The notes below the pieces were generated by a model, which saw nothing but the letters and a program-made list of their open reading frames with translations, was not told where the DNA came from and ran no database searches. Shown here piece by piece: positions 1-64,000 of a DNA stretch of 64,000 bases. Both the position numbers and the translations under genes were made by a program. The stretch's first letter is position 1. Every line of letters begins with the position of its first letter. Source of the DNA: Sideroxyarcus sp. (GTDB lineage Bacteria > Pseudomonadota > Gammaproteobacteria > Burkholderiales > Gallionellaceae); NCBI GenBank assembly GCA_030651895.1, contig JAUSBR010000004.1, forward strand, positions 186,001-250,000, written 5' to 3'.

Positions 1-419
1 CGCAGGGTGGCCGCATGGTTCTGTTCCAGCTCGGCGGCGAACTTGGCCAGCACTTCGCCCGCCATGCCGAACAGCCAGTCTTCGCGCTCGGCGAAACAGG
101 GGGTGCTGGTGACCAGCACCAGCCGCTGCACTTTCGCCGGTTCGCGTTGTGCCCAGTGCAGCGCCACCTGCCCGCCCAGCGACCAGCCCAGTACATCGAG
201 CGGTCCGCTGAATTGCTGAGACAATGCTTCCACCAGGGCATCCAGATTCGTCTGCGGCAGCGGCGCACTGGCGCCGAAGCCGGGCAGATCTACGCTCAGC
301 ACGCGAAAGTCCGATGCCAACTTCTGCGCGACATCCGTCCACACGCCGCCGTGCATGCCCCAGCCGTGGATCAGCAGCAGCGGTTCGCCGCTGCCGATAC
401 TTTCAAGATGCAAGCTCAT
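1..419 (-). CDS. bioH: BioH, pimeloyl-ACP methyl ester carboxylesterase (partial, C-terminus off the window)
   Basis: The ORF track misses this gene because it has no stop inside the window. Reverse translation from the ATG at 419 gives an alpha/beta hydrolase N-terminus starting MSLHLESIGSGEPLLLIHGW, with the oxyanion-hole HGWG motif and the nucleophile elbow GWSLGG typical of BioH. BioH removes the methyl group from pimeloyl-ACP methyl ester and so ends the BioC/BioH route to the pimelate arm of biotin. The start lies 17 nt inside the 3' end of bioF, so the two genes are translationally coupled in a bioB-bioF-bioH operon; bioC would be expected further left. About 139 residues are visible, a little over half of the usual length. 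The catalytic Asp and His are outside the window. Confidence 0.9.
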   Translation of the reverse strand, partial: MSLHLESIGSGEPLLLIHGWGMHGGVWTDVAQKLASDFRVLSVDLPGFGASAPLPQTNLDALVEALSQQFSGPLDVLGWSLGGQVALHWAQREPAKVQRLVLVTSTPCFAEREDWLFGMAGEVLAKFAAELEQNHAATL

Positions 420-1557
420 GCAATGCTCCGATGAGTTGTTCCACATCTGCTTCGCTATGCGCCGCAGACAACGTGATTCGCAACCTTGCCGTGCCCTGCG
501 GCACGGTGGGCGGGCGGATCGCCGCGACCCAGATGCCGCGTTCGCGCAGGGCTTCGCTCAAACGCAAAGCCTGCGCGTTATCCCCGATCAGCAGCGGCTG
601 TATCGCGGTGTCCGACGGCATCAGTTGCCAGGGCAGGTCGGCCAGACCGTTACGCAGTTGTTCTACCAGTTGCTTCAGATGGGCGCGCAGCGCATCGCCT
701 TGCACGATCAATTGCAGACTCTGCGACAGAGCGACAGACAGCGCGGGCGGAGTCGCCGTGGTGTAGACATAGCTGTGCGCGTGATTGACCAGCGTGTCGA
801 TGACGGCCTTTTCCGCCGCGACGATGGCACCGGAGACGCCGGCAGCCTTGCCCAGCGTCGCCATATAGATGATGCGCGGCGATGCGATGCCGAAATGCGC
901 CAGCGAACCGCGCCCCTGGCCGCCGAGCACACCGAAGCCGTGCGCGTCGTCCACATACAGCCAGGCACCATGCTGCTCACACAGCGCCAGCATCTCGCTT
1001 AGCGGCGCGATATCACCGTCCATGCTGAACACCGCATCGGTGATGACCAGCTTTCTGCCGCTTGGGGTCTGTGCCAACAATTGTTCGAGCTGAGCCATGT
1101 CGCCATGGCGGTAGCGTTTGGTATCGGCACGCGACAGCAGCATGGCGTCGTTGAGCGAGGCATGGTTGAACTTGTCGGCAAACACCGTGTCGCCCTTGCC
1201 GACGAGCGCCTGCACCACGCCTAGGTTGGCCATGTAGCCGGTGGAGAACAGCAGCCCGGCGGGTTTGCCAACAAAAGCGGCAAGCTGCTGTTCGAGCAGA
1301 TGATGCGCCGCGAAATGCCCGCTCACCAGATGCGCCGCACCCGCGCCGACGCCCCACTGCTGCGCCCCCTGTTGCAGCGCAGTAACGAGTTGCGGGTGAC
1401 TGGCGAGGCCGAGGTAGTCGTTGCTGCAAAAGGCGAGATAGGGCTTGCCGTCGACCACGATGTGCGGCGACTGCGGCGTATCCAGCGTGCGCCGTTTGCG
1501 CAGCAGGCTTTGCGCGGCACGCTCGTCCAGCTCGTTCTGCAGAACGGAAAACGGCAT
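403..1557 (-). CDS. bioF: BioF, 8-amino-7-oxononanoate synthase
   Basis: This 384-residue protein has the normal length of BioF, a fold-type I PLP enzyme that condenses pimeloyl-ACP with L-alanine to form 8-amino-7-oxononanoate. Visible motifs are the substrate-site segment FCSNDYLGL (about 43-51), KFNHASLNDAM (about 129-139), the PLP-contacting VDDAHGFGVLG (about 202-212) and the Schiff-base lysine in MATLGKAAG (Lys237). The ATG shares one base with the bioB stop (TGATG), indicating coupled translation. Cytoplasmic. The family resembles KBL and SPT synthases, but the bioB and bioH neighbours settle the call. Confidence 0.97.
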   Translation of the reverse strand: MPFSVLQNELDERAAQSLLRKRRTLDTPQSPHIVVDGKPYLAFCSNDYLGLASHPQLVTALQQGAQQWGVGAGAAHLVSGHFAAHHLLEQQLAAFVGKPAGLLFSTGYMANLGVVQALVGKGDTVFADKFNHASLNDAMLLSRADTKRYRHGDMAQLEQLLAQTPSGRKLVITDAVFSMDGDIAPLSEMLALCEQHGAWLYVDDAHGFGVLGGQGRGSLAHFGIASPRIIYMATLGKAAGVSGAIVAAEKAVIDTLVNHAHSYVYTTATPPALSVALSQSLQLIVQGDALRAHLKQLVEQLRNGLADLPWQLMPSDTAIQPLLIGDNAQALRLSEALRERGIWVAAIRPPTVPQGTARLRITLSAAHSEADVEQLIGALHELAS

Positions 1558-2546
1558 CAGTGCTTTTCGGTCAACGGGTACAAGCCCAGCTTGTTCATCA
1601 ACGCGCGGTCACGCTCCACTTCCGGGTTGCCGGTGGTCAGCAACTGTTCGCCGTAGAAGATGGAGTTGGCGCCGCCCAGAAAGCACAGTGCCTGCACCGC
1701 ATCGCTCATCTCGCCGCGACCGGCGGAGAGGCGCACGAAGGCTTTCGGCATGGTGATGCGCGCCACGGCGATCATGCGCACAAAATCGAGCGGGTCGATG
1801 TCCTCGGTCTCGGCCAGCGGCGTGCCTTCGACCTTGACCAGGTTGTTGATCGGCACGCTCTCGGGATACGGGTCCATGTTGGCCAGTTGCGCAATGAGCC
1901 CGGCGCGCTGGGTCAGATTCTCGCCCAGCCCGATGATGCCGCCGCTGCAGACGTTCATTCCCGCCTTGCGCACCCGCTCCAGCGTGTCGATGCGATCCTG
2001 GTAGTCGCGCGTGGAGATGATGTTGCCGTAGAACTCGGGCGCGGTATCGAGGTTGTGGTTGTAGTAATCAAGACCGGCCACACGCAACTGTTCGGTCTGT
2101 TCATCGTTGAGCATGCCCAGCGTGGCGCAGGTCTCCATACCCAATGCGCGCACTTCCCTGACCATCTCCACCACGGCCTTCATGTCGTTCTCGGACGGTT
2201 CGCGCCAGGCTGCGCCCATGCAGAAGCGACCGGCGCCGGCGCTCTTCGCCGCCTTGGCCGCTTTGAGTACCTCATCGATGTCCAGCATCTTCATGTTCTC
2301 CACCCCGGCGGAGTGATAAGAAGACTGCGTGCAATAGCCGCAATCCTCGGTACAGCCGCCGGTCTTGATCGACAGCAGGGTGGAGAGCTGCACGGCGTTG
2401 GGGTCGAAGTTCTCGCGGTGGATCTGTTGTGCGCGGAACATCAGGTCGGAGAATGGCAGCTTGAACAGGGCCTCGATCTCGGCGATGCTCCATTTCTTCT
2501 GTGCGGTCTGTGCGGGACGGGCGATTTCTGCGTGTGTAGTTTGCAT
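1557..2546 (-). CDS. bioB: BioB, biotin synthase (radical SAM)
   Basis: BioB inserts sulfur into dethiobiotin, the last step of biotin synthesis, using a radical SAM [4Fe-4S] cluster and a sacrificial [2Fe-2S] cluster. The 329-residue protein shows the CxxxCxxC cluster in [15 protein letters not shown] (Cys65, Cys69, Cys72) and the family segments [11 protein letters not shown] and SAGRGEM. It is the first gene of the bioB-bioF-bioH operon. Only 23 nt separate its start from the divergent comF gene, so its promoter must overlap comF coding sequence or the assumed comF start is too early. I could not find a convincing BirA-type operator in this gap. Confidence 0.97.
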
Positions 2547-2569
2547 ATGGGTATGGATAAGTAAGTAGA

Positions 2570-3325
2570 ATGACTCATCTGCGACCCAATAGCCGGATCG
2601 GAAACTTGTCTATTTTATCCCATCGCCTATTTGACATCAGCCTGAAAATCGCGCGCCTGCTGCCTGCCCAGCCTTGCGTGCTATGCGGCGCAGAAAGCCA
2701 TGCGGGACTGTGCTGCGCCGCCTGCAGCGCCGATCTGCCGCGCCTGACCGCGCAGCATTGCCCAGTCTGCGCTTTGCCAACCCCGGACGGCGGCGTGTGC
2801 GGGGAATGCCTGAAGCAGCAGCCGTCCTTCGACCACACCGTGGCCGCTTTCACCTACAGCTTCCCGCTCGACAAACTGATCCAGGCATTGAAGTTTCGCG
2901 AACACCTGATCCTGGTCGATTATTTCGCCGATGCTCTGGCTCAACGCATCACCATCCGGCCGGACTGCATCGTCGCCTTGCCGCTGCATCCCAGCCGCCT
3001 GCGCGAACGCGGTTTCAACCAGTCACTGCTGCTGGCACGACGCATCGCGCGGCAACTGGACATCCCGCTGCTCGCCAATGCCTGCACCAGGGTACGCAAC
3101 ACGCCGCCACAGTCCTCGTTGCCGTGGAAGGAGCGCGACAAGAACATGCGCCAGGCTTTCACCTGCGATGTCGACGCCGATGTGCACGGCAAACATGTCG
3201 CCATCGTCGACGATGTGATGACTACGGGGGCTTCCACAGGGGAGTTGGCGAGGGCGCTGAAGCAGGCTGGCGCCAGGGAAGTCAGCGTCTGGGTGGTGGC
3301 ACGGACGCTGCCGCACAACCACTAG
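2570..3325 (+). CDS. comF: ComF family protein (phosphoribosyltransferase-like, DNA uptake/recombination)
   Basis: The 251-residue protein has an N-terminal four-cysteine zinc-ribbon region (CVLCG ... CCAAC ... CPVCALP ... CGEC, about 36-83) and a C-terminal PRTase domain with the PRPP-binding loop [14 protein letters not shown] (about 211-224). ComF proteins support processing of imported single-stranded DNA in transformable bacteria; the exact reaction is unclear. The chosen ATG leaves about 35 residues before the first Cys pair, so a later start is possible and would leave more room for a bioB promoter. It converges on mshN with only two bases between the stop codons and no room for a terminator. 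Confidence 0.88.
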
Positions 3326-3327
3326 AC

Positions 3328-4347
3328 TCAAAGTTCTTTGAGTTTCTGCTGCACAAATTCCTGCAGCTGCGGATTCAGTGTCTTGCTGTCGAGAGCGCGC
3401 TGATAGGCGGCACGGGCTTCTTCCTTGCGCTGCGCTGCCTGCAACGACATCCCCATCCCCATCAGCCATACGCCGTTATCGGGTACGAGCGCCAGCGCCT
3501 TCTGGAACAAGATGACGGCTTCCTGATGACGGTCCTGGCGTTGTAGCAAGGCCGCCATGAACGCCTGATAGTCGGCCTGATCGACCGCATCCGGCAGGTT
3601 CCTCTGCAACGTCTCCAGTGCTGCAGGCACGGCATTGCGCTCCACCTGCAAGCGCGCGAGCAGCATGGCGAACGAAGCATCGTGCGGATCGCGCCGCAGC
3701 CCCTTTAGTAACACGCGCTCGGCATCTTCGTTGCGCTTCAACCCGAGCAGCAGATTGACCCAGGCGCGGCGCGACGCCTTGTGGTTGGGATCGCTGAGCA
3801 GCGCGTTCTCGTAGCCGGTCAGCGCGTCGTCGATGCGCCCTTCCTGTACAGCCTGGTTGGCTTTGCCGAATTCGTTTTCGGCGCGCTGCTGCGGACTGAT
3901 GACTTTCATTGGTGCGCCGGAAGTGACAACGCCAGCCGGGTCATTTTGCGATTGTGCGGTATCACCCTGAGTCCGCCCGGCAGTGCGGCGTGCGGGTTTC
4001 TTTGCGACTTCGGCAGCAGGTTGCTCGACCGTCTCAGGCAGTGGTTCGGCGACTGCCACCGCCGAAGCCTCAAGCGGCGCCGATAAGATTGCAACATCGG
4101 AGATACCTGGCACCAGTTCGAACGGTGCCGGACTCGCCGTAACGACAGGTTCGACGACAACAGCCTCTTCGCGCGTCAGATACCACTTGGCAGTCACCGC
4201 CGCAGCCAACAAAAACAGGACGATCAGCACATAAGGCAGCCAGTTGATGCGCATGGGTCGCGGCACGGCGCGTATGGCCGCATCGGCCTGCGTCACATTG
4301 ACGCCGCGTTTTTCCAGATCGTTCAATACCTGATTGACGAGGCTCAT
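3328..4347 (-). CDS. mshN: MshN-like TPR protein of the MSHA pilus
   Basis: The ORF track starts at 4407, but MSLVNQVLNDLEKRG at 4347 is the typical MshN start and its ATG overlaps the mshM stop as ATGA, so I use it (339 residues). After a short cytoplasmic N-terminus there is one membrane segment (INWLPYVLIVLFLLAAAVTA, about 35-55), a low-complexity periplasmic linker, then TPR repeats over roughly 160-335 ending at a KLKEL C-terminus. MshN is thought to act with MshM and the secretin MshL in pilus assembly. It is the last gene of the msh operon and abuts comF tail to tail. Confidence 0.85.
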   Translation of the reverse strand: MSLVNQVLNDLEKRGVNVTQADAAIRAVPRPMRINWLPYVLIVLFLLAAAVTAKWYLTREEAVVVEPVVTASPAPFELVPGISDVAILSAPLEASAVAVAEPLPETVEQPAAEVAKKPARRTAGRTQGDTAQSQNDPAGVVTSGAPMKVISPQQRAENEFGKANQAVQEGRIDDALTGYENALLSDPNHKASRRAWVNLLLGLKRNEDAERVLLKGLRRDPHDASFAMLLARLQVERNAVPAALETLQRNLPDAVDQADYQAFMAALLQRQDRHQEAVILFQKALALVPDNGVWLMGMGMSLQAAQRKEEARAAYQRALDSKTLNPQLQEFVQQKLKEL

Positions 4348-5300
4348 CGCAACAGGATGCCCCAAACACCGAGAGTCAGCAGGGCCGCGGTCGCGCCGCC
4401 CAACCACACCCAGACCATCCAGTCCTTGCGCGCTTCCGGCGTGTCCGCAGCCGCTTTCCTGACGTGGCGCGACTGCACCTGCTGGCGGCCTTCGGCGAAG
4501 GCCAGCATCAGAGCCTTGTGCGCGATGATGTTGGTCAGCCTGGGTGTCCCACGAGTGACTCGGTGCATCATGCTGACGGCCCCATGATTGAACAGCGTCT
4601 CGCCCTTGAAACCAGCCACCGCCAGTCGATGGCGCAGATAGCGATCCATCTCGTCGCGGTGCAGACCTTCGAGTTGATACTGGAAACTGATGCGCTGGCG
4701 CAACTGACGCACCGAGTTGTGTTTCAAGCGCTCATCCAACTCAGGTTGCCCGAACAGGATCACCTGCATCAGCTTGCGTTTCTCGGTCTCAAGATTGGTC
4801 AGCAGGCGCAATACTTCCAGACTCTCCAGCGGCATCGCCTGCGCCTCGTCCAGACAGACCACCACGCGTTTGCCGTCGCGGGCAAAGTTGAGCAGAGTAC
4901 GCGTCAGTTCGCGCAGCAACTGGTGCTGATCGTAGGAGGTGTCCATCTCGATACGGAATTCATCCGCCAGCGCCAGCAGCAGGCTGCGCGGTTCAAGATA
5001 GGGATTGGGAATATAGGCAGTGATGTACTTCGCCGCATGGCGCCCGCTGGTGCCGCCATCCTGGGTGCCGATATCGGTGGTGGTCTCGCGATCACTGCTG
5101 AGTGTGGCGAGGAACTTGCGACACAACAGGGTCTTGCCGTTACCCACCTCGCCCACGATCTTGATGAAACCCTCGCCGCTACGCGCGGCGACCAGCAAGG
5201 TGTTCAGCCCTTCCTGATAATTGGTACAGGCGAAGAAAAAACTGGTATCCGGCGTCAGCGAAAACGGGAATTCGCGCAGTCCGAAGTGAGCCAGGTACAT
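4344..5300 (-). CDS. mshM: MshM, ExeA/GspA-like AAA ATPase
   Basis: This 318-residue ATPase starts MYLAHFGLREFPFSLTPD, the signature of the ExeA/GspA/MshM family. Walker A is GEVGNGKT (about 51-58) and Walker B is VVVCLDEAQAM (about 146-156). A single hydrophobic helix near the C-terminus (WVWLGGATAALLTLGVWGILL) anchors it in the inner membrane. In type II secretion and MSHA systems such proteins help insert or assemble the secretin through peptidoglycan. It lies 4 nt downstream of mshL and overlaps mshN by 4 nt. Confidence 0.92.
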   Translation of the reverse strand: MYLAHFGLREFPFSLTPDTSFFFACTNYQEGLNTLLVAARSGEGFIKIVGEVGNGKTLLCRKFLATLSSDRETTTDIGTQDGGTSGRHAAKYITAYIPNPYLEPRSLLLALADEFRIEMDTSYDQHQLLRELTRTLLNFARDGKRVVVCLDEAQAMPLESLEVLRLLTNLETEKRKLMQVILFGQPELDERLKHNSVRQLRQRISFQYQLEGLHRDEMDRYLRHRLAVAGFKGETLFNHGAVSMMHRVTRGTPRLTNIIAHKALMLAFAEGRQQVQSRHVRKAAADTPEARKDWMVWVWLGGATAALLTLGVWGILLR

Positions 5301-5304
5301 GATG

Positions 5305-6963
5305 TTATCTGGACATTTTGTTCATGCGATCGCGACTCTGTCCGATGGCGTCCGACCAATCCTTGTCGCTATCCACCACGGTCGGCTTGAGCAGAATGAC
5401 CAGCTCTCGCTTCTCTGTAGTTCTATTGGTTTGCCCGAACACAGACTTGGGCAACATCGGCAAACCGGATTCGTCATACAGCGTTGCTTGTCGCATCAGA
5501 CCTCCAATGGCGACGATCTGTCCGTCTTTGGCACGCACCACGCTATCCGTTTCCGATATCGAGCTCGACGCCAGCGGCAGATTGTAGGTTCCCATCGTGA
5601 CCCCCAGGTTCAGAGTCTTGTTAACAGTGGAAACGGTGCTCACTGACGGGTGTACATGCAGAATGATCTCGTTGTTCTCGTCGATGCGCGGCGTCACATC
5701 AAGCGAGATTCCCGAGAAGAACGGCTGCACCTTTACCGTGGGCGCCGTACCGGACATCGTCGTTGTCGAGGCGGTTCCGCCGGTCACCTCCGTCACATAG
5801 AACTCATCCGTGCCGACTTTCAGCACCGCCTTTTGGTTGTTCAGCGTTGCGATGCGCGGACTGGACAGCACGTGAACATCGCCTTGAGCTTCAAGGAAAT
5901 TCAACAGTGCCGCAAAGTTGCTGGTCTGGAAGGCCAGTCCGAACATGGTGCCGGCAATACCCCCAGTCGGCAAACCTGTGGCCGCCAGTGACGAGAGATT
6001 CGATCCCGGCGTTGAAGTCAAAATGCCGTTTGTCAGGGCACCGCTATTCGCCAGCGTCGTGCCGGAAGAGATCGCCCCTCCGGACATGGCACTGTTCGGG
6101 CCGCTCTTGAACGCCGACCAATTGACACCGGATTGGAAGGTATCGCTCAACTTGACTTCGATGATCTTCGCCTCGAGGATGACTTGGCGCTCGATGGAAA
6201 TCTGCGATGCCCTGAGGTAGGCCGCCACATTCTTTAATTCATCAGGCATGGCGCGCACCACGATCACACCGGACATCGGGCTGACCACGACGCTGCGCCC
6301 CTTCTCGACACCAACGATGACGGCCAGAGTCTTGGTCAACTCATCCCAAAAATCGGTGCTGCTCGTCATGGTGACCTTGCTGCTATCCCGATTCTCGCTG
6401 CTTGAAGTCGAAGTGCCTGCCGAACCGATCGCGACATCAGCTACCGAACCTGACGCCACTCGCAAGGAGGACTTGCCATCGCGCTGCCCGGTCAGGTAGC
6501 TGACCTGGAAGATACGCGTCTGCAACGTCAACGGCTGAATAAAGATACGCGTTCCATCCACCTTGTAGTCGTAGCCATAAAGCTCGCGTATGGATTCCAG
6601 CGCATCGAAAACTGTCACATCCTTCAGGTTGAGCGATATCGAACCAGCCACATCGGGGTGCACCAGCAAGCTATAGCGCGTGCCCGACACGATGGCCATG
6701 AACACCTGGGTGGCTGAAGTGTTGTTAACCGCCAGATCGAACTTGGCTTCGACCGGCTTGCTGCTCTGAACACTTGCCAGCGAGAGTGGCGGCAACAGCG
6801 CCTGATTTACCGCCGCATCCGTTTTGCCGGATTCGGTGGATTCCTGAACGGAAGCATCCATTTCCTGCTTGATTCTGGAAGCAGTGACATTTCCGCCGCC
6901 GCTGGAAGCGCATGCCGTCAGCAATAACGTCAATACGACAACATTGAGTTGTTTCATTTGCAT
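5305..6963 (-). CDS. mshL: MshL, outer-membrane secretin of the MSHA pilus
   Basis: The 552-residue protein is a secretin. The N-terminus is a lipoprotein signal (MKQLNVVVLTLLLTACASSGGG, lipobox LTAC). An STN/N0-like domain (about 75-150) and an N1 ring domain (VVVSPMSGVIVVRAMPDELKNV, about 238-259) precede the secretin barrel, which ends with the family pattern VRAKDGQIVAIGGLMRQ (about 478-494) and the closing ELVILLKPTVV. It forms the outer-membrane pore through which the pilus leaves. A GGAG stands 5 nt before the first ATG (MQMKQL), supporting 6963 over the ATG at 6957. The start overlaps mshK by 10 nt. Confidence 0.93.
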   Translation of the reverse strand: MQMKQLNVVVLTLLLTACASSGGGNVTASRIKQEMDASVQESTESGKTDAAVNQALLPPLSLASVQSSKPVEAKFDLAVNNTSATQVFMAIVSGTRYSLLVHPDVAGSISLNLKDVTVFDALESIRELYGYDYKVDGTRIFIQPLTLQTRIFQVSYLTGQRDGKSSLRVASGSVADVAIGSAGTSTSSSENRDSSKVTMTSSTDFWDELTKTLAVIVGVEKGRSVVVSPMSGVIVVRAMPDELKNVAAYLRASQISIERQVILEAKIIEVKLSDTFQSGVNWSAFKSGPNSAMSGGAISSGTTLANSGALTNGILTSTPGSNLSSLAATGLPTGGIAGTMFGLAFQTSNFAALLNFLEAQGDVHVLSSPRIATLNNQKAVLKVGTDEFYVTEVTGGTASTTTMSGTAPTVKVQPFFSGISLDVTPRIDENNEIILHVHPSVSTVSTVNKTLNLGVTMGTYNLPLASSSISETDSVVRAKDGQIVAIGGLMRQATLYDESGLPMLPKSVFGQTNRTTEKRELVILLKPTVVDSDKDWSDAIGQSRDRMNKMSR

Positions 6964-7433
6964 GACTTCTCCTTCTTATTGGCCGCACCTGTGGAAGTTG
7001 CATGTCCAATCTTTTTTAGTGTTTTCTTGGGCGCTGGAGCAGCCTCTGTGGATTGCTTTGCTGCCGGGGTGACGCAATGTTTATTGCGGCGCCCCTCAAT
7101 GACGACACCGGGATACAGAGACACTTCATGCCTGCCATCCGCCCCCTGCAACACGACACTGTCTTCACACACAGCCATCAGTCGTTCGCCGCCAACTTTG
7201 CCCCCCAGCGGTACTTGCTGTCCGTTGATGACCGCCGAACGGCGGTCGGGCGAAATGAGAATCGTCCTCAAACCATCGTCTGCGGGTGCCTGCTGGGCAC
7301 TGCCTGCAGCACCACTGGACGGAAGGAACTCAGTTGCGGGACGAGTCGGATCGGGCAACACCTCGGCCTGCAAGGTTGTGCACACACATGTCAGAGCAGC
7401 CGCGGCTGCGAACTTGTTCAGACTTGTAGCCAT
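6954..7433 (-). CDS. mshK: MshK-like MSHA biogenesis protein
   Basis: This 159-residue protein has a signal peptide (MATSLNKFAAAAALTCVCTTLQA) followed by the DPTRP motif, which marks the MshK/GspC-PilP type periplasmic linker proteins. The mature part contains a short beta-rich region with INGQQVPLGGKVGGERL (about 90-107), resembling the conserved core of MshK. The C-terminus is Lys-rich and disordered. By position between mshJ and mshL it probably joins the inner-membrane platform to the secretin. It overlaps mshJ by 16 nt. Sequence conservation in this family is low, so the call rests on the DPTRP motif, size and position. Confidence 0.8.
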   Translation of the reverse strand: MATSLNKFAAAAALTCVCTTLQAEVLPDPTRPATEFLPSSGAAGSAQQAPADDGLRTILISPDRRSAVINGQQVPLGGKVGGERLMAVCEDSVVLQGADGRHEVSLYPGVVIEGRRNKHCVTPAAKQSTEAAPAPKKTLKKIGHATSTGAANKKEKSCK

Positions 7434-8092
7434 CGCTTGTCCAGACTCAGGGTATAGAGGGTCAACTTCAATTCCGCAGTGGGATGCTCGACCACGTTCA
7501 GTTTCGCCACGCCCCAGAACATCTGCGTCGGCAGATGCTCGAGCGCTGTCAAATACTGCATCAGATCCGCATAGCTGCCGCGCACGGTGATCTCCACGCC
7601 GTGTTTGTATATCTGAGTCTCGCCTTGAATCACCTGTACCGCCGCATCGCCGGAGGGCTCGATGAGCAGACTGACCGGCAGGGTGTTGAGCGCAACCATT
7701 TGCAGGCTTTGATTCTTCCTCAATACCTGTTCCAGCAGTTCCGCCATCTTCTCCGGCGGCACCAGCTTGTCGCGGCGGTCCTTCAAGTAGGCGTTGCCAT
7801 CGGTGATCTGCTGGCGCAATACGCGGATACGCTCCCGCTGCGGCGAAGTGGCGTCTGCCTGTTTTGCCTGCAGCAGATTAGCCAGTTGCGACTGTATCTC
7901 CTTCATCTTTTCCTGCTGCTGCACGACCTGCGCAGAAAGACTCTTCTGCCTGACCAGCAAAGGGCTCAGGAATACTGCATCGATCAGTGCCACAACCAGG
8001 AATGCAGCGGCGAGAAAGATAAGTGCGCGCTCGCGCAGTGACATGCTGTCCACCTTGGCGGCCAATTTCCCCATCTGCTCCTTCAGATTCAT
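7418..8092 (-). CDS. mshJ: MshJ-like PilO/GspM-type inner-membrane protein
   Basis: The protein (224 residues) has one N-terminal transmembrane helix (ALIFLAAAFLVVALIDAVFLSPLL, about 23-46), a coiled coil (about 50-110) and a C-terminal ferredoxin-like domain. This is the architecture of PilO, GspM and MshJ, which pair with PilN-like proteins in the alignment subcomplex of type IV pili. Its ATG overlaps the upstream pilN-like stop as ATGA, and its end overlaps mshK by 16 nt. Confidence 0.85.
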   Translation of the reverse strand: MNLKEQMGKLAAKVDSMSLRERALIFLAAAFLVVALIDAVFLSPLLVRQKSLSAQVVQQQEKMKEIQSQLANLLQAKQADATSPQRERIRVLRQQITDGNAYLKDRRDKLVPPEKMAELLEQVLRKNQSLQMVALNTLPVSLLIEPSGDAAVQVIQGETQIYKHGVEITVRGSYADLMQYLTALEHLPTQMFWGVAKLNVVEHPTAELKLTLYTLSLDKRWLQV

Positions 8093-8715
8093 TTCTTCAC
8101 CTCCGCTGCCGCGGTCGAATACAGATTGAACTCGACATAACGTGCCGCAGGCTGATTCGCATCTTTTTTCGGCTGCTGCATCTGCAAAGTCGAGAACGAC
8201 TTGCCGCGCATGACCTTCTCTTTACCGAGGCGCTGGATGTAGGCGGGAACGAGTTGCGGATCCACCACGGCACCGCTCAGGCTCATTTGGGCACCGTCAC
8301 CGGTGATATCGAATGCCGTGAGCCACAACCCCTTGATCGACTGCCGCGCAAATGCGCGCATGTATTCGGAATACCCTTCAGTATTGCCGATTGCCCCGTT
8401 CTTCAACAGGTTCAGCCAAGTCTCCTGTGCAGCCGCTTCGGCTTCCACTTGTTTCAACTCATCAGCCAATGCCTGACTCGATAGTTGCGGCGAGAATTCG
8501 CGGGTGAAATTGGCGAGGCGCGCCTGCTCGCCGACATAACGCTTGTTCATATCCTCGGTCTGCTGAGAGAGCATATCGACCTGATAAAGCGCGTAAGCGT
8601 AGAACACGGCCGAACCCAGCACGATCAAGCCCAGCGCCTGCCCCATCGTGACCACGGAAAAATATTTCTTCTGCTTCAGAAAGACCGGATTGAACAGATT
8701 GATCTGTTGGCTCAT
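8089..8715 (-). CDS. PilN-like alignment subcomplex protein (second MshI-type gene)
   Basis: The 208-residue protein begins MSQQINLFNPVFL, the QINLxNP motif by which PilN binds the PilM groove. A transmembrane helix follows (ALGLIVLGSAVFYAYALYQVDML, about 27-49), then a coiled coil and a small alpha/beta domain. It starts four bases inside the end of mshI (ATGA) and ends four bases inside mshJ, so the three are tightly coupled. In other MSHA loci this gene is sometimes named mshI2. Function by family: transmits signals between the cytoplasmic MshI/PilM ring and MshJ. Confidence 0.87.
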   Translation of the reverse strand: MSQQINLFNPVFLKQKKYFSVVTMGQALGLIVLGSAVFYAYALYQVDMLSQQTEDMNKRYVGEQARLANFTREFSPQLSSQALADELKQVEAEAAAQETWLNLLKNGAIGNTEGYSEYMRAFARQSIKGLWLTAFDITGDGAQMSLSGAVVDPQLVPAYIQRLGKEKVMRGKSFSTLQMQQPKKDANQPAARYVEFNLYSTAAAEVKK

Positions 8716-9668
8716 AGCGACTTCTTCTCCTGGCGCAATGCCGCCCCCAGCGCGGGAAGGGCATGACAGGCGAACTCACTGTCCGACAACTCCGGCACCG
8801 CGATGATATCCATCACCTGGGTCAAATCGAGCATCTCCACAGGCAAACCCATATTGTCAGCCAGCACCTTCTCCAGCCCGAGCGAACCGGGGGCGGAGAC
8901 CAGCATTCGATTCACCGGGATGTGATGGAACTGGCGGTCGAAATAATCCAGCGAACGCTGCACTTCCAGTTCGACGCGGTCCAGATATTGCTGGCGCAGA
9001 CTCTCGTCGGCATCCTGCAATTGACCCAGCGTGATCTCGATGCGCCGTGCAAGGAACAACTCGCTGTCGCAGGTGATGGTGAGCAAGCCGCCCTCGTCGC
9101 CGAAAGCCAGCATCGCCAAGCCGCGCCCTTCCGTCTCGAACAAGGCTGCAATGTTGCGCTGCGCCAGTTCTGGAATATCGATCACGCTCAACTCGATCTT
9201 CGCTTTCTCGAACTGGCCGATGCGTTTGCGTATCGTCTCGTTGGAAGCGGCAACGGCATAGAGCGATTGGGGACGATCACCGCCGTACTTGTTGGTGGGG
9301 ATCTGCAACACATCGATGGTCGCATCGTCGATGTGGTAACTCAGCGCATCCTTGATCTTCCAGCGTATCGCCGTCTTCAATTCATCAACAGGAACGTTGG
9401 GCGCATCAACCATCAACATCTGGTATTCGTTGGCGGACAGCAAGGTGGTGAATCTGGAAGCATCAAGCTGCTCATCCTTGCAAATCCTCTCCAGCGCTGA
9501 GGAGGTCACTTCGGACATGGGATAGAAAGAACACTTGGTCACTTGCGGGCGAACACCCACATACTTGGCCTGTGTGATATGAACGCCGCGCTTGCCGATG
9601 ACGACAGCAATCCAGCCGCTGACGCGGTTATTTCGCTTGAACAATTTCAGTAGCTGAGGCATCTCCAT
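8712..9668 (-). CDS. mshI: MshI, PilM-like actin-fold protein
   Basis: The 318-residue cytoplasmic protein resembles MshI/PilM. It begins MEMPQLLKLFKRNNRVSGWIAV, then shows actin-fold features such as VPVDELKTAIRWKIKDAL (about 92-109) and a C-terminal VSAPGSLGLEKVLADNMGLPV (about 260-280). It is expected to bind the N-terminal NPF-type peptide of the next gene product. ATGs at 9668 and 9662 are both possible. The promoter candidate just upstream would put the transcript start only about 4 nt before the first ATG, so translation may be nearly leaderless or start at 9662. Confidence 0.88.
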   Translation of the reverse strand: MEMPQLLKLFKRNNRVSGWIAVVIGKRGVHITQAKYVGVRPQVTKCSFYPMSEVTSSALERICKDEQLDASRFTTLLSANEYQMLMVDAPNVPVDELKTAIRWKIKDALSYHIDDATIDVLQIPTNKYGGDRPQSLYAVAASNETIRKRIGQFEKAKIELSVIDIPELAQRNIAALFETEGRGLAMLAFGDEGGLLTITCDSELFLARRIEITLGQLQDADESLRQQYLDRVELEVQRSLDYFDRQFHHIPVNRMLVSAPGSLGLEKVLADNMGLPVEMLDLTQVMDIIAVPELSDSEFACHALPALGAALRQEKKSL

Positions 9669-9678
9669 AATTGGCGTG

Positions 9679-9707
9679 AAGTTAATTCAGTAACCCATTG
9701 CTGTCAA
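9679..9707 (-). promoter_or_regulatory. Sigma-70-type promoter candidate for mshI-N
   Basis: On the minus strand the sequence reads TTGACA, 17 bases, TAACTT. The -35 box is a perfect consensus match and is preceded by an A-tract (ATAAAAAAATCCC) that could act as an UP element; the -10 is weak. The 17-nt spacer and the position between the second MshQ-like gene and mshI suggest a separate transcription unit for mshI-J-K-L-M-N. The mshE promoter candidate has the same -10 sequence. Confidence 0.55.
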
Positions 9708-9811
9708 GGGATTTTTTTATACCGAGATGCCCATCCACAGACATCCTGTGTCCATATCCCGACAAGGCGCTCTAAAACAGGCTCACTCTCGGCCAAGTCC
9801 GATTGATTGTC

Positions 9812-9827
9812 TGTCTGATATCAGACA
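9812..9827. repeat. Perfect 16-nt palindrome next to the stop of the MshQ-like gene
   Basis: TGTCTGATATCAGACA is a perfect palindrome that abuts the stop codon of the MshQ-like gene at 9828. It has no loop and no T-tract, so it is a poor intrinsic terminator; it could be an RNA 3'-end stabiliser or a protein-binding site. The rest of the 159-nt gap to mshI holds the promoter candidate at 9679-9707. Confidence 0.5.
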
Positions 9828-12800
9828 TCAATTCTCGCGGCGGTAGATGTAGTTGTTCGGGTTCTTGTATACGCCGAAGGTCGCCGTACCCGCTGTGACA
9901 GGCATATAGGCACAAGGCGCAACACAGCCCGTGATACCCGGCAAGACAGTCGCTGTGCCAGCCACGTTCGGCGCAGAAAGACGGATACTTAACACCCCGT
10001 TGTTCAGCGTGCTTGATGCTGGCGTCAGCGTCGTATTGCTTGTCCCCGTCCCGACAGCATAGTTTGCATTAACGATCAGATCGGTCACGCTATCCGTGAT
10101 GCTGTTCACCCAGCCGTTCGCTGTGAAGTATTGCGCATTCGCCTGCAATCGTAATGGCAGCAACTCCGAGCCATAGGCGTTAGAAACCTTGATGCGACCG
10201 CTCACGATCTTGAGCCCCGGCTCGACCGAACTGCCCGGCAAAGTGGCGATGCGCGAAGACACATTGTCGGCGTCCGAGGCGCGCACATAGATGTCGGTCG
10301 GCACGGTCGGCAACGTGCCGAAGGTGTAGGTCGGCGTCGCCGTGACGGCCACGCCCGCGGCAAAGGTCGCCGCAGTGATTGAACCGCCGCCCACCGCGCC
10401 GCCGCCCGGGTCCTGCGTCACGATACTGCCAAGCGCATCCCACGCGCTCAACGTCACAGCCTTGGCATAGACGCCTCGATAATTCTGGGTCGTGCCCGCC
10501 GGGTTCCTCGCCGTCACCCGCACACTGAACGGCTGGCCGGAATAGACGAAACCGCTCGCCCCCAGCAAGTTGTTCGGACAGGTCAGTCCGCCGCACAGCA
10601 TCGGCACGCCGGCGACAGTCACCAACTCGACGTTGAAATGATCCGGGATGAAGCGGCCGAAATAGCTCGTGGCCGAAGAATTGCCGAACCTGCAGCCGAA
10701 CTTGCCGCCAACGGCCGTGTTGGAGAAGTCATTCGTGCAGTCGGAGACTACGTCGACCGAGGTGAAGCTGTCGTCGTAGACCCCAGTCGCGTTCAGCCTG
10801 AAATAGCCGACCTCGCTGTAACCGAAGGATACGCCCGTGGCGATACCGGTCGCGCCATTGGCCGCGCCAAATGCGCCGGACACGGCTCCCGGCCCCGTCG
10901 CGCCGGCATGAGCGGCGACTTGTGCGCCGTCAATCAGAGGCGTGCCGTCGTAGCCGGCGACAGCGGTTGCGGTCAGGTTGAATGCGGCACCAGCCTTGAT
11001 CGCCGGGGTGTTTGTGGCCGATGTGCCGGTAGCATCGGCATTGGCGTTCGTCGACGTGACGGAGAAGGATTGCGGGCGGACGGCGAAATTGTCCACGCTG
11101 CACCAGGTCATGCCGAGCGGCGGGCAGTTGGTCGTATCACACACGACTCTGATGCGTGCATCGCGGTAAGCGTTGGCGACGGCGATACTGTTCAGGGTCA
11201 GCCTTCCGGCAGTGAAGCTGGTCGCGGCATTGTCGAGCACCTGGGTGTGATCCGGGGTGAAGCAGTTTTGCGCATCCACAGTGCCCGCGGCGGTGCGCGC
11301 GATGAGCGAGACGACGGCTCGTCCGGTGAAGGTCGTGGCGACATTGTCGCTGCCATCGAGCGCGACCACGTCATAAGACGAGTTGACGCCGGCCAGGCGC
11401 GTGAACAGTTTGCCGGTTGCCGCCGAACAATGTGTGGTGGCGTAGTCATGGCAGGCATTGTAGTTGGCAAAACAGGCCGACAAGACCAGGCCAGGGTCTT
11501 CGCCCGCCCCTTCCACGATCTGCCCGTCGGTCACATCGATATCCACTGTACCCGGGGTGCTGTGGGAGAGACCGAACACCGCCTGGTACTCGCCGTTGAA
11601 TAGATAAGTAGCGGTACCATCGTTTGCCGTACCGTTGTTCAGCACACCGTAGCCGTTCACCAGCGTCCAGTCGCCCTGCCCGGTGGAAGTGCTCAAACTG
11701 ATTTGAGTGGTGTTGTTGGGCATGATGATCAAGCCATGTGCGACATCGTGCGCGGTGACGGTCACGTTGTTGGTCTGGCAGGCCTGGCCGCTGCCGGCAT
11801 GGGAGATAGCATAGTGATTCAGGCACGCGCCGGTCAGGTTGTAATCGCGGCTGACCAGCGCCGCGCCGCCCTCGTAGTTGTAGATGCGGAACTCGTCCAG
11901 TGTGGCGTTGCTGCCGCCCGGATTACCCGCCGAATTGATATTGGGACTGATGCCGCTGCGATTGTCGCCGATGTAGAGCGTGCCGATTTGCGGCGAAATC
12001 GTGTTGGCCGTTGTGAAGGCACTGGTCTGGCGCAACACACCATCGACCCAGATGCGCAAGCGATCACTGTTGCCGGCCGCCAGATTGTTGAATGACCATG
12101 ACGCGACGATGTGCGACCAGCCGTTATTGGGAATTACATTGTTTGCTGTGGTGACGGCACGGTTGGTGTTGCCGCTGTCGGTAACGGTGAAGATGAGCGC
12201 GCGGTTGTTGTTGCGCTGCAGATAGAACCAGCGGTTGTTGACCACGCTGGCATCGAACAGCATGCGATTGTTGCTGGAATTGTTGTACCAGAAACTGATG
12301 GTGCCGCTACTGCCCACCGTCGTCGGTACCGCAATGCTGGTGTCGATGGCACTGATCGCGGCCAGTGAGTTGTTGTCGGCAATCTGGCCACCGCGGCAGA
12401 CACGCCCGCCAGCCACATCCTGCGGTCGAGTTGCACCGCCCAGCGCAATCGCGGTGGCATGCCGCGCGTTGCCGCTGGTATCCAGCACCTCGCCCGGCGT
12501 GCCGTTCCAGCCCGGTTGCTCCATGCGGTATTCCGCTACCGGTCGCGCGATGTAGAACTTGAGCGCGGTGCCCGATACCGGAAAACCCACGGCCGGCACG
12601 TCATAATCGTTGCTGCCGATGTTAGCCTGCCAGCCAACCTGGCCGACCGTATGCCCCGGCCCCGGCGTCGAATTCCCGTATTGGTAGATGTATTCACCGT
12701 TCTCCTGCAGGATAACCTGCAGGTTGTAGTTACCGCTGGTTGAAGCAAACGTTGTCCATTCCGGCACGTTGCTCCAAGTCACGACAAAACTGCGATAGGG

Positions 12801-13334
12801 TGCTGTACCGATGGTGGCGTAGCTCACATAGCAGACATTGCGGTCGGTGCAGGCGGTGGTATAGGCACCGCCGATCTCGGATTGCAGCGAAGGATCGAGG
12901 TCGCCGCCGTAGATACGCATGGTGTTGTCAAGGCCGGCGTTTGGGTAGGGGAGCTGGGTTACCGCGCTGCCGTAGCCGCAAGTCGTGTTGTTGTTGAACT
13001 GCAGGCGGCCGTTGCTCATGACGCGCACCTGCGTGAAGTTCTGGCCGCCATACATGAAAGTAAAGCCGATCGGAATGTTGTCCGTCAGGGTGTCGTCTAT
13101 GACGGGCGGAGCAGTGCCGCATCCACCCGTATTCTGGAAGCGGTAGCTGGGAGAATAGATGCCACCCGTGGTCGGTCCCAGTTTGGTGTGGGCGCCGGCG
13201 TTTATCCAGTTGAACGTCGTGGCCGTGTTGGCATAGGTGACGGCGCTGGCATGCTGCCCCCATGCCAGCGCCGCCAGCAGAGTCAGTAGCTGGAGCAACT
13301 GGGAAACCGATGGTGACGGGTAGCGCTCGTTCAT
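9828..13334 (-). CDS. MshQ-like giant secreted protein with LamG-type domain and DUF6701 C-terminus
   Basis: The ORF track start (13565) is too early: the region before residue 78 has no protein character, while the ATG at 13334 opens a clear signal peptide (MNERYPSPSVSQLLQLLTLLAALAWGQHASA). The mature protein (1168 residues in all) begins with a beta-rich domain with nidogen-like FMYGGQNFTQVRVMSNGRL, followed by a concanavalin/LamG-type domain (about 265-495, opening VAEYRMEQPGWNG). The rest, about 500-1168, is the Cys- and Asn/Thr-rich MshQ/DUF6701 region, ending FGVYKNPNNYIYRREN. This C-terminus is nearly identical to that of the upstream neighbour. MshQ proteins are presumed surface or pilus-tip adhesins. 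The 237-nt gap upstream contains no gene I can support and no clear promoter. Confidence 0.85.
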   Translation of the reverse strand: MNERYPSPSVSQLLQLLTLLAALAWGQHASAVTYANTATTFNWINAGAHTKLGPTTGGIYSPSYRFQNTGGCGTAPPVIDDTLTDNIPIGFTFMYGGQNFTQVRVMSNGRLQFNNNTTCGYGSAVTQLPYPNAGLDNTMRIYGGDLDPSLQSEIGGAYTTACTDRNVCYVSYATIGTAPYRSFVVTWSNVPEWTTFASTSGNYNLQVILQENGEYIYQYGNSTPGPGHTVGQVGWQANIGSNDYDVPAVGFPVSGTALKFYIARPVAEYRMEQPGWNGTPGEVLDTSGNARHATAIALGGATRPQDVAGGRVCRGGQIADNNSLAAISAIDTSIAVPTTVGSSGTISFWYNNSSNNRMLFDASVVNNRWFYLQRNNNRALIFTVTDSGNTNRAVTTANNVIPNNGWSHIVASWSFNNLAAGNSDRLRIWVDGVLRQTSAFTTANTISPQIGTLYIGDNRSGISPNINSAGNPGGSNATLDEFRIYNYEGGAALVSRDYNLTGACLNHYAISHAGSGQACQTNNVTVTAHDVAHGLIIMPNNTTQISLSTSTGQGDWTLVNGYGVLNNGTANDGTATYLFNGEYQAVFGLSHSTPGTVDIDVTDGQIVEGAGEDPGLVLSACFANYNACHDYATTHCSAATGKLFTRLAGVNSSYDVVALDGSDNVATTFTGRAVVSLIARTAAGTVDAQNCFTPDHTQVLDNAATSFTAGRLTLNSIAVANAYRDARIRVVCDTTNCPPLGMTWCSVDNFAVRPQSFSVTSTNANADATGTSATNTPAIKAGAAFNLTATAVAGYDGTPLIDGAQVAAHAGATGPGAVSGAFGAANGATGIATGVSFGYSEVGYFRLNATGVYDDSFTSVDVVSDCTNDFSNTAVGGKFGCRFGNSSATSYFGRFIPDHFNVELVTVAGVPMLCGGLTCPNNLLGASGFVYSGQPFSVRVTARNPAGTTQNYRGVYAKAVTLSAWDALGSIVTQDPGGGAVGGGSITAATFAAGVAVTATPTYTFGTLPTVPTDIYVRASDADNVSSRIATLPGSSVEPGLKIVSGRIKVSNAYGSELLPLRLQANAQYFTANGWVNSITDSVTDLIVNANYAVGTGTSNTTLTPASSTLNNGVLSIRLSAPNVAGTATVLPGITGCVAPCAYMPVTAGTATFGVYKNPNNYIYRREN

Positions 13335-13571
13335 CTGTAAATTATGCCGAAATGCTGTTCCATTGGAATGCGGAGGCAGGGCCTTCGTCCTGCGCCGGAT
13401 GACTGATGCTGGGGCTTGCCGACTGCACGTGCTTGTCATTTCGCCTAACCCCGTATAGACATTAATCCGAGCCAGCGTGGTGGGCAAGGTCCAAACGCCC
13501 GGAAGGTCGAATCCGCCCGATGATCGGCCACACACATCCGATCCCTGGCGAACTCTGAAGACCAACCGGCA

Positions 13572-16500
13572 TCAATTCTCGCGGCGATAGATGAAATTGT
13601 TCCTGTTCTTGTACACGCCGAAAGTCACTCGCCCAGGAACTGTTGGATCCACTGCAGCGCCATTACTTCCTGCCAGCAAATAACTCGGCGCACTCAACCC
13701 GATGTCGGCGCTGCCCGTGACGCCGGGAGCTGCCAGGTTAATAACTCTTACCCCCCCGGCAAGCGTTACCGCCCCGGCTCCAACCGCATTGATATTACCG
13801 GGGGGAAGCAGCCCACTGATAATGTCCTTCGTCAGGTCCGTCGCAGTGTTGAATGAAGTGATATTGTCGGTAGTGCTTGTCAACCAGCTATCCCCATCCC
13901 AGAATTGCGCCGTAGCGGTGATTTGAAGCGGCATCAACTCGGAACCGTAGGCATTGGACACCCTGAATCTCCCACTCACCACCAGCACCCCGCCCTCGAT
14001 GGAAGAGGCTGCCCGCAGCGAAGTCACGCTATCCGTATCGGTTGCCCGAACATAGATATCAGTCGGATCGACAGGCGTCGTCGGAAACCGGTAGATCGGC
14101 GTGTTCGTCGTTGTGCCTACCCCCGCAGCGAACGCAGTCGATGGCACAACATTGGAAGAAAGAGTGCCTCCAGCCGGATTCTGGTTTGCTGCTCCAGTTG
14201 CGCCTATCGCATTCCATGCCGTCAGCGTCACCGTCTTGGATAGGCCTGTTGTAGTGTTGTAATTGACAGTCGGATTATTGCCTGCGTTCTTGGCTGTCAC
14301 TGTCAAGCTGAAGGGCTGACCGGAATAGACAAAACCATTGTACTGGCCCGGGCAGGTTTGGTCGACTGGACATCCCATGGGCACACCGGACGCAAGCGTC
14401 ACGACTGTATCGAAATGATCCGGCACGAAACGCCCGAACACAACCGCATTGGCCAGCAACCCGAAATTGCAGCCGAATTTTCCGTTGGCATTCTTGGTGT
14501 TCGCATAGCTATCCAGCACACAGTCGCCCTTGGTGCTGAGACTGTCCACCCCGGTCCATGTTGCCGCCCTAAGCGCGTCGCACTGCGCCGTCGTCAATCC
14601 CGGCGTGGTGCATTCATCAGCCGTGGATACACCGTCATACACACTCCGTCGCGACGTTGTATCGGTTGCAGGGTTGTAGCCCGGCAGCGTGAAGGCGCCC
14701 ACTTCGCTATAGGTAAACGCAGCCCCTGTAGCAGTAGATGCAGGCGTAGCAGATGTCGCGGCAGGGAACGTGCCTGACACGACACCCTTTACCGTAGCCG
14801 GACTTGCCACCTGCACGATATTGTTGTTGATCTTCATGACCCCGTTATATCCGCTCGGATTCCCCGCCACACCGGTTGTTGTCGCCGTCAGCGAAAAATT
14901 GTCACTACCCGCCTTGAAGATCGGAAGCCCGGAGGTGCCTGTATTGGTGGCATTGCTCGAAGTCACCGAAGCGATACTCGCAGGCCGCACCGCAAACGAG
15001 TCGGTTGAACACGCGCTGGTCGTGCCATCACTGATGACCGCCACCAGTTTTTGATAGGCGGAATTGATCGTGAAACTGGGCGACTGCTTCTGGCCCTTAT
15101 CGGTCGCGCCCGAAGCAAAGGTCAGTGTTTGTGTACCCCCGGCGACCGCAACTTTGCTGGTACAGGCGTTGGTGCATGACGCTGTGCAATCCAACGCCGC
15201 ATTAGCCAGACTGTCGCTGTTGTCCACCAGCTTCACTGTAACCGTCTTGCTGCTGCCGACTGCATAGGTCGTGACGATCTGGTTGTTGGACAACGCTGCC
15301 ACGTTGAGCTTGAAGGAAGTGCCGACCAATTTGGTATAGATATGGCCGTTCAGATAGTTCTGCACGGCAAGTGGAGGAGTCCCGTATGCCTCGTCAATGG
15401 CATTGAAACCGTCTGCAGTACCGCCGCTGGGCGGATCCATATACTGCGCACAAACACGCAGACTGCCGATCTCGTGAATATTGGTTGAACCACCCGTAGA
15501 GCCGGTAAAGGAAATCTGCCAGTTGGTGGGAACAGGCGCCTGGGTAAAGCCTTGCGCCGCTGCAGCGGTATAGACGTTGGGGATGTTGATCAGAGATGAA
15601 TAGCTGTTGCCCGTGCCGGTCGTATCGCGGTTGACAGCAACCGAAGTGGAGGTCGGCTCATTACGCGCATCGACGATCACCTGGTAGTAATAGCCCAGAG
15701 ACGGCGTAGTGGAAGTTCTATTGTCAATTCCCGGTGCCAAGGTCGCAGTACCGCCCAGCCAGTTATAGCCGTTCATGCCCGAGCCCGAACCGCGTGCGCC
15801 CACAGAATCGACGATGAACCCGGATCCTCCGATGCGGCCCTCGGTCGGATTCTGGTAATTGCCATATTCATCCAGGGCAACGCCCAACCAGCCGCCCGCG
15901 AAGCCGACCACACCGGTTCGCTGCGCGTAACCGAGGGAACCACCGAAAGCCCCCGGCACGGCCGGCACCGAGTAATCAGACAAGGTCACCGCGATACCGT
16001 CGGCACCGCTGCCGTTATAGGCATACTGTCGAAACTCGACCGAGATGTAATTGCCTGCCGCCGGAAAGATACCCGGCACAGTGGCTGCTTTGGCATTGTT
16101 GCCGGTGTTGTTGGTCAACCTCAGGTAACCAGAATTCACTATGCTGGGCAGTATCCCTGTGGCATCGCTGGTGGAAACGGTCCAGTTCGCGCCAAAAATG
16201 GTGGATGGATTCAGGGTGGCGCGCACGAAGTTGTCGCATTGGCACGTGACAGTCACGCCTGCGGGAATATTTGAAGGCGGATTGCAGACGATGCACGCCG
16301 AGGTCGTGAAAGTGAGATCGGCCCCGTTCGTCGTGCCCTGGCTGTTCGTGGCCCTCGCCCGGTAATAATAGGTCGTGCCACCACAGGTCAGCCCCGAGAT
16401 CGATGCGGACACTGCCGCGTTGCTTGCGTTGGCGGCCAGCGGACTTTGCGCGGCGGTAACGGTGCTGCCATAGGTATTATCCAGCCCGTAATCAAAAACG

Positions 16501-17330
16501 ACCGTAGCGGAGGCACCGTTGCTGCTGACCACGCCGTTCAATGTCGCAGTAGTCGACGCCACAGCCGTGGCTGCGCCTGTCGTGACGCTGGGCGCGGCGA
16601 CATAGGTGATGACAACCTTACCCGCCGCACCGTTACCCCCCGTTCTTGCATTCCCTTCAGCCGAGCCGCCGCCGCCGCCGCCATTACCGGAAACAGGTGC
16701 GAAACCATTCTGTCCATTGGAACCGCCGCCATCGCCACCGATACCACCACCGACCGGTGCGGCAGCTGCCGTCGCGGTCGTCCAGGGTGAGGGGCCGCTG
16801 GTACCGTTGGCTGCCGTGCCTGCCGAGGAACCGCCGGGACCTCCGCGTCCTGTATTGTTATTGCGCCCTTGCCCGCCGTTGCCGCCGGAGAATTTCGTGG
16901 TACCCACACCGGCTGCTGCAGAACCGCCAGCCCCGCCGGCGGGTGGTGTACCGGTGGAAGGAGCCCCGCCCGCGCCACCCTTGGCCATCACCGTCGCGGC
17001 ATTGATGAAATAGGAATCACCACCTATGCCTCCGGTGCCCGCGGCCACGCCGCCACCGCCTGCACCGACCACCACCGTATAGTTGTTGCCGGGAATGACG
17101 ACCAGTCCCGTCACTTTTGAGTACGCGCCGCCACCGCCTCCACCACCGCCGTCCGAATTCTGGTCCTGCCCACCTCCCGCACCGCCACCACCCCACACCT
17201 CGACATCGACGGAGGTCACGCCTGCCGGTACCGTCCATGTGCCGGATGCCGTATAAGTGACCGTCGCCGCCAAGGCCGAACCTGCCAGCGTGGCCAACAT
17301 CACAAATATCATCTTCAAGTTGCTTTTCAT
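13572..17330 (-). CDS. mshQ: MshQ-like giant secreted protein with Gly-rich, FN3-like and lectin-like domains and DUF6701 C-terminus
   Basis: The protein (1252 residues) starts with a signal peptide (MKSNLKMIFVMLATLAGSALA). Next is a Gly-rich domain (about 25-240) introduced by GTWTVPAGVTSVDVEVWGGG, then a fibronectin-III-like module (about 245-345), and an L-type lectin-like beta-sandwich (about 370-620, with LGVALDEYGNY). The remainder is the MshQ/DUF6701 region ending FGVYKNRNNFIYRREN. Position directly after mshP matches mshQ in Vibrio and Shewanella loci. It is probably a pilus-associated adhesin or tip protein. The shared C-terminus and different N-terminus relative to the next gene suggest tandem duplication followed by head-domain exchange. 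A small hairpin (CGGGC/GCCCG, 17348-17362) precedes it. Confidence 0.85.
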   Translation of the reverse strand: MKSNLKMIFVMLATLAGSALAATVTYTASGTWTVPAGVTSVDVEVWGGGGAGGGQDQNSDGGGGGGGGAYSKVTGLVVIPGNNYTVVVGAGGGGVAAGTGGIGGDSYFINAATVMAKGGAGGAPSTGTPPAGGAGGSAAAGVGTTKFSGGNGGQGRNNNTGRGGPGGSSAGTAANGTSGPSPWTTATAAAAPVGGGIGGDGGGSNGQNGFAPVSGNGGGGGGSAEGNARTGGNGAAGKVVITYVAAPSVTTGAATAVASTTATLNGVVSSNGASATVVFDYGLDNTYGSTVTAAQSPLAANASNAAVSASISGLTCGGTTYYYRARATNSQGTTNGADLTFTTSACIVCNPPSNIPAGVTVTCQCDNFVRATLNPSTIFGANWTVSTSDATGILPSIVNSGYLRLTNNTGNNAKAATVPGIFPAAGNYISVEFRQYAYNGSGADGIAVTLSDYSVPAVPGAFGGSLGYAQRTGVVGFAGGWLGVALDEYGNYQNPTEGRIGGSGFIVDSVGARGSGSGMNGYNWLGGTATLAPGIDNRTSTTPSLGYYYQVIVDARNEPTSTSVAVNRDTTGTGNSYSSLINIPNVYTAAAAQGFTQAPVPTNWQISFTGSTGGSTNIHEIGSLRVCAQYMDPPSGGTADGFNAIDEAYGTPPLAVQNYLNGHIYTKLVGTSFKLNVAALSNNQIVTTYAVGSSKTVTVKLVDNSDSLANAALDCTASCTNACTSKVAVAGGTQTLTFASGATDKGQKQSPSFTINSAYQKLVAVISDGTTSACSTDSFAVRPASIASVTSSNATNTGTSGLPIFKAGSDNFSLTATTTGVAGNPSGYNGVMKINNNIVQVASPATVKGVVSGTFPAATSATPASTATGAAFTYSEVGAFTLPGYNPATDTTSRRSVYDGVSTADECTTPGLTTAQCDALRAATWTGVDSLSTKGDCVLDSYANTKNANGKFGCNFGLLANAVVFGRFVPDHFDTVVTLASGVPMGCPVDQTCPGQYNGFVYSGQPFSLTVTAKNAGNNPTVNYNTTTGLSKTVTLTAWNAIGATGAANQNPAGGTLSSNVVPSTAFAAGVGTTTNTPIYRFPTTPVDPTDIYVRATDTDSVTSLRAASSIEGGVLVVSGRFRVSNAYGSELMPLQITATAQFWDGDSWLTSTTDNITSFNTATDLTKDIISGLLPPGNINAVGAGAVTLAGGVRVINLAAPGVTGSADIGLSAPSYLLAGSNGAAVDPTVPGRVTFGVYKNRNNFIYRREN

Positions 17331-17373
17331 TTCCCTACCCCTGCCGGCGGGCTTTTCGCCCGATTCTTCGTTG

Positions 17374-17817
17374 TTATTCTTTCATCTTTGCGCTCAAAAC
17401 CCGCATGACGTAATTCTCCGTCCCCGGCGCTCCCCAAACCGCACTGGCGGTGATGTCGTAGCTCCACACCGTTGTTGGCACATCACCGGAGTTCACGGCA
17501 TCCACCGCCGAGACAGCGGTATAGCCTACAGTCACCGCAAAATCCGACAAGTTCCCGCCCAGCGCGGTTGCCGTGCCGGGAGTGAACACTACCGCCGCCG
17601 GAGAGGACACCCCGGGTGTGGTCATGATGTTATACGCAGCCCACTCGACACCCGCACTGGCAGCCTGGTAGGCGCGCGAACCCATCAAGTCCAGCGACTG
17701 CCCCTGGTTCTGCGTGGTCGAAAAAGACACCATCGCCGCACCCAAGCCTGCCAGCACCACCAGCAGGAAGATGGCGGAGACCAAGCTGAAACCTTGTTGA
17801 GTTCTTTTGAGTTTCAA
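17374..17817 (-). CDS. mshP: MshP-like minor prepilin
   Basis: The 147-residue protein has a short basic leader ending QQG and a hydrophobic stretch FSLVSAIFLLVVLAGLGAAMVSFS (about 10-33), a prepilin-like N-terminus without the usual Glu+5, as in MshP and PilX. The start codon is TTG at 17817, supported by GAGG five bases upstream; the nearby ATG is out of frame. It follows mshO by 7 nt. MshP is thought to belong to the minor pilin complex that primes assembly together with MshD, MshO and MshQ. Confidence 0.86.
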   Translation of the reverse strand: MKLKRTQQGFSLVSAIFLLVVLAGLGAAMVSFSTTQNQGQSLDLMGSRAYQAASAGVEWAAYNIMTTPGVSSPAAVVFTPGTATALGGNLSDFAVTVGYTAVSAVDAVNSGDVPTTVWSYDITASAVWGAPGTENYVMRVLSAKMKE

Positions 17818-17824
17818 AACATCC

Positions 17825-18748
17825 TCACGGTATGTTGTTGATATGCACTTCGTGATACAGGTTCACATTCTCATTGTCGCGCGTTATGGTAAGGCTGGCC
17901 GCCAGCAGGCTGTTGCGCTGGTTGGCGAAGTTGTAGACGAAATTGCAGGCACTCACACGGTCGGCAAGGATGGCGGTACTCGGAGCGGCCAGCGCTGCAG
18001 GGGCAAGTTGCGTTGGATTGAAGCCATATGACCAGAAACGTGTAAGTTGGCATGTACCATCTCCATTGGCATCGACTCCGCAGGCTCCGCCGCCGGGATT
18101 CACGCAAGCATAGGTCACCGCCTCCTGTTCGACCGGCACGACTTCGAAGCGATGGCCGTCCAATTCAGTCGATGAATGGAATCGGGCCGCCCCTGCCATG
18201 ACTACTATCGGCTGTGCACCAACAGCGCCAGTGTAAGCGCGCAATGCACCAGGCTCTGTCACGCCGGCAACAACACAAGTCGTCGCCGTGCAGTAAGGCG
18301 AATTGCCGCTCGACTGGGTGCTGCCGACCACGATGCCATCGCCTGCGGTAAACGTAATCGGTGAGCCAACAATCGCGAAGCAAGTATCAGCCGCACCAAA
18401 ATCAAGTTCATCTCCTGCTGCAATCGCATCACAAGCTATTCCGCCATTGTCATTCACCCGATACCGCCCACCATCCCGTGTCGGCAGGAATTCGACAAAC
18501 TGGTTGATCCCGGCCGGATTGAGCACGCGCACGCTGTTCGGCACCGCCGTGCGCAGGTCACGCCCCATTCTGCGCAATGCGGTATCCGCGATATCGCTCA
18601 TCTCGGCGCGGCGCGCGCTGTCTACATAACCCTGTACCGGCGCGCGAATGAACATCGCCACCATCCCGGCGATGATGCCGGTGATGACGATCACGATGAT
18701 CATCTCGACCAGCGTGAAGCCCCGCTGTGGTTTCATATCCCCGTACAT
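17825..18748 (-). CDS. mshO: MshO-like minor prepilin
   Basis: The ORF in the track extends to 18976, but that part is out-of-frame sequence of mshD. The true start is likely ATG 18748 (MYGDMKPQRGFTLVEM), which overlaps the mshD stop as TGATG, giving 307 residues; the ATG at 18736 is an alternative. The leader ends at G before FTLVEMIIVIVITGIIAGMVAMFI, a type III signal with Glu+5. PilW/GspJ-like large minor pilin with several Cys residues that may form disulfides. Confidence 0.87.
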   Translation of the reverse strand: MYGDMKPQRGFTLVEMIIVIVITGIIAGMVAMFIRAPVQGYVDSARRAEMSDIADTALRRMGRDLRTAVPNSVRVLNPAGINQFVEFLPTRDGGRYRVNDNGGIACDAIAAGDELDFGAADTCFAIVGSPITFTAGDGIVVGSTQSSGNSPYCTATTCVVAGVTEPGALRAYTGAVGAQPIVVMAGAARFHSSTELDGHRFEVVPVEQEAVTYACVNPGGGACGVDANGDGTCQLTRFWSYGFNPTQLAPAALAAPSTAILADRVSACNFVYNFANQRNSLLAASLTITRDNENVNLYHEVHINNIP

Positions 18749-19416
18749 CAATTGCCCGCCCTGTAACCTGTTGCCTGCACCGGACCAACGCCAAACGAAT
18801 CGGCGACAGTGACGGTGATCACCACTCCGCTGCCTGGCGTGATGACAGTCCCACCCAGAGTCGGTATCTGCGCCACCGTCACGCCGGTGATGTTGTAATT
18901 CTCTAATCCGGCAATGACTATGTTGGTGGAAAAATCCTTTACCCCACCCGTGGTGCTGTATCCGTCGTAAGCGCACGCCGTGGTCGCCGCGGTCCGCACC
19001 GCATTCACCCCGAGCGTACCTATGCAGGCGACACCGGACAGATCCTGCAACCTGATCTCTTCCAGCATGGACTCGGCGACCGCCAGAGCCTGTTTGCGAA
19101 TCAGCGGATCAGCACTGCTTCGGGTCACCTGATTCATGACGAGCAACACCCCGGCCATCGCCGCACCGATGATGACGATAAAGATGATCAGCTCGATCAG
19201 GCTGATGCCGCGCTGGCTGCCGACCTTGCCAGGTTGTGCGATATCACCGAGCGGCGTCATCAGGCTCCGCACTTTTTCGCCGCCCTGCTGCGCCAGATGC
19301 GGGTTTTGCTCCCACATCTGGATGAAGAACGCGCGCATCTGCTCGGACTGCTCCAGCCGGGCGAGCATGATGTGCTCGGGAATAGTCTGGCGCTCTCGCG
19401 CCTTTGTCTCAGGCAT
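18748..19416 (-). CDS. mshD: MshD-like minor prepilin with unusual N-terminal extension
   Basis: The C-terminal 155 residues are a PilV/MshD-type minor pilin: QRG|ISLIELIIFIVIIGAAMAGVLLVMN marks the prepilin peptidase site and the hydrophobic helix with Glu+5. In frame upstream lies a charged segment (MPETKARERQTIPEHIM...) of about 60 residues that is unlike any prepilin leader. The ATG at 19416 overlaps the end of the nucleotidyltransferase gene by 8 nt and has GGAG 9 nt upstream. An internal ATG at 19260 (MTPLGDIAQPGKVGSQRG) also has GGAG, 4 nt upstream, and would give a normal 18-residue leader. I report the long form; the short form may be the functional pilin. Confidence 0.8.
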   Translation of the reverse strand: MPETKARERQTIPEHIMLARLEQSEQMRAFFIQMWEQNPHLAQQGGEKVRSLMTPLGDIAQPGKVGSQRGISLIELIIFIVIIGAAMAGVLLVMNQVTRSSADPLIRKQALAVAESMLEEIRLQDLSGVACIGTLGVNAVRTAATTACAYDGYSTTGGVKDFSTNIVIAGLENYNITGVTVAQIPTLGGTVITPGSGVVITVTVADSFGVGPVQATGYRAGN

Positions 19417-19909
19417 TCGGGTCTTCTCCACGCTTGATCTTTTCCAGCGCCTCGATGTCGAGTCTGTCCTTGGGGCGGTTCGCACTCCGCTTCATAGTCA
19501 ACAGGTCGTCTATGCAGGCGATCGGCACTTTCAGTTCGAACAATTCACCCTCCACCGCATTCTCCAACAACTGCTCGAACGGCACCTCAGGCCTCACTAG
19601 CACATCCACCACGCCGCCGCCCGTCTGCGGCTCACGCAAGGCAAATGCCAGCATGCCTTTTTCTCTATACCACTGCTCTATCTGTCTTGCATCCCGCAAC
19701 GAGTCGATGGTCACCGGTATCGACGGCGTCAGGCCGAGTTGCCTGGCCACCCCGATGAATCTGACCAGGTTCGCATCGTTCATCGCCAGCACCAAGTCGA
19801 CATCGAAGGTACTGCGCATGTACCCGTGTAACTGCACAGCGATACCGCCGACCAGCACATACTGCACCTCAGCCTCGGACAGCGACCTCAATAATTCAGC
19901 GACTTTCAC
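19409..19909 (-). CDS. Nucleotidyltransferase (MNT/AbiEii-like fold) inserted among minor pilin genes
   Basis: The 166-residue protein starts at GTG 19909 with GAGGGG six bases upstream. It shows the Pol-beta NTase pattern YVLVGGIAVQLHGYMRSTFDVDLVL (GG, then DVD as the metal-binding acidic pair, about 17-42) and later a third acidic position around VVDVLV (about 100). A C-terminal helix LLTMKRSANRPKDRLDIEAL is typical of DUF6036/AbiEii-like NTases often found in toxin-antitoxin or defence contexts. Substrate unknown. It is not part of known MSHA loci; it sits between mshC and mshD and its end overlaps the extended mshD ORF. A REP-like inverted repeat lies just upstream, consistent with later insertion. 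Confidence 0.8.
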   Translation of the reverse strand: MKVAELLRSLSEAEVQYVLVGGIAVQLHGYMRSTFDVDLVLAMNDANLVRFIGVARQLGLTPSIPVTIDSLRDARQIEQWYREKGMLAFALREPQTGGGVVDVLVRPEVPFEQLLENAVEGELFELKVPIACIDDLLTMKRSANRPKDRLDIEALEKIKRGEDPNA

Positions 19910-19920
19910 GCTCTACCCCT

Positions 19921-19942
19921 CATTCCTGCGCAGGCGGGAATG
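19921..19942. repeat. REP-like imperfect inverted repeat (CATTCC...GGAATG)
   Basis: The 22-nt element CATTCCTGCGCAGG/CGGGAATG is flanked by CATTCC and GGAATG arms and resembles the dispersed palindromes with GCGCAGGCGGGAAT cores common in proteobacterial genomes. It fills the gap between the mshC stop and the nucleotidyltransferase start. It may be a trace of how the NTase gene arrived. Confidence 0.65.
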
Positions 19943-19947
19943 ACAGC

Positions 19948-20400
19948 TTAGTGCACATACCCCGTCTCCGCCTCGATGTTGATGGTAGTGGCCCCCACGA
20001 CCGCAGAGGCCCCGTTTGGCGTCGGCGCGCCCATGAAATCGAAGGCCACTGTCAGCGTTCCACCCACTACCAGTGTTCCGTTCAACACCACACCTTCCGG
20101 CACCACGCAATTGATCACGCCCGCCACCACCGCCGTGCCACAATTCTGCGGATCGCCATTAGTGACATTCACGGTCACAGGACTATGCGATGCAATGGCG
20201 ACCTTCTGCGCATAGCGCAACGCCGCAGCGACCTGATCCGCCGTGGCGCGATCCCTGAAAGCGTCGTTGCCGGCGAAACGGGGCAGCGCGACCACCGCGA
20301 TGATGCCGACGATGACGATGATAGTGATCAGCTCGACCATGGTGAATCCGCGCTGTCGGCGCCAAAATTGCGTTGCTGTTGTGATCAACGATTTAGACAT
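19948..20400 (-). CDS. mshC: MshC-like minor prepilin
   Basis: The 150-residue protein has a 19-residue leader ending RRQRG before FTMVELITIIVIVGIIAVVALPRF, a GspH/FimT-like type IV prepilin start with Glu+5. Two Cys residues (PQNCGT and INCVV, about 105 and 116) could form a disulfide. It is the first gene after the mshA terminator and therefore probably depends on read-through. MshC is a minor pilin required for MSHA assembly in Vibrio. Confidence 0.87.
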   Translation of the reverse strand: MSKSLITTATQFWRRQRGFTMVELITIIVIVGIIAVVALPRFAGNDAFRDRATADQVAAALRYAQKVAIASHSPVTVNVTNGDPQNCGTAVVAGVINCVVPEGVVLNGTLVVGGTLTVAFDFMGAPTPNGASAVVGATTINIEAETGYVH

Positions 20401-20480
20401 CAGCTCGACACCCGCTCTAGATGGACGAAAGAAGCTCGATTGGATTTCGGGTTTCTTCGGTCAACCCAAATTGCTCAGGT

Positions 20481-20511
20481 TGAAAGAAAAGGTGGGCGCA
20501 TTGCGCCCACC
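20481..20511 (-). terminator. Rho-independent terminator after mshA
   Basis: On the minus strand GGTGGGCGCA pairs with TGCGCCCACC around a minimal loop, followed by TTTTCTTTC. This is a textbook intrinsic terminator 30 nt after the mshA stop. It would give abundant mshA transcript while letting only some polymerase continue into mshC and the minor pilin genes. Confidence 0.9.
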
Positions 20512-20542
20512 AGCTACCACATTACTCCAACGGTATTGCTGC

Positions 20543-20980
20543 TTAGCAGGCTGCAGCTGATGCGCTGGCTGCTGCCGCACCGGTTGTACCGTTATAGGTT
20601 GCCGTGCAAGTGGCAGGCGCTCCGGTCGGTGTGAAAGTGACTGCCGCTGGAGTCGTGTAGTTAACGTCGTAACCCTCCGTCGATTCCAGCGCTGCGCCGA
20701 TACCGCCTATCGTACCAAGAGGAATGCCCGTCCCAACGTTCACATCCACCGTAGTCGCACCCAATAATGCGGTTGCCGCAGTTGAACTGCCAGTGGCCAG
20801 ATACTGCGCCCTGGTGATGGCAACAGCAGAACGGATCGCACCGGTGATGCCATTCACACTGGCAACCCGTGCCTCATCGCTCAAGTTGGTGAAACGTGGC
20901 AGGGCGGTCGCTGCCAGGATGCCCAGAATCACGATCACCACGATCAGTTCGATCAGCGTAAAACCTTGTTGCTTTTTCAT
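20543..20980 (-). CDS. mshA: MshA, major MSHA pilin
   Basis: The true start is ATG 20980 ([30 protein letters not shown]), preceded by AGGAGAG at good spacing; the track start at 21055 lies in the 5' leader. The 145-residue prepilin has a 6-residue leader, Glu+5 and the [27 protein letters not shown] helix typical of MshA. Two Cys residues near the end (PATCTATY and the terminal C) can close a D-loop around an Ala/Ser-rich tail, a plausible glycan acceptor. A sigma-54 promoter lies about 100 nt upstream and a strong terminator directly downstream, as expected for a highly expressed pilin. Confidence 0.93.
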
Positions 20981-21082
20981 AATGTCTCTCCTAAGTTGTA
21001 TAGGGCCGCAGCCCCGTTTTGCTTCTTGCACCTGTTTAATCTGATGCCGCAGCACCCGACCTGAACAGGCTTACTACAATCT

Positions 21083-21099
21083 AGCCAGAACCGTGCCAG
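21083..21099 (-). promoter_or_regulatory. Sigma-54 (RpoN) promoter for mshA
   Basis: The minus strand reads CTGGCACGGTTCTGGCT. It matches the consensus YTGGCACGrNNNTTGCW at the whole -24 element and at the key GC of the -12 element, with the required 10 nt between GG and GC; only one of the -12 bases deviates. Transcription would begin near 21072, giving a leader of about 90 nt before the mshA ATG. RpoN control through PilR-type activators is common for type IV major pilins. No activator gene is in the window. Confidence 0.8.
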
Positions 21100-21174
21100 A
21101 AAGCAAGCAATATATCGCTTTAAGGCAAAGGCTTAGCGCGAATAATTAAAGAAATTCGTGACATATACTCGACA

Positions 21175-21792
21175 CTAATGACCAAGCCAGGACAGCAGGA
21201 ACACCAAAGCGTACAGACTTCCCAACACCAGCAATACTCCCGCCTGGCGGCCATGATTGAATACAACCTCATCCAAACCATGACGCGATATCTCCATCGG
21301 CTTCATGGCGCGGCGCATCGAAACCCATCGGTTCGCACCTTCTTCAAAGTCACGCAACAGGCTGGGGCGCAGCAGCAGGAACAAGCTGACGAATGCGGCA
21401 AAGACCGTCCCCAGCAATGCGCTCAGGACAAAGGCATCCAGCAGCGCGCCCACGAAAGAAGAGGGCAGATCGTAATACTGCGCCAACCCTGCAGTGGCTC
21501 TCACCTTGTTCAGGCTTACGGTAAGAAAGTAGGTGACGTAGCATGATCCGAGCAAAATCAGCACACCGCCGACTTGTCTGTGGCGATAGAACCAGGGATC
21601 CAGCGTAACGGACATTTCCAGCGATTGATCCAGATGCCGCGTTGATATCCAGCGATCAAGCATCGCGCTGACCGCACGCAAACGGACGGGATCCCAAAGC
21701 AGCAGTCCGCCGACCAGAATGCCAGTCAGGCTGCCGACCGACAGAAAAATGATCGCGGAACGGAGCAGTATAGATTCGACAACCGGGTCCAT
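21175..21792 (-). CDS. Uncharacterised membrane protein of the MSHA locus
   Basis: The 205-residue protein has four clear hydrophobic segments (about 8-32, 73-92, 110-140 and 185-203), with soluble loops containing WDPVRLRAVSAMLDRWIS and RDFEEGANRWVSMRRAM. The two loops resemble each other (each preceded by L(L/R)DP/RPSLLR and ending in RW-S), suggesting an internal duplication of a two-helix unit. I do not recognise the family. It lies 7 nt after the prepilin gene at 21800-22318 and upstream of the mshA promoter, in the place where mshF/mshB lie in Vibrio. A role in pilus assembly is inferred from position only. Confidence 0.75.
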   Translation of the reverse strand: MDPVVESILLRSAIIFLSVGSLTGILVGGLLLWDPVRLRAVSAMLDRWISTRHLDQSLEMSVTLDPWFYRHRQVGGVLILLGSCYVTYFLTVSLNKVRATAGLAQYYDLPSSFVGALLDAFVLSALLGTVFAAFVSLFLLLRPSLLRDFEEGANRWVSMRRAMKPMEISRHGLDEVVFNHGRQAGVLLVLGSLYALVFLLSWLGH

Positions 21793-21799
21793 ATATCTC

Positions 21800-22318
21800 T
21801 CAATCTATCCAATGATAAGGCTCGGTAGGCGCAAACAGTGTGCTGACCAGCTCCTTGCCCGCCTTCGGCCGTCCAAGCATCGGTTCATAACTGAGTTGAA
21901 CATGAAACCGTATCCACTTTTTACCGTCTTTACCCGGCGTGAAGTTATCGCCACGATCCACGATGTAGACCAGCTCTCGCGATTGCAAGTCGAACACCCA
22001 TTGACCCGGCGCAACGACTCCCGGCGAGGGAGCAAAGTACTCCCCTGCGTAGTTTTTCGGTTTCTGCTGTAGCCAGTCGATCGGGTTTTCGTTCGCGAGT
22101 TGACTCACTTCTTTTTCGTTCACCGCGCCGCGCGCCATCAGCGTGCCATAGCGGAGAACCAGCGCGCTCTGCAACGCCCCTTCGACTTGCTGCATCGCAA
22201 CCTTTTCCGCCCGCTCCTGATAGAAAGGAACGCGCAGCAGAAACATGCCCGCCAGTATCACGATGATCGAAATGACGATGATGAGTTCAATGAGCGTGAA
22301 TCCGCGCTGAATTTTCAT
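21800..22318 (-). CDS. MSHA-locus prepilin (MshB/MshF position)
   Basis: Start ATG 22318 overlaps the mshG stop (ATGA) and gives [30 protein letters not shown], a classical prepilin with Glu+5 (172 residues). The track start at 22348 lies in mshG. The head carries NPIDWLQQKPKNYAGEY and a beta strand pattern ending RFHVQLSYEP, like minor pseudopilins that follow mshG in other MSHA loci. No Cys pair is seen. The name mshB or mshF cannot be decided from sequence alone. Confidence 0.85.
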   Translation of the reverse strand: MKIQRGFTLIELIIVISIIVILAGMFLLRVPFYQERAEKVAMQQVEGALQSALVLRYGTLMARGAVNEKEVSQLANENPIDWLQQKPKNYAGEYFAPSPGVVAPGQWVFDLQSRELVYIVDRGDNFTPGKDGKKWIRFHVQLSYEPMLGRPKAGKELVSTLFAPTEPYHWID

Positions 22319-23556
22319 TTGTGCAATGCCACTCTGCCCAAATCCCACATCGGCAGGAAGATGCCCAATGCAAGAATAAGCACCAATCCTCCCAGCATCA
22401 CAATCATGATCGGCTCGATATTGGCGCTGAGTGTCTTGATCTCGTATTCGACCTCGCGCTCGTACATCCCGGCGATCTCGAACATGAGACCGTCCATGTC
22501 GCCGGTCTCTTCGCCCACGGCGATCATCTGCAATACGGTCGGGTTGAACACGCCACTGGCCGAGGCAGTGCGCAGAATGCTCTCGCCGCGCTCGACGCCG
22601 TCGCGCATCTGTTCGACACGGCTGCGCATGTATTCGTTATCCACCACCAGCGCCACCGAGTTCAGGCCCTGCACGATGGGGATGCCGCTCTTGAACGACA
22701 GCGCCAGGCTGCGCGCAAACCGCGACAGCGTCGCCTTCATGATGATGGGACCTGCGATGGGAATGTAAAACTTGTAGCGGTCCCATTTGTAGCGCCCCTC
22801 CGTTGTGTTGATCCAGGAGCGGAACGCGACCACCGCACCCACCAGCAAGGCCAATAGGACGGGCCAGGAATTCACCATGAAGTTGGAGAAGCCCATCAAT
22901 ATCCTGGTCATCAACGGCAATTCGGTATGGAAACCCTCGAACACCTTGACGAACGCCGGGATGACGAAGATGTTGACGATAACGATGGCGATCGCCATGG
23001 CGATCACGACGAACATCGGATAGCGCACCGCGGATTTGATGCGCTCCTTCATGTCTTTCTCGAACTCGAGATGTTCGTACAGACGCAGGAAAGTCATGTC
23101 CAGCATGCCGGTCATCTCACCGACCTGCACCATGCTGAGATAGAACGGCGAGAACACTTTCGGGTGGCGGCGCATCGCTGTGGACAGTTCGCGTCCGCTA
23201 TCCAGACTTTCGCGCAGGTCCTGCAGCATGGCCGAGAACGCCGGATTGCGCGAGGACTCCTGCAAGCCGGCCAATGCGCGCATGATGGGAACACCCGCTT
23301 TGAGCAGTGTGTACATCTGGCGGCTGAACAGCATCAGTTCCAGCGTGTCGACCTTCTTCTCTACCGACAGCTTTTTCCATAAACTGACCTCCGGATTGCT
23401 ACCGCTGCGAACCGACTGCGAGGTGAGTTTGATCTCGGTCGGCGTGATGCCGGTGTTCAGCAACTGGTCGGCGATGACGCTGCTGTCCGCGCCTTCAAGC
23501 GAACCCTGCACCAGTTCACCGCGCGTGCTCCTTCCCTTGTAGGCGAATACGGGCAT
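22315..23556 (-). CDS. mshG: MshG, inner-membrane platform protein (PilC/GspF family)
   Basis: The 413-residue protein begins MPVFAYKGRSTRGELVQGSLEG, the standard GspF/PilC/MshG start. It contains two homologous cytoplasmic GspF domains (about 70-195 and 275-395) and three transmembrane helices (about 175-200, 225-250 and the C-terminal LGGLVLILALGIFLPMW). It turns with or transmits force from the MshE ATPase. The start codon shares one base with the mshE stop. Confidence 0.94.
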   Translation of the reverse strand: MPVFAYKGRSTRGELVQGSLEGADSSVIADQLLNTGITPTEIKLTSQSVRSGSNPEVSLWKKLSVEKKVDTLELMLFSRQMYTLLKAGVPIMRALAGLQESSRNPAFSAMLQDLRESLDSGRELSTAMRRHPKVFSPFYLSMVQVGEMTGMLDMTFLRLYEHLEFEKDMKERIKSAVRYPMFVVIAMAIAIVIVNIFVIPAFVKVFEGFHTELPLMTRILMGFSNFMVNSWPVLLALLVGAVVAFRSWINTTEGRYKWDRYKFYIPIAGPIIMKATLSRFARSLALSFKSGIPIVQGLNSVALVVDNEYMRSRVEQMRDGVERGESILRTASASGVFNPTVLQMIAVGEETGDMDGLMFEIAGMYEREVEYEIKTLSANIEPIMIVMLGGLVLILALGIFLPMWDLGRVALHK

Positions 23557-25259
23557 CAGTCTTCCACTTGGTTGCTGATGCGCATCACTTCGGCGACCGA
23601 GGTGCGGCCGAGCTTCATCTCGCGCAGCGCGGCGTCGAGCAGCGTCTTGCCTTTGAGGTGTTCGCGCGCGGCCTGCATGAAGTGCGAGTTATCTTCGTGT
23701 GCGGCGGCAACCACCAGTGCCTGACTCATCTCCAGCATCTCGTACACGCCCATGCGCCCGTGGTAGCCGGTGCCGTTGCAGTGCGAGCAGCCACGGCCAT
23801 GCAGCAGCGTGCCCCAGTCGCCCCGGGTGACACCTTCCGCTTCCAGCCACTCGGCTTCCTGCGGCGTGGGCACATGCGTCTCGCTGCAACTCTCGCAGAC
23901 GCGGCGCAACAGGCGTTGCGCCAGCACAGCCTGCACCGACGAAGCCACCATGTATTTCGGTGCGCCCATGTCGACCAGACGGAACAGCGTGCCGGCGGTG
24001 TCGCGTGTGTGCAGCGTGGAGAACACCAGGTGACCGGTCATCGCCGCGCGCATGCCGATCTGCGCGGTTTCGGCATCGCGCATCTCGCCGACCAGGATGA
24101 CATCCGGGTCCTGACGCAAAGCGGAGCGCAGCACGCGCGAGAAAGTGAGCTCTATCTTTTCGTTCACCTGCACTTGGTTGATGCCGGGCAGGCGGTATTC
24201 CACCGGGTCTTCCACGGTGATGATCTTCTGGTCGATGGTGTTGATCTCGGCCAGCCCCGCATACAGCGTGGTGGTCTTGCCGCTACCGGTCGGGCCGGTG
24301 ACCAGCACCATGCCGTTGCTGCGCTGGATGATCTCGCGGAAGCGCTTGAGCATGTCCGCGGGCATGCCGAGCTTGTCCAGCGTAAGGAAGCTGCCGCTCT
24401 GGTTGAGCAGACGCATCACCACCGATTCGCCGTACTGCGTGGGCATGGTGGAGATACGCACGTCGATGGCCTGGTCGCGCACACGGATGTTGAAACGGCC
24501 GTCCTGCGGCAGGCGCTTCTCGGAGATGTCCAGACCCGACATCAGCTTCAGGCGCAAGGCGAGCGAGGGGGCAATCTTGCTGTCGGCCTCGGTTTGCAGG
24601 TGCAACGCGCCATCGATGCGGAAACGGATCTGTACGCGTGCTTCCTGCGGCTCGATGTGAATGTCGGAGGCGCGCACCTGGGTGGCGTCGTCGAACATGG
24701 TCTGCAACAGCTTGACCACCGGCGCCTCTTCGGTGCCTACCGTGTCGCTCAGCGCGCCGAAGTCGATGTAGCTATCGCCCAGTTCTTCCGAGACCGCCTT
24801 GGCCAGACCGGATATCTCTTCGGTGCGACGATAGACACGGTCGATGGTTTCCAGCAACTGGCCTTCGGTGACCACGGCGACATCGATGTCGCGCTTGAGC
24901 AGGCGCGCGATCTCGTCGAAGGCGAACAGGTCGGTCGGGTCAGCCATGCCGACCAGCAGCACACCGTTGCGTTCTTCCAGCGCTACGGCGCGGAAACGCC
25001 GCGCCTGGTTCTCCGGCAAGCGGCGCACGATCTCGAGATTGACGTTGTAGTACTTGAGATTGATGTACGGGATGTTGAGCTGCTTGGCGATGGCTTCGGA
25101 GATCTGGTCTTCGCTGACGAAAGCGTTATCCACCAGCACGCGACCGAGCTTGCGACCGCTGCGTTTCTGCTGCTCCAGCGCGAACTGGAGTTGATCCAAT
25201 GAAATGAGTTTCTGCTGTACCAGCAGATCGCCTAAGCGGATTTTCTCCGGACGCGCCAT
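23556..25259 (-). CDS. mshE: MshE, c-di-GMP-binding pilus extension ATPase
   Basis: The 567-residue ATPase powers pilus extension. The N-terminus has two MshEN repeats, RLGDLLVQQ...LDQLQFALEQQ (8-31) and KLGRVLVDN...EDQISEAIAKQ (38-60), the motif that binds c-di-GMP in Vibrio MshE. The core has Walker A GPTGSGKT (322-329), an Asp box, Walker B and His box (HIEPQ at 201-205 belongs to the N2 domain), and a four-Cys zinc site (CESC ... CSHC). First gene of the locus, with GGGGGA before the ATG and a promoter candidate about 45-70 nt upstream. Two c-di-GMP enzymes are encoded later in the window. Confidence 0.95.
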   Translation of the reverse strand: MARPEKIRLGDLLVQQKLISLDQLQFALEQQKRSGRKLGRVLVDNAFVSEDQISEAIAKQLNIPYINLKYYNVNLEIVRRLPENQARRFRAVALEERNGVLLVGMADPTDLFAFDEIARLLKRDIDVAVVTEGQLLETIDRVYRRTEEISGLAKAVSEELGDSYIDFGALSDTVGTEEAPVVKLLQTMFDDATQVRASDIHIEPQEARVQIRFRIDGALHLQTEADSKIAPSLALRLKLMSGLDISEKRLPQDGRFNIRVRDQAIDVRISTMPTQYGESVVMRLLNQSGSFLTLDKLGMPADMLKRFREIIQRSNGMVLVTGPTGSGKTTTLYAGLAEINTIDQKIITVEDPVEYRLPGINQVQVNEKIELTFSRVLRSALRQDPDVILVGEMRDAETAQIGMRAAMTGHLVFSTLHTRDTAGTLFRLVDMGAPKYMVASSVQAVLAQRLLRRVCESCSETHVPTPQEAEWLEAEGVTRGDWGTLLHGRGCSHCNGTGYHGRMGVYEMLEMSQALVVAAAHEDNSHFMQAAREHLKGKTLLDAALREMKLGRTSVAEVMRISNQVED

Positions 25260-25302
25260 AATTCCCCCTGTGTGACTTTTTCAGACACTTGCCGATAAAC
25301 GG

Positions 25303-25331
25303 AAGTTAGCCGTTTTTCCCCATACTGACAA
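25303..25331 (-). promoter_or_regulatory. Sigma-70-type promoter candidate for mshE
   Basis: Minus-strand TTGTCA, 17 bases, TAACTT, with transcription expected near 25296 and a leader of about 37 nt to the mshE ATG. The -10 hexamer is the same as in the mshI promoter candidate, and both have 17-nt spacers. The gap is shared with divergent trmL, for which I see no clear promoter. Confidence 0.5.
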
Positions 25332-25351
25332 GCATTTCGAGCGGATTCCTG

Positions 25352-25834
25352 ATGTTCAACGTGATTCTTTATCAACCGGAGATCCCGCCCAATACCGGCA
25401 ATATCATCCGCCTGTGCGCCAATACCGGCGCGCAGTTGCATCTCATCCGCCCGCTCGGTTTCGATCTCGATGACAAACAGCTGCGCCGCGCCGGACTGGA
25501 TTATCACGAATATGCGCGTGTCCGGGTTTACGACACTCTTGTCGAATGTCTGGACACCCTGCCCGATGCACGCGCGTTCGCCTTCACCACCAAGGCTTCG
25601 CACCCCTACCACGAAGTGCAATACCAACACGGGGATGCGTTCCTGTTCGGACCCGAGAGTCGCGGTTTGCCTGCGGAGGTATTGGCAGCATTCGTGCCCG
25701 AACGGCGCCTGCGTCTGCCGATGCTGCCGGACAATCGCAGCCTGAATCTTTCCAATACGGTGGCGGTGGCGGTTTTCGAAGCCTGGAGACAGTGCGGCTT
25801 CGCGGGCAGTCAGTCGAACTCGCTGCCCGGTTGA
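25352..25834 (+). CDS. trmL: TrmL, tRNA (cytidine/uridine-34-2'-O)-methyltransferase
   Basis: The 160-residue SPOUT-family protein begins MFNVILYQPEIPPNTGNI, the TrmL signature. Knot motifs are FLFGPESRGLP (about 92-102) and LPMLPDNRSLNLSNTVAVAVFEAWRQ (about 119-144). It methylates the wobble nucleotide of tRNA-Leu isoacceptors. Its 3' end overlaps the 3' end of gpsA by 25 nt on the opposite strand. Confidence 0.95.
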   Translation: MFNVILYQPEIPPNTGNIIRLCANTGAQLHLIRPLGFDLDDKQLRRAGLDYHEYARVRVYDTLVECLDTLPDARAFAFTTKASHPYHEVQYQHGDAFLFGPESRGLPAEVLAAFVPERRLRLPMLPDNRSLNLSNTVAVAVFEAWRQCGFAGSQSNSLPG

Positions 25835-26799
25835 CGGCTGAGCAGCACTTCGACCGCTTTGTCGGCGGCAAGGTCCTCGTACAGCACGCGGTAGACCGCT
25901 TCGCAGATCGGCATATCCACCCCGCGCTGCTGCGCGATGCGGTGCACCTCGCGTGCGGTGTAGACGCCTTCGGCCACGTGCCCGAGTTCGTTGAGGATGT
26001 TGGAGAGCGACTTGTGCTGCGCCAGCAGCATGCCGACCTGGCGGTTGCGCGAAAGGTCACCGGTACAGGTGAGGATGAGGTCGCCCACGCCGGACAAACC
26101 GCCCAGCGTCTCGGCACGGCCGCCCATCTGCAGACCCAGCCGCGTCATCTCGGCCAGCCCGCGGGTGAGCAGGGCGGCACGGGCATTCAAACCCATCTGC
26201 ATACCGTCGCAGATGCCGGCCGCGATAGCCAGCACGTTCTTGACCGCACCGCCGATCTCCACGCCGACCACATCGGTGCTGGAATAGATGCGCAAGCGCG
26301 AATGATGCAGAAGCTTGGCCGTACGCTGCGCGAACTCGCCGTCGTTCGACGCCAGCGTCATCGCGGTGGGTTGGTTGCGAGCCACTTCCTGCGCGAAGCT
26401 GGGGCCGGAAAGTACGCCGCGCGGGAAGCTGGCCGGCAGGATCTGCTCGGCGATCTGGTGCGGGAACAGCGAAGTCTCGCTCTCGAAACCCTTGCACACC
26501 CAGACCACGGGAACGGGTGATGGTAGCGTAGCGAGCTGTTGCAGCGTGCTGCGCAGCCCGGCGACCGGCACGGCGACGATGACCAGCTCGGCATCGGCCA
26601 GCGTCTCGTGCAGTGCGGCGGAAAGTCTGAGTTCGGCAGGCAACGGGATGTCGGCCAGGAAACGCTGGTTATGGCGATCACGCACCATCGCCGCGATCTC
26701 TTCGGGCTCACGGGACCACAGTGTGACCTGATGGCGCGGCGCGAAACTGACCGCCAGAGCCGTCCCCCATGCACCGGAGCCCAATATCGCGAACTTCAT
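25810..26799 (-). CDS. gpsA: GpsA, NAD(P)-dependent glycerol-3-phosphate dehydrogenase
   Basis: The true start is ATG 26799 (MKFAILGSGAWGTALAVSF), overlapping the upstream SH3-protein stop as TGATG; the track start at 26892 lies in that gene. The 329-residue enzyme has the dinucleotide loop GSGAWG (8-13) and the catalytic-lysine region VGGAVKNVLAIAAGICDGMQMGLNARAALLTRGLAEM (about 185-221). It reduces dihydroxyacetone phosphate to sn-glycerol 3-phosphate for phospholipid synthesis. Last gene of the rhodanese-grxC-secB-SH3-gpsA unit and convergent with trmL. Confidence 0.96.
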   Translation of the reverse strand: MKFAILGSGAWGTALAVSFAPRHQVTLWSREPEEIAAMVRDRHNQRFLADIPLPAELRLSAALHETLADAELVIVAVPVAGLRSTLQQLATLPSPVPVVWVCKGFESETSLFPHQIAEQILPASFPRGVLSGPSFAQEVARNQPTAMTLASNDGEFAQRTAKLLHHSRLRIYSSTDVVGVEIGGAVKNVLAIAAGICDGMQMGLNARAALLTRGLAEMTRLGLQMGGRAETLGGLSGVGDLILTCTGDLSRNRQVGMLLAQHKSLSNILNELGHVAEGVYTAREVHRIAQQRGVDMPICEAVYRVLYEDLAADKAVEVLLSRQPGSEFD

Positions 26800-27233
26800 C
26801 AGTCGCCCCACACGTCGCCGGATTTGAGAAAACCCGTGCTGCCGTCCGCATGGCGAACCTTGACCCAGCCGCTGCCGGTGTTGCCCAGCCATTCCAGTCC
26901 GAGTTGCTGGGTCGCCTTGAACTCCAGAGCGGAACCCGCATCCGGGCTACGCAACACATCTGTGGAGGGGACCGTGACCATGACGTAGCGCTTGCTGCTC
27001 AGATTGCGCTTCTCTATCCAGAACAGCTTGCCCGTGTTGTCGCGCACCTTGACCCAGTTGTCCAGCACCACGACCTGCTCCAGCGGCAGATAGCGCGTGG
27101 CGACGAACAGCTTCTTCGCTCGCAGCGAGTTGGCGTCGTAGAGGATGGCCGGCTCGGCGACCGAGACGAGATCGAATGCGTGCGCGGCCTGACTGGCCAG
27201 CAACAACAACAGCGATGTCGCCAGATGCCTCAT
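26799..27233 (-). CDS. Secreted bacterial SH3-domain protein
   Basis: The 144-residue protein has a signal peptide (MRHLATSLLLLLASQAAHA) and two SH3b-like units: ILYDANSLRAKKLFVATRYLPLEQVVVLDNWVKVRD (about 30-65) and TDVLRSPDAGSALEF ... GWVKVRHADGSTGFLKSGDVWG (about 90-143). Such periplasmic SH3b proteins may bind peptidoglycan, but the function is unknown. It is translationally coupled to secB (shared bases at 27233) and gpsA. Confidence 0.82.
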   Translation of the reverse strand: MRHLATSLLLLLASQAAHAFDLVSVAEPAILYDANSLRAKKLFVATRYLPLEQVVVLDNWVKVRDNTGKLFWIEKRNLSSKRYVMVTVPSTDVLRSPDAGSALEFKATQQLGLEWLGNTGSGWVKVRHADGSTGFLKSGDVWGD

Positions 27234-27709
27234 CAGTGCTTGACCGCCTCTGCGGCTTGGCCCTGATTCTGCTGTTTCTGTTGCTGATAGATCGACTCGA
27301 AGTTGATCGGGTTGAGCATCACCGGTGCGAACCCGGCGCGTACCGCCACGTTCGACACCACTTCGCGCAGATAGGGGTAGAGGATATTGGGGCAGAGCAC
27401 CGCCAGCACCGTCTCCATCTCGTCCGCCGGCACGTTGCGCACCTGGAAGATGCCGGCCTGCTTGGCTTCGATCAGGAACATGACTTTGTCTTTCTCGGGC
27501 AGCTTGGCGGTGACGGTGACGGTGACGACGACTTCGTACACGCCCTCCTCTACCGTTCCGGCCTGGGTCTGCAATTGCAGATCGATCTGCGGATTCTCGC
27601 GCTCCAGGAAGATGCCCGGTGCATGCGGGACCTCCAGCGACATGTCTTTCACATACAGCTTCTCGATGTTGAAGATCGGTTGTGTATTCTCTTGTGCAGC
27701 TTCGGTCAT
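27233..27709 (-). CDS. secB: SecB, protein-export chaperone
   Basis: The 158-residue protein matches SecB: NIEKLYVKDMSLEVPHAPGIF (about 14-34), the substrate-groove strands and LCPNILYPYLREVVSNVAVRAGFAPVMLNPINFESIY (about 109-145). SecB keeps preproteins unfolded and hands them to SecA. The order rhodanese-grxC-secB-gpsA is common in beta- and gammaproteobacteria. Confidence 0.97.
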   Translation of the reverse strand: MTEAAQENTQPIFNIEKLYVKDMSLEVPHAPGIFLERENPQIDLQLQTQAGTVEEGVYEVVVTVTVTAKLPEKDKVMFLIEAKQAGIFQVRNVPADEMETVLAVLCPNILYPYLREVVSNVAVRAGFAPVMLNPINFESIYQQQKQQNQGQAAEAVKH

Positions 27710-27723
27710 GCTATTTCCCCTGT

Positions 27724-27984
27724 CTATTGTTTCGCCAGCAATTTGTCCAACCCGCCTTCCTGGTCGAGCGCGGCCATATCGTCATAGCCGCCGACATGGG
27801 TATCGTTGATGTAGATCTGCGGCACCGTGCGGCGGCCGGTCTTCTTAATCATCAATTCCTGTTGCTCCGGATGCAGGTCGATGCGGATCTTCTCGATATC
27901 CACCACCCCTTTGCGCTTAAGCAGATGCTCGGCGCGCACACAGTACGGGCAGACTTCGGTGCAATACATGAGGACCTTGGCCAT
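27724..27984 (-). CDS. grxC: GrxC, glutaredoxin 3
   Basis: The 86-residue protein is a dithiol glutaredoxin with the active site CPYC (about 12-15 in MYCTEVCPYCVRAEHLL), the cis-proline segment TVPQIYIND (about 54-62) and the glutathione-site GGYDDMAALD (about 66-75). It reduces disulfides and glutathionylated proteins with glutathione. Only one base separates its start from the rhodanese stop. Confidence 0.96.
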   Translation of the reverse strand: MAKVLMYCTEVCPYCVRAEHLLKRKGVVDIEKIRIDLHPEQQELMIKKTGRRTVPQIYINDTHVGGYDDMAALDQEGGLDKLLAKQ

Positions 27985-27985
27985 C

Positions 27986-28399
27986 TTATCTCTCCAGCGG
28001 CAGGCTGGCTTTTTGCCAGGCCATCACGCCGCCCTCCAGATTATAAGCCTGGGTGAACCCCTGTTTGCCCAGCTGCGCACAGGCGGATGCCGAACGCATC
28101 CCGCTGCGGCACACCACCAGGATGGGCTTGTCGCGGTACTTCTCCAGTTCGCCGATGCGCTCGCGCAGCTTGCCCAGCGGCACGAGCTTGCTGTTCAGGA
28201 TATGGCCAGAGTCGTATTCGCCCTGCTCGCGCACGTCCAGCACCAGCGCATTCTTGTGGTTGATGAGTTGGGTGGCAGCTATGTGGTCGACATCCTTGAT
28301 GCCGCGCAGGCGGTTGCCGAAGAATGACCAGAACAGCATGGCGCCGCTGGTCAGTGCGATCAGAATGGTCCAGATGTTATTTTGCAGGTACAGCAGCAC
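27986..28399 (-). CDS. Membrane-anchored rhodanese-like sulfurtransferase
   Basis: The 137-residue protein has one N-terminal membrane helix (NNIWTILIALTSGAMLFWSFF, about 7-28) and a rhodanese domain with the catalytic loop CRSGMRS (about 96-102), where Cys carries a persulfide. YibN-like proteins of this architecture stand next to grxC-secB in many proteobacteria. It may handle sulfane sulfur or protein thiols at the inner membrane. Its start overlaps the end of the PglL gene by 23 nt. Confidence 0.92.
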   Translation of the reverse strand: MLLYLQNNIWTILIALTSGAMLFWSFFGNRLRGIKDVDHIAATQLINHKNALVLDVREQGEYDSGHILNSKLVPLGKLRERIGELEKYRDKPILVVCRSGMRSASACAQLGKQGFTQAYNLEGGVMAWQKASLPLER

Positions 28400-30170
28400 G
28401 GCGATACTCCTCGTATTTTTGGGTGGCGAATTCTAACAGAGCGGAAAAGCGTGCGGGATCCTTGAGCGCCAACTCTTCAAGTTCAGCGCGGGCTTGCCCA
28501 AAGCTATCCGGGTAAGACCAGATCGCCCGCTCCATCTGCAACCGCGCTTCGTCCGGCAGATTCGAAAGTGCCAGCAGGGATGCCTGACGATAAACCACCG
28601 GGGCAATCGGAATGAAACGCAGCGCACGCTCATTGAGATCGAGCTTGGCCTTCAAGTGATCTTCACTAGGCTCCAACGTGCTGGCAATGAACAGTTCGGC
28701 ATAGGAACCCAGCAGAGCACTACGCTGGACCGCCAGCAGTTCTTGTTTAATCTGCGGTAAAAGATTGGGGGTTTTCTCCGCCTTGCCGCGTAGCGCCAAA
28801 GCGTTCTCCAGACGATGATATCCCTGATAGATCTGCACCAGCGACAGCGCTCCCAGCAGCAGCATCATGGCAACGGATATTCGCCCCAGCATGCGCAGCT
28901 CCAACCGGTATGTAGTGACATCGAAGATGCCCAACATGATCGCCGCCACTCCGATGAAGTACATATACCAGAACGGGTATTCGAGCAGGCTGTGGATGCC
29001 CAGTACCGCCAGCACCGCGTAGCCCCACCAGTGGTAAAGGGAAAATTGAACACCACGCATGACCGATTGCCAGAACCACAACCCTGCGGTAGCAAACAGA
29101 ATAGCGACCCCGGCAAGCCCGCCCTCTGCCGCGATCTGCATCACCAAGTTGTGCGCGTTGTTATACAGCCCGGCGATGGCCGGATTGCGCAGCTCGGATG
29201 AGAGAAGAAAATGCTGGTACGCAAACTGGCCAAAGCCTGCGCCCATCAGGGGATACTGGAAGAAGATCAGCGCCCCTTCTTTCCAAAGATGGACTCGTAT
29301 CAATCCGCCGGCACTTTCGCCCAGCAATCTTTCCATCGTGGTGACACTGCCGGTGACCCCTTCCAACCAGGGTATCTGCACCACCAGATGCATCAGGCCG
29401 AATCCCGCCACCAAAATCAGGCTGTAATGCATCAATGGCCGCAATGCGCGGTCGCGACGCTGCCATATAAAGGCCAGAGCCAGAGCAAACAGCAGATAGA
29501 GCCAGGAGCTGCGTGAACCGGACAGCACCAGCACAAACAGTAGCGGGCTTGCCAGCAGGACGACCTGCCAAACGCGCAGACCGAAACGCGCATACACGAG
29601 CCCCAATGAGATAAGTCCCAGCGCAATGTGATCGGCAAAATGATTCGCTTGCGCCGTATTGCCATAGACAGCGTGCGACGTTTTCGCGGTGATGACTGAA
29701 TTCAGGAAAGTATTCCAGCGGTAATGCTGCAGAATGCCGGCCAGTGAATTCAACTCTGCGCCGAACAGCAGGAAGAACGCCAACACTGTCACCAACATCG
29801 GCAAGCCGAGTTCTGCCCGCAGGCGCTGCCCCAGCATCATCAGCAGCGCTGCAAAAAGAAAATACAAGCCCATCATCATCAGATGATCGAAGTGAATGAC
29901 GCGCCCGAGGAAGAACTGGACCATCAGCAGCAGCATCAATCCGATGGGCAACATGACGATGCGCGGCACCTCCGGCGCCTGCCAGTAGCGTGCCGTCAGC
30001 AGCAAAGGCATGGCGCACAAGCCGAGCAGGGCCGCGCCAGTCTCCTGGTAAAACGTGGTGATGGGATAGGCGTGGTGGTAGTACAGAAAAGGCAAAACCC
30101 ACATCAGGCCGACGAAGGCCAAACTGATGTGGGCAAGTTTTACCGGAAAGGGGAACGGGCTTTTTAGCAA
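28377..30170 (-). CDS. PglL/TfpO-type O-oligosaccharyltransferase
   Basis: The 597-residue multi-spanning protein has about 12 hydrophobic helices, the Wzy_C/PglL periplasmic-loop motif YNNAHNLVMQIAAEGG (about 350-365, with the essential His), and HSLLEYPFWYMYF (about 400-412), the hallmark that separates PglL from O-antigen ligase. A C-terminal soluble tail follows (about 450-597). These enzymes move lipid-linked glycan onto Ser/Thr of pilins and other exported proteins. With the MSHA locus 2.5 kb away, pilin is a likely acceptor, but general O-glycosylation is equally possible. No glycan assembly genes lie beside it. Confidence 0.88.
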   Translation of the reverse strand: MLKSPFPFPVKLAHISLAFVGLMWVLPFLYYHHAYPITTFYQETGAALLGLCAMPLLLTARYWQAPEVPRIVMLPIGLMLLLMVQFFLGRVIHFDHLMMMGLYFLFAALLMMLGQRLRAELGLPMLVTVLAFFLLFGAELNSLAGILQHYRWNTFLNSVITAKTSHAVYGNTAQANHFADHIALGLISLGLVYARFGLRVWQVVLLASPLLFVLVLSGSRSSWLYLLFALALAFIWQRRDRALRPLMHYSLILVAGFGLMHLVVQIPWLEGVTGSVTTMERLLGESAGGLIRVHLWKEGALIFFQYPLMGAGFGQFAYQHFLLSSELRNPAIAGLYNNAHNLVMQIAAEGGLAGVAILFATAGLWFWQSVMRGVQFSLYHWWGYAVLAVLGIHSLLEYPFWYMYFIGVAAIMLGIFDVTTYRLELRMLGRISVAMMLLLGALSLVQIYQGYHRLENALALRGKAEKTPNLLPQIKQELLAVQRSALLGSYAELFIASTLEPSEDHLKAKLDLNERALRFIPIAPVVYRQASLLALSNLPDEARLQMERAIWSYPDSFGQARAELEELALKDPARFSALLEFATQKYEEYRRAAVPAK

Positions 30171-30373
30171 CTGCCTTTGATGCCAAACTTGGCGAGGATG
30201 CTATTCAGCGGGCATATCTGGGTGAAGCCGCTCTGGAACAGGTTCAGGCCGACGAAAGCGGTGAAGAACAGGAAGTACTCGCTGACGAACAGCGGGCTGG
30301 CCTGCACGCCCAGCGACAGGGACAGCAGGATGAAGAAACCTGCAACGATACGGACGATACGTTCTGCGTTCAT
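30164..30373 (-). CDS. DUF2892 (YgaP-like transmembrane) small membrane protein
   Basis: The real start is ATG 30373 (MNAERIVRIVAGFFILLSLSLG), preceded by AAGGAG; the longer track ORF begins upstream of a palindrome. The 69-residue protein has two transmembrane helices and ends GFTQICPLNSILAKFGIKGSC, matching the DUF2892/YgaP_TM domain, which in E. coli YgaP is fused to a rhodanese. Cys residues sit at ICPL and at the C-terminus. It follows the RND pump genes and may handle sulfane sulfur or be part of the same sulfide response. Confidence 0.85.
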   Translation of the reverse strand: MNAERIVRIVAGFFILLSLSLGVQASPLFVSEYFLFFTAFVGLNLFQSGFTQICPLNSILAKFGIKGSC

Positions 30374-30414
30374 GCCAACACTCCTTAATAAGCTTTTTCG
30401 CCATTCTCGCCAGC

Positions 30415-30440
30415 CCCCTCTCCCGCATGCGGGAGAGGGG
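30415..30440. repeat. Perfect 13+13 palindrome (CCCCTCTCCCGCA / TGCGGGAGAGGGG)
   Basis: A perfect 26-nt inverted repeat between the RND permease stop and the DUF2892 start. This sequence style (CCCTCTCCC/GGGAGAGGG) is common as a dispersed REP-like element in proteobacteria. As RNA it would form a very stable hairpin and could partly terminate the pump transcript or shield it from 3' exonucleases. No T-tract follows on the minus strand. Confidence 0.75.
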
Positions 30441-30467
30441 TGCGGAGAGGGCAGATGGTTGAAGATT

Positions 30468-33400
30468 CTAATCGAATTTCTTGTACAACGTTGCGTAATA
30501 CAGCACCGGGATGACAATCAGCGTCAGCAGGGTGGAGACGAGGATGCCGAATATCAGCGCCAGCGCCAGGCCGTTGAAGATCGGGTCGTCGAGGATGAAC
30601 AGCGCCCCCAGCATCGCCGCCAGACCGGTCAAAATGATCGGTTTCGCACGCGCCGCCGCCGCGTTCACCACCGCATGCTGCAGGTCCACCCCGTCGCGCA
30701 ACTGCAGGTTGACGAAGTCCACCAGCAGGATGGAGTTGCGCACGATGATGCCCGCCAGCGCGATCATGCCGATCATCGACGTCGCGGTGAACTGCGCGCC
30801 GAACAGGGCATGCCCCGGCATCACGCCAATGATGGTAAGCGGGATGGGAGCCATGATCACCAGCGGCACGACATAGCTCTTGAACTGCGCCACCACCAGC
30901 AGATAGATCAGGATCAGGCCCACGCCGTAGGCGATGCCCATGTCGCGGAAGGTCTCGAAGGTCACCTGCCACTCGCCGTCCCACTTCAATGCGTAACCCG
31001 CATAGGGATCGGAGGGTTGGTGGAAGAACCATGACTCCAGCGTGCCGCCCTGCTCCAGTTCCATATCACCGGTCTTGCCGTTGATGTCGAACATGCCGTA
31101 CAGGGGGCTGTCCAGATCGCCGGCCATGTCGCCGGTCACATACACCACCGGCAGCAGGTCCTTGTGATAGATCGGGTAGTCGCGCTGTGTGTGCACCGCC
31201 TGCACCACTTCCGACAGCGGCACCAGCGCACCGTCCCGTGAGCGCACCTTGAGCTTCAGCACATCATCGATGCGGCTGCGCTTTTCCGCCGGCAGGCCGA
31301 GACGCAGGGGCGGCGCATATTTCGCGTCCAGATCGTGCAGGGCCGTCACATCCTGGCCGGACAACGCGATCTGCACCGCATCCACGATGTCGCTCTGTGC
31401 TACACCGAGCAGGGCGGCCTTGCTTTGCATCACGCGCAGCACCAACTTGGGCGCGGCTTCGCTCACCGTGTCGTCGATCCCAACGATGTCGGCGGTGGCA
31501 AAGAACTGCTCGCGCACTTTGCCCGCCACCTGGCGTGCGCCGTTGTAATCCGGCCCGTAGATCTCGGCCACGATAGGCGACATCACCGGAGGGCCCGGCG
31601 GTACCTCGACTACTTTCACTTTCGCGCCCCACACCTTGGCGATCTTTTCGATCGGCTCGCGCACCGAAGTGGCGATCTCGTGGCTGCTGCGGTCGCGATT
31701 GTGCTTGCCCTGCAGATTGACCTGGATGTCGCCCTGCTCCGGCGCGCTGCGCAGATAGTACTGGCGCACCAGACCGTTGAAGTTGATCGGCGAGGCCGTC
31801 CCTGCGTAGGCCTCGTAATCGGTCACTTCCGGCACGGTCGCCAGATAGGCGCCGATCTCGCGCATCACGCCGGCAGTCTGCTCCACCGCCGTACCGCTGG
31901 GCATGTCGACGACCACCTGGAACTCCGACTTGTTGTCGAACGGCAGCATCTTCAGCACCACCAGCTTGACCAGCGTCAGCGACACCGCGATCAGCAGCGC
32001 CCCCAGTATGCCCAGCCACAGCTTTCGCCGCATCTGCTTGCCGTGTTCCTTGTTCAGGAAAGGATACAGACGGGCGCGGAAGAACTTGGCGATCTTTGTA
32101 TCGTTCTCGTCCTTCACCACCGCATGGTGCGGCGCGGCCAGCTTGTGTGCCAGCCAGGGCGTGACGATGAAGGCGATGGCCAGCGAGATCAGCATGCCCA
32201 TACTGGCGTTGATCGGGATCGGGCTCATGTACGGCCCCATCAATCCGCTCACAAAGGCCATCGGTAGCAGCGCCGCAATCACCGTAAAAGTAGCGAGAAT
32301 GGTCGGGCTGCCGACCTCGTCCACCGCCTCGGGAATGATCTCCGACAGCGGCTGATGCTGCGACAGCTCGCGGCGGCGGTGGATGTTCTCCACCACCACG
32401 ATGGCATCGTCCACCAGGATACCGATGGAGAAAATCAGCGCGAACAGCGATACGCGGTTGAGCGTGAAGCCGTATGCCCAGGAAGCGAACAGCGTCACCG
32501 CCAGCGTCAACAGCACCGCGATGCCGACGATGACCGCCTCGCGCCGGCCCAGCGCGAACCACACCAGCGCGACCACGGCGAAGGTAGCGAAGAACAGTTT
32601 CTGGATCAGCTTCATCGCTTTGTCGTTGGCGGTCTCGCCGTAGTTGCGCGTGATGGTCACCTGCACATCATCGGGGATCACGCTGCCTTTGAGCTCGTCC
32701 ACACGCTGCAGCAACTTGTTGGCGACATCCACCGCGTTCTCGCCCGGCTTCTTGGTCACGGCCAGCGTCACCGCGCCGAATTCACCGCGGGCTTCGATGG
32801 CTTTGTCGCCTGCCGCGGCGCCCGTCCCCATCCACACATAGCTCTTGGGCTGGTCGGCACTGTCCAGCACCTCGGCCACATCGCGCAGGAACACCGGCTT
32901 GCCGTCGGAGACACCCACCACCAGTTGGCTGACCTCGCTGGCATCGCTGAGGAACATGCCGGTCTGCACCAGCACCTCGCGGTTGTTCTGCACCAGTGTA
33001 CCGGCGCTGTGCGAGACATTCGATGCCTGCAGCGCGTAGCGCACTTCCTGCACCGACAACTGGTGCGCGTTCAGCGCTTCCGGATCGAGCAGCACACGAA
33101 CCACACGCGGCGTCGCACCCAGCGTGCTCACTTCGCGCGTACCCTGCACGCGTTTCAATTCCGCCTCGATGGCGTGGGCGACCTGGGTCAGCTCCACCGC
33201 CCCGCTGTCCGGCCGGTCGCGCCACAGCGTCAGGCCCAGCACCGGCACATCGTCGATGCCCTTGGCCTTGATGATAGGTTGCATGACGCCCAGCGTGCTC
33301 GGCAGCCAGTCGGCGTGCGACCAGATGACGTCGTAAAGTTTGACCAGCGAAGGCACATGCAACTCGCCGACCTTGAACTGGATGGTGAGCACGGCCATGC

Positions 33401-33674
33401 CGGGTTGCGACACGGAATAGACGTGATCGACACCGGCGATCTGCGACAGCACCTGCTCGGCGGGCGTCGCCACCGTGTTCGCCACGTCCTGCGCCGAGGC
33501 GCCCGGATAGGCGATCAGCACATTGGCCATCGTGACGTTGATCTGCGGTTCTTCCTCGCGCGGGGTCACGACGACCGCAAAGATACCCAGCAGCATGGCG
33601 ACCAGCGCCAGCAGCGGCGTCATCTGCGAATGCAGGAAGACGCGGGCGATACGCCCCGAGATACCCATGCTCAT
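30468..33674 (-). CDS. RND efflux permease (AcrB superfamily)
   Basis: The 1068-residue permease has 12 predicted transmembrane helices in the AcrB arrangement with two large periplasmic loops. The TM4 proton-relay segment reads FSIGILVDDAIVVVENIHRR; the double Asp fits the HAE (drug/amphiphile) type rather than the heavy-metal type. The N-terminus PREEEPQINVTMANVLIAYPGAS and the internal repeat confirm COG0841. It works with the upstream adaptor (ATGA overlap at 33671-33674); no outer-membrane TolC-like gene is present. Its regulator resembles a persulfide sensor, so a sulfur-related substrate is possible. Confidence 0.93.
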   Translation of the reverse strand: MSMGISGRIARVFLHSQMTPLLALVAMLLGIFAVVVTPREEEPQINVTMANVLIAYPGASAQDVANTVATPAEQVLSQIAGVDHVYSVSQPGMAVLTIQFKVGELHVPSLVKLYDVIWSHADWLPSTLGVMQPIIKAKGIDDVPVLGLTLWRDRPDSGAVELTQVAHAIEAELKRVQGTREVSTLGATPRVVRVLLDPEALNAHQLSVQEVRYALQASNVSHSAGTLVQNNREVLVQTGMFLSDASEVSQLVVGVSDGKPVFLRDVAEVLDSADQPKSYVWMGTGAAAGDKAIEARGEFGAVTLAVTKKPGENAVDVANKLLQRVDELKGSVIPDDVQVTITRNYGETANDKAMKLIQKLFFATFAVVALVWFALGRREAVIVGIAVLLTLAVTLFASWAYGFTLNRVSLFALIFSIGILVDDAIVVVENIHRRRELSQHQPLSEIIPEAVDEVGSPTILATFTVIAALLPMAFVSGLMGPYMSPIPINASMGMLISLAIAFIVTPWLAHKLAAPHHAVVKDENDTKIAKFFRARLYPFLNKEHGKQMRRKLWLGILGALLIAVSLTLVKLVVLKMLPFDNKSEFQVVVDMPSGTAVEQTAGVMREIGAYLATVPEVTDYEAYAGTASPINFNGLVRQYYLRSAPEQGDIQVNLQGKHNRDRSSHEIATSVREPIEKIAKVWGAKVKVVEVPPGPPVMSPIVAEIYGPDYNGARQVAGKVREQFFATADIVGIDDTVSEAAPKLVLRVMQSKAALLGVAQSDIVDAVQIALSGQDVTALHDLDAKYAPPLRLGLPAEKRSRIDDVLKLKVRSRDGALVPLSEVVQAVHTQRDYPIYHKDLLPVVYVTGDMAGDLDSPLYGMFDINGKTGDMELEQGGTLESWFFHQPSDPYAGYALKWDGEWQVTFETFRDMGIAYGVGLILIYLLVVAQFKSYVVPLVIMAPIPLTIIGVMPGHALFGAQFTATSMIGMIALAGIIVRNSILLVDFVNLQLRDGVDLQHAVVNAAAARAKPIILTGLAAMLGALFILDDPIFNGLALALIFGILVSTLLTLIVIPVLYYATLYKKFD

Positions 33675-34708
33675 CGCTTGCTCTCCGCCGCGACCATGCC
33701 GGCTTTGACCGCTTCACGCGCGACCTGCTCGCCGACGTTCAGCCCGGCCAGCACCTCGATCTCGTTCTGCGCATTCGCCTCGCCCAGACGCACCTGGCGC
33801 AGGCGCGGCATCCCCTTGTCATCCACCACATATACCGCCACCACTTCGCTGCGGCGCACTACCGAGCTCACAGGAATCAGCATCTTGTTCTCCTTGCCCA
33901 CCACGAAATGCGTGCGCACGAACATGCCGGGGTAGAGGTTGGCCTGATTGGCGGGCAGATCGACGCGCACCTGGGTGCTGTGCGTGCGCGCATCGGCCGA
34001 CGGCTGCACCGTGACGGTGGCTGACTTGATCCAGCGCGACAGCGACGGGACTTCCACCATCACACTGGGGCGAGCACCGATCTCTTTCAGTTTGTGTTGC
34101 GGCACGTTAGCGATCACGCGCAGTTGCGAGGGATCGAAACCGGTCATCAGCGGCTTGCCCACCGTAACCATCTCGCCCATCTCCACCATGCGCGCAGACA
34201 CCACACCGCCGTAGGGGGCGATCACCGAGGTGTAGCTTTGCGACAGTGCCGATTGCTGCGCACCCGCCTCGCTGGCATCGGCCTGGGCCTTGGCCATCTC
34301 GAAATCGGACTTGGCCTTGTCCAGCGCGGCCTGACTGATGAACTTCTGTTCGAACAACTGTTGGGAGCGTTCGTAGTTCAAGCGTGCGTTCTGCAATGCG
34401 GCCTGCGCCTGCGACAGTTGCGCCCGGCTGCCCGCCAGCGCCTGGTCGGCCTCGCGTTCGTCGATCTTGAGGATGACCTGGCCCTTGCTCACGCGGTCGC
34501 CCACGTCAAAAAACAGCGCCTTCACGCGACCGGATATCTGTGCCGACACGGTCGACTGGCGCGTTGCCTCGACCACCCCGTCCACACTGTAAGTCTGCTC
34601 CACCTCACGGTATTGCACAGCAGCCGTCGCCAACGGTTCAGCAACGGAAGAATTGGCCGCCAGCAGCACCGCGGAAAGACCCAACAACAAACCCGGTTTA
34701 AGTTTCAT
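33671..34708 (-). CDS. RND efflux periplasmic adaptor (membrane fusion protein)
   Basis: The start is best placed at ATG 34708 (MKLKPGLLLGLSAVLLAANSSVA), which gives a signal peptide after GAGGTCAGGCT; the track start at 34747 lies in the operator. The 345-residue protein has a barrel-sandwich domain (VSAQISGRVKALFFDVGDRVSKGQVILKID, about 50-80), an alpha-hairpin (about 90-150) and a beta-barrel/MP-proximal C-terminus. It links the permease to an outer-membrane factor encoded elsewhere. First gene of the pump unit after the operator. Confidence 0.92.
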   Translation of the reverse strand: MKLKPGLLLGLSAVLLAANSSVAEPLATAAVQYREVEQTYSVDGVVEATRQSTVSAQISGRVKALFFDVGDRVSKGQVILKIDEREADQALAGSRAQLSQAQAALQNARLNYERSQQLFEQKFISQAALDKAKSDFEMAKAQADASEAGAQQSALSQSYTSVIAPYGGVVSARMVEMGEMVTVGKPLMTGFDPSQLRVIANVPQHKLKEIGARPSVMVEVPSLSRWIKSATVTVQPSADARTHSTQVRVDLPANQANLYPGMFVRTHFVVGKENKMLIPVSSVVRRSEVVAVYVVDDKGMPRLRQVRLGEANAQNEIEVLAGLNVGEQVAREAVKAGMVAAESKR

Positions 34709-34735
34709 AGCCTGACCTCTGAAAATGATATGTTT

Positions 34736-34759
34736 GCATATTAGCATATTCTAATATGC
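34736..34759. promoter_or_regulatory. ArsR-family operator (GCATATTAG-6-CTAATATGC)
   Basis: Perfect 9+9 nt inverted repeat GCATATTAG / CTAATATGC separated by CATATT. AT-rich palindromes of this kind are bound by winged-helix ArsR proteins such as BigR. It overlaps the spacer and the -10 of the pump promoter candidate, so binding would block transcription. It lies 28 nt before the adaptor ATG and about 37 nt after the ArsR gene. Confidence 0.8.
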
Positions 34760-34766
34760 ATGCCAA
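34738..34766 (-). promoter_or_regulatory. Promoter candidate for the RND pump genes
   Basis: Minus-strand TTGGCA, 17 bases, TAATAT. The -35 matches five of six consensus bases and the -10 four of six. The spacer and -10 are occupied by the inverted repeat described above, the usual arrangement for ArsR repression. Transcription would begin near 34731. Confidence 0.55.
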
Positions 34767-34770
34767 TCCA

Positions 34771-34794
34771 CCCCGCGCCGGGCGGGCGCCGGGG
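34771..34794 (-). terminator. GC-rich hairpin after the ArsR gene
   Basis: CCCC-GCGCC pairs with GGCGC-(C)-GGGG around a 5-nt loop directly after the ArsR stop codon. It has no T-tract, so it is an incomplete intrinsic terminator, but it separates the regulator from the pump promoter. Confidence 0.4.
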
Positions 34795-34795
34795 C

Positions 34796-35098
34796 CTAGA
34801 TAGTGCAGAACACGTCGCGCATCATCCCCACCAGCTTGAGGGTGCGCGGGTCGCCGATACGGTAATAGACGCGGTTGGCATCCTTGCGGGTGGACAATAC
34901 GCCCTTGTCGCGCAGGATGGCGAGATGCTGGGAGATATTGCTCTGGGAAGTGCCGACATTGTCGACGATGTCCTGCACGCTCAGCTCGTTGTCCGCAAGC
35001 ACGCACAGGATCTTGAGCCGCAGCGGGTGGGCGATGGCTTTCATCGCCAGCGAGGCCTGCAGGATGTCTTCGTCTTTGTCGATCAGCTTCTTGCTCAT
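34796..35098 (-). CDS. ArsR-family repressor with SqrR/BigR-type cysteine pair
   Basis: Start at ATG 35098 (MSKKLIDKDEDIL), with AGG six bases upstream; the GTG at 35104 in the track is less likely. The 100-residue winged-helix protein has the recognition helix SQSNISQHLAILRDKG (about 51-66) and wing TRKDANRVYYRI. It lacks the metal-binding CVC motif of ArsR. Instead Cys32 (KILCVLAD) and Cys98 (DVFCTI) are 66 residues apart, the same spacing as Cys41/Cys107 in SqrR and Cys42/Cys108 in BigR, where they form a tetrasulfide on sensing persulfide. It probably represses the pump genes through the operator at 34736-34759. Substrate class is inference; DNA-binding fold is certain. Confidence 0.88.
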   Translation of the reverse strand: MSKKLIDKDEDILQASLAMKAIAHPLRLKILCVLADNELSVQDIVDNVGTSQSNISQHLAILRDKGVLSTRKDANRVYYRIGDPRTLKLVGMMRDVFCTI

Positions 35099-35259
35099 AT
35101 TCACCTGCCATGGATTAAGGAAGTAGGGGCATAGATGGCCCGAAATCGGCTAAAATTCGTGCCTCAGGCGGTCTTCTCTGTCCCGCCACGCTATTTTGAC
35201 GCATCGCACTAAATTAGCAACTGCTTATATTTTGATATTTCGGTGAAAAAAAAGCCAGC

Positions 35260-36810
35260 ATGACCGACTCTTCCACTCAAGCAATCACCCCCGTCCTCCT
35301 GCTCATCCTCGATGGTTTTGGCTATCGCGAGGATGCCGACTTCAATGCCGTGGCCCATGCCAGGAAGCCGAACTGGGACAAGCTGTGGAGCAAGTATCCG
35401 CACACACTCATCAACACCTCCGAGTTGCAGGTCGGCCTGCCCAAGGGGCAAATGGGCAATTCCGAGGTCGGGCACCTCAACATCGGCGCCGGCCGCGTGG
35501 TGTACCAGGATCTGACCAAGGTCGACCTGGCGATAGAGGACGGCAGCTTCGAACGCAATCCCGCTCTGGTGCAGGCGGTACAGACCGCGAAGCAGAACGG
35601 CGGCGCGCTGCATATCATGGGCCTGCTCTCGCCCGGCGGCGTGCACAGCCACGAGGTGCACATCCACGCCATGTTGGCGATGGCAGTGAATGCCGGGCTG
35701 AAAAAAGTTTACGTGCATGCCTTCCTCGACGGCCGCGACACACCGCCGCGCAGCGCTGCCGAGTACCTGAAAAACCTGCAGGCCAAATGTGACGCGCTTG
35801 GTGCGGGCCGCATCGCCACCATTTGCGGACGCTACTTCGCCATGGACCGCGATAACCGCTGGGAGCGCGTGCAGGTCGCCTACGACATGCTCACGCAGGG
35901 CAAGGCACCGTTCACCGCTGCCAGCGCCGCAGCCGGACTGGAAGCCGCCTACGCGCGCGGCGAGAACGACGAGTTCGTGCAGGCTACCATCATCAGCGAA
36001 GCGGCCGCGATGCAGGATGGCGACGTAGCCGTGTTCATGAACTTCCGCGCCGACCGCGCCCGCGAGATCACGCGCGCATTGACCGACGAGCAGTTCACCG
36101 GCTTCGCACGCAACCGCTTCCCCAAACTGGCGAACTACACCACGCTGAGCAGCTACGGCGAGGACTTTCACCTGCCCTGCGCCTATACCGCCGACAGCAT
36201 CCACAACGGCTTCGGCGAATACGTCTCCAACCTCGGTCTGAAGCAATTGCGCATCGCCGAGACCGAGAAGTACGCGCACGTCACCTATTTCATGAGCGGC
36301 GGCCGCGAGCAGCCCTACCCCGGCGAAGACCGCGTGCTGGTGCCCTCCCCCAAGGTCGCCACCTACGACCTCAAGCCGGAGATGAGCGCTTTCGAGGTCA
36401 CTGACAAGCTGGAAGCTGCCATCCGCAGCAAACAGTACCAGGCCATCCTGTGCAACTACGCCAACGGTGACATGGTCGGCCACAGCGGGGTGATGGAAGC
36501 AGCGGTCAAGGCGGTGGAAGCGCTGGACATCTGTGTCGGCCGCGTAGTCGATGCTATGCTGGAATGCGGCGGCGAGGTGATCATCACCGCCGACCACGGT
36601 AACGCGGAACAGATGCTGGACCGCGGCACCAATCAGGCACACACCGCACACACGCTCAACCTCGTGCCCTTCCTCTACATCGGCCGCAAGGCCGCCATCG
36701 CGCCTGCGGGCGAAGGTGCTTTGCGCGATGTCGCACCCACCCTGCTGGCCATGATGGGCCTGCCGCAACCGCCGGAAATGACCGGCAAGTCGCTCATCCG
36801 CATCCTGTGA
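35260..36810 (+). CDS. gpmI: GpmI, 2,3-bisphosphoglycerate-independent phosphoglycerate mutase
   Basis: The 516-residue enzyme interconverts 3- and 2-phosphoglycerate with two Mn ions. Motifs: [10 protein letters not shown] (about 13-22), the phosphoserine loop [14 protein letters not shown] (Ser about 69), [11 protein letters not shown] (about 157-167), NGDMVGHSG (about 406-414) and the metal-binding [10 protein letters not shown] (about 444-453). First gene of a plus-strand operon with the EnvC-like, ctpA, unknown and moeB genes. A 519-residue ORF on the opposite strand is a shadow. Confidence 0.97.
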
Positions 36811-37931
36811 CCGTAGCGCTGCGCTCCGTCCTGCTGTCGCTCCTGCTGCTGGCAGGCACGGCGCACGCCGGCAAACAGGACGACCTGGAGAAACTGCGCA
36901 AGCGCATCGCCGCCCTGCAACAGGAAGTCGAAAAGACCAGCGAGTCGAAATCGGAAGTCGCGGACGAATTGCGTGAATCCGAACGTGCGATCAGCGACAG
37001 CAACCGCACACTGCACGAACTCGCCCAGCGCCAGCAACTGGCCAACCGCGAACTGGCGCAGTTGCAGCAACGCGCGGCCGTGCTGGACAGGGAGATGCAG
37101 GGCCAGCAGACCATGCTCGGCCGCCTGCTCTACCAGCAATATCTGGACGGCGGCGAGCAGGAATATCTCAAACTGCTGCTCAACAACGACGATCCCAACC
37201 AGGTCGCGCGCGAACTGCGCTACTACGAATACATCGCCCGCGACCGCGCCGCCACACTGAAGTCGCTGCGCAGCAGCCTGGCCAAGTTGCAGGCCGTCAC
37301 CGATCAGGCGCGCCACAAGAGCGACGAGATCGCCACCATGCGCGCAGAAGAACAGTCGCAGCGCCGGGATCTGGAACGCGACAAGCGCACCCGCCAGCAG
37401 ATGCTGCAAAAGATCGCGCAGCAACTGAAACTGCAGCGGCGCGAGATGGGCCGTCTGCAGAAGAACGAGAACCGTTTGTCGCAACTGGTCGAAAAACTGG
37501 CGCACGTGCTGCCTGCGGCACCCGGCAGCATCTCTTTCCGCTCGCTCAAGGGCAGGCTGGCGTTGCCGGTCAAGGGCTCTTTGCGCAACCAGTACGGAAC
37601 GCGCCGGCCAGAAAGCACTCTACTGTGGACCGGCTGGTTCCTGCGCGCTCCGGCCAACCAGCCGGTCAAGGCGGTCGCCGCAGGAAGAGTGGTGTATGCC
37701 GACTGGCTGCGCGGTTTCGGCAACCTGCTCATCATCGACCACGGCCAAGGCTACATGAGCTTGTACGGCAACAACGAGACACTTTACAAACAGGTAGGCG
37801 ACACGCTGCGCGGCGAAGACACCATCGCCGCCGTGGGTAGCAGCGGCGGCAACGAGGATTCCGGTTTATACTTCGAACTACGTTTCGAGGGAAAGCCGTT
37901 TGATCCAAAACCCTGGGTCCGGAAGCGTTAA
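36807..37931 (+). CDS. envC: EnvC-like murein hydrolase activator (degenerate LytM/M23 domain)
   Basis: The GTG start at 36807 overlaps the gpmI stop (GTGA). The 374-residue protein has a signal peptide ([21 protein letters not shown]), a long coiled coil (about 24-230) and a C-terminal LytM domain (about 245-372). The zinc ligands are lost: the usual HxGxD is replaced by [10 protein letters not shown], and the HxH pair is missing after [12 protein letters not shown]. This is the EnvC/NlpD pattern of a non-catalytic domain that activates amidases at the division site. The order gpmI-envC-ctpA is conserved in many proteobacteria. Confidence 0.9.
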
Positions 37932-37947
37932 CACTGAAAGGTCACAC

Positions 37948-39345
37948 ATGCGTAGTCGTATCGAAAAGATCGGATTGATTGGCGTCGGTTTGCTGGCGGG
38001 CTTGCTGGTCAGCCTGCATTTCTCCGCCGTCGCCGACAAGGACACCGAACTGCCGTTGCCGGTGGAAGAGCTGCGCGCCTTCTCCGAGGTGTTCGGCCGC
38101 ATCAAGAGCGACTACGTGGAACCGGTGAGCGACAAGAAGCTCATCACCGAAGCGATCAACGGCATGCTGTCCGGGCTCGACCCTCACTCCGCCTATTTGG
38201 ATGCCGACGGCTTCAAGGAATTGCAGGCCGGCACCCAGGGCGAGTTCGGCGGTCTCGGCATCGAGGTCGGCATGGAAGACGGCCTGGTCAAGGTCATCTC
38301 GCCGATCGAGGATACGCCCGCTTTCAACGCCGGCATCAAGAGCGGCGACCTCATCATCAAGCTCGACGACACGCTGGTTAAAGGACTCAACCTCAACGAC
38401 GCAGTGAAGCGCATGCGCGGCAAGCCCGGTACATCCATCCTGCTGACCATCGTGCGCAAGACCGAACCCAAGCCGCTGCAGATCCGCGTCACGCGCGCCG
38501 TCATCAAGGTGCAGAGCGTGAAATCGAAACTGGCCGAACCGGGCTATGCCTTCGTGCGCATCACCCAGTTCCAGGAACACACCGGCGAGAACCTCGCCAC
38601 CGCGCTGAGCAATCTGCACAAGCAGAGCAACGGCGCCCTGAAAGGCCTGGTGCTCGACCTGCGCAACGATCCGGGCGGCCTGCTCACCGGCGCCGTCGCG
38701 GTCTCCGCCGCCTTCCTGCCCAAGGACGCGCTGGTGGTCTACACCCAGGGCCGCACAGAAGATGCCAAGATGCGCCTCAGCGCCGCGCCCGAAGATTATC
38801 TGCGCGGCAACGGCAAGACCGATTACCTGAAAGGTCTGCCGGAAGCGTTCAAGACCGTGCCGATGGTGGTGCTGGTGAACGGTGGCTCGGCCTCGGCTTC
38901 CGAAATCGTTGCAGGCGCGCTGCAGGACCACAAACGCGCGGTCATCCTGGGCACGCAAACCTTCGGCAAGGGCTCGGTGCAGACCATCCTGCCGCTGGGC
39001 AACAACACCGCGATCAAGCTCACCACCGCGCGCTACTACACACCTAGCGGTCGCTCCATCCAGGCCAAGGGCATCGTCCCCGACATCGAGGTGGAAGACC
39101 CGGCGACCGCCGGCATGGAGAACGCTTTCCGCCTGCGCGAAGCCGATCTGGACAAACACCTGAGCAACGGTCAGGCCGAGGACAAGAGCGAAGCCGCCAA
39201 ACCGGCAACGACCAAAGCCCAGCCGAAGTCCAAAGAGGACGAAAGCGGCAAGGCCGAAATCTCCGAGTTCGGCGCCAAGAACGATTACCAGCTGAACCAG
39301 GCTTTGAACCTGCTCAAAGGCATGAGCATCCTGCGAGGAAAATAA
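37948..39345 (+). CDS. ctpA: CtpA-like S41 C-terminal processing peptidase
   Basis: The start is ATG 37948 (MRSRIEKIGLIGVGLL), with AAAGG seven bases upstream; the earlier ATG of the track lies in envC. The 465-residue protein has an N-terminal export signal/anchor, a PDZ domain (about 95-180, GGLGIEVGMEDG) and the S41 core with the nucleophile in NGGSASASEI (about 311-320) and the general-base Lys341 in FGKGSVQT. It cleaves periplasmic proteins, such as cell-wall hydrolases, at their C-termini. The tail is Lys/Glu-rich. The antisense 495-residue ORF is a shadow. Confidence 0.95.
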   Translation: MRSRIEKIGLIGVGLLAGLLVSLHFSAVADKDTELPLPVEELRAFSEVFGRIKSDYVEPVSDKKLITEAINGMLSGLDPHSAYLDADGFKELQAGTQGEFGGLGIEVGMEDGLVKVISPIEDTPAFNAGIKSGDLIIKLDDTLVKGLNLNDAVKRMRGKPGTSILLTIVRKTEPKPLQIRVTRAVIKVQSVKSKLAEPGYAFVRITQFQEHTGENLATALSNLHKQSNGALKGLVLDLRNDPGGLLTGAVAVSAAFLPKDALVVYTQGRTEDAKMRLSAAPEDYLRGNGKTDYLKGLPEAFKTVPMVVLVNGGSASASEIVAGALQDHKRAVILGTQTFGKGSVQTILPLGNNTAIKLTTARYYTPSGRSIQAKGIVPDIEVEDPATAGMENAFRLREADLDKHLSNGQAEDKSEAAKPATTKAQPKSKEDESGKAEISEFGAKNDYQLNQALNLLKGMSILRGK

Positions 39346-39346
39346 C

Positions 39347-39751
39347 GTGGTCAATCCGTTCGAACTGCAGAAGGAGCGCGTGCTGGTCTTCAGCCCGGAA
39401 CCGGCCAACCAGTTCTTTGCCGCGTACATGCTGCTGGTCGGACTGGAAAATTTCCATGTCGAGATGGGACCGCAACCGAACAGCCTACTGGTCCGCTACA
39501 GCATCCAGCATTATTCGATGGAGGCGCTGGAGAAAGCCCTCGCCCGCGAGGGATTCCACCTCGAGTACAGCCTGATGGACAAGATCAGGAAACATCTGAT
39601 CCATTACTGCGAGGACGTGCAGTACCACAATCTGAAAACGCCGGAACCGCGCACCAAGAACAACTCGCAGGAGATCTTCGTCAAAGCCTACGAGTTGCAT
39701 CCGCACGGCAACCACGACGACACACCAAAAGAACTGCGCGAATTCAAGTAA
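39347..39751 (+). CDS. Conserved hypothetical protein between ctpA and moeB
   Basis: The 134-residue protein begins at GTG 39347, one base after the ctpA stop. It has no signal peptide or membrane helix. The fold appears mixed alpha/beta with LVFSPEPANQFFAAYMLLVGLENFHVEMGPQPNSLLVRYSIQHYSMEALEKAL, resembling a small ferredoxin-like (heavy-metal-associated or ACT type) beta-alpha-beta unit without metal Cys. It is rich in His (HYCEDVQYHN, HPHGNHDD). I do not recognise the family. Operon position suggests envelope or cofactor metabolism, but this is weak. Confidence 0.75.
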   Translation: MVNPFELQKERVLVFSPEPANQFFAAYMLLVGLENFHVEMGPQPNSLLVRYSIQHYSMEALEKALAREGFHLEYSLMDKIRKHLIHYCEDVQYHNLKTPEPRTKNNSQEIFVKAYELHPHGNHDDTPKELREFK

Positions 39752-39771
39752 CCCACGGGCTCCTTACACGC

Positions 39772-40521
39772 ATGGATGACCAGCAGTTACTGCGTTACAG
39801 CCGCCACATCCTGCTGCCGGAGATCGGCATCGAAGGCCAGCAGCGACTGTCGGCAGCCCACGCACTTATCATAGGCGCAGGCGGCTTGGGTTCTCCCGCC
39901 GCATTGTTCCTCGCCGCCAGCGGAGTCGGTCACCTTACCCTGTGCGACGACGATGTCGTCGACCTCACCAATCTGCAACGACAGATCATCCATCGCACTT
40001 CGGCAGTAGGCAAAGCCAAAGTTATCTCAGCCGGGGAAACTCTGGCCGACATCAATCCCGAAATCGAAATCACCGCATTGAAAGAGCGCGTCGACGAGGC
40101 ACGTCTGGCACAACTGGTCGCCGCTGCGGATGTTGTGCTGGATTGCAGCGACAACTTCGCCACCCGCTACACGCTCAACCGCGTCTGCTATGCCGCCGGA
40201 AAACCGCTGGTCTCCGGAGCGGCCACCCGCTTCGAGGGCCAGGTCAGCGTGTTCGATTTCCGCCGCGACGACAGTCCCTGCTACAACTGCCTCTACCCCG
40301 AGCAGGGCGAGAGCGAAGAGACGCGCTGCGCCGTTATGGGCGTGTTCGCGCCGCTGGTCGGCATCATCGGCAGCATGCAAGCCGCCGAAGCACTGAAGGT
40401 GTTGAGCGGGATGGAAAGCATGTGCGGCAGGATGCTGTTGTTGAATGCAGCCAGGATGGAAGTGCGTACCGTGCGCCTGACCAAAGACAGACTCTGCCCG
40501 GTCTGCGGCTTTAGGCCGTAA
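39772..40521 (+). CDS. moeB: MoeB/ThiF-family E1-like adenylyltransferase
   Basis: The 249-residue protein has the nucleotide loop GAGGLGSP (about 36-43), the Arg/Asp pocket DDDVVDLTNLQRQIIH (about 58-73), DCSDNFATRYTLN (about 123-135) and two Cys pairs for zinc (CYNCLYP about 168-174 and CPVCGF at the end). It adenylates the C-terminal Gly-Gly of MoaD or ThiS, so either molybdopterin or thiamine sulfur transfer is possible. It lacks the rhodanese domain of longer homologues. The 3' end overlaps the convergent diguanylate cyclase gene by 11 nt. Confidence 0.92.
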   Translation: MDDQQLLRYSRHILLPEIGIEGQQRLSAAHALIIGAGGLGSPAALFLAASGVGHLTLCDDDVVDLTNLQRQIIHRTSAVGKAKVISAGETLADINPEIEITALKERVDEARLAQLVAAADVVLDCSDNFATRYTLNRVCYAAGKPLVSGAATRFEGQVSVFDFRRDDSPCYNCLYPEQGESEETRCAVMGVFAPLVGIIGSMQAAEALKVLSGMESMCGRMLLLNAARMEVRTVRLTKDRLCPVCGFRP

Positions 40522-41578
40522 CGCCCTGCGCCTGCGGCGATTCGTCTTCCGCAACGGGGATATCGTCGAAATCCACCACCGTGTTGCGTCCGGCTTCCTT
40601 GGCGCGGTATAGCGCGTTATCCGCATTCAGCAGCGGCGCGCTCGGGGTGATCTCGCTGGTATCGTAGACGCACCAGAAGCCGGCCGAAGCCGTCAGCGTC
40701 CCGTGCGGAGAGCCTTTGTTCTCGATATCCAGCGCATAGATGCCCAGCCGCAGTTTCTCGGTGAACTGCCACGCCTCGTCGCGGTTCAGGCCGGAAGTAA
40801 CGATGCAGAACTCCTCGCCGCCGTAGCGGAACACATAGTCGCCCGCTCGCTGTGCGGCGTGCCTCAATGCGCCCGCCACCTGCTCCAGCACGCTGTCGCC
40901 GTACAGATGACCGTAGTCATCGTTGATCTTCTTGAAATAATCGATATCTAGCATGATGAGCGTCAGCGGCAGCCCGCTGCGCTTGCAGCGATTGATCTCG
41001 CCGACCAGCACGTCTTTCAGATAGCCGCGGTTGTAGACCTTGGTGAGCGGATCGATGATGGACAGATGCGCGAGCCGCTCGATGTTCTGCTCGTTGTGGC
41101 GCACCAGCAACAGGGTGACAAAACTCAGCGTCAGATAGGCGATGACATGCACCAAGGTGGTTACTGCAGTGGGGACTTCCGGACGCATCATCATGGCCAC
41201 GGCGATGCTTGCCGCACCGACCGCCGTCCACACGATGCGCTCGCGCGCGGCGACGATGGGCGCGAACGAGATGGGGAAGATCATCATCCAGATCTCCTGA
41301 CGCAACTGCTCGTTGCTGATGAAGGTCCCGTAAAGCATCAGGCACAGCATCGCCAGCACGAACCAGTTGGCGTAACGCAGCGAATCTTCGCTGTCGTGGC
41401 GTGTGCGCCAGCGCAGCCCCAGCAGAAAAAAGGCGAACAGCAACGCCGCCAGCCCGCGATCGGGCGTCGCATCCAGCAGGTAATACATCAGGGACAATGG
41501 CAGGGTGAGCAACAAAGCGATGCGCAGATACATGCGCAGCACGGCAGCCCTGAAGCGTTCAACGGAATACCGGGTCAT
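40511..41578 (-). CDS. Membrane diguanylate cyclase (GGDEF)
   Basis: ATG 41578 (MTRYSVERFRAAVLRMYLRIALLL) has GGGGG seven bases upstream; the TTG two codons earlier in the track is unlikely. The 355-residue protein has about six transmembrane helices (about 15-185) of an uncharacterised sensor type and a C-terminal GGDEF domain with the active site YGGEEF (about 265-270) and an intact I-site RAGD five residues before it. It should make c-di-GMP and be product-inhibited. Possible input to the c-di-GMP-binding MshE. Confidence 0.93.
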   Translation of the reverse strand: MTRYSVERFRAAVLRMYLRIALLLTLPLSLMYYLLDATPDRGLAALLFAFFLLGLRWRTRHDSEDSLRYANWFVLAMLCLMLYGTFISNEQLRQEIWMMIFPISFAPIVAARERIVWTAVGAASIAVAMMMRPEVPTAVTTLVHVIAYLTLSFVTLLLVRHNEQNIERLAHLSIIDPLTKVYNRGYLKDVLVGEINRCKRSGLPLTLIMLDIDYFKKINDDYGHLYGDSVLEQVAGALRHAAQRAGDYVFRYGGEEFCIVTSGLNRDEAWQFTEKLRLGIYALDIENKGSPHGTLTASAGFWCVYDTSEITPSAPLLNADNALYRAKEAGRNTVVDFDDIPVAEDESPQAQGVTA

Positions 41579-41664
41579 GCACAAACCCCCATGAAGCGAT
41601 CACAATCCGGCAGACTACTCCTAAGCAGTTCCGTGCGGAAGATTATTTTGGCGCAGCCTTCCCC

Positions 41665-42336
41665 TCAACTTCCGAATGGTTTCTTGTCGAGCAAACGTTG
41701 CCAGAGCACAGCCCATGTCTCCCAGTCATGTCCGCCCGGCATCACCTCGACACGCTGCTCCGGCAGATGTTCCGACAGTACGATGCTGGCACCGCGATAA
41801 CGGTCGCCGCTACCGTAACCGAGATGAATGGGCGGCAACGCCGCCGCATCGCGAAGGCTGTTCTGTATCTGCACGAGCAGCGCACGCTCGTGGTCGCGCG
41901 GCACGATCTCGCCCGCCTGCCAGCAGTGCAATCCGCCCGATGCCTCGACTTCGGCGATGATGCCGCGCGTGCCGAGGAACGGCGCCAGCAAAAAGATACC
42001 CTCGATCTCCGGCCTGCGTTGCGTGGCGCAGATCATCGCCCCGGAACCGCCGAGCGAGATACCCAGCAGCCAGATGCGGTGGTAACCCTGCGCACGCACC
42101 TCGTCCAAAGTGTGATGCAACACACGCTCGATGTCGGCACGTTCCAGATACAGATCGACATGCGTATCCAGCGCCAGCACATCCACCGGTAGTCCGCGTT
42201 CGCGCAGTGCCAAGATGAAACCGTTCTCCACCAGTTGCTGCGGCGTGTTCTTCGCGCCCGGCAGCATCAGCAGCAGGATGCGCTCACCTGCCGCAACGGG
42301 TGCGGCATCGTGGATGAAACCGACCGGCAGCTTCAT
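41665..42336 (-). CDS. Alpha/beta hydrolase
   Basis: The 223-residue protein has the nucleophile elbow GISLGGSG (about 96-103) and a late His in MPGGHDWETW (about 200-209). There is no signal peptide, so it is cytoplasmic. The ATG at 42336 overlaps the stop of the serine hydrolase gene (TGATG arrangement); a GTG at 42339 is possible. It resembles small carboxylesterases; the substrate is unknown. It is coupled to the preceding lipoprotein hydrolase gene, so the two may act on related esters or amides. Confidence 0.82.
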   Translation of the reverse strand: MKLPVGFIHDAAPVAAGERILLLMLPGAKNTPQQLVENGFILALRERGLPVDVLALDTHVDLYLERADIERVLHHTLDEVRAQGYHRIWLLGISLGGSGAMICATQRRPEIEGIFLLAPFLGTRGIIAEVEASGGLHCWQAGEIVPRDHERALLVQIQNSLRDAAALPPIHLGYGSGDRYRGASIVLSEHLPEQRVEVMPGGHDWETWAVLWQRLLDKKPFGS

Positions 42337-44105
42337 CACCGCGCAGCCCGCTTCTTCAGATCGAAACCGGAGAAATAGATATGCGCCACCCCGTCCACCT
42401 TGGCCACGCGTAGCGTTTCGCCCTTGCCGCTGCCCACACCCGCCATGATGAGCTCACCCTGTGCCGGTGCCGGCAGGAACGCGGTGCGGAACAAAAATCC
42501 CGGCATGATGGAAGAGTTGAACTCGCCGACCAGCAGGTCGCCCTCGCGCACCACGCGGACGTTCTCCGGCAGTGGGCCGTCGTGCGGGTTGACTATGTCA
42601 TAGCCGCCGACATAGTCGTCGAGATAGCCGGGCAGCGGCTGCGGCTGCAGCTTCTCGCCGACCAGCATGGCTTGGCCGTCTTTGCTGTAGGCCATCACCT
42701 CGCGCCCGGCTATGCGCCGTAGCGACAGCCTCATCTCCTTCATCTGCTGGTTCGCCACCGGGATGAAACCCAGCAGTTTCAAACGCACGCCGAACTCGCC
42801 GTCTGCATGCTTCACCAGTTCGAAATCAAAGCCCATCAGTTCCGCGATCAGCTCACCATTGCGGTTCTCCACCTTGACCAGGCCGATCAGCGTCTCGAAG
42901 TAACCGGCGTAATCGCGCAGCTCGCTCTCGCTCAGCGGCACGATCTTCGATTCGACGAACTGTTTTTCTGGTTGCGCGATACCGCGCTTGGCCTCCAGCG
43001 CGAGCTTGAGCGTCTGCTCGGTCACCTTCGCCACCGCCGCCTGCGCATTGGCGGAGTTGGACAGCACCACCACGCCGAGCTTGTGCTCGGGCAGCACCGT
43101 CAGCATGGTGTGGTAGTTGAGCGTGGTACCGCCGTGGCTGGCCACGACACCCGCACCCGGCACGTCCACCCCGCTCAGCATCCAGCCCAGGCCCATCTTG
43201 AAATCCATATCCAGCGGCACGCTGGCGTTCTGCACGCGAACCATCTCGCGCAACGATTCCGGCGTGAGGATCTGGCGCCCCTCGAACTTGCCGTCGGCGA
43301 ACAGCATGCGCATGAAACGCGTCATGTCGCTGGCGCTGGAGAGCAGGCTGCTCGACGGCAAGTCGCGCAACGGGATGGCCTCCACCTCCTTGCCGTCCTT
43401 GTAGGCCTTGCCGGGGATACGCGCGGCGAATTCGGAACGTGTCATACCCAGCGGCTGCAGCACGTAGCGGTTCATGTGGCCGGCGTAGCAATCGCCGCCG
43501 ATCTCGCCGATGGCCGCGCCCAGCAGCGACACGCCGAGGTTGGAATAGGCGAACACAGTGTTTGGCGGCGCGGCCATATATTCCTCGCGCACCGCCGTCA
43601 CCTGTTCCTCGAACGGTGCCGGATGGCGATCGCTCATGCCGCGCACCCAATAGCCGGGCAGACCGGAATGGTGCGTCATGATGTTGCGCGGGGTGATACC
43701 TCCGGCATTGCCGAAGCGGCTCTTGATCGAGAACTGCGGCAGATAAAGCTGCAGGGACCGGTCGATATCGAGTTTGCCCTGTTCGGCGAGCTGCATCGCC
43801 GCCGTCGCGGTGAACACCTTGGCGATGGAACCCAGGTGATACACGGTATCCGGCGTCGCCTTGATACCCGCCGCCTTGTCCGCGAAACCGAAGCCCTGCG
43901 CCCACACCACCTGCTGGTCGTCCACCAGCGCGATGCTCAGGCCGGTGACATCGGCATCGTCCATCTCCTGTTCGATCAGCCAGCTGATGTATTGCTTGGT
44001 GTAGGTGTAATCGCCGCGCACCGGCGCGACCGGTTTTTGCGGCGGCGTACTGCATGCCGCCAATGCGGCCATGGAAAAGATGAGGACGAACTTGCGCAGC
44101 AACAC
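42336..44105 (-). CDS. Serine hydrolase lipoprotein (class C beta-lactamase/PBP-like)
   Basis: I place the start at GTG 44105, directly after AAAGGAGGTATC, giving a lipoprotein signal (LLRKFVLIFSMAALAACS, lipobox LAAC). The 589-residue protein has a beta-lactamase/esterase domain with SxxK in GSIAKVF (about 92-98), YxN in FAYSNLG (about 185-191) and HGG in ASHGGTTLNYH (about 317-327), followed by a beta-rich C-terminal domain (about 395-589). Family members include D-aminopeptidases, esterases and EstB-like enzymes; resistance is not implied. Confidence 0.85.
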   Translation of the reverse strand: MLLRKFVLIFSMAALAACSTPPQKPVAPVRGDYTYTKQYISWLIEQEMDDADVTGLSIALVDDQQVVWAQGFGFADKAAGIKATPDTVYHLGSIAKVFTATAAMQLAEQGKLDIDRSLQLYLPQFSIKSRFGNAGGITPRNIMTHHSGLPGYWVRGMSDRHPAPFEEQVTAVREEYMAAPPNTVFAYSNLGVSLLGAAIGEIGGDCYAGHMNRYVLQPLGMTRSEFAARIPGKAYKDGKEVEAIPLRDLPSSSLLSSASDMTRFMRMLFADGKFEGRQILTPESLREMVRVQNASVPLDMDFKMGLGWMLSGVDVPGAGVVASHGGTTLNYHTMLTVLPEHKLGVVVLSNSANAQAAVAKVTEQTLKLALEAKRGIAQPEKQFVESKIVPLSESELRDYAGYFETLIGLVKVENRNGELIAELMGFDFELVKHADGEFGVRLKLLGFIPVANQQMKEMRLSLRRIAGREVMAYSKDGQAMLVGEKLQPQPLPGYLDDYVGGYDIVNPHDGPLPENVRVVREGDLLVGEFNSSIMPGFLFRTAFLPAPAQGELIMAGVGSGKGETLRVAKVDGVAHIYFSGFDLKKRAAR

Positions 44106-44125
44106 GATACCTCCTTTGTTACAGA

Positions 44126-44139
44126 TCATTCCGGAATGA
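44126..44139. promoter_or_regulatory. 14-nt perfect palindrome TCATTCCGGAATGA between divergent genes
   Basis: This palindrome lies midway between the divergent serine hydrolase and deacetylase genes, just upstream of a TATAAT box on the plus strand. Its position at the -35 region suggests a repressor or activator site. It also resembles one arm of the REP-like element at 19921, so it could simply be a repeat remnant. Confidence 0.4.
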
Positions 44140-44147
44140 CGCCATTG

Positions 44148-44153
44148 TATAAT
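44148..44153 (+). promoter_or_regulatory. -10 box TATAAT for the deacetylase gene
   Basis: A perfect TATAAT lies 30 nt before the deacetylase ATG. No good -35 is seen at 16-18 nt, where the TCATTCCGGAATGA palindrome is found, so an activator may be needed. Confidence 0.4.
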
Positions 44154-44183
44154 GCCGAGCAAATCACATATGTAAACGCGACG

Positions 44184-44993
44184 ATGCTTTTCCCCTGCCG
44201 CAACTGGAAACCGACTCCCGCCATCAAACTCTCGTTACTGGTCCTCGCCGGCTGCATCGCCGCGACCATCTGGCAGCCGGCCTGGTGGCCGTGGACGGCG
44301 GGCATCGTGTTCGCAAACCACGCCGTTCTCACCATCGCCGGACTCATCCCGCGCAGCAGCCTGCTGGGTCCCAACATCACCCGCCTACCCGCAGACGCGG
44401 CGCGGCGCGGCGCGGTGGCGATCACCATCGACGACGGCCCCGATCCGGATGCGACCCCGCTGGTACTCGACATCCTCGACCGTTACGAAGCCAAGGCGAC
44501 CTTCTTCTGCATCGGCAAGCTTGCGGCGCAACATCCCGAACTGTGCCGCGAGATCGTGCGGCGCGGCCACGAGATCGAAAACCACAGCCAGTCGCACAAC
44601 TGGTATTTCTCCCTGCTCGACCCGTGGACCATCCACCGCGAGGTAAGCGAGGCGCAGAGCCTGCTGACCGAACTGGGCGGACGTCCGCCGCGTTTTTTCC
44701 GCGCCACCGCCGGGTTACGCAACCCCGAACTCGAACCCGTGCTCGCCCATTGCAGACTGCAGTTGTGCAGCTGGAGCAAGCGCGGTTTCGACACTCAGGT
44801 GAGCGACGCCGATGCGGTGTTCCGCAGCCTGGTGCACGACCTCCGGGGCGGCGACATCCTGCTGCTGCACGACGGCAGCGCCGCGCGCACCGCCGCCGGC
44901 CAACCTGTCATCCTCGACGTGCTGCCGCGCCTGCTGGAGGCGCTGGCACAGCAGAGACTCCATTCCATCACCTTGAACGACGCCATCCCATGA
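44184..44993 (+). CDS. Polysaccharide deacetylase (NodB domain)
   Basis: The 728-residue ORF in the track is mostly antisense to the serine hydrolase; the real gene begins at ATG 44184 (MLFPCRNWKPTPAIKL), 30 nt after a TATAAT. The 269-residue protein has two N-terminal hydrophobic helices and a NodB domain with TIDDGPDPDATP (about 77-88, catalytic Asp pair), the metal site ENHSQSH (about 132-138), FFRATAGLRNP (about 173-183) and LLLHDG (about 232-237). It would remove N- or O-acetyl groups from a glycan or glycolipid. Coupled to the methyltransferase gene by ATGA. It could belong to the pigment cluster. Confidence 0.9.
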   Translation: MLFPCRNWKPTPAIKLSLLVLAGCIAATIWQPAWWPWTAGIVFANHAVLTIAGLIPRSSLLGPNITRLPADAARRGAVAITIDDGPDPDATPLVLDILDRYEAKATFFCIGKLAAQHPELCREIVRRGHEIENHSQSHNWYFSLLDPWTIHREVSEAQSLLTELGGRPPRFFRATAGLRNPELEPVLAHCRLQLCSWSKRGFDTQVSDADAVFRSLVHDLRGGDILLLHDGSAARTAAGQPVILDVLPRLLEALAQQRLHSITLNDAIP

Positions 44994-45700
44994 CCGCACG
45001 ATTCCGCCGCACCCTGCTCGACCGCGCCTCCCGCCCCTACCGCTCAGCCGGACACTTCGCCTGGCGCTTCGCCAACGGCAAACTGAAAGGCGACCCGGCG
45101 TTCTTCGGCCTGCTCGAACACGGCCTGTTGCCGGATGGCGATCGCCTGATCGACCTCGGCTGTGGCCAGGGCCTGCTCGCATCCTGGTTGCGCGAAGCGC
45201 GCGCGCTGTACGAAACGGGCGACTGGCCGAAAGACTGGCCCGCCGCACCGAAGATCAAGAACATCTGGGGACTGGAACTGATGCCGAACGATGTGGCGCG
45301 CGCCCGCGCCGCCCTCGGCGACCGCGCACAGATCGACCAGGGCGACATCCGCACGGCCGATTTCGGCAAGGCCGATGTCGCGATCATCCTCGACGTGCTG
45401 CATTACATCAGCTACGAAGCACAGGAAGACGTGCTGCGCCGCATCCATGCTGCATTACCCGCGGGCGGCACCTTCATCACCCGCATCGGCGACGCCGCCG
45501 GCGGCCTACCGTTCTATTACAGCAACTGGGTAGACCGCATCATCTTCTTCCTGCGCGGCCACGGCATCATTCCGATCTACTGCCGCAGCACGGCCGAATG
45601 GCTGGAAGTGCTCAAGCGTTGCGGCTTCGAAGCGCGCTCGATGCCGATGCATGAAGGCACACCGTTCTGCAGCGTGATGCTGATCGCGAAGGCGGTCTGA
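44990..45700 (+). CDS. SAM-dependent class I methyltransferase
   Basis: The start ATG 44990 overlaps the deacetylase stop (ATGA); the upstream part of the track ORF is a shadow. The 236-residue protein has SAM motif I LIDLGCGQGLLASWL (about 49-63), an acidic motif II around WGLELMP (about 90) and ADVAIILDVLHYISYEAQ (about 126-143). A C-terminal hydrophobic patch WVDRIIFFLRGHGIIPIY may bind a membrane substrate. Methyltransferases with deacetylase partners occur in aryl polyene loci; the substrate here is unknown. Confidence 0.85.
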   Translation: MTARFRRTLLDRASRPYRSAGHFAWRFANGKLKGDPAFFGLLEHGLLPDGDRLIDLGCGQGLLASWLREARALYETGDWPKDWPAAPKIKNIWGLELMPNDVARARAALGDRAQIDQGDIRTADFGKADVAIILDVLHYISYEAQEDVLRRIHAALPAGGTFITRIGDAAGGLPFYYSNWVDRIIFFLRGHGIIPIYCRSTAEWLEVLKRCGFEARSMPMHEGTPFCSVMLIAKAV

Positions 45701-45717
45701 CCCAGCGCACCCTGCCG

Positions 45718-46143
45718 CTATCTGGGATCGAAACTGGGAGAGTATTTCTGCAGCACGGGTTTCATCAACAGATCTTCCTTGATGACGTGGTCGATCAGCC
45801 AATTGCGCAGAAATCGGGTGAAGTGCTCAGCCGCCTCCAGCGACCACTCTGCTCCCACAGCATCGAACTCGCTGCGCATCTGACCCAGCTTCTCGAACAA
45901 TTGCCGATGCGACTCGTTCAGATTGGGCACCTGCGCATAACCCACCGCCGCCGCGATCTTTTCTTCCCTGTCGAAATGAACCTGCGAATATTGCGCCAGA
46001 TCGTCCAGTGCCGCAGCCAGCGCACGCCTGTCCTTGGCTTCCATGCTCTGTTCGACCCGGTTGATGATCTCGATCAGATATTTGTGGTCAGAATCGATCA
46101 CGTTATTGCCGACACTCAACTGCTCACGCCATACCAACCCCAT
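45718..46143 (-). CDS. Bacteriohemerythrin
   Basis: The 141-residue four-helix protein carries the di-iron ligand pattern: DSDHKYLIEIIN (His about 20), HFDREEKIA (His about 55, Glu about 59), ESHRQLF (His about 77) and HVIKEDLLM (His and Asp about 118-123). Hemerythrins bind O2 reversibly and act as oxygen sensors or carriers in microaerophiles. It lies 37 nt downstream of the PAS-GGDEF-EAL gene on the same strand, suggesting a link between oxygen and c-di-GMP. Confidence 0.94.
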   Translation of the reverse strand: MGLVWREQLSVGNNVIDSDHKYLIEIINRVEQSMEAKDRRALAAALDDLAQYSQVHFDREEKIAAAVGYAQVPNLNESHRQLFEKLGQMRSEFDAVGAEWSLEAAEHFTRFLRNWLIDHVIKEDLLMKPVLQKYSPSFDPR

Positions 46144-46180
46144 ACGCCCCCCCTTGGTTTACTTTGAAAGATATTCTATC

Positions 46181-49009
46181 TCACGCAGGGCCCGCGGCGC
46201 TGCACTCGCCCGCCAGAAATTCCTCCAGCGCCTCGATCGGTAAGGGCTGACTGAACAGATAGCCCTGATAGGCATGGCAGCCGTGCGCTTCCAGGAATTC
46301 ACGCTGCGCCTCGGTCTCTACACCCTCGGCGATCACATGCATCGACAATCCCTTGCCCATGGAGATGATGGTGCGCGCGATGAGTTCGTCGTTGCTCTTG
46401 CCGGGCAGGTTGCACACGAAAGAGCGGTCGATCTTGAGCTGCGCGATGGGCAACTGCGCCAGATACGACAAGGACGAATAGCCGGTGCCGAAATCGTCCA
46501 TGGAGAAATGCACACCCAGTTGCCTGATCGCGTGCATCTTCGCGACCGCATCGTCGACATCTTCCAGCACCAGACTTTCCGTGAGTTCGAGCTTCAGGCG
46601 CGCCGGATCCACACCGCTACGTTCGATCACCCCCTGCACCTGCGCCACGAAATCGACCTGCCGGAACTGGCGTGAACTGACGTTTACCGCGATCTGCAAT
46701 GTGTTCTTCCGCGCATCGCCCGCCCACTGCTTGAGCTGAATGCAAGCTGTCTCCAGCACCCATAGTCCGATGGGCAGGATCAGGCCGGTATCTTCCGCCA
46801 CGCCGATGAACTCCTCCGGCGACAGCAGACCGCGCCGCGGATGCTGCCAGCGCAGCAACGCCTCGACACTGACCACCCGCCGCTCGATATCGACTTGCGG
46901 CTGGTAGTGCAGGACCAGTTGTTTGAGCCTGAGCGCCTGATGCAACTCAGCCTCCATCGCGCTGCGCGTCTCCAGCGCCGCCTGCATGGCCGGATCGAAG
47001 AAGCGCAGCGTGTTACGCCCGGAATTCTTCGCCTGGTACAGCGCCAGATCGGCATGCTTGAGCAATTCCTCAACCGTGTCCTGCTCGTGGAACAGGCTGA
47101 CCCCGATGCTGAGCTTGCAGATGTACTCGTAGCCGTTAAGCAAAAAGGGCTGGCCTATCGCCTCGTGCAGCTTGTCGCCGACCTGCTTGGCCTGTGCGGC
47201 CGCATCGCCGGGTTCCGTTCCGATATCCTCCAGCAACACCACGAACTCGTCGCCGCCCTGGCGCGCCACCGTATCGCCTTCGCGCACCGTGGCGCGCAGA
47301 CGCTGGGCCACCTCGAGCAGCAGCAGGTCGCCGACATCATGCCCGCGCGTATCGTTGAGCGCCTTGAAGTTATCCAGATCGATGAAGAAGATCGCGCCGT
47401 ACATGCCGCTTCGGGTCGTGGCCGCGATGGCTTGGCTCAGACGATCCTGCAACAGCCTCCGGTTGGGCAGCCGGGTGAGCGCGTCGTAATAGGCCAGACG
47501 ATGAATCTCCGCCTCGGCCATCTTGCTCTCGGTGATATCGGTGAAGCTGCCCACATAATGGGTTGGACGCCCATCGTGCGCCAGGATCGCGGTGATGCTC
47601 AGCATCTCGGCATAGATCTGCCCGTTCTTGCGCTTGTTCCATATCTCGCCCTGCCAATAGCCCTTCTCCTGCAGCACACTCCACAGGCGCTGGTAGAAGA
47701 GCTCATCGTGCCTTCCCGATTTCAGCAGCGACGGCCGCTTCCCGATGGCCTCTTCCGCGCTGTAGCCGGTCAGGCGGGAGAACGCCGGGTTGACCCGCAC
47801 GATATACCCCTTCGCATCAGTGATGATCATCCCACTCTGGGAAGAGAAGGCCACTGCTGCGATGCGCAGCTCGTCCTCCGCCTGCCTGCGTTCGGTGATG
47901 TCCTGGATGGTGCCGTGCATCTGCAACGGGCGCTGCCCGGCATCGAATTCCAGCTTGCCCAATCCATGCATCCAGCGCACCGCCTTGTCGTTGTGGCGGA
48001 CGATGCGGTATTCCTTGTCGAAGGTCTTGCGTCGGCCCAACACCTCATTCTGGAAATATTCCGCCATCATCTGCTGGTCATCGGGATGGATCAGACCCAC
48101 CCAGCCCGCCACGGAACGCACATAGTCCGCACCGATGCCGAACAACTCGTCCAGGACATCCGAACTGCTCCAGTACCCGCTGCTGACATCCAGCACATAA
48201 CTGCCCAATCCAGCGATAGCCTGCGATTCTTTGATCAAAGCCGCAGCCTCAGCCAGCTTCTCCTCCGCCTTCACGCGTTCGGTGATGTCGGTCGCCAGCG
48301 CCATCATCAGTTTCTCGCCGTCGACCTCCAACACCACGATGCGCAACTCCACCGGAAAGATGCTGCCATTCTTGCGCCGGTGCGTGGAGATCATGCCGTA
48401 GGGACGGCCGACCTCGAGCTGCCTCCACACGGGCTGTCGGCTGGCGAGATCGAAACCGGGCGTGACATCCGCGATGCCCATGCGCAACAGCTCGTTCTGG
48501 CTGTAGCCCAGGTTGTCGCAGGCACGCTGGTTGACCTCGATGAAGCGGGCATCGAAGTTGAAGACGAACACCGCATCGGCCGCATTCTGGATCAGCGTCT
48601 TGTAGCGCGCCTCACTGTACTGCGCGTGCTGCTCGACTCTTTTCCTTTCGGTGAAATCGATACACAGCCCGCTCATCCGCACCGCCTCGCCTCGCTCGTT
48701 GCGGCTGGCATCGCCAATGCTCACGACCCACTTCGTCTCGCCGCCGGGCAACACGATACGATATTCGCTGAACAGCGGCTTGCCCTCGGCCAGCGCATCC
48801 TTGAGCCGGCCTTCGGCGATCTGGAGATCCGCGGGATGAACGAGCTTGCGCCAGACGTCGAAGTCGGCTTTCGCGTTCTGCTGATCGAGCCCAAAAAGGG
48901 CAAAGAGCTCGTCCGACCAGGTGAGCTTCCCGCTCGCCAAATCCCAGTCCCACACACCTGCCTTGGCATCGCGTTGCGCGAGCGCCAGCAGCTCCTTGGT
49001 GAGCTTCAT
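46181..49009 (-). CDS. PAS-PAS-PAS-PAS-GGDEF-EAL c-di-GMP signalling protein
   Basis: The 942-residue cytoplasmic protein has four PAS/PAC units (about 15-130, 130-255, 258-385 and 385-505), a GGDEF domain with RQGGDEFVVLLED (about 592-604) and an I-site REGD before it, and an EAL domain. The EAL domain keeps the catalytic residues: VEALLRWQHP, KLELTES, MDDFGTGYSS, LKIDRSFV and IAEGVETEAQ. Both domains look competent, so the net activity cannot be predicted. No transmembrane segment. Likely partners are the downstream hemerythrin and, at the output end, the c-di-GMP-binding MshE. Confidence 0.95.
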   Translation of the reverse strand: MKLTKELLALAQRDAKAGVWDWDLASGKLTWSDELFALFGLDQQNAKADFDVWRKLVHPADLQIAEGRLKDALAEGKPLFSEYRIVLPGGETKWVVSIGDASRNERGEAVRMSGLCIDFTERKRVEQHAQYSEARYKTLIQNAADAVFVFNFDARFIEVNQRACDNLGYSQNELLRMGIADVTPGFDLASRQPVWRQLEVGRPYGMISTHRRKNGSIFPVELRIVVLEVDGEKLMMALATDITERVKAEEKLAEAAALIKESQAIAGLGSYVLDVSSGYWSSSDVLDELFGIGADYVRSVAGWVGLIHPDDQQMMAEYFQNEVLGRRKTFDKEYRIVRHNDKAVRWMHGLGKLEFDAGQRPLQMHGTIQDITERRQAEDELRIAAVAFSSQSGMIITDAKGYIVRVNPAFSRLTGYSAEEAIGKRPSLLKSGRHDELFYQRLWSVLQEKGYWQGEIWNKRKNGQIYAEMLSITAILAHDGRPTHYVGSFTDITESKMAEAEIHRLAYYDALTRLPNRRLLQDRLSQAIAATTRSGMYGAIFFIDLDNFKALNDTRGHDVGDLLLLEVAQRLRATVREGDTVARQGGDEFVVLLEDIGTEPGDAAAQAKQVGDKLHEAIGQPFLLNGYEYICKLSIGVSLFHEQDTVEELLKHADLALYQAKNSGRNTLRFFDPAMQAALETRSAMEAELHQALRLKQLVLHYQPQVDIERRVVSVEALLRWQHPRRGLLSPEEFIGVAEDTGLILPIGLWVLETACIQLKQWAGDARKNTLQIAVNVSSRQFRQVDFVAQVQGVIERSGVDPARLKLELTESLVLEDVDDAVAKMHAIRQLGVHFSMDDFGTGYSSLSYLAQLPIAQLKIDRSFVCNLPGKSNDELIARTIISMGKGLSMHVIAEGVETEAQREFLEAHGCHAYQGYLFSQPLPIEALEEFLAGECSAAGPA

Positions 49010-49324
49010 TTCAGCTCAACCGGTTCGGAACGGTATACGTCAGACGAGAATTGCGATACATGGCTCCCCCAAAATAAAAACCAGCGGCGTTTCCCCTGCG
49101 GGGAAATGCCTTGCGCCAGCCTCCTTTTCTGGGGATCCCGCGGAGAGCCTCACACCGTACTTGCGGCGATGAGTGCGTGCTGCGGATCTGCAAGAGTGAT
49201 GCGATTATTGTGCACCTGAGGGGAATGTACCAGAGCTGATTTGATAAGCCAAGAACCCTTGCCGCTCAGAGCGCGAATGCCCGACCATAACGCTGCATTG
49301 CTCGGAGCTGTCTGGCGGAACGTC
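49010..49324. other. 315-nt non-coding gap with one hairpin
   Basis: No ORF here has protein character and I find no tRNA. It contains the inverted repeat at 49086-49110 and presumably the promoter of the PAS-GGDEF-EAL gene on the minus strand, although no good -35/-10 pair stands out. The short stretch GCTGCATTGCTCGGA (about 49290) resembles GCTGCGTTGCTCGAA near 56250, perhaps a degenerate dispersed repeat. Confidence 0.5.
49086..49110. repeat. Inverted repeat GGCGTTTCCCC / GGGGAAATGCC
   Basis: Arms of 11 nt with one mismatch flank a 3-nt loop (TGC), forming a stable hairpin about 80 nt upstream of the PAS-GGDEF-EAL gene. No T-tract follows on either strand. It may be a terminator remnant or a leader-RNA structure. 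Confidence 0.5.
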
Positions 49325-49786
49325 CTACCTGGCGGGGCACGACAGCGTCGGGTTCGCCGCCCGATAGATCGCCTCCTGCTCGTCAGCCGACGCCTGCTCG
49401 GATGGGGAAAGCGCCTGATAGCCCCGACCATAGGCCCACCCGTAACCCCAGCGATAACTGGTGTAGAAGTGCGGGCCGCCACCGGAACGAACGCCCGCAT
49501 ACATCATGTCCGCGAGCGCCTTGTTTCCCGTCTTGCCCGCCACACAACTACGGAGGCTGGCATCAGCAGACTCGCGCTCCTCAGCCGTACCGCCGCGCCA
49601 GTAAGCCAGATCGTGAGCGACGCAGCAGTCGCACCAATCCTCTTTGCCGATCAGCGCGCGGTCCGGAAACACACTGCAGCCGTCGGTTGTGAAGGGACGG
49701 ATGCTCTCGGGCGCAGGCGTCGAAGCACCGGCGCCGGAGGCGAGTGCCACGGAAGCGATCAGGAATAGAACAACAGAACGGAACAT
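49325..49786 (-). CDS. Small secreted protein with PLA2-like CC-x2-HD motif
   Basis: The start is best placed at ATG 49786 (MFRSVVLFLIASVALASGAGA), a signal peptide; the track start at 49837 would bury it. The 153-residue protein contains DGCSVFPDRALIGKEDWCDCCVAHDLAYW (about 34-62), where CCVAHD matches the catalytic His-Asp loop of phospholipase A2 folds. The Ca-binding loop of secreted PLA2 is not evident. The C-terminal half is Tyr/Gly-rich (YRWGYGWAYGRGYQAL). Function unproven; it lies downstream of the radical SAM gene. Confidence 0.75.
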   Translation of the reverse strand: MFRSVVLFLIASVALASGAGASTPAPESIRPFTTDGCSVFPDRALIGKEDWCDCCVAHDLAYWRGGTAEERESADASLRSCVAGKTGNKALADMMYAGVRSGGGPHFYTSYRWGYGWAYGRGYQALSPSEQASADEQEAIYRAANPTLSCPAR

Positions 49787-49879
49787 GGAATGTCTCGATA
49801 GATCAGTCAGCACAGTGCCAAAGGTCACAGGTATCAAAAAACTGCGTTACCCAAAGTCGGATCGCTTTTCCTGCAGCCG

Positions 49880-51496
49880 CTACTCCTCCGCCATCTCCGC
49901 ACTCTGCGTCGGCACGTCCGCCGCCCGCTTCTGCACGCTCACCGGCAGGCTCACTTTCACCGTCGATACCTTGTCGGCATACAGCTCCTCGCCCAGCAGC
50001 GGTACAAGATTGGTGGGCTGGCGCGGGTGTTTGGGGAAGTTCTGTTTGATCGCTTCCAGGTCTTTCTGGTTGGACTGGAAGTAGCGGTTGGCCTGGATCA
50101 CGCGCGGCAGGTTCTTGATCAGGTGCCACAGGCTCCAGCGGTGTTGCCACAGACGTTTGGCAAAGGTGCGGTGATATGTCTTGCTGTTGTAGAAGCGCAG
50201 GATGTGCCAGTTGTAGAGCGCGTCCATCTCTTCGCGCGATTTGAATCCCTTGGGCAAGAACACGAAGTTGAGGCAGTTGAGCAGGCGCCAGTCTTCGACG
50301 AAGTCACCCTCCTCGCCGCTCACGCATTCGTCCCAGATCGGCGCGCCGTAGAGCGGGCTGAACTTGGTCATGTTCATCTCGTCAAGATTCAGCGAGAGGA
50401 TGAAGTCGCTGGTGGTCTTCACCGTCTCCGGCGTCTCGCCCGGCATGCCGAAGATGAACAAGCCTTTGGCGCGCAACCCGGCGGCGTGGATCTGCTCCAC
50501 GGTCTGCTTCACTGCTTCCAGCGTCACGCCCGCCTTGTGCCGTTCCATCATCGCCGGGTCGGCGGATTCCACGCCCATCGACACCATCAGCGCGCCCGCC
50601 TGCTTAAGCTTCGCCAGCATCTCGTCCGAGGTGTGGCCGGTGCGGATGGCGCAGTTGAACTGCATGCCGAGCGGATTCTTGATCAGCAGTTCGCACAGAT
50701 CGAACACGCGCTTCTTCTGCGCGGTGAACAGGTCGTCGTAGAAGTTGATGTGGTACACGCCGAAGTTGTCGCGCAGGTGCTTCATGTGATCGTAGATGTA
50801 CTGCGCGGAGTTGACCTTGTACAGGCGCTCGAACACGGTGCGGTCGCAAAACGAGCAGGTGTAGGGGCACCCGCGCGAGGTGATCATGGTCGCGCCGTGC
50901 TTCTTGATGTAGGAGAACAGCGGCAGGTGGTAGGCGTCGGGGAAACCGGCCAGCTTCCCGTAAGCGGGGAACGGCAGATCGTCGAGATTCAATATGCGCT
51001 GGCGGCGCGGATTGGAGACGATCTTCTCGCCGTCGCGATAGACCATGTTGGATATCTGTGCGACCGGCATGCCGTTGGCATAGTCGAGCAGCGCGCCCTC
51101 GCCTTCGCCTATGCACAGGTAGTCGATCTCGGGGAAGTGCTCCAGCAGCGGCGCGCCGATGGACGAGGCATGCACGTTGCCGAACAGTATCTTGATGTCG
51201 GGGCGCTTGCGCTTGATGTATTGCGCCATGTCCACCGCATCCATGAAACCGGAAGTTGTGGCGGAAAAACCGATCATGTCGGGATTGGTCGCCAGCGCGA
51301 TCTCGGCGTTTTCTTCGATGCTGGGCGGCGCAAACGGGCCCAGACAGTCATGCACGAAAGTGGTGTGACCATGCTTGTCCAGCCAGGCCGCAAGCGAAAG
51401 GATGCCGATGGGCGGCATGCGGTTCGCCAGCACTGAGAAGTCGGGCTGGCCGGGCACGAAGTTGAAACCGGCGGGGTGGACGAAAGTGATGCGCAT
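49880..51496 (-). CDS. B12-binding-type radical SAM protein of the pigment cluster
   Basis: The 538-residue protein has an N-terminal cobalamin-binding-like Rossmann domain (about 1-150, with MPPIGILSLAAWLDKHGHTT) and a radical SAM barrel with RGCPYTCSFCD (about 205-215, CxxxCxxC). A C-terminal helical region (about 420-538) follows. The DxHxxG cobalamin motif is not clear (DCLGP appears instead), so B12 binding is uncertain. Such proteins catalyse methylations or rearrangements on unactivated carbons and occur near aryl polyene and hopanoid genes. Last gene of the pigment operon. Confidence 0.85.
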   Translation of the reverse strand: MRITFVHPAGFNFVPGQPDFSVLANRMPPIGILSLAAWLDKHGHTTFVHDCLGPFAPPSIEENAEIALATNPDMIGFSATTSGFMDAVDMAQYIKRKRPDIKILFGNVHASSIGAPLLEHFPEIDYLCIGEGEGALLDYANGMPVAQISNMVYRDGEKIVSNPRRQRILNLDDLPFPAYGKLAGFPDAYHLPLFSYIKKHGATMITSRGCPYTCSFCDRTVFERLYKVNSAQYIYDHMKHLRDNFGVYHINFYDDLFTAQKKRVFDLCELLIKNPLGMQFNCAIRTGHTSDEMLAKLKQAGALMVSMGVESADPAMMERHKAGVTLEAVKQTVEQIHAAGLRAKGLFIFGMPGETPETVKTTSDFILSLNLDEMNMTKFSPLYGAPIWDECVSGEEGDFVEDWRLLNCLNFVFLPKGFKSREEMDALYNWHILRFYNSKTYHRTFAKRLWQHRWSLWHLIKNLPRVIQANRYFQSNQKDLEAIKQNFPKHPRQPTNLVPLLGEELYADKVSTVKVSLPVSVQKRAADVPTQSAEMAEE

Positions 51497-51536
51497 CAGA
51501 AGTTCCGATTTTCAGCGTGGACTGACCCGCAGTATG

Positions 51537-52289
51537 TCAGAACAATTTCCGCCAAATCAACAAGGGCAATCGGACCAGGAAACCGGTGAACAGACGCAGG
51601 TGCATGCCGGTGAGCAGGATGTTGTCGCGTAGGTAGTTGAAGTGCGACACCCCGCCTTCGTCGGCGCGGAAATATTTCACCGGCGCATCGACGTTGATGG
51701 GCTTCGCGCCGCACCAGCACAGGCGCACGGCGGCCTCGGGATCGAAGTCGAAATGGCGCATCCAGTAGCTGTTCTCCATCACGCCCAGCAGCATCTGCGC
51801 GGGATAGACGCGGAAGCCGTAGAGCGAATCGCCGATGCCCTGCCACAGCGTCTCGAAGTTGGCCCACCAGTTGGAGACCTTGCGGCCGCGCACGCGCAAC
51901 AGCGGCGCGCTGGCATCGAACACCGGACGGCCCAGGATCAGCCCGTCCGGATTGGCGATGGAGACCTGCATGAACTCGGCGATCTTCTCGGGCGGGTGCT
52001 GGCCGTCGGAATCCATGGTCAGCAAGTGCGTGTAGCCCTCGTGCACCGCCACGCGCAGGCCGAGCAGCACTGCCGCGCCCTTGCCGTGGTTCTCTTTTGA
52101 CACGAGTACGCGCAGTTGCGGGTCCTGCTCCGCCATCTTCAGCAGGCCCTCGGCAGTGCCGTCGGTGCTGCCATCCACCACCACCCAGACCGGCGCCCAT
52201 TGCGCGCGCGCGGCGCGCACGGTGTCATACACCTTGTCGCCGGTGTTGTAGCTGGGAATGAGGACGAGATGGGTCTTGGAAGGTGTCAT
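51537..52289 (-). CDS. Family 2 glycosyltransferase
   Basis: The 250-residue GT-A protein has IPSYNTGDKV (about 11-20), VVVDGSTDGT (about 36-45) and the metal-binding TMDSDGQHPPE (about 90-100). A single hydrophobic tail suggests peripheral membrane association. Related enzymes in aryl polyene clusters modify the lipid anchor. The start overlaps the acyltransferase stop as ATGA. Confidence 0.9.
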   Translation of the reverse strand: MTPSKTHLVLIPSYNTGDKVYDTVRAARAQWAPVWVVVDGSTDGTAEGLLKMAEQDPQLRVLVSKENHGKGAAVLLGLRVAVHEGYTHLLTMDSDGQHPPEKIAEFMQVSIANPDGLILGRPVFDASAPLLRVRGRKVSNWWANFETLWQGIGDSLYGFRVYPAQMLLGVMENSYWMRHFDFDPEAAVRLCWCGAKPINVDAPVKYFRADEGGVSHFNYLRDNILLTGMHLRLFTGFLVRLPLLIWRKLF

Positions 52290-53035
52290 GTCTGTTTTTG
52301 GGTCATTTGTTCGCGATAGTATTTTTCAAGGTCGGAGGCAAAGGTCTTGGCATCGCCTTTCACCTCGAAACGCTCGCCGAGCCGTGCCGTGTAGCGCAGG
52401 GGAAAGACCGGCTTGTCGAAGAACGACCAGTTTTTGCCAAGGAAGGGGCTGCTGGCCTCGATGAACACGGTCTGCACCGGCACGCCCGCCTTCTTGGCGA
52501 CCAGCGCGAAACCGCCCTTGAATTCGTTGACTGGATAGCGCACGGTACGCGTGCCCTCGGGAAAGATCAGCAGTTGCGCGCCCTCGCGCAGGGCCACTCC
52601 GGATTCGCGCATCAGCATCGCGGTGGAATCGTTGCGCACATAGCCCGCCATGCTGGCGCCGCCGCCGAGCAGCGGGTTGTCGAGCAGCGCGGCCTTGAGT
52701 ACGCAAACGAAGTTGGGCAGGCGCGAACCGACCAGCACCACGTCGATGAGCGCCGGATGGTTGGTGGCGATGACCAGCGAGGGTTCGTTGCGCAAGGCGT
52801 CCAGCGCGGTGAGGTCGAGCTTCACCAGCCCGCTGGCGCGGATGACGAACAGGTAGGTGCGAAACACCAGCATGATGGCGTAACGCCCGATGCGCAGCCC
52901 GGCGCGGTGCGGCAGCAGATGGCGCAACAGACTGGCGGGCAGGCTCCAGGCGAGACAGATGATCGCGAAGAACAGCAGGCCGCCGTACAGCACGAGGTAT
53001 TCATACAGCGATCTGATTTGGCGCCAGATGATCAT
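52286..53035 (-). CDS. PlsC-like 1-acyl-glycerophosphate-type acyltransferase
   Basis: The 249-residue protein has an N-terminal membrane helix (YLVLYGGLLFFAIICLAWSLP, about 13-33), the acyltransferase motif NHPALIDV (about 91-98, HX4D) and FPEGTRT (about 158-164). In aryl polyene loci such enzymes attach the polyene to a lipid or glycan. Coupled to the glycosyltransferase gene. Confidence 0.9.
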   Translation of the reverse strand: MIIWRQIRSLYEYLVLYGGLLFFAIICLAWSLPASLLRHLLPHRAGLRIGRYAIMLVFRTYLFVIRASGLVKLDLTALDALRNEPSLVIATNHPALIDVVLVGSRLPNFVCVLKAALLDNPLLGGGASMAGYVRNDSTAMLMRESGVALREGAQLLIFPEGTRTVRYPVNEFKGGFALVAKKAGVPVQTVFIEASSPFLGKNWSFFDKPVFPLRYTARLGERFEVKGDAKTFASDLEKYYREQMTQKQT

Positions 53036-53038
53036 CGC

Positions 53039-53869
53039 TTACTCAAGCTCCACTTCCACCAGCTTGTCCGACTTGTCCAGGATCCAGGTGATGGCGAAGC
53101 CGACGGTGAAATATTCCCGACTCTTCACCAGCGGACTGTCGGCAAAGACCGCGCCTTTCAGGCTGTCCCATTTCATGAAGCCGCCAGTCCAGTAGCCCTC
53201 GTGGCGCTTGTTGAAGGCGAAGATGAACTGCGTGCCGGAATAGCCGCCGGGCGCGGTATAGGCCGGGCGGTCCGCCGTCGCGTATTGCTGTTCTACGTTG
53301 TAGAAGTAGCCGTGGTAGTGCTTGTCGGAAAAGATCACGCCGCCGACCAGACCGACGTTCCAGCCGCTGCGCTCGATGTCGTAGAAGTCCAGGTTCAACT
53401 GCGGCTGAAACAGCCAGCCGCTATGGCGAAAATGCTTGAAATCTGAGGAGATGACCGCGCGCAACGGCATGCGGATATCGAAGGTGTTTTTCTTGTCTTC
53501 AGTGTACAGGACGTGGAAATTGAGCGAGGGGCCGAGTTCCAGCGTCGGGTCCAGATCCGGCATGCCCTGGCGTGCCTTGGCGCCGTCGGCGGGAACAGAG
53601 CCGTTCACGCTGATATCCATCTCGACTGCATCGCGCTTGAAGATCAGTCCGCGCACGCGCTCGCGATTCACCTGCAGCACTTCGCCGTTGTAGGCGATAT
53701 AGGGGACTGGCAACAGGTAGAACTTGCGCTCGTCGGAACCGCGATAGACCGGGAAATCGATGGCCGCGAAACCCGCACCGATCTCCCACAGCGGCCTGAT
53801 CTCGGTCTGCGCCTGGGCGGTCGCCAGACAGCAAAACGACAGCAGCACACCCCGGATCAGATTCTTCAT
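53039..53869 (-). CDS. MipA/OmpV-family outer-membrane protein
   Basis: The 276-residue protein has a signal peptide (MKNLIRGVLLSFCCLATAQA) and a beta-barrel with GAGFAAIDFPVYRGSDERKFYLLPVPYIAYNG (about 32-63), the MipA/OmpV start, ending in amphipathic strands. MipA-like proteins can scaffold cell-wall enzymes or act as porins. Its position inside the pigment cluster suggests outer-membrane placement of the product, but the family is broad. Confidence 0.87.
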   Translation of the reverse strand: MKNLIRGVLLSFCCLATAQAQTEIRPLWEIGAGFAAIDFPVYRGSDERKFYLLPVPYIAYNGEVLQVNRERVRGLIFKRDAVEMDISVNGSVPADGAKARQGMPDLDPTLELGPSLNFHVLYTEDKKNTFDIRMPLRAVISSDFKHFRHSGWLFQPQLNLDFYDIERSGWNVGLVGGVIFSDKHYHGYFYNVEQQYATADRPAYTAPGGYSGTQFIFAFNKRHEGYWTGGFMKWDSLKGAVFADSPLVKSREYFTVGFAITWILDKSDKLVEVELE

Positions 53870-53887
53870 CGCTTGCGACCCGTCGCG

Positions 53888-54889
53888 CTAACGCGCGTCG
53901 TTGAAATAGGCGCCCTCGATCTCAAGCAGCAGGTCGGAACGACAGATGTTGGAATGCAGATAGACCGCCTTGCAGGCAGTGCCAAACTCGGCGCGCACCT
54001 TGTCCTGCACCATGGCGAGATCGTGCTCGTGGCGCACATACACCTTGAGCAGCATGCGTCCCTGTGCGGGGTCGTAATGCGGGATCTGTTGCAGCAGGGT
54101 GCGGATGTTGAGCAGGGTCTCGGCGGTCTGCTTGGCGCTATCGCCCAGATGCAGGGTCTCGAAACCGACGATGCTGGCGGTGCCGGAGATGAAGAAACAA
54201 TCCTGCCCGCCCAGCGTCACCGACAGCGCGCGCACGAAGATCGGGCTCTTGGGGCCGAACTTGTCCGGATAATGATAGGCGCTGACCTGGCGCGGGTTCT
54301 CCACCGCTTTGCCCGGCTGCTTGCCGGCCATGAAATAGATGGTCAGCGAACCGCTGTTGCTGCCCAGCGCGCTCGCCGCGGGGACGTCCTCCTCGCCGAT
54401 GCTGCGACCGTTGGCGACGAAGGCGGCATGCCGCCCGACGTTGAAGCCGCGATAGCGCTCGAGGCCGTTCTCGTCGTCGTTGATCTGCGGGAAGTAGTGC
54501 CAGACGCGCAACAGGTTGCGGTACTCGAAACGGTCGATGAACCCAAAGATGCGCATGTAGGCCTGCGATGCCAGCGCTTCCAGCGTCTCGCCCGCGCGTT
54601 GCGGCAGCGTCAAGCTGGCGAACAGCACCTTGCCGTCGGTGGTGCCGCAGATGCCCTCGTGTTCGCACGCGGCCACCGCGGCATCGCTGGTCCACACCTC
54701 GAAACTGCTGTGCTTCGCACCCAGCACCGGGATGTCCACCCACAGCGGCGCGCATGCCGTCTGCGGCAACGGCAGCGGCTGACCGAAGCCGATCACGCTC
54801 AATACCTTGCCGCTGCATCTTTCAAGATAAGCGCCGACTTCACCGGCATCCAGATATGCCAGACCGAATTGCGTGCCGCCACTTCTCAT
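53888..54889 (-). CDS. XanB2/FkbO-like chorismatase (hydroxybenzoate synthase)
   Basis: The 333-residue protein resembles the FkbO/Hyg5/XanB2 chorismatases: GAKHSSFEVWTSDAAV (about 57-72), FASLTLPQRAGETLEALASQAYMRIFGF (about 89-116), LLRVWHYFPQINDDENGLERYRGFNVGR (about 125-152) and a RidA-like C-terminus (about 200-325). These enzymes convert chorismate to 3- or 4-hydroxybenzoate; XanB2 supplies the starter for xanthomonadin. In most aryl polyene loci the starter comes from an ammonia lyase instead, so this is a marker of a xanthomonadin-type pathway. One base separates it from the halogenase-like gene. Confidence 0.87.
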   Translation of the reverse strand: MRSGGTQFGLAYLDAGEVGAYLERCSGKVLSVIGFGQPLPLPQTACAPLWVDIPVLGAKHSSFEVWTSDAAVAACEHEGICGTTDGKVLFASLTLPQRAGETLEALASQAYMRIFGFIDRFEYRNLLRVWHYFPQINDDENGLERYRGFNVGRHAAFVANGRSIGEEDVPAASALGSNSGSLTIYFMAGKQPGKAVENPRQVSAYHYPDKFGPKSPIFVRALSVTLGGQDCFFISGTASIVGFETLHLGDSAKQTAETLLNIRTLLQQIPHYDPAQGRMLLKVYVRHEHDLAMVQDKVRAEFGTACKAVYLHSNICRSDLLLEIEGAYFNDAR

Positions 54890-54890
54890 A

Positions 54891-56201
54891 TCAGCCCGTC
54901 ACACCGATATCCATGACCTGGATGGAACGTTTGCGTTTGCGCCAGGCCATGAAGCTGGACTTCAGATGGAGCAGCGAACCGCCGTAGTACATCACCTTGA
55001 ACATGAACAGCCACCAGGAATAGCGATCGGTGCGATAGACGTCACCGGTCAGGATGGAGATCAGCGCGCGCTTGATCTTGCTTTCGGTGCCTTTGAACAT
55101 GAGCAGGTTGCGCATGGCCGGAGTGGTGATGCGATAGATGAACCAGGAGAATATCTTCGGGCCTTCCATGATGGCCCGGTCAAATTCCTTCAGGGCCTGC
55201 TGCGCTTCCTGCGGCTTGCTCAGGCAACGCTCGACGGCTTCGGCACCGGCAAAGGAACTGGCCATCGCGAGGAACACGCCGGAAGAGAAGATCGGGTCGA
55301 TGAAAGCGAAGGCGTCGCCCAGCAGGATGTAGTTCTCGCCGGATGAGCGCTCGGACAGGTAGGAGAAGTTGCCGGTGGCGGTGACCGGCGTTTCCAGCTT
55401 GGCATCCTGCATGCGTTCCATCAGCGCGGGGCACATGGCGATGGTATCCATGAAGAACTTGGTCATATCGGTCTTGCGCGTCTTCATGTAGTACGGCCAG
55501 CAGGTCGCGCCTATGCTGGTGTTGCCGTCGGGCAGCGGGATGAACCAGAACCAGCCGTGGTCGAACCAGAACAGGCTGATGTTGCCCTCGACTTCGCCTT
55601 CCAGACGTTTCACACCGGAGAAATGGCCGAACATGGCCGCGCTGTTGTGCTTCTTGTTACGGTGCTTCATGCCGAAATGGTTGGACAGAAAAGTGTCGCG
55701 GCCGGAGGCATCCACCACGAACTTGGCGCGGATGCGCTGCGTCTGTCCGTCCTTGTCCATCGTGTCCACCAGCGCTTCCGCGCCCGGCTGGAACTTGATG
55801 TCGGTGACCTTGCATTGCTCGACCACGCGCGCGCCCTTGGCGGCGGCGTTCTTGAACAGGACATCGTCGAACTCGTCGCGGCGCACCTGATAGGCGGAAG
55901 GCCAGGTGTTGTCCAGCGCGTCGTTGAAGTCGATCATCACCGGCGCCGGATGCCAGGGCGAGACGAACTCCGCCCCCAGCTTCACGATACCGATGCGTTT
56001 GATCTCGTCCAGCAGACCAAGCTCTTCGAACATCGGCATGTTCATCGGCAACAGCGACTCGCCGATATGGAAACGCGGGTGTTTGTCCTTCTCCAGCATC
56101 AGCACATCGCGCCCGCGCTGCGCCAGCAATGCCGCAATCGTCGAACCGGCCGGACCGCCGCCGATCACCAGCACTTCACACGAACTTTCTTGCCCGACCA
56201 T
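54891..56201 (-). CDS. FAD-dependent halogenase-like oxidoreductase
   Basis: The 436-residue flavoprotein has GGGPAGSTIAALLAQRG (about 13-29, FAD Rossmann), the family motif GWFWFIPLPDG (about 216-226, GWxWxIP as in flavin-dependent halogenases) and the FAD-binding LLGDAFAFIDPIFSSGVFLA (about 293-312). The tryptophan-halogenase Lys position is not obvious, placing it in the CmlS/phenol halogenase-like branch. Xanthomonadins are brominated, so ring halogenation is a good hypothesis; a dehydrogenase or oxygenase role cannot be excluded. First gene after the lipoprotein gap. Confidence 0.88.
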   Translation of the reverse strand: MVGQESSCEVLVIGGGPAGSTIAALLAQRGRDVLMLEKDKHPRFHIGESLLPMNMPMFEELGLLDEIKRIGIVKLGAEFVSPWHPAPVMIDFNDALDNTWPSAYQVRRDEFDDVLFKNAAAKGARVVEQCKVTDIKFQPGAEALVDTMDKDGQTQRIRAKFVVDASGRDTFLSNHFGMKHRNKKHNSAAMFGHFSGVKRLEGEVEGNISLFWFDHGWFWFIPLPDGNTSIGATCWPYYMKTRKTDMTKFFMDTIAMCPALMERMQDAKLETPVTATGNFSYLSERSSGENYILLGDAFAFIDPIFSSGVFLAMASSFAGAEAVERCLSKPQEAQQALKEFDRAIMEGPKIFSWFIYRITTPAMRNLLMFKGTESKIKRALISILTGDVYRTDRYSWWLFMFKVMYYGGSLLHLKSSFMAWRKRKRSIQVMDIGVTG

Positions 56202-56310
56202 GATTACTCCTTAAGCTTGCGGCCGCCCGTAAAGATCCAAACTTCGTCGCAATGCTGCGTTGCTCGAAACCTTGAATCTTCCGGGATGACCTTATTGTGC
56301 AGGGTTGGCG

Positions 56311-56715
56311 CTATTCGGCCTTGTTGACCTCGATGCGGGTCAGCAATTGATCCCCCCCTGAATTGAGGGTCAAGATCCCCTCTCCCTTGTACGAATATTG
56401 AATGACCCAGCGATCCGGTCCGAAATAGAACGGGATGGCGTTCTTGCCGGTAGGGTGCTGCCATTGTTTGGTCGGCGGTCCGATCAGCTTCTCGACCTGG
56501 GGCAAAGTCATGCCGATCTTCAGTTTGGCGAATTTGCTGCCCTTGGCCGGTTTGCCAACGATGGCGCCCTCGGGGGCGGCCTCTTTCTTGGCACTTTCCT
56601 TGGCCGGAGCGGATTTGCTGGTGTTTGCAGAGTCGGTTGTTGCAGCCTGGCGCGACGCACAGGCAGTCAACGATGCGGCAGTGATGACGATGAGGAACAG
56701 ATTGATATGTTTCAT
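56311..56715 (-). CDS. Lipoprotein with SmpA/BamE-like domain
   Basis: The 134-residue protein has a lipoprotein signal (MKHINLFLIVITAASLTAC, lipobox LTAC), a low-complexity linker and LKIGMTLPQVEKLIGPPT (about 67-84), the SmpA/BamE-type loop found in small envelope lipoproteins. It sits between the MMPL exporter and the halogenase-like gene, separated by about 100-nt gaps on both sides, so it may have its own promoter. A role in moving the pigment is inference. Confidence 0.8.
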   Translation of the reverse strand: MKHINLFLIVITAASLTACASRQAATTDSANTSKSAPAKESAKKEAAPEGAIVGKPAKGSKFAKLKIGMTLPQVEKLIGPPTKQWQHPTGKNAIPFYFGPDRWVIQYSYKGEGILTLNSGGDQLLTRIEVNKAE

Positions 56716-56820
56716 TTCAGTCTCCTTGCTTTAGCCACGCCGGTCGGCGTTGTCGATCTCCCTATATTCGCCGGGCATCTTAACCGACCCCCCATTACCG
56801 GGCAACCAAAGGCGTGGCAT

Positions 56821-59145
56821 TCAGCCATCATTCCTGACTATTAAGATTGCAGAAAAGACCAGGCTGAACACCGCACCGGCCGCTACGGTGGAACCGATGG
56901 CACTCAGCACCGGCGACTGCGAGAACGACAGCAGGCCGAAACCCAGCACCGTGGAAGCATTGGCGAACAGCAACGAAGTGACGGTACGCTCGCGATCCTG
57001 CGCCGAAGTGCAGCGATGGTCGAAGAACAGCGCATAGTTGGAGCCTACCGCCACCACCAGCAACAGGCCGATCAGGTGGAAGATCGACAGGGTTTGCCCG
57101 CTGAGCACCAACCAGGCAGTCACCGCGACAACGGCCGCCACCAGCGGCAGCGACACTTCCAGCACACGGCGGACCGAGCGCAGGCTGACGAGCAGCAGCA
57201 CGACGATGGCCAGCGCGCCAAGCAGCGCGTTCTTGCTGGCTTCATGGCGGTAATCACGGAACATCTGTTCGGATTCGTGCTTCATGTCGAGCAGCACGAA
57301 CGATGTCCCGGCGGCGCGGCGTATACCCTGCTCTATCCCCGGTGCGTCCTTGACGCCGCGCAGCGGCAACATCACCGACCAGCCGCCCTCGCGCCGCACC
57401 AGGAAGGTGTCGAGTTTCAGACCCAGCGCCGTGCCCTGCAACGCAGTGCGATCAAGCAGGGGCTGCTGCTTCGCCGTGGCGACTTCCTGACCGAACGGCG
57501 CAAAGGTGCCGCTGCGGAAAGGCAGGCCGCGCAGGGCCTCGTTCATATTGCGGCGCAACTCGAATTCGCCGGGCAGCGCGGCTTGCCGCTCCAGCTGCGC
57601 TTTGCGGCTGGGCAGGGGCGGTGCATCAAAGCCTGCCAGCAAGCCGCGCGCCACCAGATCGCGCATGACGGGGGCGAGCGCTTCGCTCTGCTGCAGGGCG
57701 TTCTCTTCGTCGCTGCCGTTGAGCACCAGCATGTAGCGCACGTCCGGCGCCCCCATGTCGCGTCGCAGCTGCTCGTCCAGCGCCAGCGATTCTTTCGAGA
57801 TCGGGCTCATGCTCGCCAGGCTGTCGTTCCACAACGCGTCGCGCTTGAACACGATGAACACCACCGCCAGCGCGGTCGCTGCCAGCAGCACGAAACGCGC
57901 GCGCGGCGCGCGGTGAACCAGCGCCATCAGCAACCCACCCAGACGTCGCGGGGGATGCACAGCGAAACCCTGCGGCAGCAGTTGCGGCAGCACCCAGCGC
58001 GTGGTGCTCACCGCGCCGATGAGTCCGGCGATGGAGAACAGGCCCAGTTGCGCCAAGCCGGTGAAGCCGGAGAACAGCATGGCGGAGAAACCGCAGATGG
58101 AGAGCAGCACACCCAACCGCATGGTCGGCCAGATGCGCTTGAGGGTGCTTTGCGGCGTGCCCTTCTGCTCGATCTGGGTGAACAGGTAGATGGCGTAATC
58201 CACGCCTTCGCCGATCAGGGTGACGCCGAAGCCGAGCGTGATGCCGTGCACACTGCCGAAGCCCACGCTCACCGCGGCGATACCCGCCAGCGCGCCGGTC
58301 GCCACCGGGAACAGGCCCAGCGCCAGCACGCGCGGCGAACGGTACAGCGACAACAGCATGGCCGCCACCAGGGCGACCGCGATGAACGAGAGACGCTCGG
58401 CATCATCCCTGATGGAAGCGCGCGACTGCACCGAGAACACGCCGGGGCCGGTCATGCGCACTTGCGCGCCGGCCGCTTCGGGCACCGCTTTGCGTGCCTC
58501 GTCAAACGCGCCCTGGATCGCCAGCATGGCGCGTTCCTGCGCGTCGATATCGTTGCCCGCGCCCTTGCTGTGCGCCAGCAGCATGGCGCGCGCGCCGTCG
58601 CCGGAAAACCACACGTCGTCCTGCACCAGCGGTTGCGCCTGTCCCTGCAACTGTTCGAGCATGTGGATCAGTTCTCCGCTGGGGTCGGCTGGCAGCACGC
58701 GTTGGGCCATGCCGCTCATCGGTGTGGAGAGCAGGTCGAGATAGTAGGTCAGGCTGTCGCGCAGTCCTGCGGCGGAGAAACGCTGAGTGGTGACCGCGTC
58801 GCTGAGCAGGTAGCGGTTGCGCCAGAGCAGGTCAAAGTCCTTCTCCATACCGGCCTGCTCGCCGTTGTTCACCGCCACCAGTTCCGGCGCGGTGCGCAGC
58901 TTGGCCGCCATCTGCTTGCTGATCTGCGCCAGTTGCGGCGCCGGGGCGCCCTCCACGCCGATCAGGATCAGGCGCGACACCACGCCATCGCGCAACTGCT
59001 CGACCATGATCTTCTGGGTGGGTGTCGGATCGCGCGGCATGAACGCCGACATGTCGGCGGTGAACAGCGAACGGCTGATGACCCACACACAGGCCGCGAC
59101 GAATGCGAGCCAGACGAATACCGCCAGATATCTGCGCAGGTTCAC
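56821..59145 (-). CDS. MMPL/RND-family exporter of the aryl polyene type
   Basis: The 774-residue protein has about 12 transmembrane helices in two repeats, with large periplasmic loops (about 35-240 and 415-600) and LGFGVTLIGEGVDYAIYLF (about 302-320), the COG4258 signature. This exporter type is a constant part of aryl polyene and xanthomonadin clusters and is thought to move the lipid-linked polyene across the inner membrane. ATGA overlap with the LolA-like gene. Confidence 0.9.
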   Translation of the reverse strand: MNLRRYLAVFVWLAFVAACVWVISRSLFTADMSAFMPRDPTPTQKIMVEQLRDGVVSRLILIGVEGAPAPQLAQISKQMAAKLRTAPELVAVNNGEQAGMEKDFDLLWRNRYLLSDAVTTQRFSAAGLRDSLTYYLDLLSTPMSGMAQRVLPADPSGELIHMLEQLQGQAQPLVQDDVWFSGDGARAMLLAHSKGAGNDIDAQERAMLAIQGAFDEARKAVPEAAGAQVRMTGPGVFSVQSRASIRDDAERLSFIAVALVAAMLLSLYRSPRVLALGLFPVATGALAGIAAVSVGFGSVHGITLGFGVTLIGEGVDYAIYLFTQIEQKGTPQSTLKRIWPTMRLGVLLSICGFSAMLFSGFTGLAQLGLFSIAGLIGAVSTTRWVLPQLLPQGFAVHPPRRLGGLLMALVHRAPRARFVLLAATALAVVFIVFKRDALWNDSLASMSPISKESLALDEQLRRDMGAPDVRYMLVLNGSDEENALQQSEALAPVMRDLVARGLLAGFDAPPLPSRKAQLERQAALPGEFELRRNMNEALRGLPFRSGTFAPFGQEVATAKQQPLLDRTALQGTALGLKLDTFLVRREGGWSVMLPLRGVKDAPGIEQGIRRAAGTSFVLLDMKHESEQMFRDYRHEASKNALLGALAIVVLLLVSLRSVRRVLEVSLPLVAAVVAVTAWLVLSGQTLSIFHLIGLLLVVAVGSNYALFFDHRCTSAQDRERTVTSLLFANASTVLGFGLLSFSQSPVLSAIGSTVAAGAVFSLVFSAILIVRNDG

Positions 59146-59738
59146 GGTTTCTCCCCGCTGACTGTCATGGTATCGCGGTCACCGTTGGCTTCCAGCATCT
59201 CGATGACGGTGACGCGGTCGCCGCGTCCGGAGATGACGATCTCTTTCACCATGTCGCGCGTCTTTTGTTCCAGCGGCAGCAGCTTCATACGCCACTTCGC
59301 CGCATCGCCCTTCAGCTCGACCTTGTAGAAGCGCTGTAGCATGGGCAGGTCGCCCGCCAGGGTGGAGCGGATGCTCTCGACAAAAGCCCACACCGCCGGA
59401 TACTGCTGCACCACCAGCGTGCGCTTGATGTTGCGCGTCTTGTTCTCGATGGTGAGCACCCCGCCATCCAGCACCAGACTCTCGTCTTTGGGTTCGAGCG
59501 TGTGTTTCTCCAGATGTCCGGGTGCCTGGAACGACAGCGTGCCGGACGAGGTCAGCGGCACATCCAGCACGGCCAGGTGTTTGCGCTCGACGAACTTGCC
59601 CTGCGAACTCTGCACCTGCGCCAGACTCTGCATCAGTTGCTGCAAACCCCACCCGGTCGCGGGCACGGACGAGGCGGCTTCTTCGGCGAGCGCGCCGGCG
59701 GAGACCAGACAAAGCGACAAGAGCAATGAGCGCATCAT
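59142..59738 (-). CDS. LolA-like outer-membrane lipid carrier
   Basis: The 198-residue protein has a signal peptide (MMRSLLLSLCLVSAGALA) and a LolA/LppX-type fold with LQQLMQSLAQVQSSQGKFVERKHLAVLDVPLTSSGTLSFQAP (about 32-73). Such carriers accompany MMPL exporters in aryl polyene clusters and probably shuttle the polyene lipid through the periplasm. ATGA overlaps link it to both neighbours. Confidence 0.88.
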   Translation of the reverse strand: MMRSLLLSLCLVSAGALAEEAASSVPATGWGLQQLMQSLAQVQSSQGKFVERKHLAVLDVPLTSSGTLSFQAPGHLEKHTLEPKDESLVLDGGVLTIENKTRNIKRTLVVQQYPAVWAFVESIRSTLAGDLPMLQRFYKVELKGDAAKWRMKLLPLEQKTRDMVKEIVISGRGDRVTVIEMLEANGDRDTMTVSGEKP

Positions 59739-60655
59739 GATTTCCAGAAATCGTAGAAGTTGAACCAGTTGTAGGGCGCCTCGCGGCAGTAGTGTTCGAT
59801 GCGTTCCACATAACGCTGCTGCGCCTTGCGAATCAGTTCGTTGCGCGGCAGTTCGCTGTCGGCCATGTTCAGCAGTTCCTCGAAATACAGATCGTACCGG
59901 TTGCCGCCACGGTACACGCCAACCATCAGCAGCACCGGGCTCTTCAGCATATACGCCATGCGCAGCGGGCCGGTGGGAAATTTTGCGGGCTGGCCGAGAA
60001 AATCCCAGCTCACATTGCCGCTGCCGTTCTCCAGTCCGCGGTCGGCGAGGATGCCGATGAATTCACCGCGCTGCAAAGCCTGCTCGACCCTGAGCATGGA
60101 ATCCACCTTGCCCAGCGCGATCACTTGTTGCGCCAGGTCGGGGTTGATCGCCTTTAGCACCGAGTTGAGTTTGCGCGCGTTCTCCTCGTACATCACCACG
60201 CTGGCGGGCGGTCCGTCGATCTCGTCGGCATAGGCGCGCGTGATCTCGAAGCTGCCGAGATGGGCGCCGAGCAGGATACAGCCGCGCCGCTGTTCGAGCA
60301 GACCGCGCGCCGCCTCGTCCAGGTGCACTTGCACATCGAACTTGTCGAAGCGGCCGTTGAGCAGGAATACACGATCGAGGATGGTCGAGGCAAAAGTGTG
60401 GATGTGGCGGAAACCGTCGCTGACGCGCGCTTCGCGCCCCAGCACCTTGCGCAGATACTGCTTCGAGGCGGTGCGCGCCTCGCTCGCGAACAGCAGGAAA
60501 TAGAGGCAGATCGGATACAGGAACAGCCGCGCGACACGGCGGCCCAGTTTGAGCGCGACCCATACGATGAAGCGGATCGCCAGCGTGTTGCTGCGCTCCG
60601 GCTTGCCCGCCCACGCGGCGGCGGGCTTCTCTGTGCTCTTGTCAGGTGTTTGCAA
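59735..60655 (-). CDS. LpxL/HtrB-like acyltransferase
   Basis: The catalytic motif GAHLGSFE (HX4E) and downstream ILADRGLENGSG identify a lysophospholipid/LpxL-type acyltransferase. The start is uncertain: the track ORF (60730) extends into the hotdog gene. I use TTG 60655 (LQTPDKSTEK), which overlaps the hotdog stop and gives 306 residues; a later start near the hydrophobic segment RFIVWVALKLG is possible. An N-terminal membrane helix (LFLYPICLYFLLFA) anchors it. In aryl polyene clusters it probably couples the polyene to a lipid. Confidence 0.82.
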   Translation of the reverse strand: MQTPDKSTEKPAAAWAGKPERSNTLAIRFIVWVALKLGRRVARLFLYPICLYFLLFASEARTASKQYLRKVLGREARVSDGFRHIHTFASTILDRVFLLNGRFDKFDVQVHLDEAARGLLEQRRGCILLGAHLGSFEITRAYADEIDGPPASVVMYEENARKLNSVLKAINPDLAQQVIALGKVDSMLRVEQALQRGEFIGILADRGLENGSGNVSWDFLGQPAKFPTGPLRMAYMLKSPVLLMVGVYRGGNRYDLYFEELLNMADSELPRNELIRKAQQRYVERIEHYCREAPYNWFNFYDFWKS

Positions 60656-60941
60656 TGAGGGCTCCCGACAGGACTTTGTTGCCCGCGACCGTGCAGGTGA
60701 ATTCGATGCTGCCCGTGGCACTGCGCGCATGGTCGATCTCGACCGTGTCGCCCGGCCGCGCCGGACTGAGGAACTTGGCGTTCCTGACGTTGCACGAGCT
60801 GTAGTGCACCCCTTCCGCGCGGGCGATGCAGCTCAGCACCTCGGCCAGCAGCAAGGCACCGGGGATGATGGGGTTGCCGGGGAAATGTCCGGCCCCGGTC
60901 GGATGGTCTGGCGCAAATTGTAGAGTGAGCTTGCCCATCAT
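60642..60941 (-). CDS. Hotdog-fold dehydratase (ApeI/FabZ-like)
   Basis: The 99-residue single hotdog protein has GHFPGNPIIPGALLLAEVL (about 18-36), the FabZ-type active loop with His and the buried Glu. It would dehydrate the 3-hydroxyacyl-ACP intermediates during polyene chain extension. It overlaps both neighbours (ATGA with the AMP-ligase gene). Confidence 0.88.
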   Translation of the reverse strand: MMGKLTLQFAPDHPTGAGHFPGNPIIPGALLLAEVLSCIARAEGVHYSSCNVRNAKFLSPARPGDTVEIDHARSATGSIEFTCTVAGNKVLSGALIANT

Positions 60942-62266
60942 CGTTTCGCCTGCTGCTCGCGCAGCCGCAGCAGCGATTCGCGCGTGAGCTTGCCGGTGGT
61001 GTTGCGCGGCAACGCCTCGACGAAGTACAGCGGGCGTGGCAGGAACACCGCGTCCACGCTGTTGCGCAGCGCGTCCAGAATCCGTTGCGGGTTCAGACCG
61101 GGGGCGACCACGAAGGCCAGCGGGCGCGTCACCGCGCCGTCGCCGTCGTCGGGCATCAGGAACACGCCGTCCTGCACACCGGGGATGGAGTTCAGGTGAT
61201 GGTTGAGACTGGCCAGCGAAGTGCGCTTGCCCGCGATATTGACCAGGTCGGCGGTGCGCCCGTGCAGCAGGAAAGTGCCGTCGGCGCTGCGCTCAATCAT
61301 GTCGGAGAGCGGCGATTCGATCTCGACATGGCCGCCGCACACACGCACGCCCTGCCCATCCTGTTGCATCTCGACCCCGGGCAGCAGGTGCCAGGCCGCG
61401 CCCGCGGTGGTGCGGCGGCTCGCCACCATGCCCGCCTCGGTGCAGCCGTAGATCTCGTACAGCGGCGCGCCGAAACGCGCCTCTGATTCCGCCGCCAGTT
61501 GCGGCGCCAGCAGCGCGGTGGCGCAGAGCACGAAATCGACCGGCGGGATGTCTTTCGCTTCCGCCAGCAGCGTGCGCAGATGCACCGGCGTGGTGATCAG
61601 GCAGCGCGGCCGCGGCAGCGACTGCAGCCGCGCACAGATGTCTGCCGGATAGAACGGCCGCTCGGCGACCAGCGCCAACCCGTTCTGCATGGCCAGCAAC
61701 ATGCTCGATTCCAACCCGTACATATGCTGCGCCGGGACCGTGCCCAGTACCGCCATGCCGGAGTCTTGCACGATACCCAGGCGCTGCGCTTCGGCGACCG
61801 CGCCCCGGCACAGACTGCCCCAGGATTTGGCATGCGCCACCGGATCGCCGGTGGAGCCGGAAGTGAACACCAGTGCGGCGCTTTGCGTCTCTTCCACCTG
61901 CGGGACCAGCTTCGGCGCGACGCCTGCGAACGATGCGGGAAACGCGACGACCTCGATGTCACGCAGTTCGGTCGCACTGTCGGTCAGGCAATACAGATCG
62001 GGGTAACGTTGCGTCAGCCGCGCGACGAAATCGGAGGTGTAGTTGGGCGGCAGCAGACTGGTCTGCCCGCGCAACAACGCGGCGGCGAAACCGACCGCAA
62101 AACGGTAGCGATCCGTGCACAGGTTGAGGATATGGCGTTTGGCGGGCAGGCTGGCGGAGAGTTGCGCGACATCGCGCAGAAAATCGGCAACCGTGACCAG
62201 CTGCCCGGCGCGCCAGGCGAACACGCCGGCGGGATCGTTGTGACGGATGATCGGGATCGCGGCCAT
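60938..62266 (-). CDS. AMP-dependent acyl/aryl-acid ligase of the aryl polyene type
   Basis: The start ATG 62266 (MAAIPIIRHNDPAGVFAW) lies 10 nt after the membrane-protein gene; the track start runs into it. The 442-residue ANL enzyme has the P-loop FTSGSTGDPVAHAKSW (about 133-148), YEIYGCTEAG (about 270-279), LHGRTADLVNIAGKRTS (about 333-349) and the C-terminal Lys in NTTGKLTRESLL (about 424-435). It would activate hydroxybenzoate, made by the chorismatase, for transfer to an ACP not encoded here. Confidence 0.9.
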   Translation of the reverse strand: MAAIPIIRHNDPAGVFAWRAGQLVTVADFLRDVAQLSASLPAKRHILNLCTDRYRFAVGFAAALLRGQTSLLPPNYTSDFVARLTQRYPDLYCLTDSATELRDIEVVAFPASFAGVAPKLVPQVEETQSAALVFTSGSTGDPVAHAKSWGSLCRGAVAEAQRLGIVQDSGMAVLGTVPAQHMYGLESSMLLAMQNGLALVAERPFYPADICARLQSLPRPRCLITTPVHLRTLLAEAKDIPPVDFVLCATALLAPQLAAESEARFGAPLYEIYGCTEAGMVASRRTTAGAAWHLLPGVEMQQDGQGVRVCGGHVEIESPLSDMIERSADGTFLLHGRTADLVNIAGKRTSLASLNHHLNSIPGVQDGVFLMPDDGDGAVTRPLAFVVAPGLNPQRILDALRNSVDAVFLPRPLYFVEALPRNTTGKLTRESLLRLREQQAKR

Positions 62267-62276
62267 GGTTCTCGAA

Positions 62277-62933
62277 TCAGCGTTCGCTATCGGCTTTCTT
62301 CGGTGCGGCAAAGTCTTTGCTGTACACCTCGATCGCTTTCATGATGGACGTTTTTGGATGATTGGGAAAACGCATCGTGCGATAGGTCTTCTCGGCCACG
62401 AACATGAGAATCAGCAGCGGCAGATTGAGCACGTTGATGAAGAACGACCATGCGGCGAGTGGAGTGAACAGGTACAGCAATAGCGAAATGACGATCTGCA
62501 CCACGAAATAGACGCACCAGCCAATGGTGACATGGCGGGTATATTCAACCACCTCCGGCTTCAACTCGCCGTTGATACGGCGCGAGATCTGCGAGATCAG
62601 CGGTTCACGTCCGGGCAGCAGCGTGCGACCGAACAGCCAGAGCAGGAACAGGTTGAGCGAGGCGTGCGACAGGCCGTTGACCGCAAGCAGGCCGATGCGA
62701 CCGTGGTTGCCGGTGACGACATAATAGATTGCGGCAGCGAAGCCCAATGCCAGCAGCGGCCACCACACCTTGCCGACCATGCGGAACAATACCCAGGCTG
62801 CCACGACCAGCAGCGGCGCAAACACCAGCAGCAGGTGCGCTATCTTTACTTCTTCCTTGAGGACGAAGATGTGCAACAGGATGGGATAGGCGATGAATGC
62901 CAACAGCAACAATATCTTGCCCAGACGTCCCAT
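62277..62933 (-). CDS. Aryl polyene-cluster membrane protein (COG4648 type)
   Basis: The 218-residue protein has about six transmembrane helices and the conserved NGLSHASLNLFLLWLFGRTLLPGREPLI (about 85-112), the mark of the small membrane proteins next to the AMP-ligase in aryl polyene loci. Function unknown; possibly part of the membrane assembly complex. First gene of the minus-strand operon. Confidence 0.88.
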   Translation of the reverse strand: MGRLGKILLLLAFIAYPILLHIFVLKEEVKIAHLLLVFAPLLVVAAWVLFRMVGKVWWPLLALGFAAAIYYVVTGNHGRIGLLAVNGLSHASLNLFLLWLFGRTLLPGREPLISQISRRINGELKPEVVEYTRHVTIGWCVYFVVQIVISLLLYLFTPLAAWSFFINVLNLPLLILMFVAEKTYRTMRFPNHPKTSIMKAIEVYSKDFAAPKKADSER

Positions 62934-63209
62934 GTCAGGAGCTCCGGCGCGACGCGGCGCGCAAGGGTGTGGCGGATGTGAAAAACCGGTTCATGGCGGA
63001 CATGTCGCTGTATGGATTCGGCCGCTGGGCGGATGATTCTTTGCTATGGGACTGCAAGGTGATTCCCCGACTGGTTTCAGGCCGGCATTCTACCCCGAAT
63101 CAAGGTCTGCCGCCCTCCCCGCAGGGCGTTGCAAGCGTTTTTCGCTCCCGCCGCGGCACGATTTCGGTTAGCATTCGCGCATAACTATCCGATAAAAAAA
63201 TACCGAACC
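62934..63209. other. Divergent promoter region of the pigment cluster
   Basis: These 276 nt separate the divergent membrane-protein and methyltransferase genes and must hold both promoters. I see no long palindrome. The stretch CATAACTATCCGATAAAAAAA just before the methyltransferase ATG is A/T-rich and may be its -10 region, but I cannot assign a full promoter. Short ORFs here have no protein character. Confidence 0.45.
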
Positions 63210-63980
63210 ATGACCACCCCTTCCCACGATTCATCCGGCAACATCGTCCGCGCCCCGCATGCCCCACTCACCGAGTACTACCAGCGCGAAGAAGACCGCC
63301 GCGAATGGGTCGGCGAGCAATTCGACAAGACCGCGCCCGACTATGACCGGGTGGAAAAGATCCTCGGCCTGGGCACCGGCCCGACCTATCGCCGCAAGAT
63401 TCTGGAGTTCGCAGGACTGAAACCAGGCATGCGTATCCTTGATGTCGGCATGGGTACCGGACTGGTGGCGAAACAGGCCGCGCGCATCCTCGGCGATGCC
63501 AGCCTGGTCACAGGCGTAGACCCCAGCGCGGGAATGATCCGCAACGCCAAGCTGCCCGCCGGAGTGACCGTGATCGAAGGCCGCGCCGAATCGATCCCGC
63601 TCCCCGCCGCCGGCTACGACTTCCTCAGCATGGGCTACGCCCTGCGCCACGTCTCGGACATGTCGGTCGCCTTCGCCGAGTTCCACCGCGTGCTGAAACC
63701 GGGCGGTAAAGTCTGCATCCTCGAGATCACCCCACCCAAGGGCAAGATCGCCACGGCACTACTGAAGGGCTACTGCAAATACGCCGTACCCATGCTGGCC
63801 AAACTGGTCGCCAAGGACAAGGACACCGCACAACTGTGGCGTTACTACTGGGACACCATCGAAGCCTGCGCCGCGCCGGAGAAAGTGATGAGCACGCTGG
63901 AAAGCGCCGGCTTCGTGAATGTGCGGCGTACGGTGGATGTGGGGATGTTTTCTACTTATCTGGCGGACAAGCCGCTGTAG
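63210..63980 (+). CDS. UbiE-like class I SAM methyltransferase
   Basis: Start ATG 63210 (MTTPSHDSSGNIVRAPH); the upstream part of the track ORF is non-coding. The 256-residue protein has REWVGEQFDKTAPDYDRVEKILGLGTG (about 31-57), SAM motif I RILDVGMGTGLVAKQAA (about 75-91), GVDPSAGMI (about 102-110) and LKPGGKVCILEI (about 166-177), all like UbiE/COQ5. It differs from ubiquinone UbiE in length and context. Placed head to head with the pigment operon, it may methylate the phenol head group or act in quinone synthesis. Confidence 0.87.
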   Translation: MTTPSHDSSGNIVRAPHAPLTEYYQREEDRREWVGEQFDKTAPDYDRVEKILGLGTGPTYRRKILEFAGLKPGMRILDVGMGTGLVAKQAARILGDASLVTGVDPSAGMIRNAKLPAGVTVIEGRAESIPLPAAGYDFLSMGYALRHVSDMSVAFAEFHRVLKPGGKVCILEITPPKGKIATALLKGYCKYAVPMLAKLVAKDKDTAQLWRYYWDTIEACAAPEKVMSTLESAGFVNVRRTVDVGMFSTYLADKPL

Positions 63981-64000
63981 GGCTTGGTCGTATTGGCCAG

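Follow-up and report, generated by a model that had tools for sequence, protein, structure and literature searches.

A two-cysteine ArsR-family protein and a conserved operator predict a regulon joining an RND efflux pump to sulfur-transfer and thiol-redox genes in Gallionellaceae

One conserved 16-base site appears to place an efflux pump, rhodaneses and a thioredoxin of iron- and sulfur-oxidizing Gallionella-type bacteria under the control of a small repressor. Our reading, to which we give a probability of roughly 0.7, is that this protein is an ArsR-family repressor of the HlyU/SqrR/BigR type, and that sulfane sulfur would derepress a regulon for sulfur stress, a complete TolC-MFP-RND pump among its members. 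If so, pumping is part of the defence against sulfur stress, and a complete tripartite pump takes its place inside the sulfur-stress response of sulfur- and iron-oxidizing bacteria, under a regulator class so far studied mostly for sulfide oxidation enzymes. What began as a guess from one Cys pair thereby becomes the prediction of a regulon for which the operator is defined and at least five target units can be listed. The relevant features of the window, by which we mean the whole stretch of 64,000 nucleotides that was analysed, are as follows.

34796 to 35098, minus strand: arsR, putative ArsR-family repressor of 100 amino acids, ATG at 35098, recognition helix SQSNISQHLAILR
34735 to 34760, no strand assigned: predicted operator O1, TGCATATTAG-N6-CTAATATGCA, with the core ATTAG-N6-CTAAT at 34740-34755, overlapping the predicted pump -10
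34738 to 34766, minus strand: predicted sigma70 promoter of the pump genes, TTGGCA-17-TAATAT, a consensus match only
35213 to 35228, minus strand: candidate operator O2, ATAAG-N6-CTAAT, one mismatch, between gpmI and arsR
33671 to 34708, minus strand: periplasmic adaptor (MFP/HlyD family) of the RND pump, ATG at 34708
30468 to 33674, minus strand: RND permease (ACR_tran, HAE-type) of 1068 amino acids, overlapping the MFP stop
30164 to 30373, minus strand: YgaP-like transmembrane protein (PF11127) of 69 amino acids, the last gene after the RND gene
27986 to 28399, minus strand: membrane-anchored rhodanese, followed in relatives by grxC-secB-gpsA

The assignment of the regulator to a winged-helix ArsR family, made in the preliminary description, was borne out by two profiles, HTH_5 (55 bits against a cut-off of 22) and that of the metalloregulator subfamily (90 bits against 55), and by the match of its fold. 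Only one other protein in the source genome matches HTH_5, and more weakly. The best PDB matches found with phmmer include HlyU, BigR, SqrR, NolR and YgaV, with 31-39% identity to HlyU, BigR and SqrR in the printed alignments, and the AlphaFold2 model (pLDDT 88) retrieves HlyU first from the PDB, then NolR, SqrR, BigR and YgaV. The protein has exactly two Cys, C32 and C98, whose 66-residue separation had been likened to that of SqrR and BigR; both indeed fall without gaps on the sensing pairs of Xylella fastidiosa BigR and Rhodobacter capsulatus SqrR, as well as on the Cys pairs of Vibrio cholerae and V. vulnificus HlyU. The aligned Cys lie in alpha2 and alpha5; in the model, helices span residues 25-34 and 84-97, with C98 immediately past the latter. 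The BigR equivalog model NF040642 (NCBIfam) scores 77.4 bits, under its curated cut-off of 155. Among 110 loci from relatives (80 from genome contigs and 30 from searched genomes), a Cys occupies the C32 position in all 110 and the C98 position in 109, the exception (L084) being an alignment that ended before that residue. Taken together, the sequence and model comparisons support placing the protein with the two-Cys group that responds to sulfane sulfur (SqrR/BigR/HlyU/YgaV). In the characterised proteins that share this Cys geometry, persulfides produce an intramolecular polysulfide bridge and DNA affinity is lost, while H2O2 and disulfides have no effect (PMC10509353, PMC12423496).

A perfect 9+9 palindrome over the pump -10, GCATATTAG-N6-CTAATATGC at 34736-34759, had been reported earlier. 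It is present and does lie over the predicted -10, with perfect arms that are in fact 10+10 (34735-34760). Its single occurrence in the window compares with none expected from shuffles, and when the intergenic region is shuffled an arm of at least 10 arises in 0.4% of cases. The promoter that it overlaps, running from 34766 to 34738, is the sole promoter-like match in that region. Because arsR precedes the pump genes on the minus strand, the palindrome, correctly placed at the pump promoter, is to be described as sitting between arsR and these genes; the divergent neighbour of arsR is gpmI. The single site first noted is also joined by O2, a second and weaker one upstream of arsR. One-mismatch sites show no enrichment in the source genome (13 versus 13 for the control), for which reason the counts take in only sites that are perfect or conserved in evolution, and the support for O2 comes from its position, conserved in many relatives, which suggests autoregulation of arsR.

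At the pump and rhodanese promoters and, as judged by eye, at those of the TolC, TrxC and Cys-rich protein genes described below, the operator can be fitted over a -10-like element. Its position over such elements in the cases checked fits repression by occlusion. This bears on the view that the protein is a NolR-like or HlyU-like regulator independent of any signal, or an activator or anti-silencer, in which the Cys are structural. Its closest structures are those of HlyU, an activator, and NolR, and the O1 half-site agrees with the NolR consensus (A/T)TTAG-N9-A(T/A). However, overlap with promoter elements is what a repressor would be expected to show, and both Cys are strictly conserved among the homologues while other positions vary; we regard this view as the least probable of those considered here.

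The operator is conserved together with the pump. In most relatives arsR adjoins gpmI with the M23 and S41 peptidase genes next to it. Downstream of arsR comes, depending on the locus, a pump of the same type, its adaptor about 52-97% identical, a pump of a second type with a TolC of its own and a permease about 38% identical, or immediately the rhodanese-grxC-secB-gpsA group. In gammaproteobacterial relatives, the membrane-anchored rhodanese (27986-28399 in the window) immediately follows arsR. When the stretch upstream of the pump was compared in 67 non-identical relatives, 60 had ATTAG-N6-CTAAT with no more than one mismatch, and 47 of these had it perfectly, where Markov shuffles predict 0.6 and 0.02, respectively; 58 pump-upstream sites carry 33 distinct spacers. 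The site stays with the pump where a gene has been inserted (L012, L025, L102) and where the pump is 5 kb away from arsR (L022, L023, L031); in L008 it is found ahead of an adaptor gene whose start is broken. These comparisons support the palindrome as a predicted pump operator that is conserved phylogenetically. Pumps of two different types share this location and this operator, which suggests selection for efflux as such rather than for one particular pump. In one genome (L161, G016:C38, 3727-5800), a pump copy with its operator lies beside a 41-residue arsR relic, and the intact arsR of G016 is on a different contig.

Perfect sites extend beyond the window. The source genome has five, compared with none for the reversed control, each 14-32 nt from its gene:

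Site 1: upstream of the pump genes (MFP-RND-YgaP-TM), in the window
Site 2: upstream of two adjacent rhodanese genes
Site 3: upstream of a TolC-family outer-membrane channel gene
Site 4: upstream of a TrxC thioredoxin, two genes in tandem
Site 5: upstream of a C_GCAxxG_C_C redox protein gene

As this genome is 73% complete, the regulon may be incomplete, or other regulators may have been missed. Summed over 23 genomes of the genus, perfect sites number 94 versus 14 for the control. Forty-three of the 57 sites fetched from the genus precede one of five gene families (the adaptor included) or arsR, mostly by 13-34 nt, and the remainder is about the number that the control predicts. The rhodanese pair is a target in 11 genus genomes, TolC in 14, TrxC in six and the Cys-rich protein in seven. 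Genomes of Thiobacillus and Hydrogenophilus type have sites before a rhodanese (41-43% identity), the Cys-rich protein, and the pump or its TolC, and also before a peroxiredoxin-like gene, which we name from its sequence and not from a profile search. In the Sulfuriflexus-type gammaproteobacteria (G067, G070), sites lack clear shared targets and control counts are high; we therefore claim the regulon only for Gallionellaceae, with some targets in the Thiobacillus- and Hydrogenophilus-type genomes.

Several sites outside the main target families deserve mention in their own right. In two sulfur-oxidizer genomes (L231, G061:C6; L241, G065:C34), perfect sites lie 26-31 nt upstream of the peroxiredoxin-like gene. 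DUF302 (PF03625) genes follow perfect sites by 18-20 nt in two genomes (L177, G019:C39; L203, G009:C238) and are candidates for further regulon membership. Two more genomes (L240, G065:C19; L249, G068:C15) have perfect sites 32-46 nt before the gene of a membrane protein in which a Cys-rich stretch (HCVMCHSP or HCIACHNP) looks cytochrome-like. In a single case (L198, G016:C335, site 1127), a perfect operator-like sequence precedes, by at least about 107 nt, the gene of a putative SoxY-like protein.

The pump is of the HAE type: ACR_tran matches over the full permease length (486 bits), an MFP gene is adjacent, and a TolC gene with the same operator is found elsewhere in the genome. Because the pump operon in the window has no outer-membrane gene, that TolC completes the tripartite pump. 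Alignment with PDB chains shows that the permease retains the TM4 Asp-Asp pair and has Arg (IIVRNSILLVDF) in place of the TM10 Lys of the MexB-type chain (LSAKNAILIVEF). With an ArsR-family regulator, one might think of a sensor of a metal, metalloid or organometal acting through the two Cys, with the pump exporting that toxicant, and E. coli ygaVP was indeed found as a tributyltin-inducible operon (work cited in PMC9774250). Yet none of the known metal-site motifs is recognised in the protein, as the preliminary description had held; the permease, at 236.6 bits, is far under the curated cut-off of 701 for the heavy-metal RND model TIGR00914 (CusA/CzcA); and the genes behind the operator encode sulfur-transfer and thiol proteins and include none for metal resistance. 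Metal sensing was rejected as the main reading on these grounds of motif, permease score and target genes, and as an alternative we consider it very improbable.

The targets speak to the nature of the signal. Operators before two rhodaneses, TolC, TrxC and the Cys-rich redox protein are independent evidence for a sulfur or thiol signal, and the pump operon itself contains the YgaP-like gene, which is kept beside arsR or the pump in about 20 loci. The source genome has soxB, and dsrA scores above the cut-off in 24 of 34 genus genomes; by gene content, the lineage would be one that oxidizes sulfur compounds. A general thiol-redox or electrophile sensor has to be weighed here, in which a C32-C98 disulfide, formed with H2O2, disulfides or electrophiles, would free the DNA and the pump would export toxic organics. 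TrxC, the C_GCAxxG_C_C protein and, in other lineages, the peroxiredoxin-like gene are compatible with general thiol oxidation as the signal too, and this counts against our main reading. There is also a precedent in the ArsR protein RexT, which responds to H2O2 and regulates a thioredoxin (PMC8960804). RexT, however, has a vicinal pair, Cys40-Cys41, which is absent from the present protein with its two distant Cys, and characterised proteins whose Cys are arranged like C32 and C98 react with persulfides but are unreactive towards H2O2 and disulfides (PMC10509353). Together, the rhodaneses, TrxC and the YgaP-like gene are better explained by a sulfane-sulfur signal than by a metal or a peroxide, the two rhodaneses and the YgaP-like gene pointing to sulfane sulfur, and we hold the general thiol-redox sensor to be unlikely, if less so than a metal sensor. 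Also against the main reading are the sub-threshold BigR equivalog score and the perfect-site targets examined, which include neither a sulfide:quinone oxidoreductase nor a persulfide dioxygenase, targets of the SqrR and BigR regulons.

For sulfane-sulfur control, repression, the persulfide signal and the tetrasulfide chemistry are the steps that we infer. The reduced, dithiol ArsR dimer would bind the 16-bp ATTAG-N6-CTAAT overlapping the -10 region, and would thereby block transcription of a dispersed regulon comprising MFP-RND-YgaP-TM, the rhodanese pair, the TolC channel, the two tandem TrxC genes and the C_GCAxxG_C_C redox protein. A rise in sulfane sulfur (persulfide or polysulfide), such as sulfur oxidation might bring, may lead to a polysulfide bridge between C32 and C98 and so take the dimer off the DNA. 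The coordinated response would then combine sulfur transfer by rhodaneses, reduction of persulfides and disulfides by TrxC, and the TolC-MFP-RND pump. More speculatively, and with considerable doubt, the pump may be dedicated in sulfur oxidizers to exporting reactive sulfur, be it persulfidated thiols, polysulfide or precursors of elemental sulfur, and be co-induced with the rhodaneses and thioredoxin by a sulfane-sulfur sensor. If true, this would be an RND pump with sulfane sulfur as its physiological substrate, a new kind of substrate.

Among known systems, HlyU of V. cholerae and V. vulnificus is the best match in sequence and fold, with the same Cys pair and a near-identical recognition-helix motif, SQSxxSQHLxxLR, but it activates hemolysin transcription, while the protein described here apparently represses a regulon for sulfur stress and efflux. 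SqrR (Rhodobacter) and BigR (Xylella, Acinetobacter) share the Cys geometry and the ArsR fold, and the deduced SqrR operator, ATTC-N8-GAAT, is an inverted repeat with the same 16-bp span as the O1 core. They differ in controlling sulfide-oxidation genes, and the half-site here is ATTAG; the present protein is accordingly no SqrR in the strict sense, its site being ATTAG-N6-CTAAT, with sqr unseen at the perfect sites examined. In E. coli YgaV-YgaP, a two-Cys ArsR protein likewise stands beside rhodanese and YgaP-TM functions, and our pump operon ends in a YgaP-like protein. YgaP has both domains, rhodanese and TM, within one protein; here, in contrast, the YgaP-like TM protein is separate, the rhodaneses are elsewhere and an RND pump has been added.

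Sulfane sulfur also relieves the repression of multidrug efflux pumps by MexR (MexAB-OprM) and MarR, which belong to an unrelated regulator family, the MarR family, and for which the available part of that report describes no rhodanese/thioredoxin regulon (PMC11211675). A precedent is the survey of Li et al. 2025, in which gene neighbourhoods led to the view that two-Cys ArsR regulators appear to act on RND pump genes, among other targets, so that this linkage is not new (PMC12423496). Thus the preliminary idea of a persulfide-sensor-like ArsR controlling an RND pump gains from the two-Cys group and the conserved operator, and loses its premise that such regulators, known from SqrR and BigR to control sulfide oxidation, had no prior connection with RND pumps. 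The main text of Li et al., as far as available, is without an operator, regulon or Gallionellaceae analysis (PMC12423496). What is new, as far as the searched literature shows, is the predicted operator, the regulon and the joint control of pump, sulfur-transfer and thiol-redox genes, which we predict in Gallionellaceae and, in part, in related lineages.
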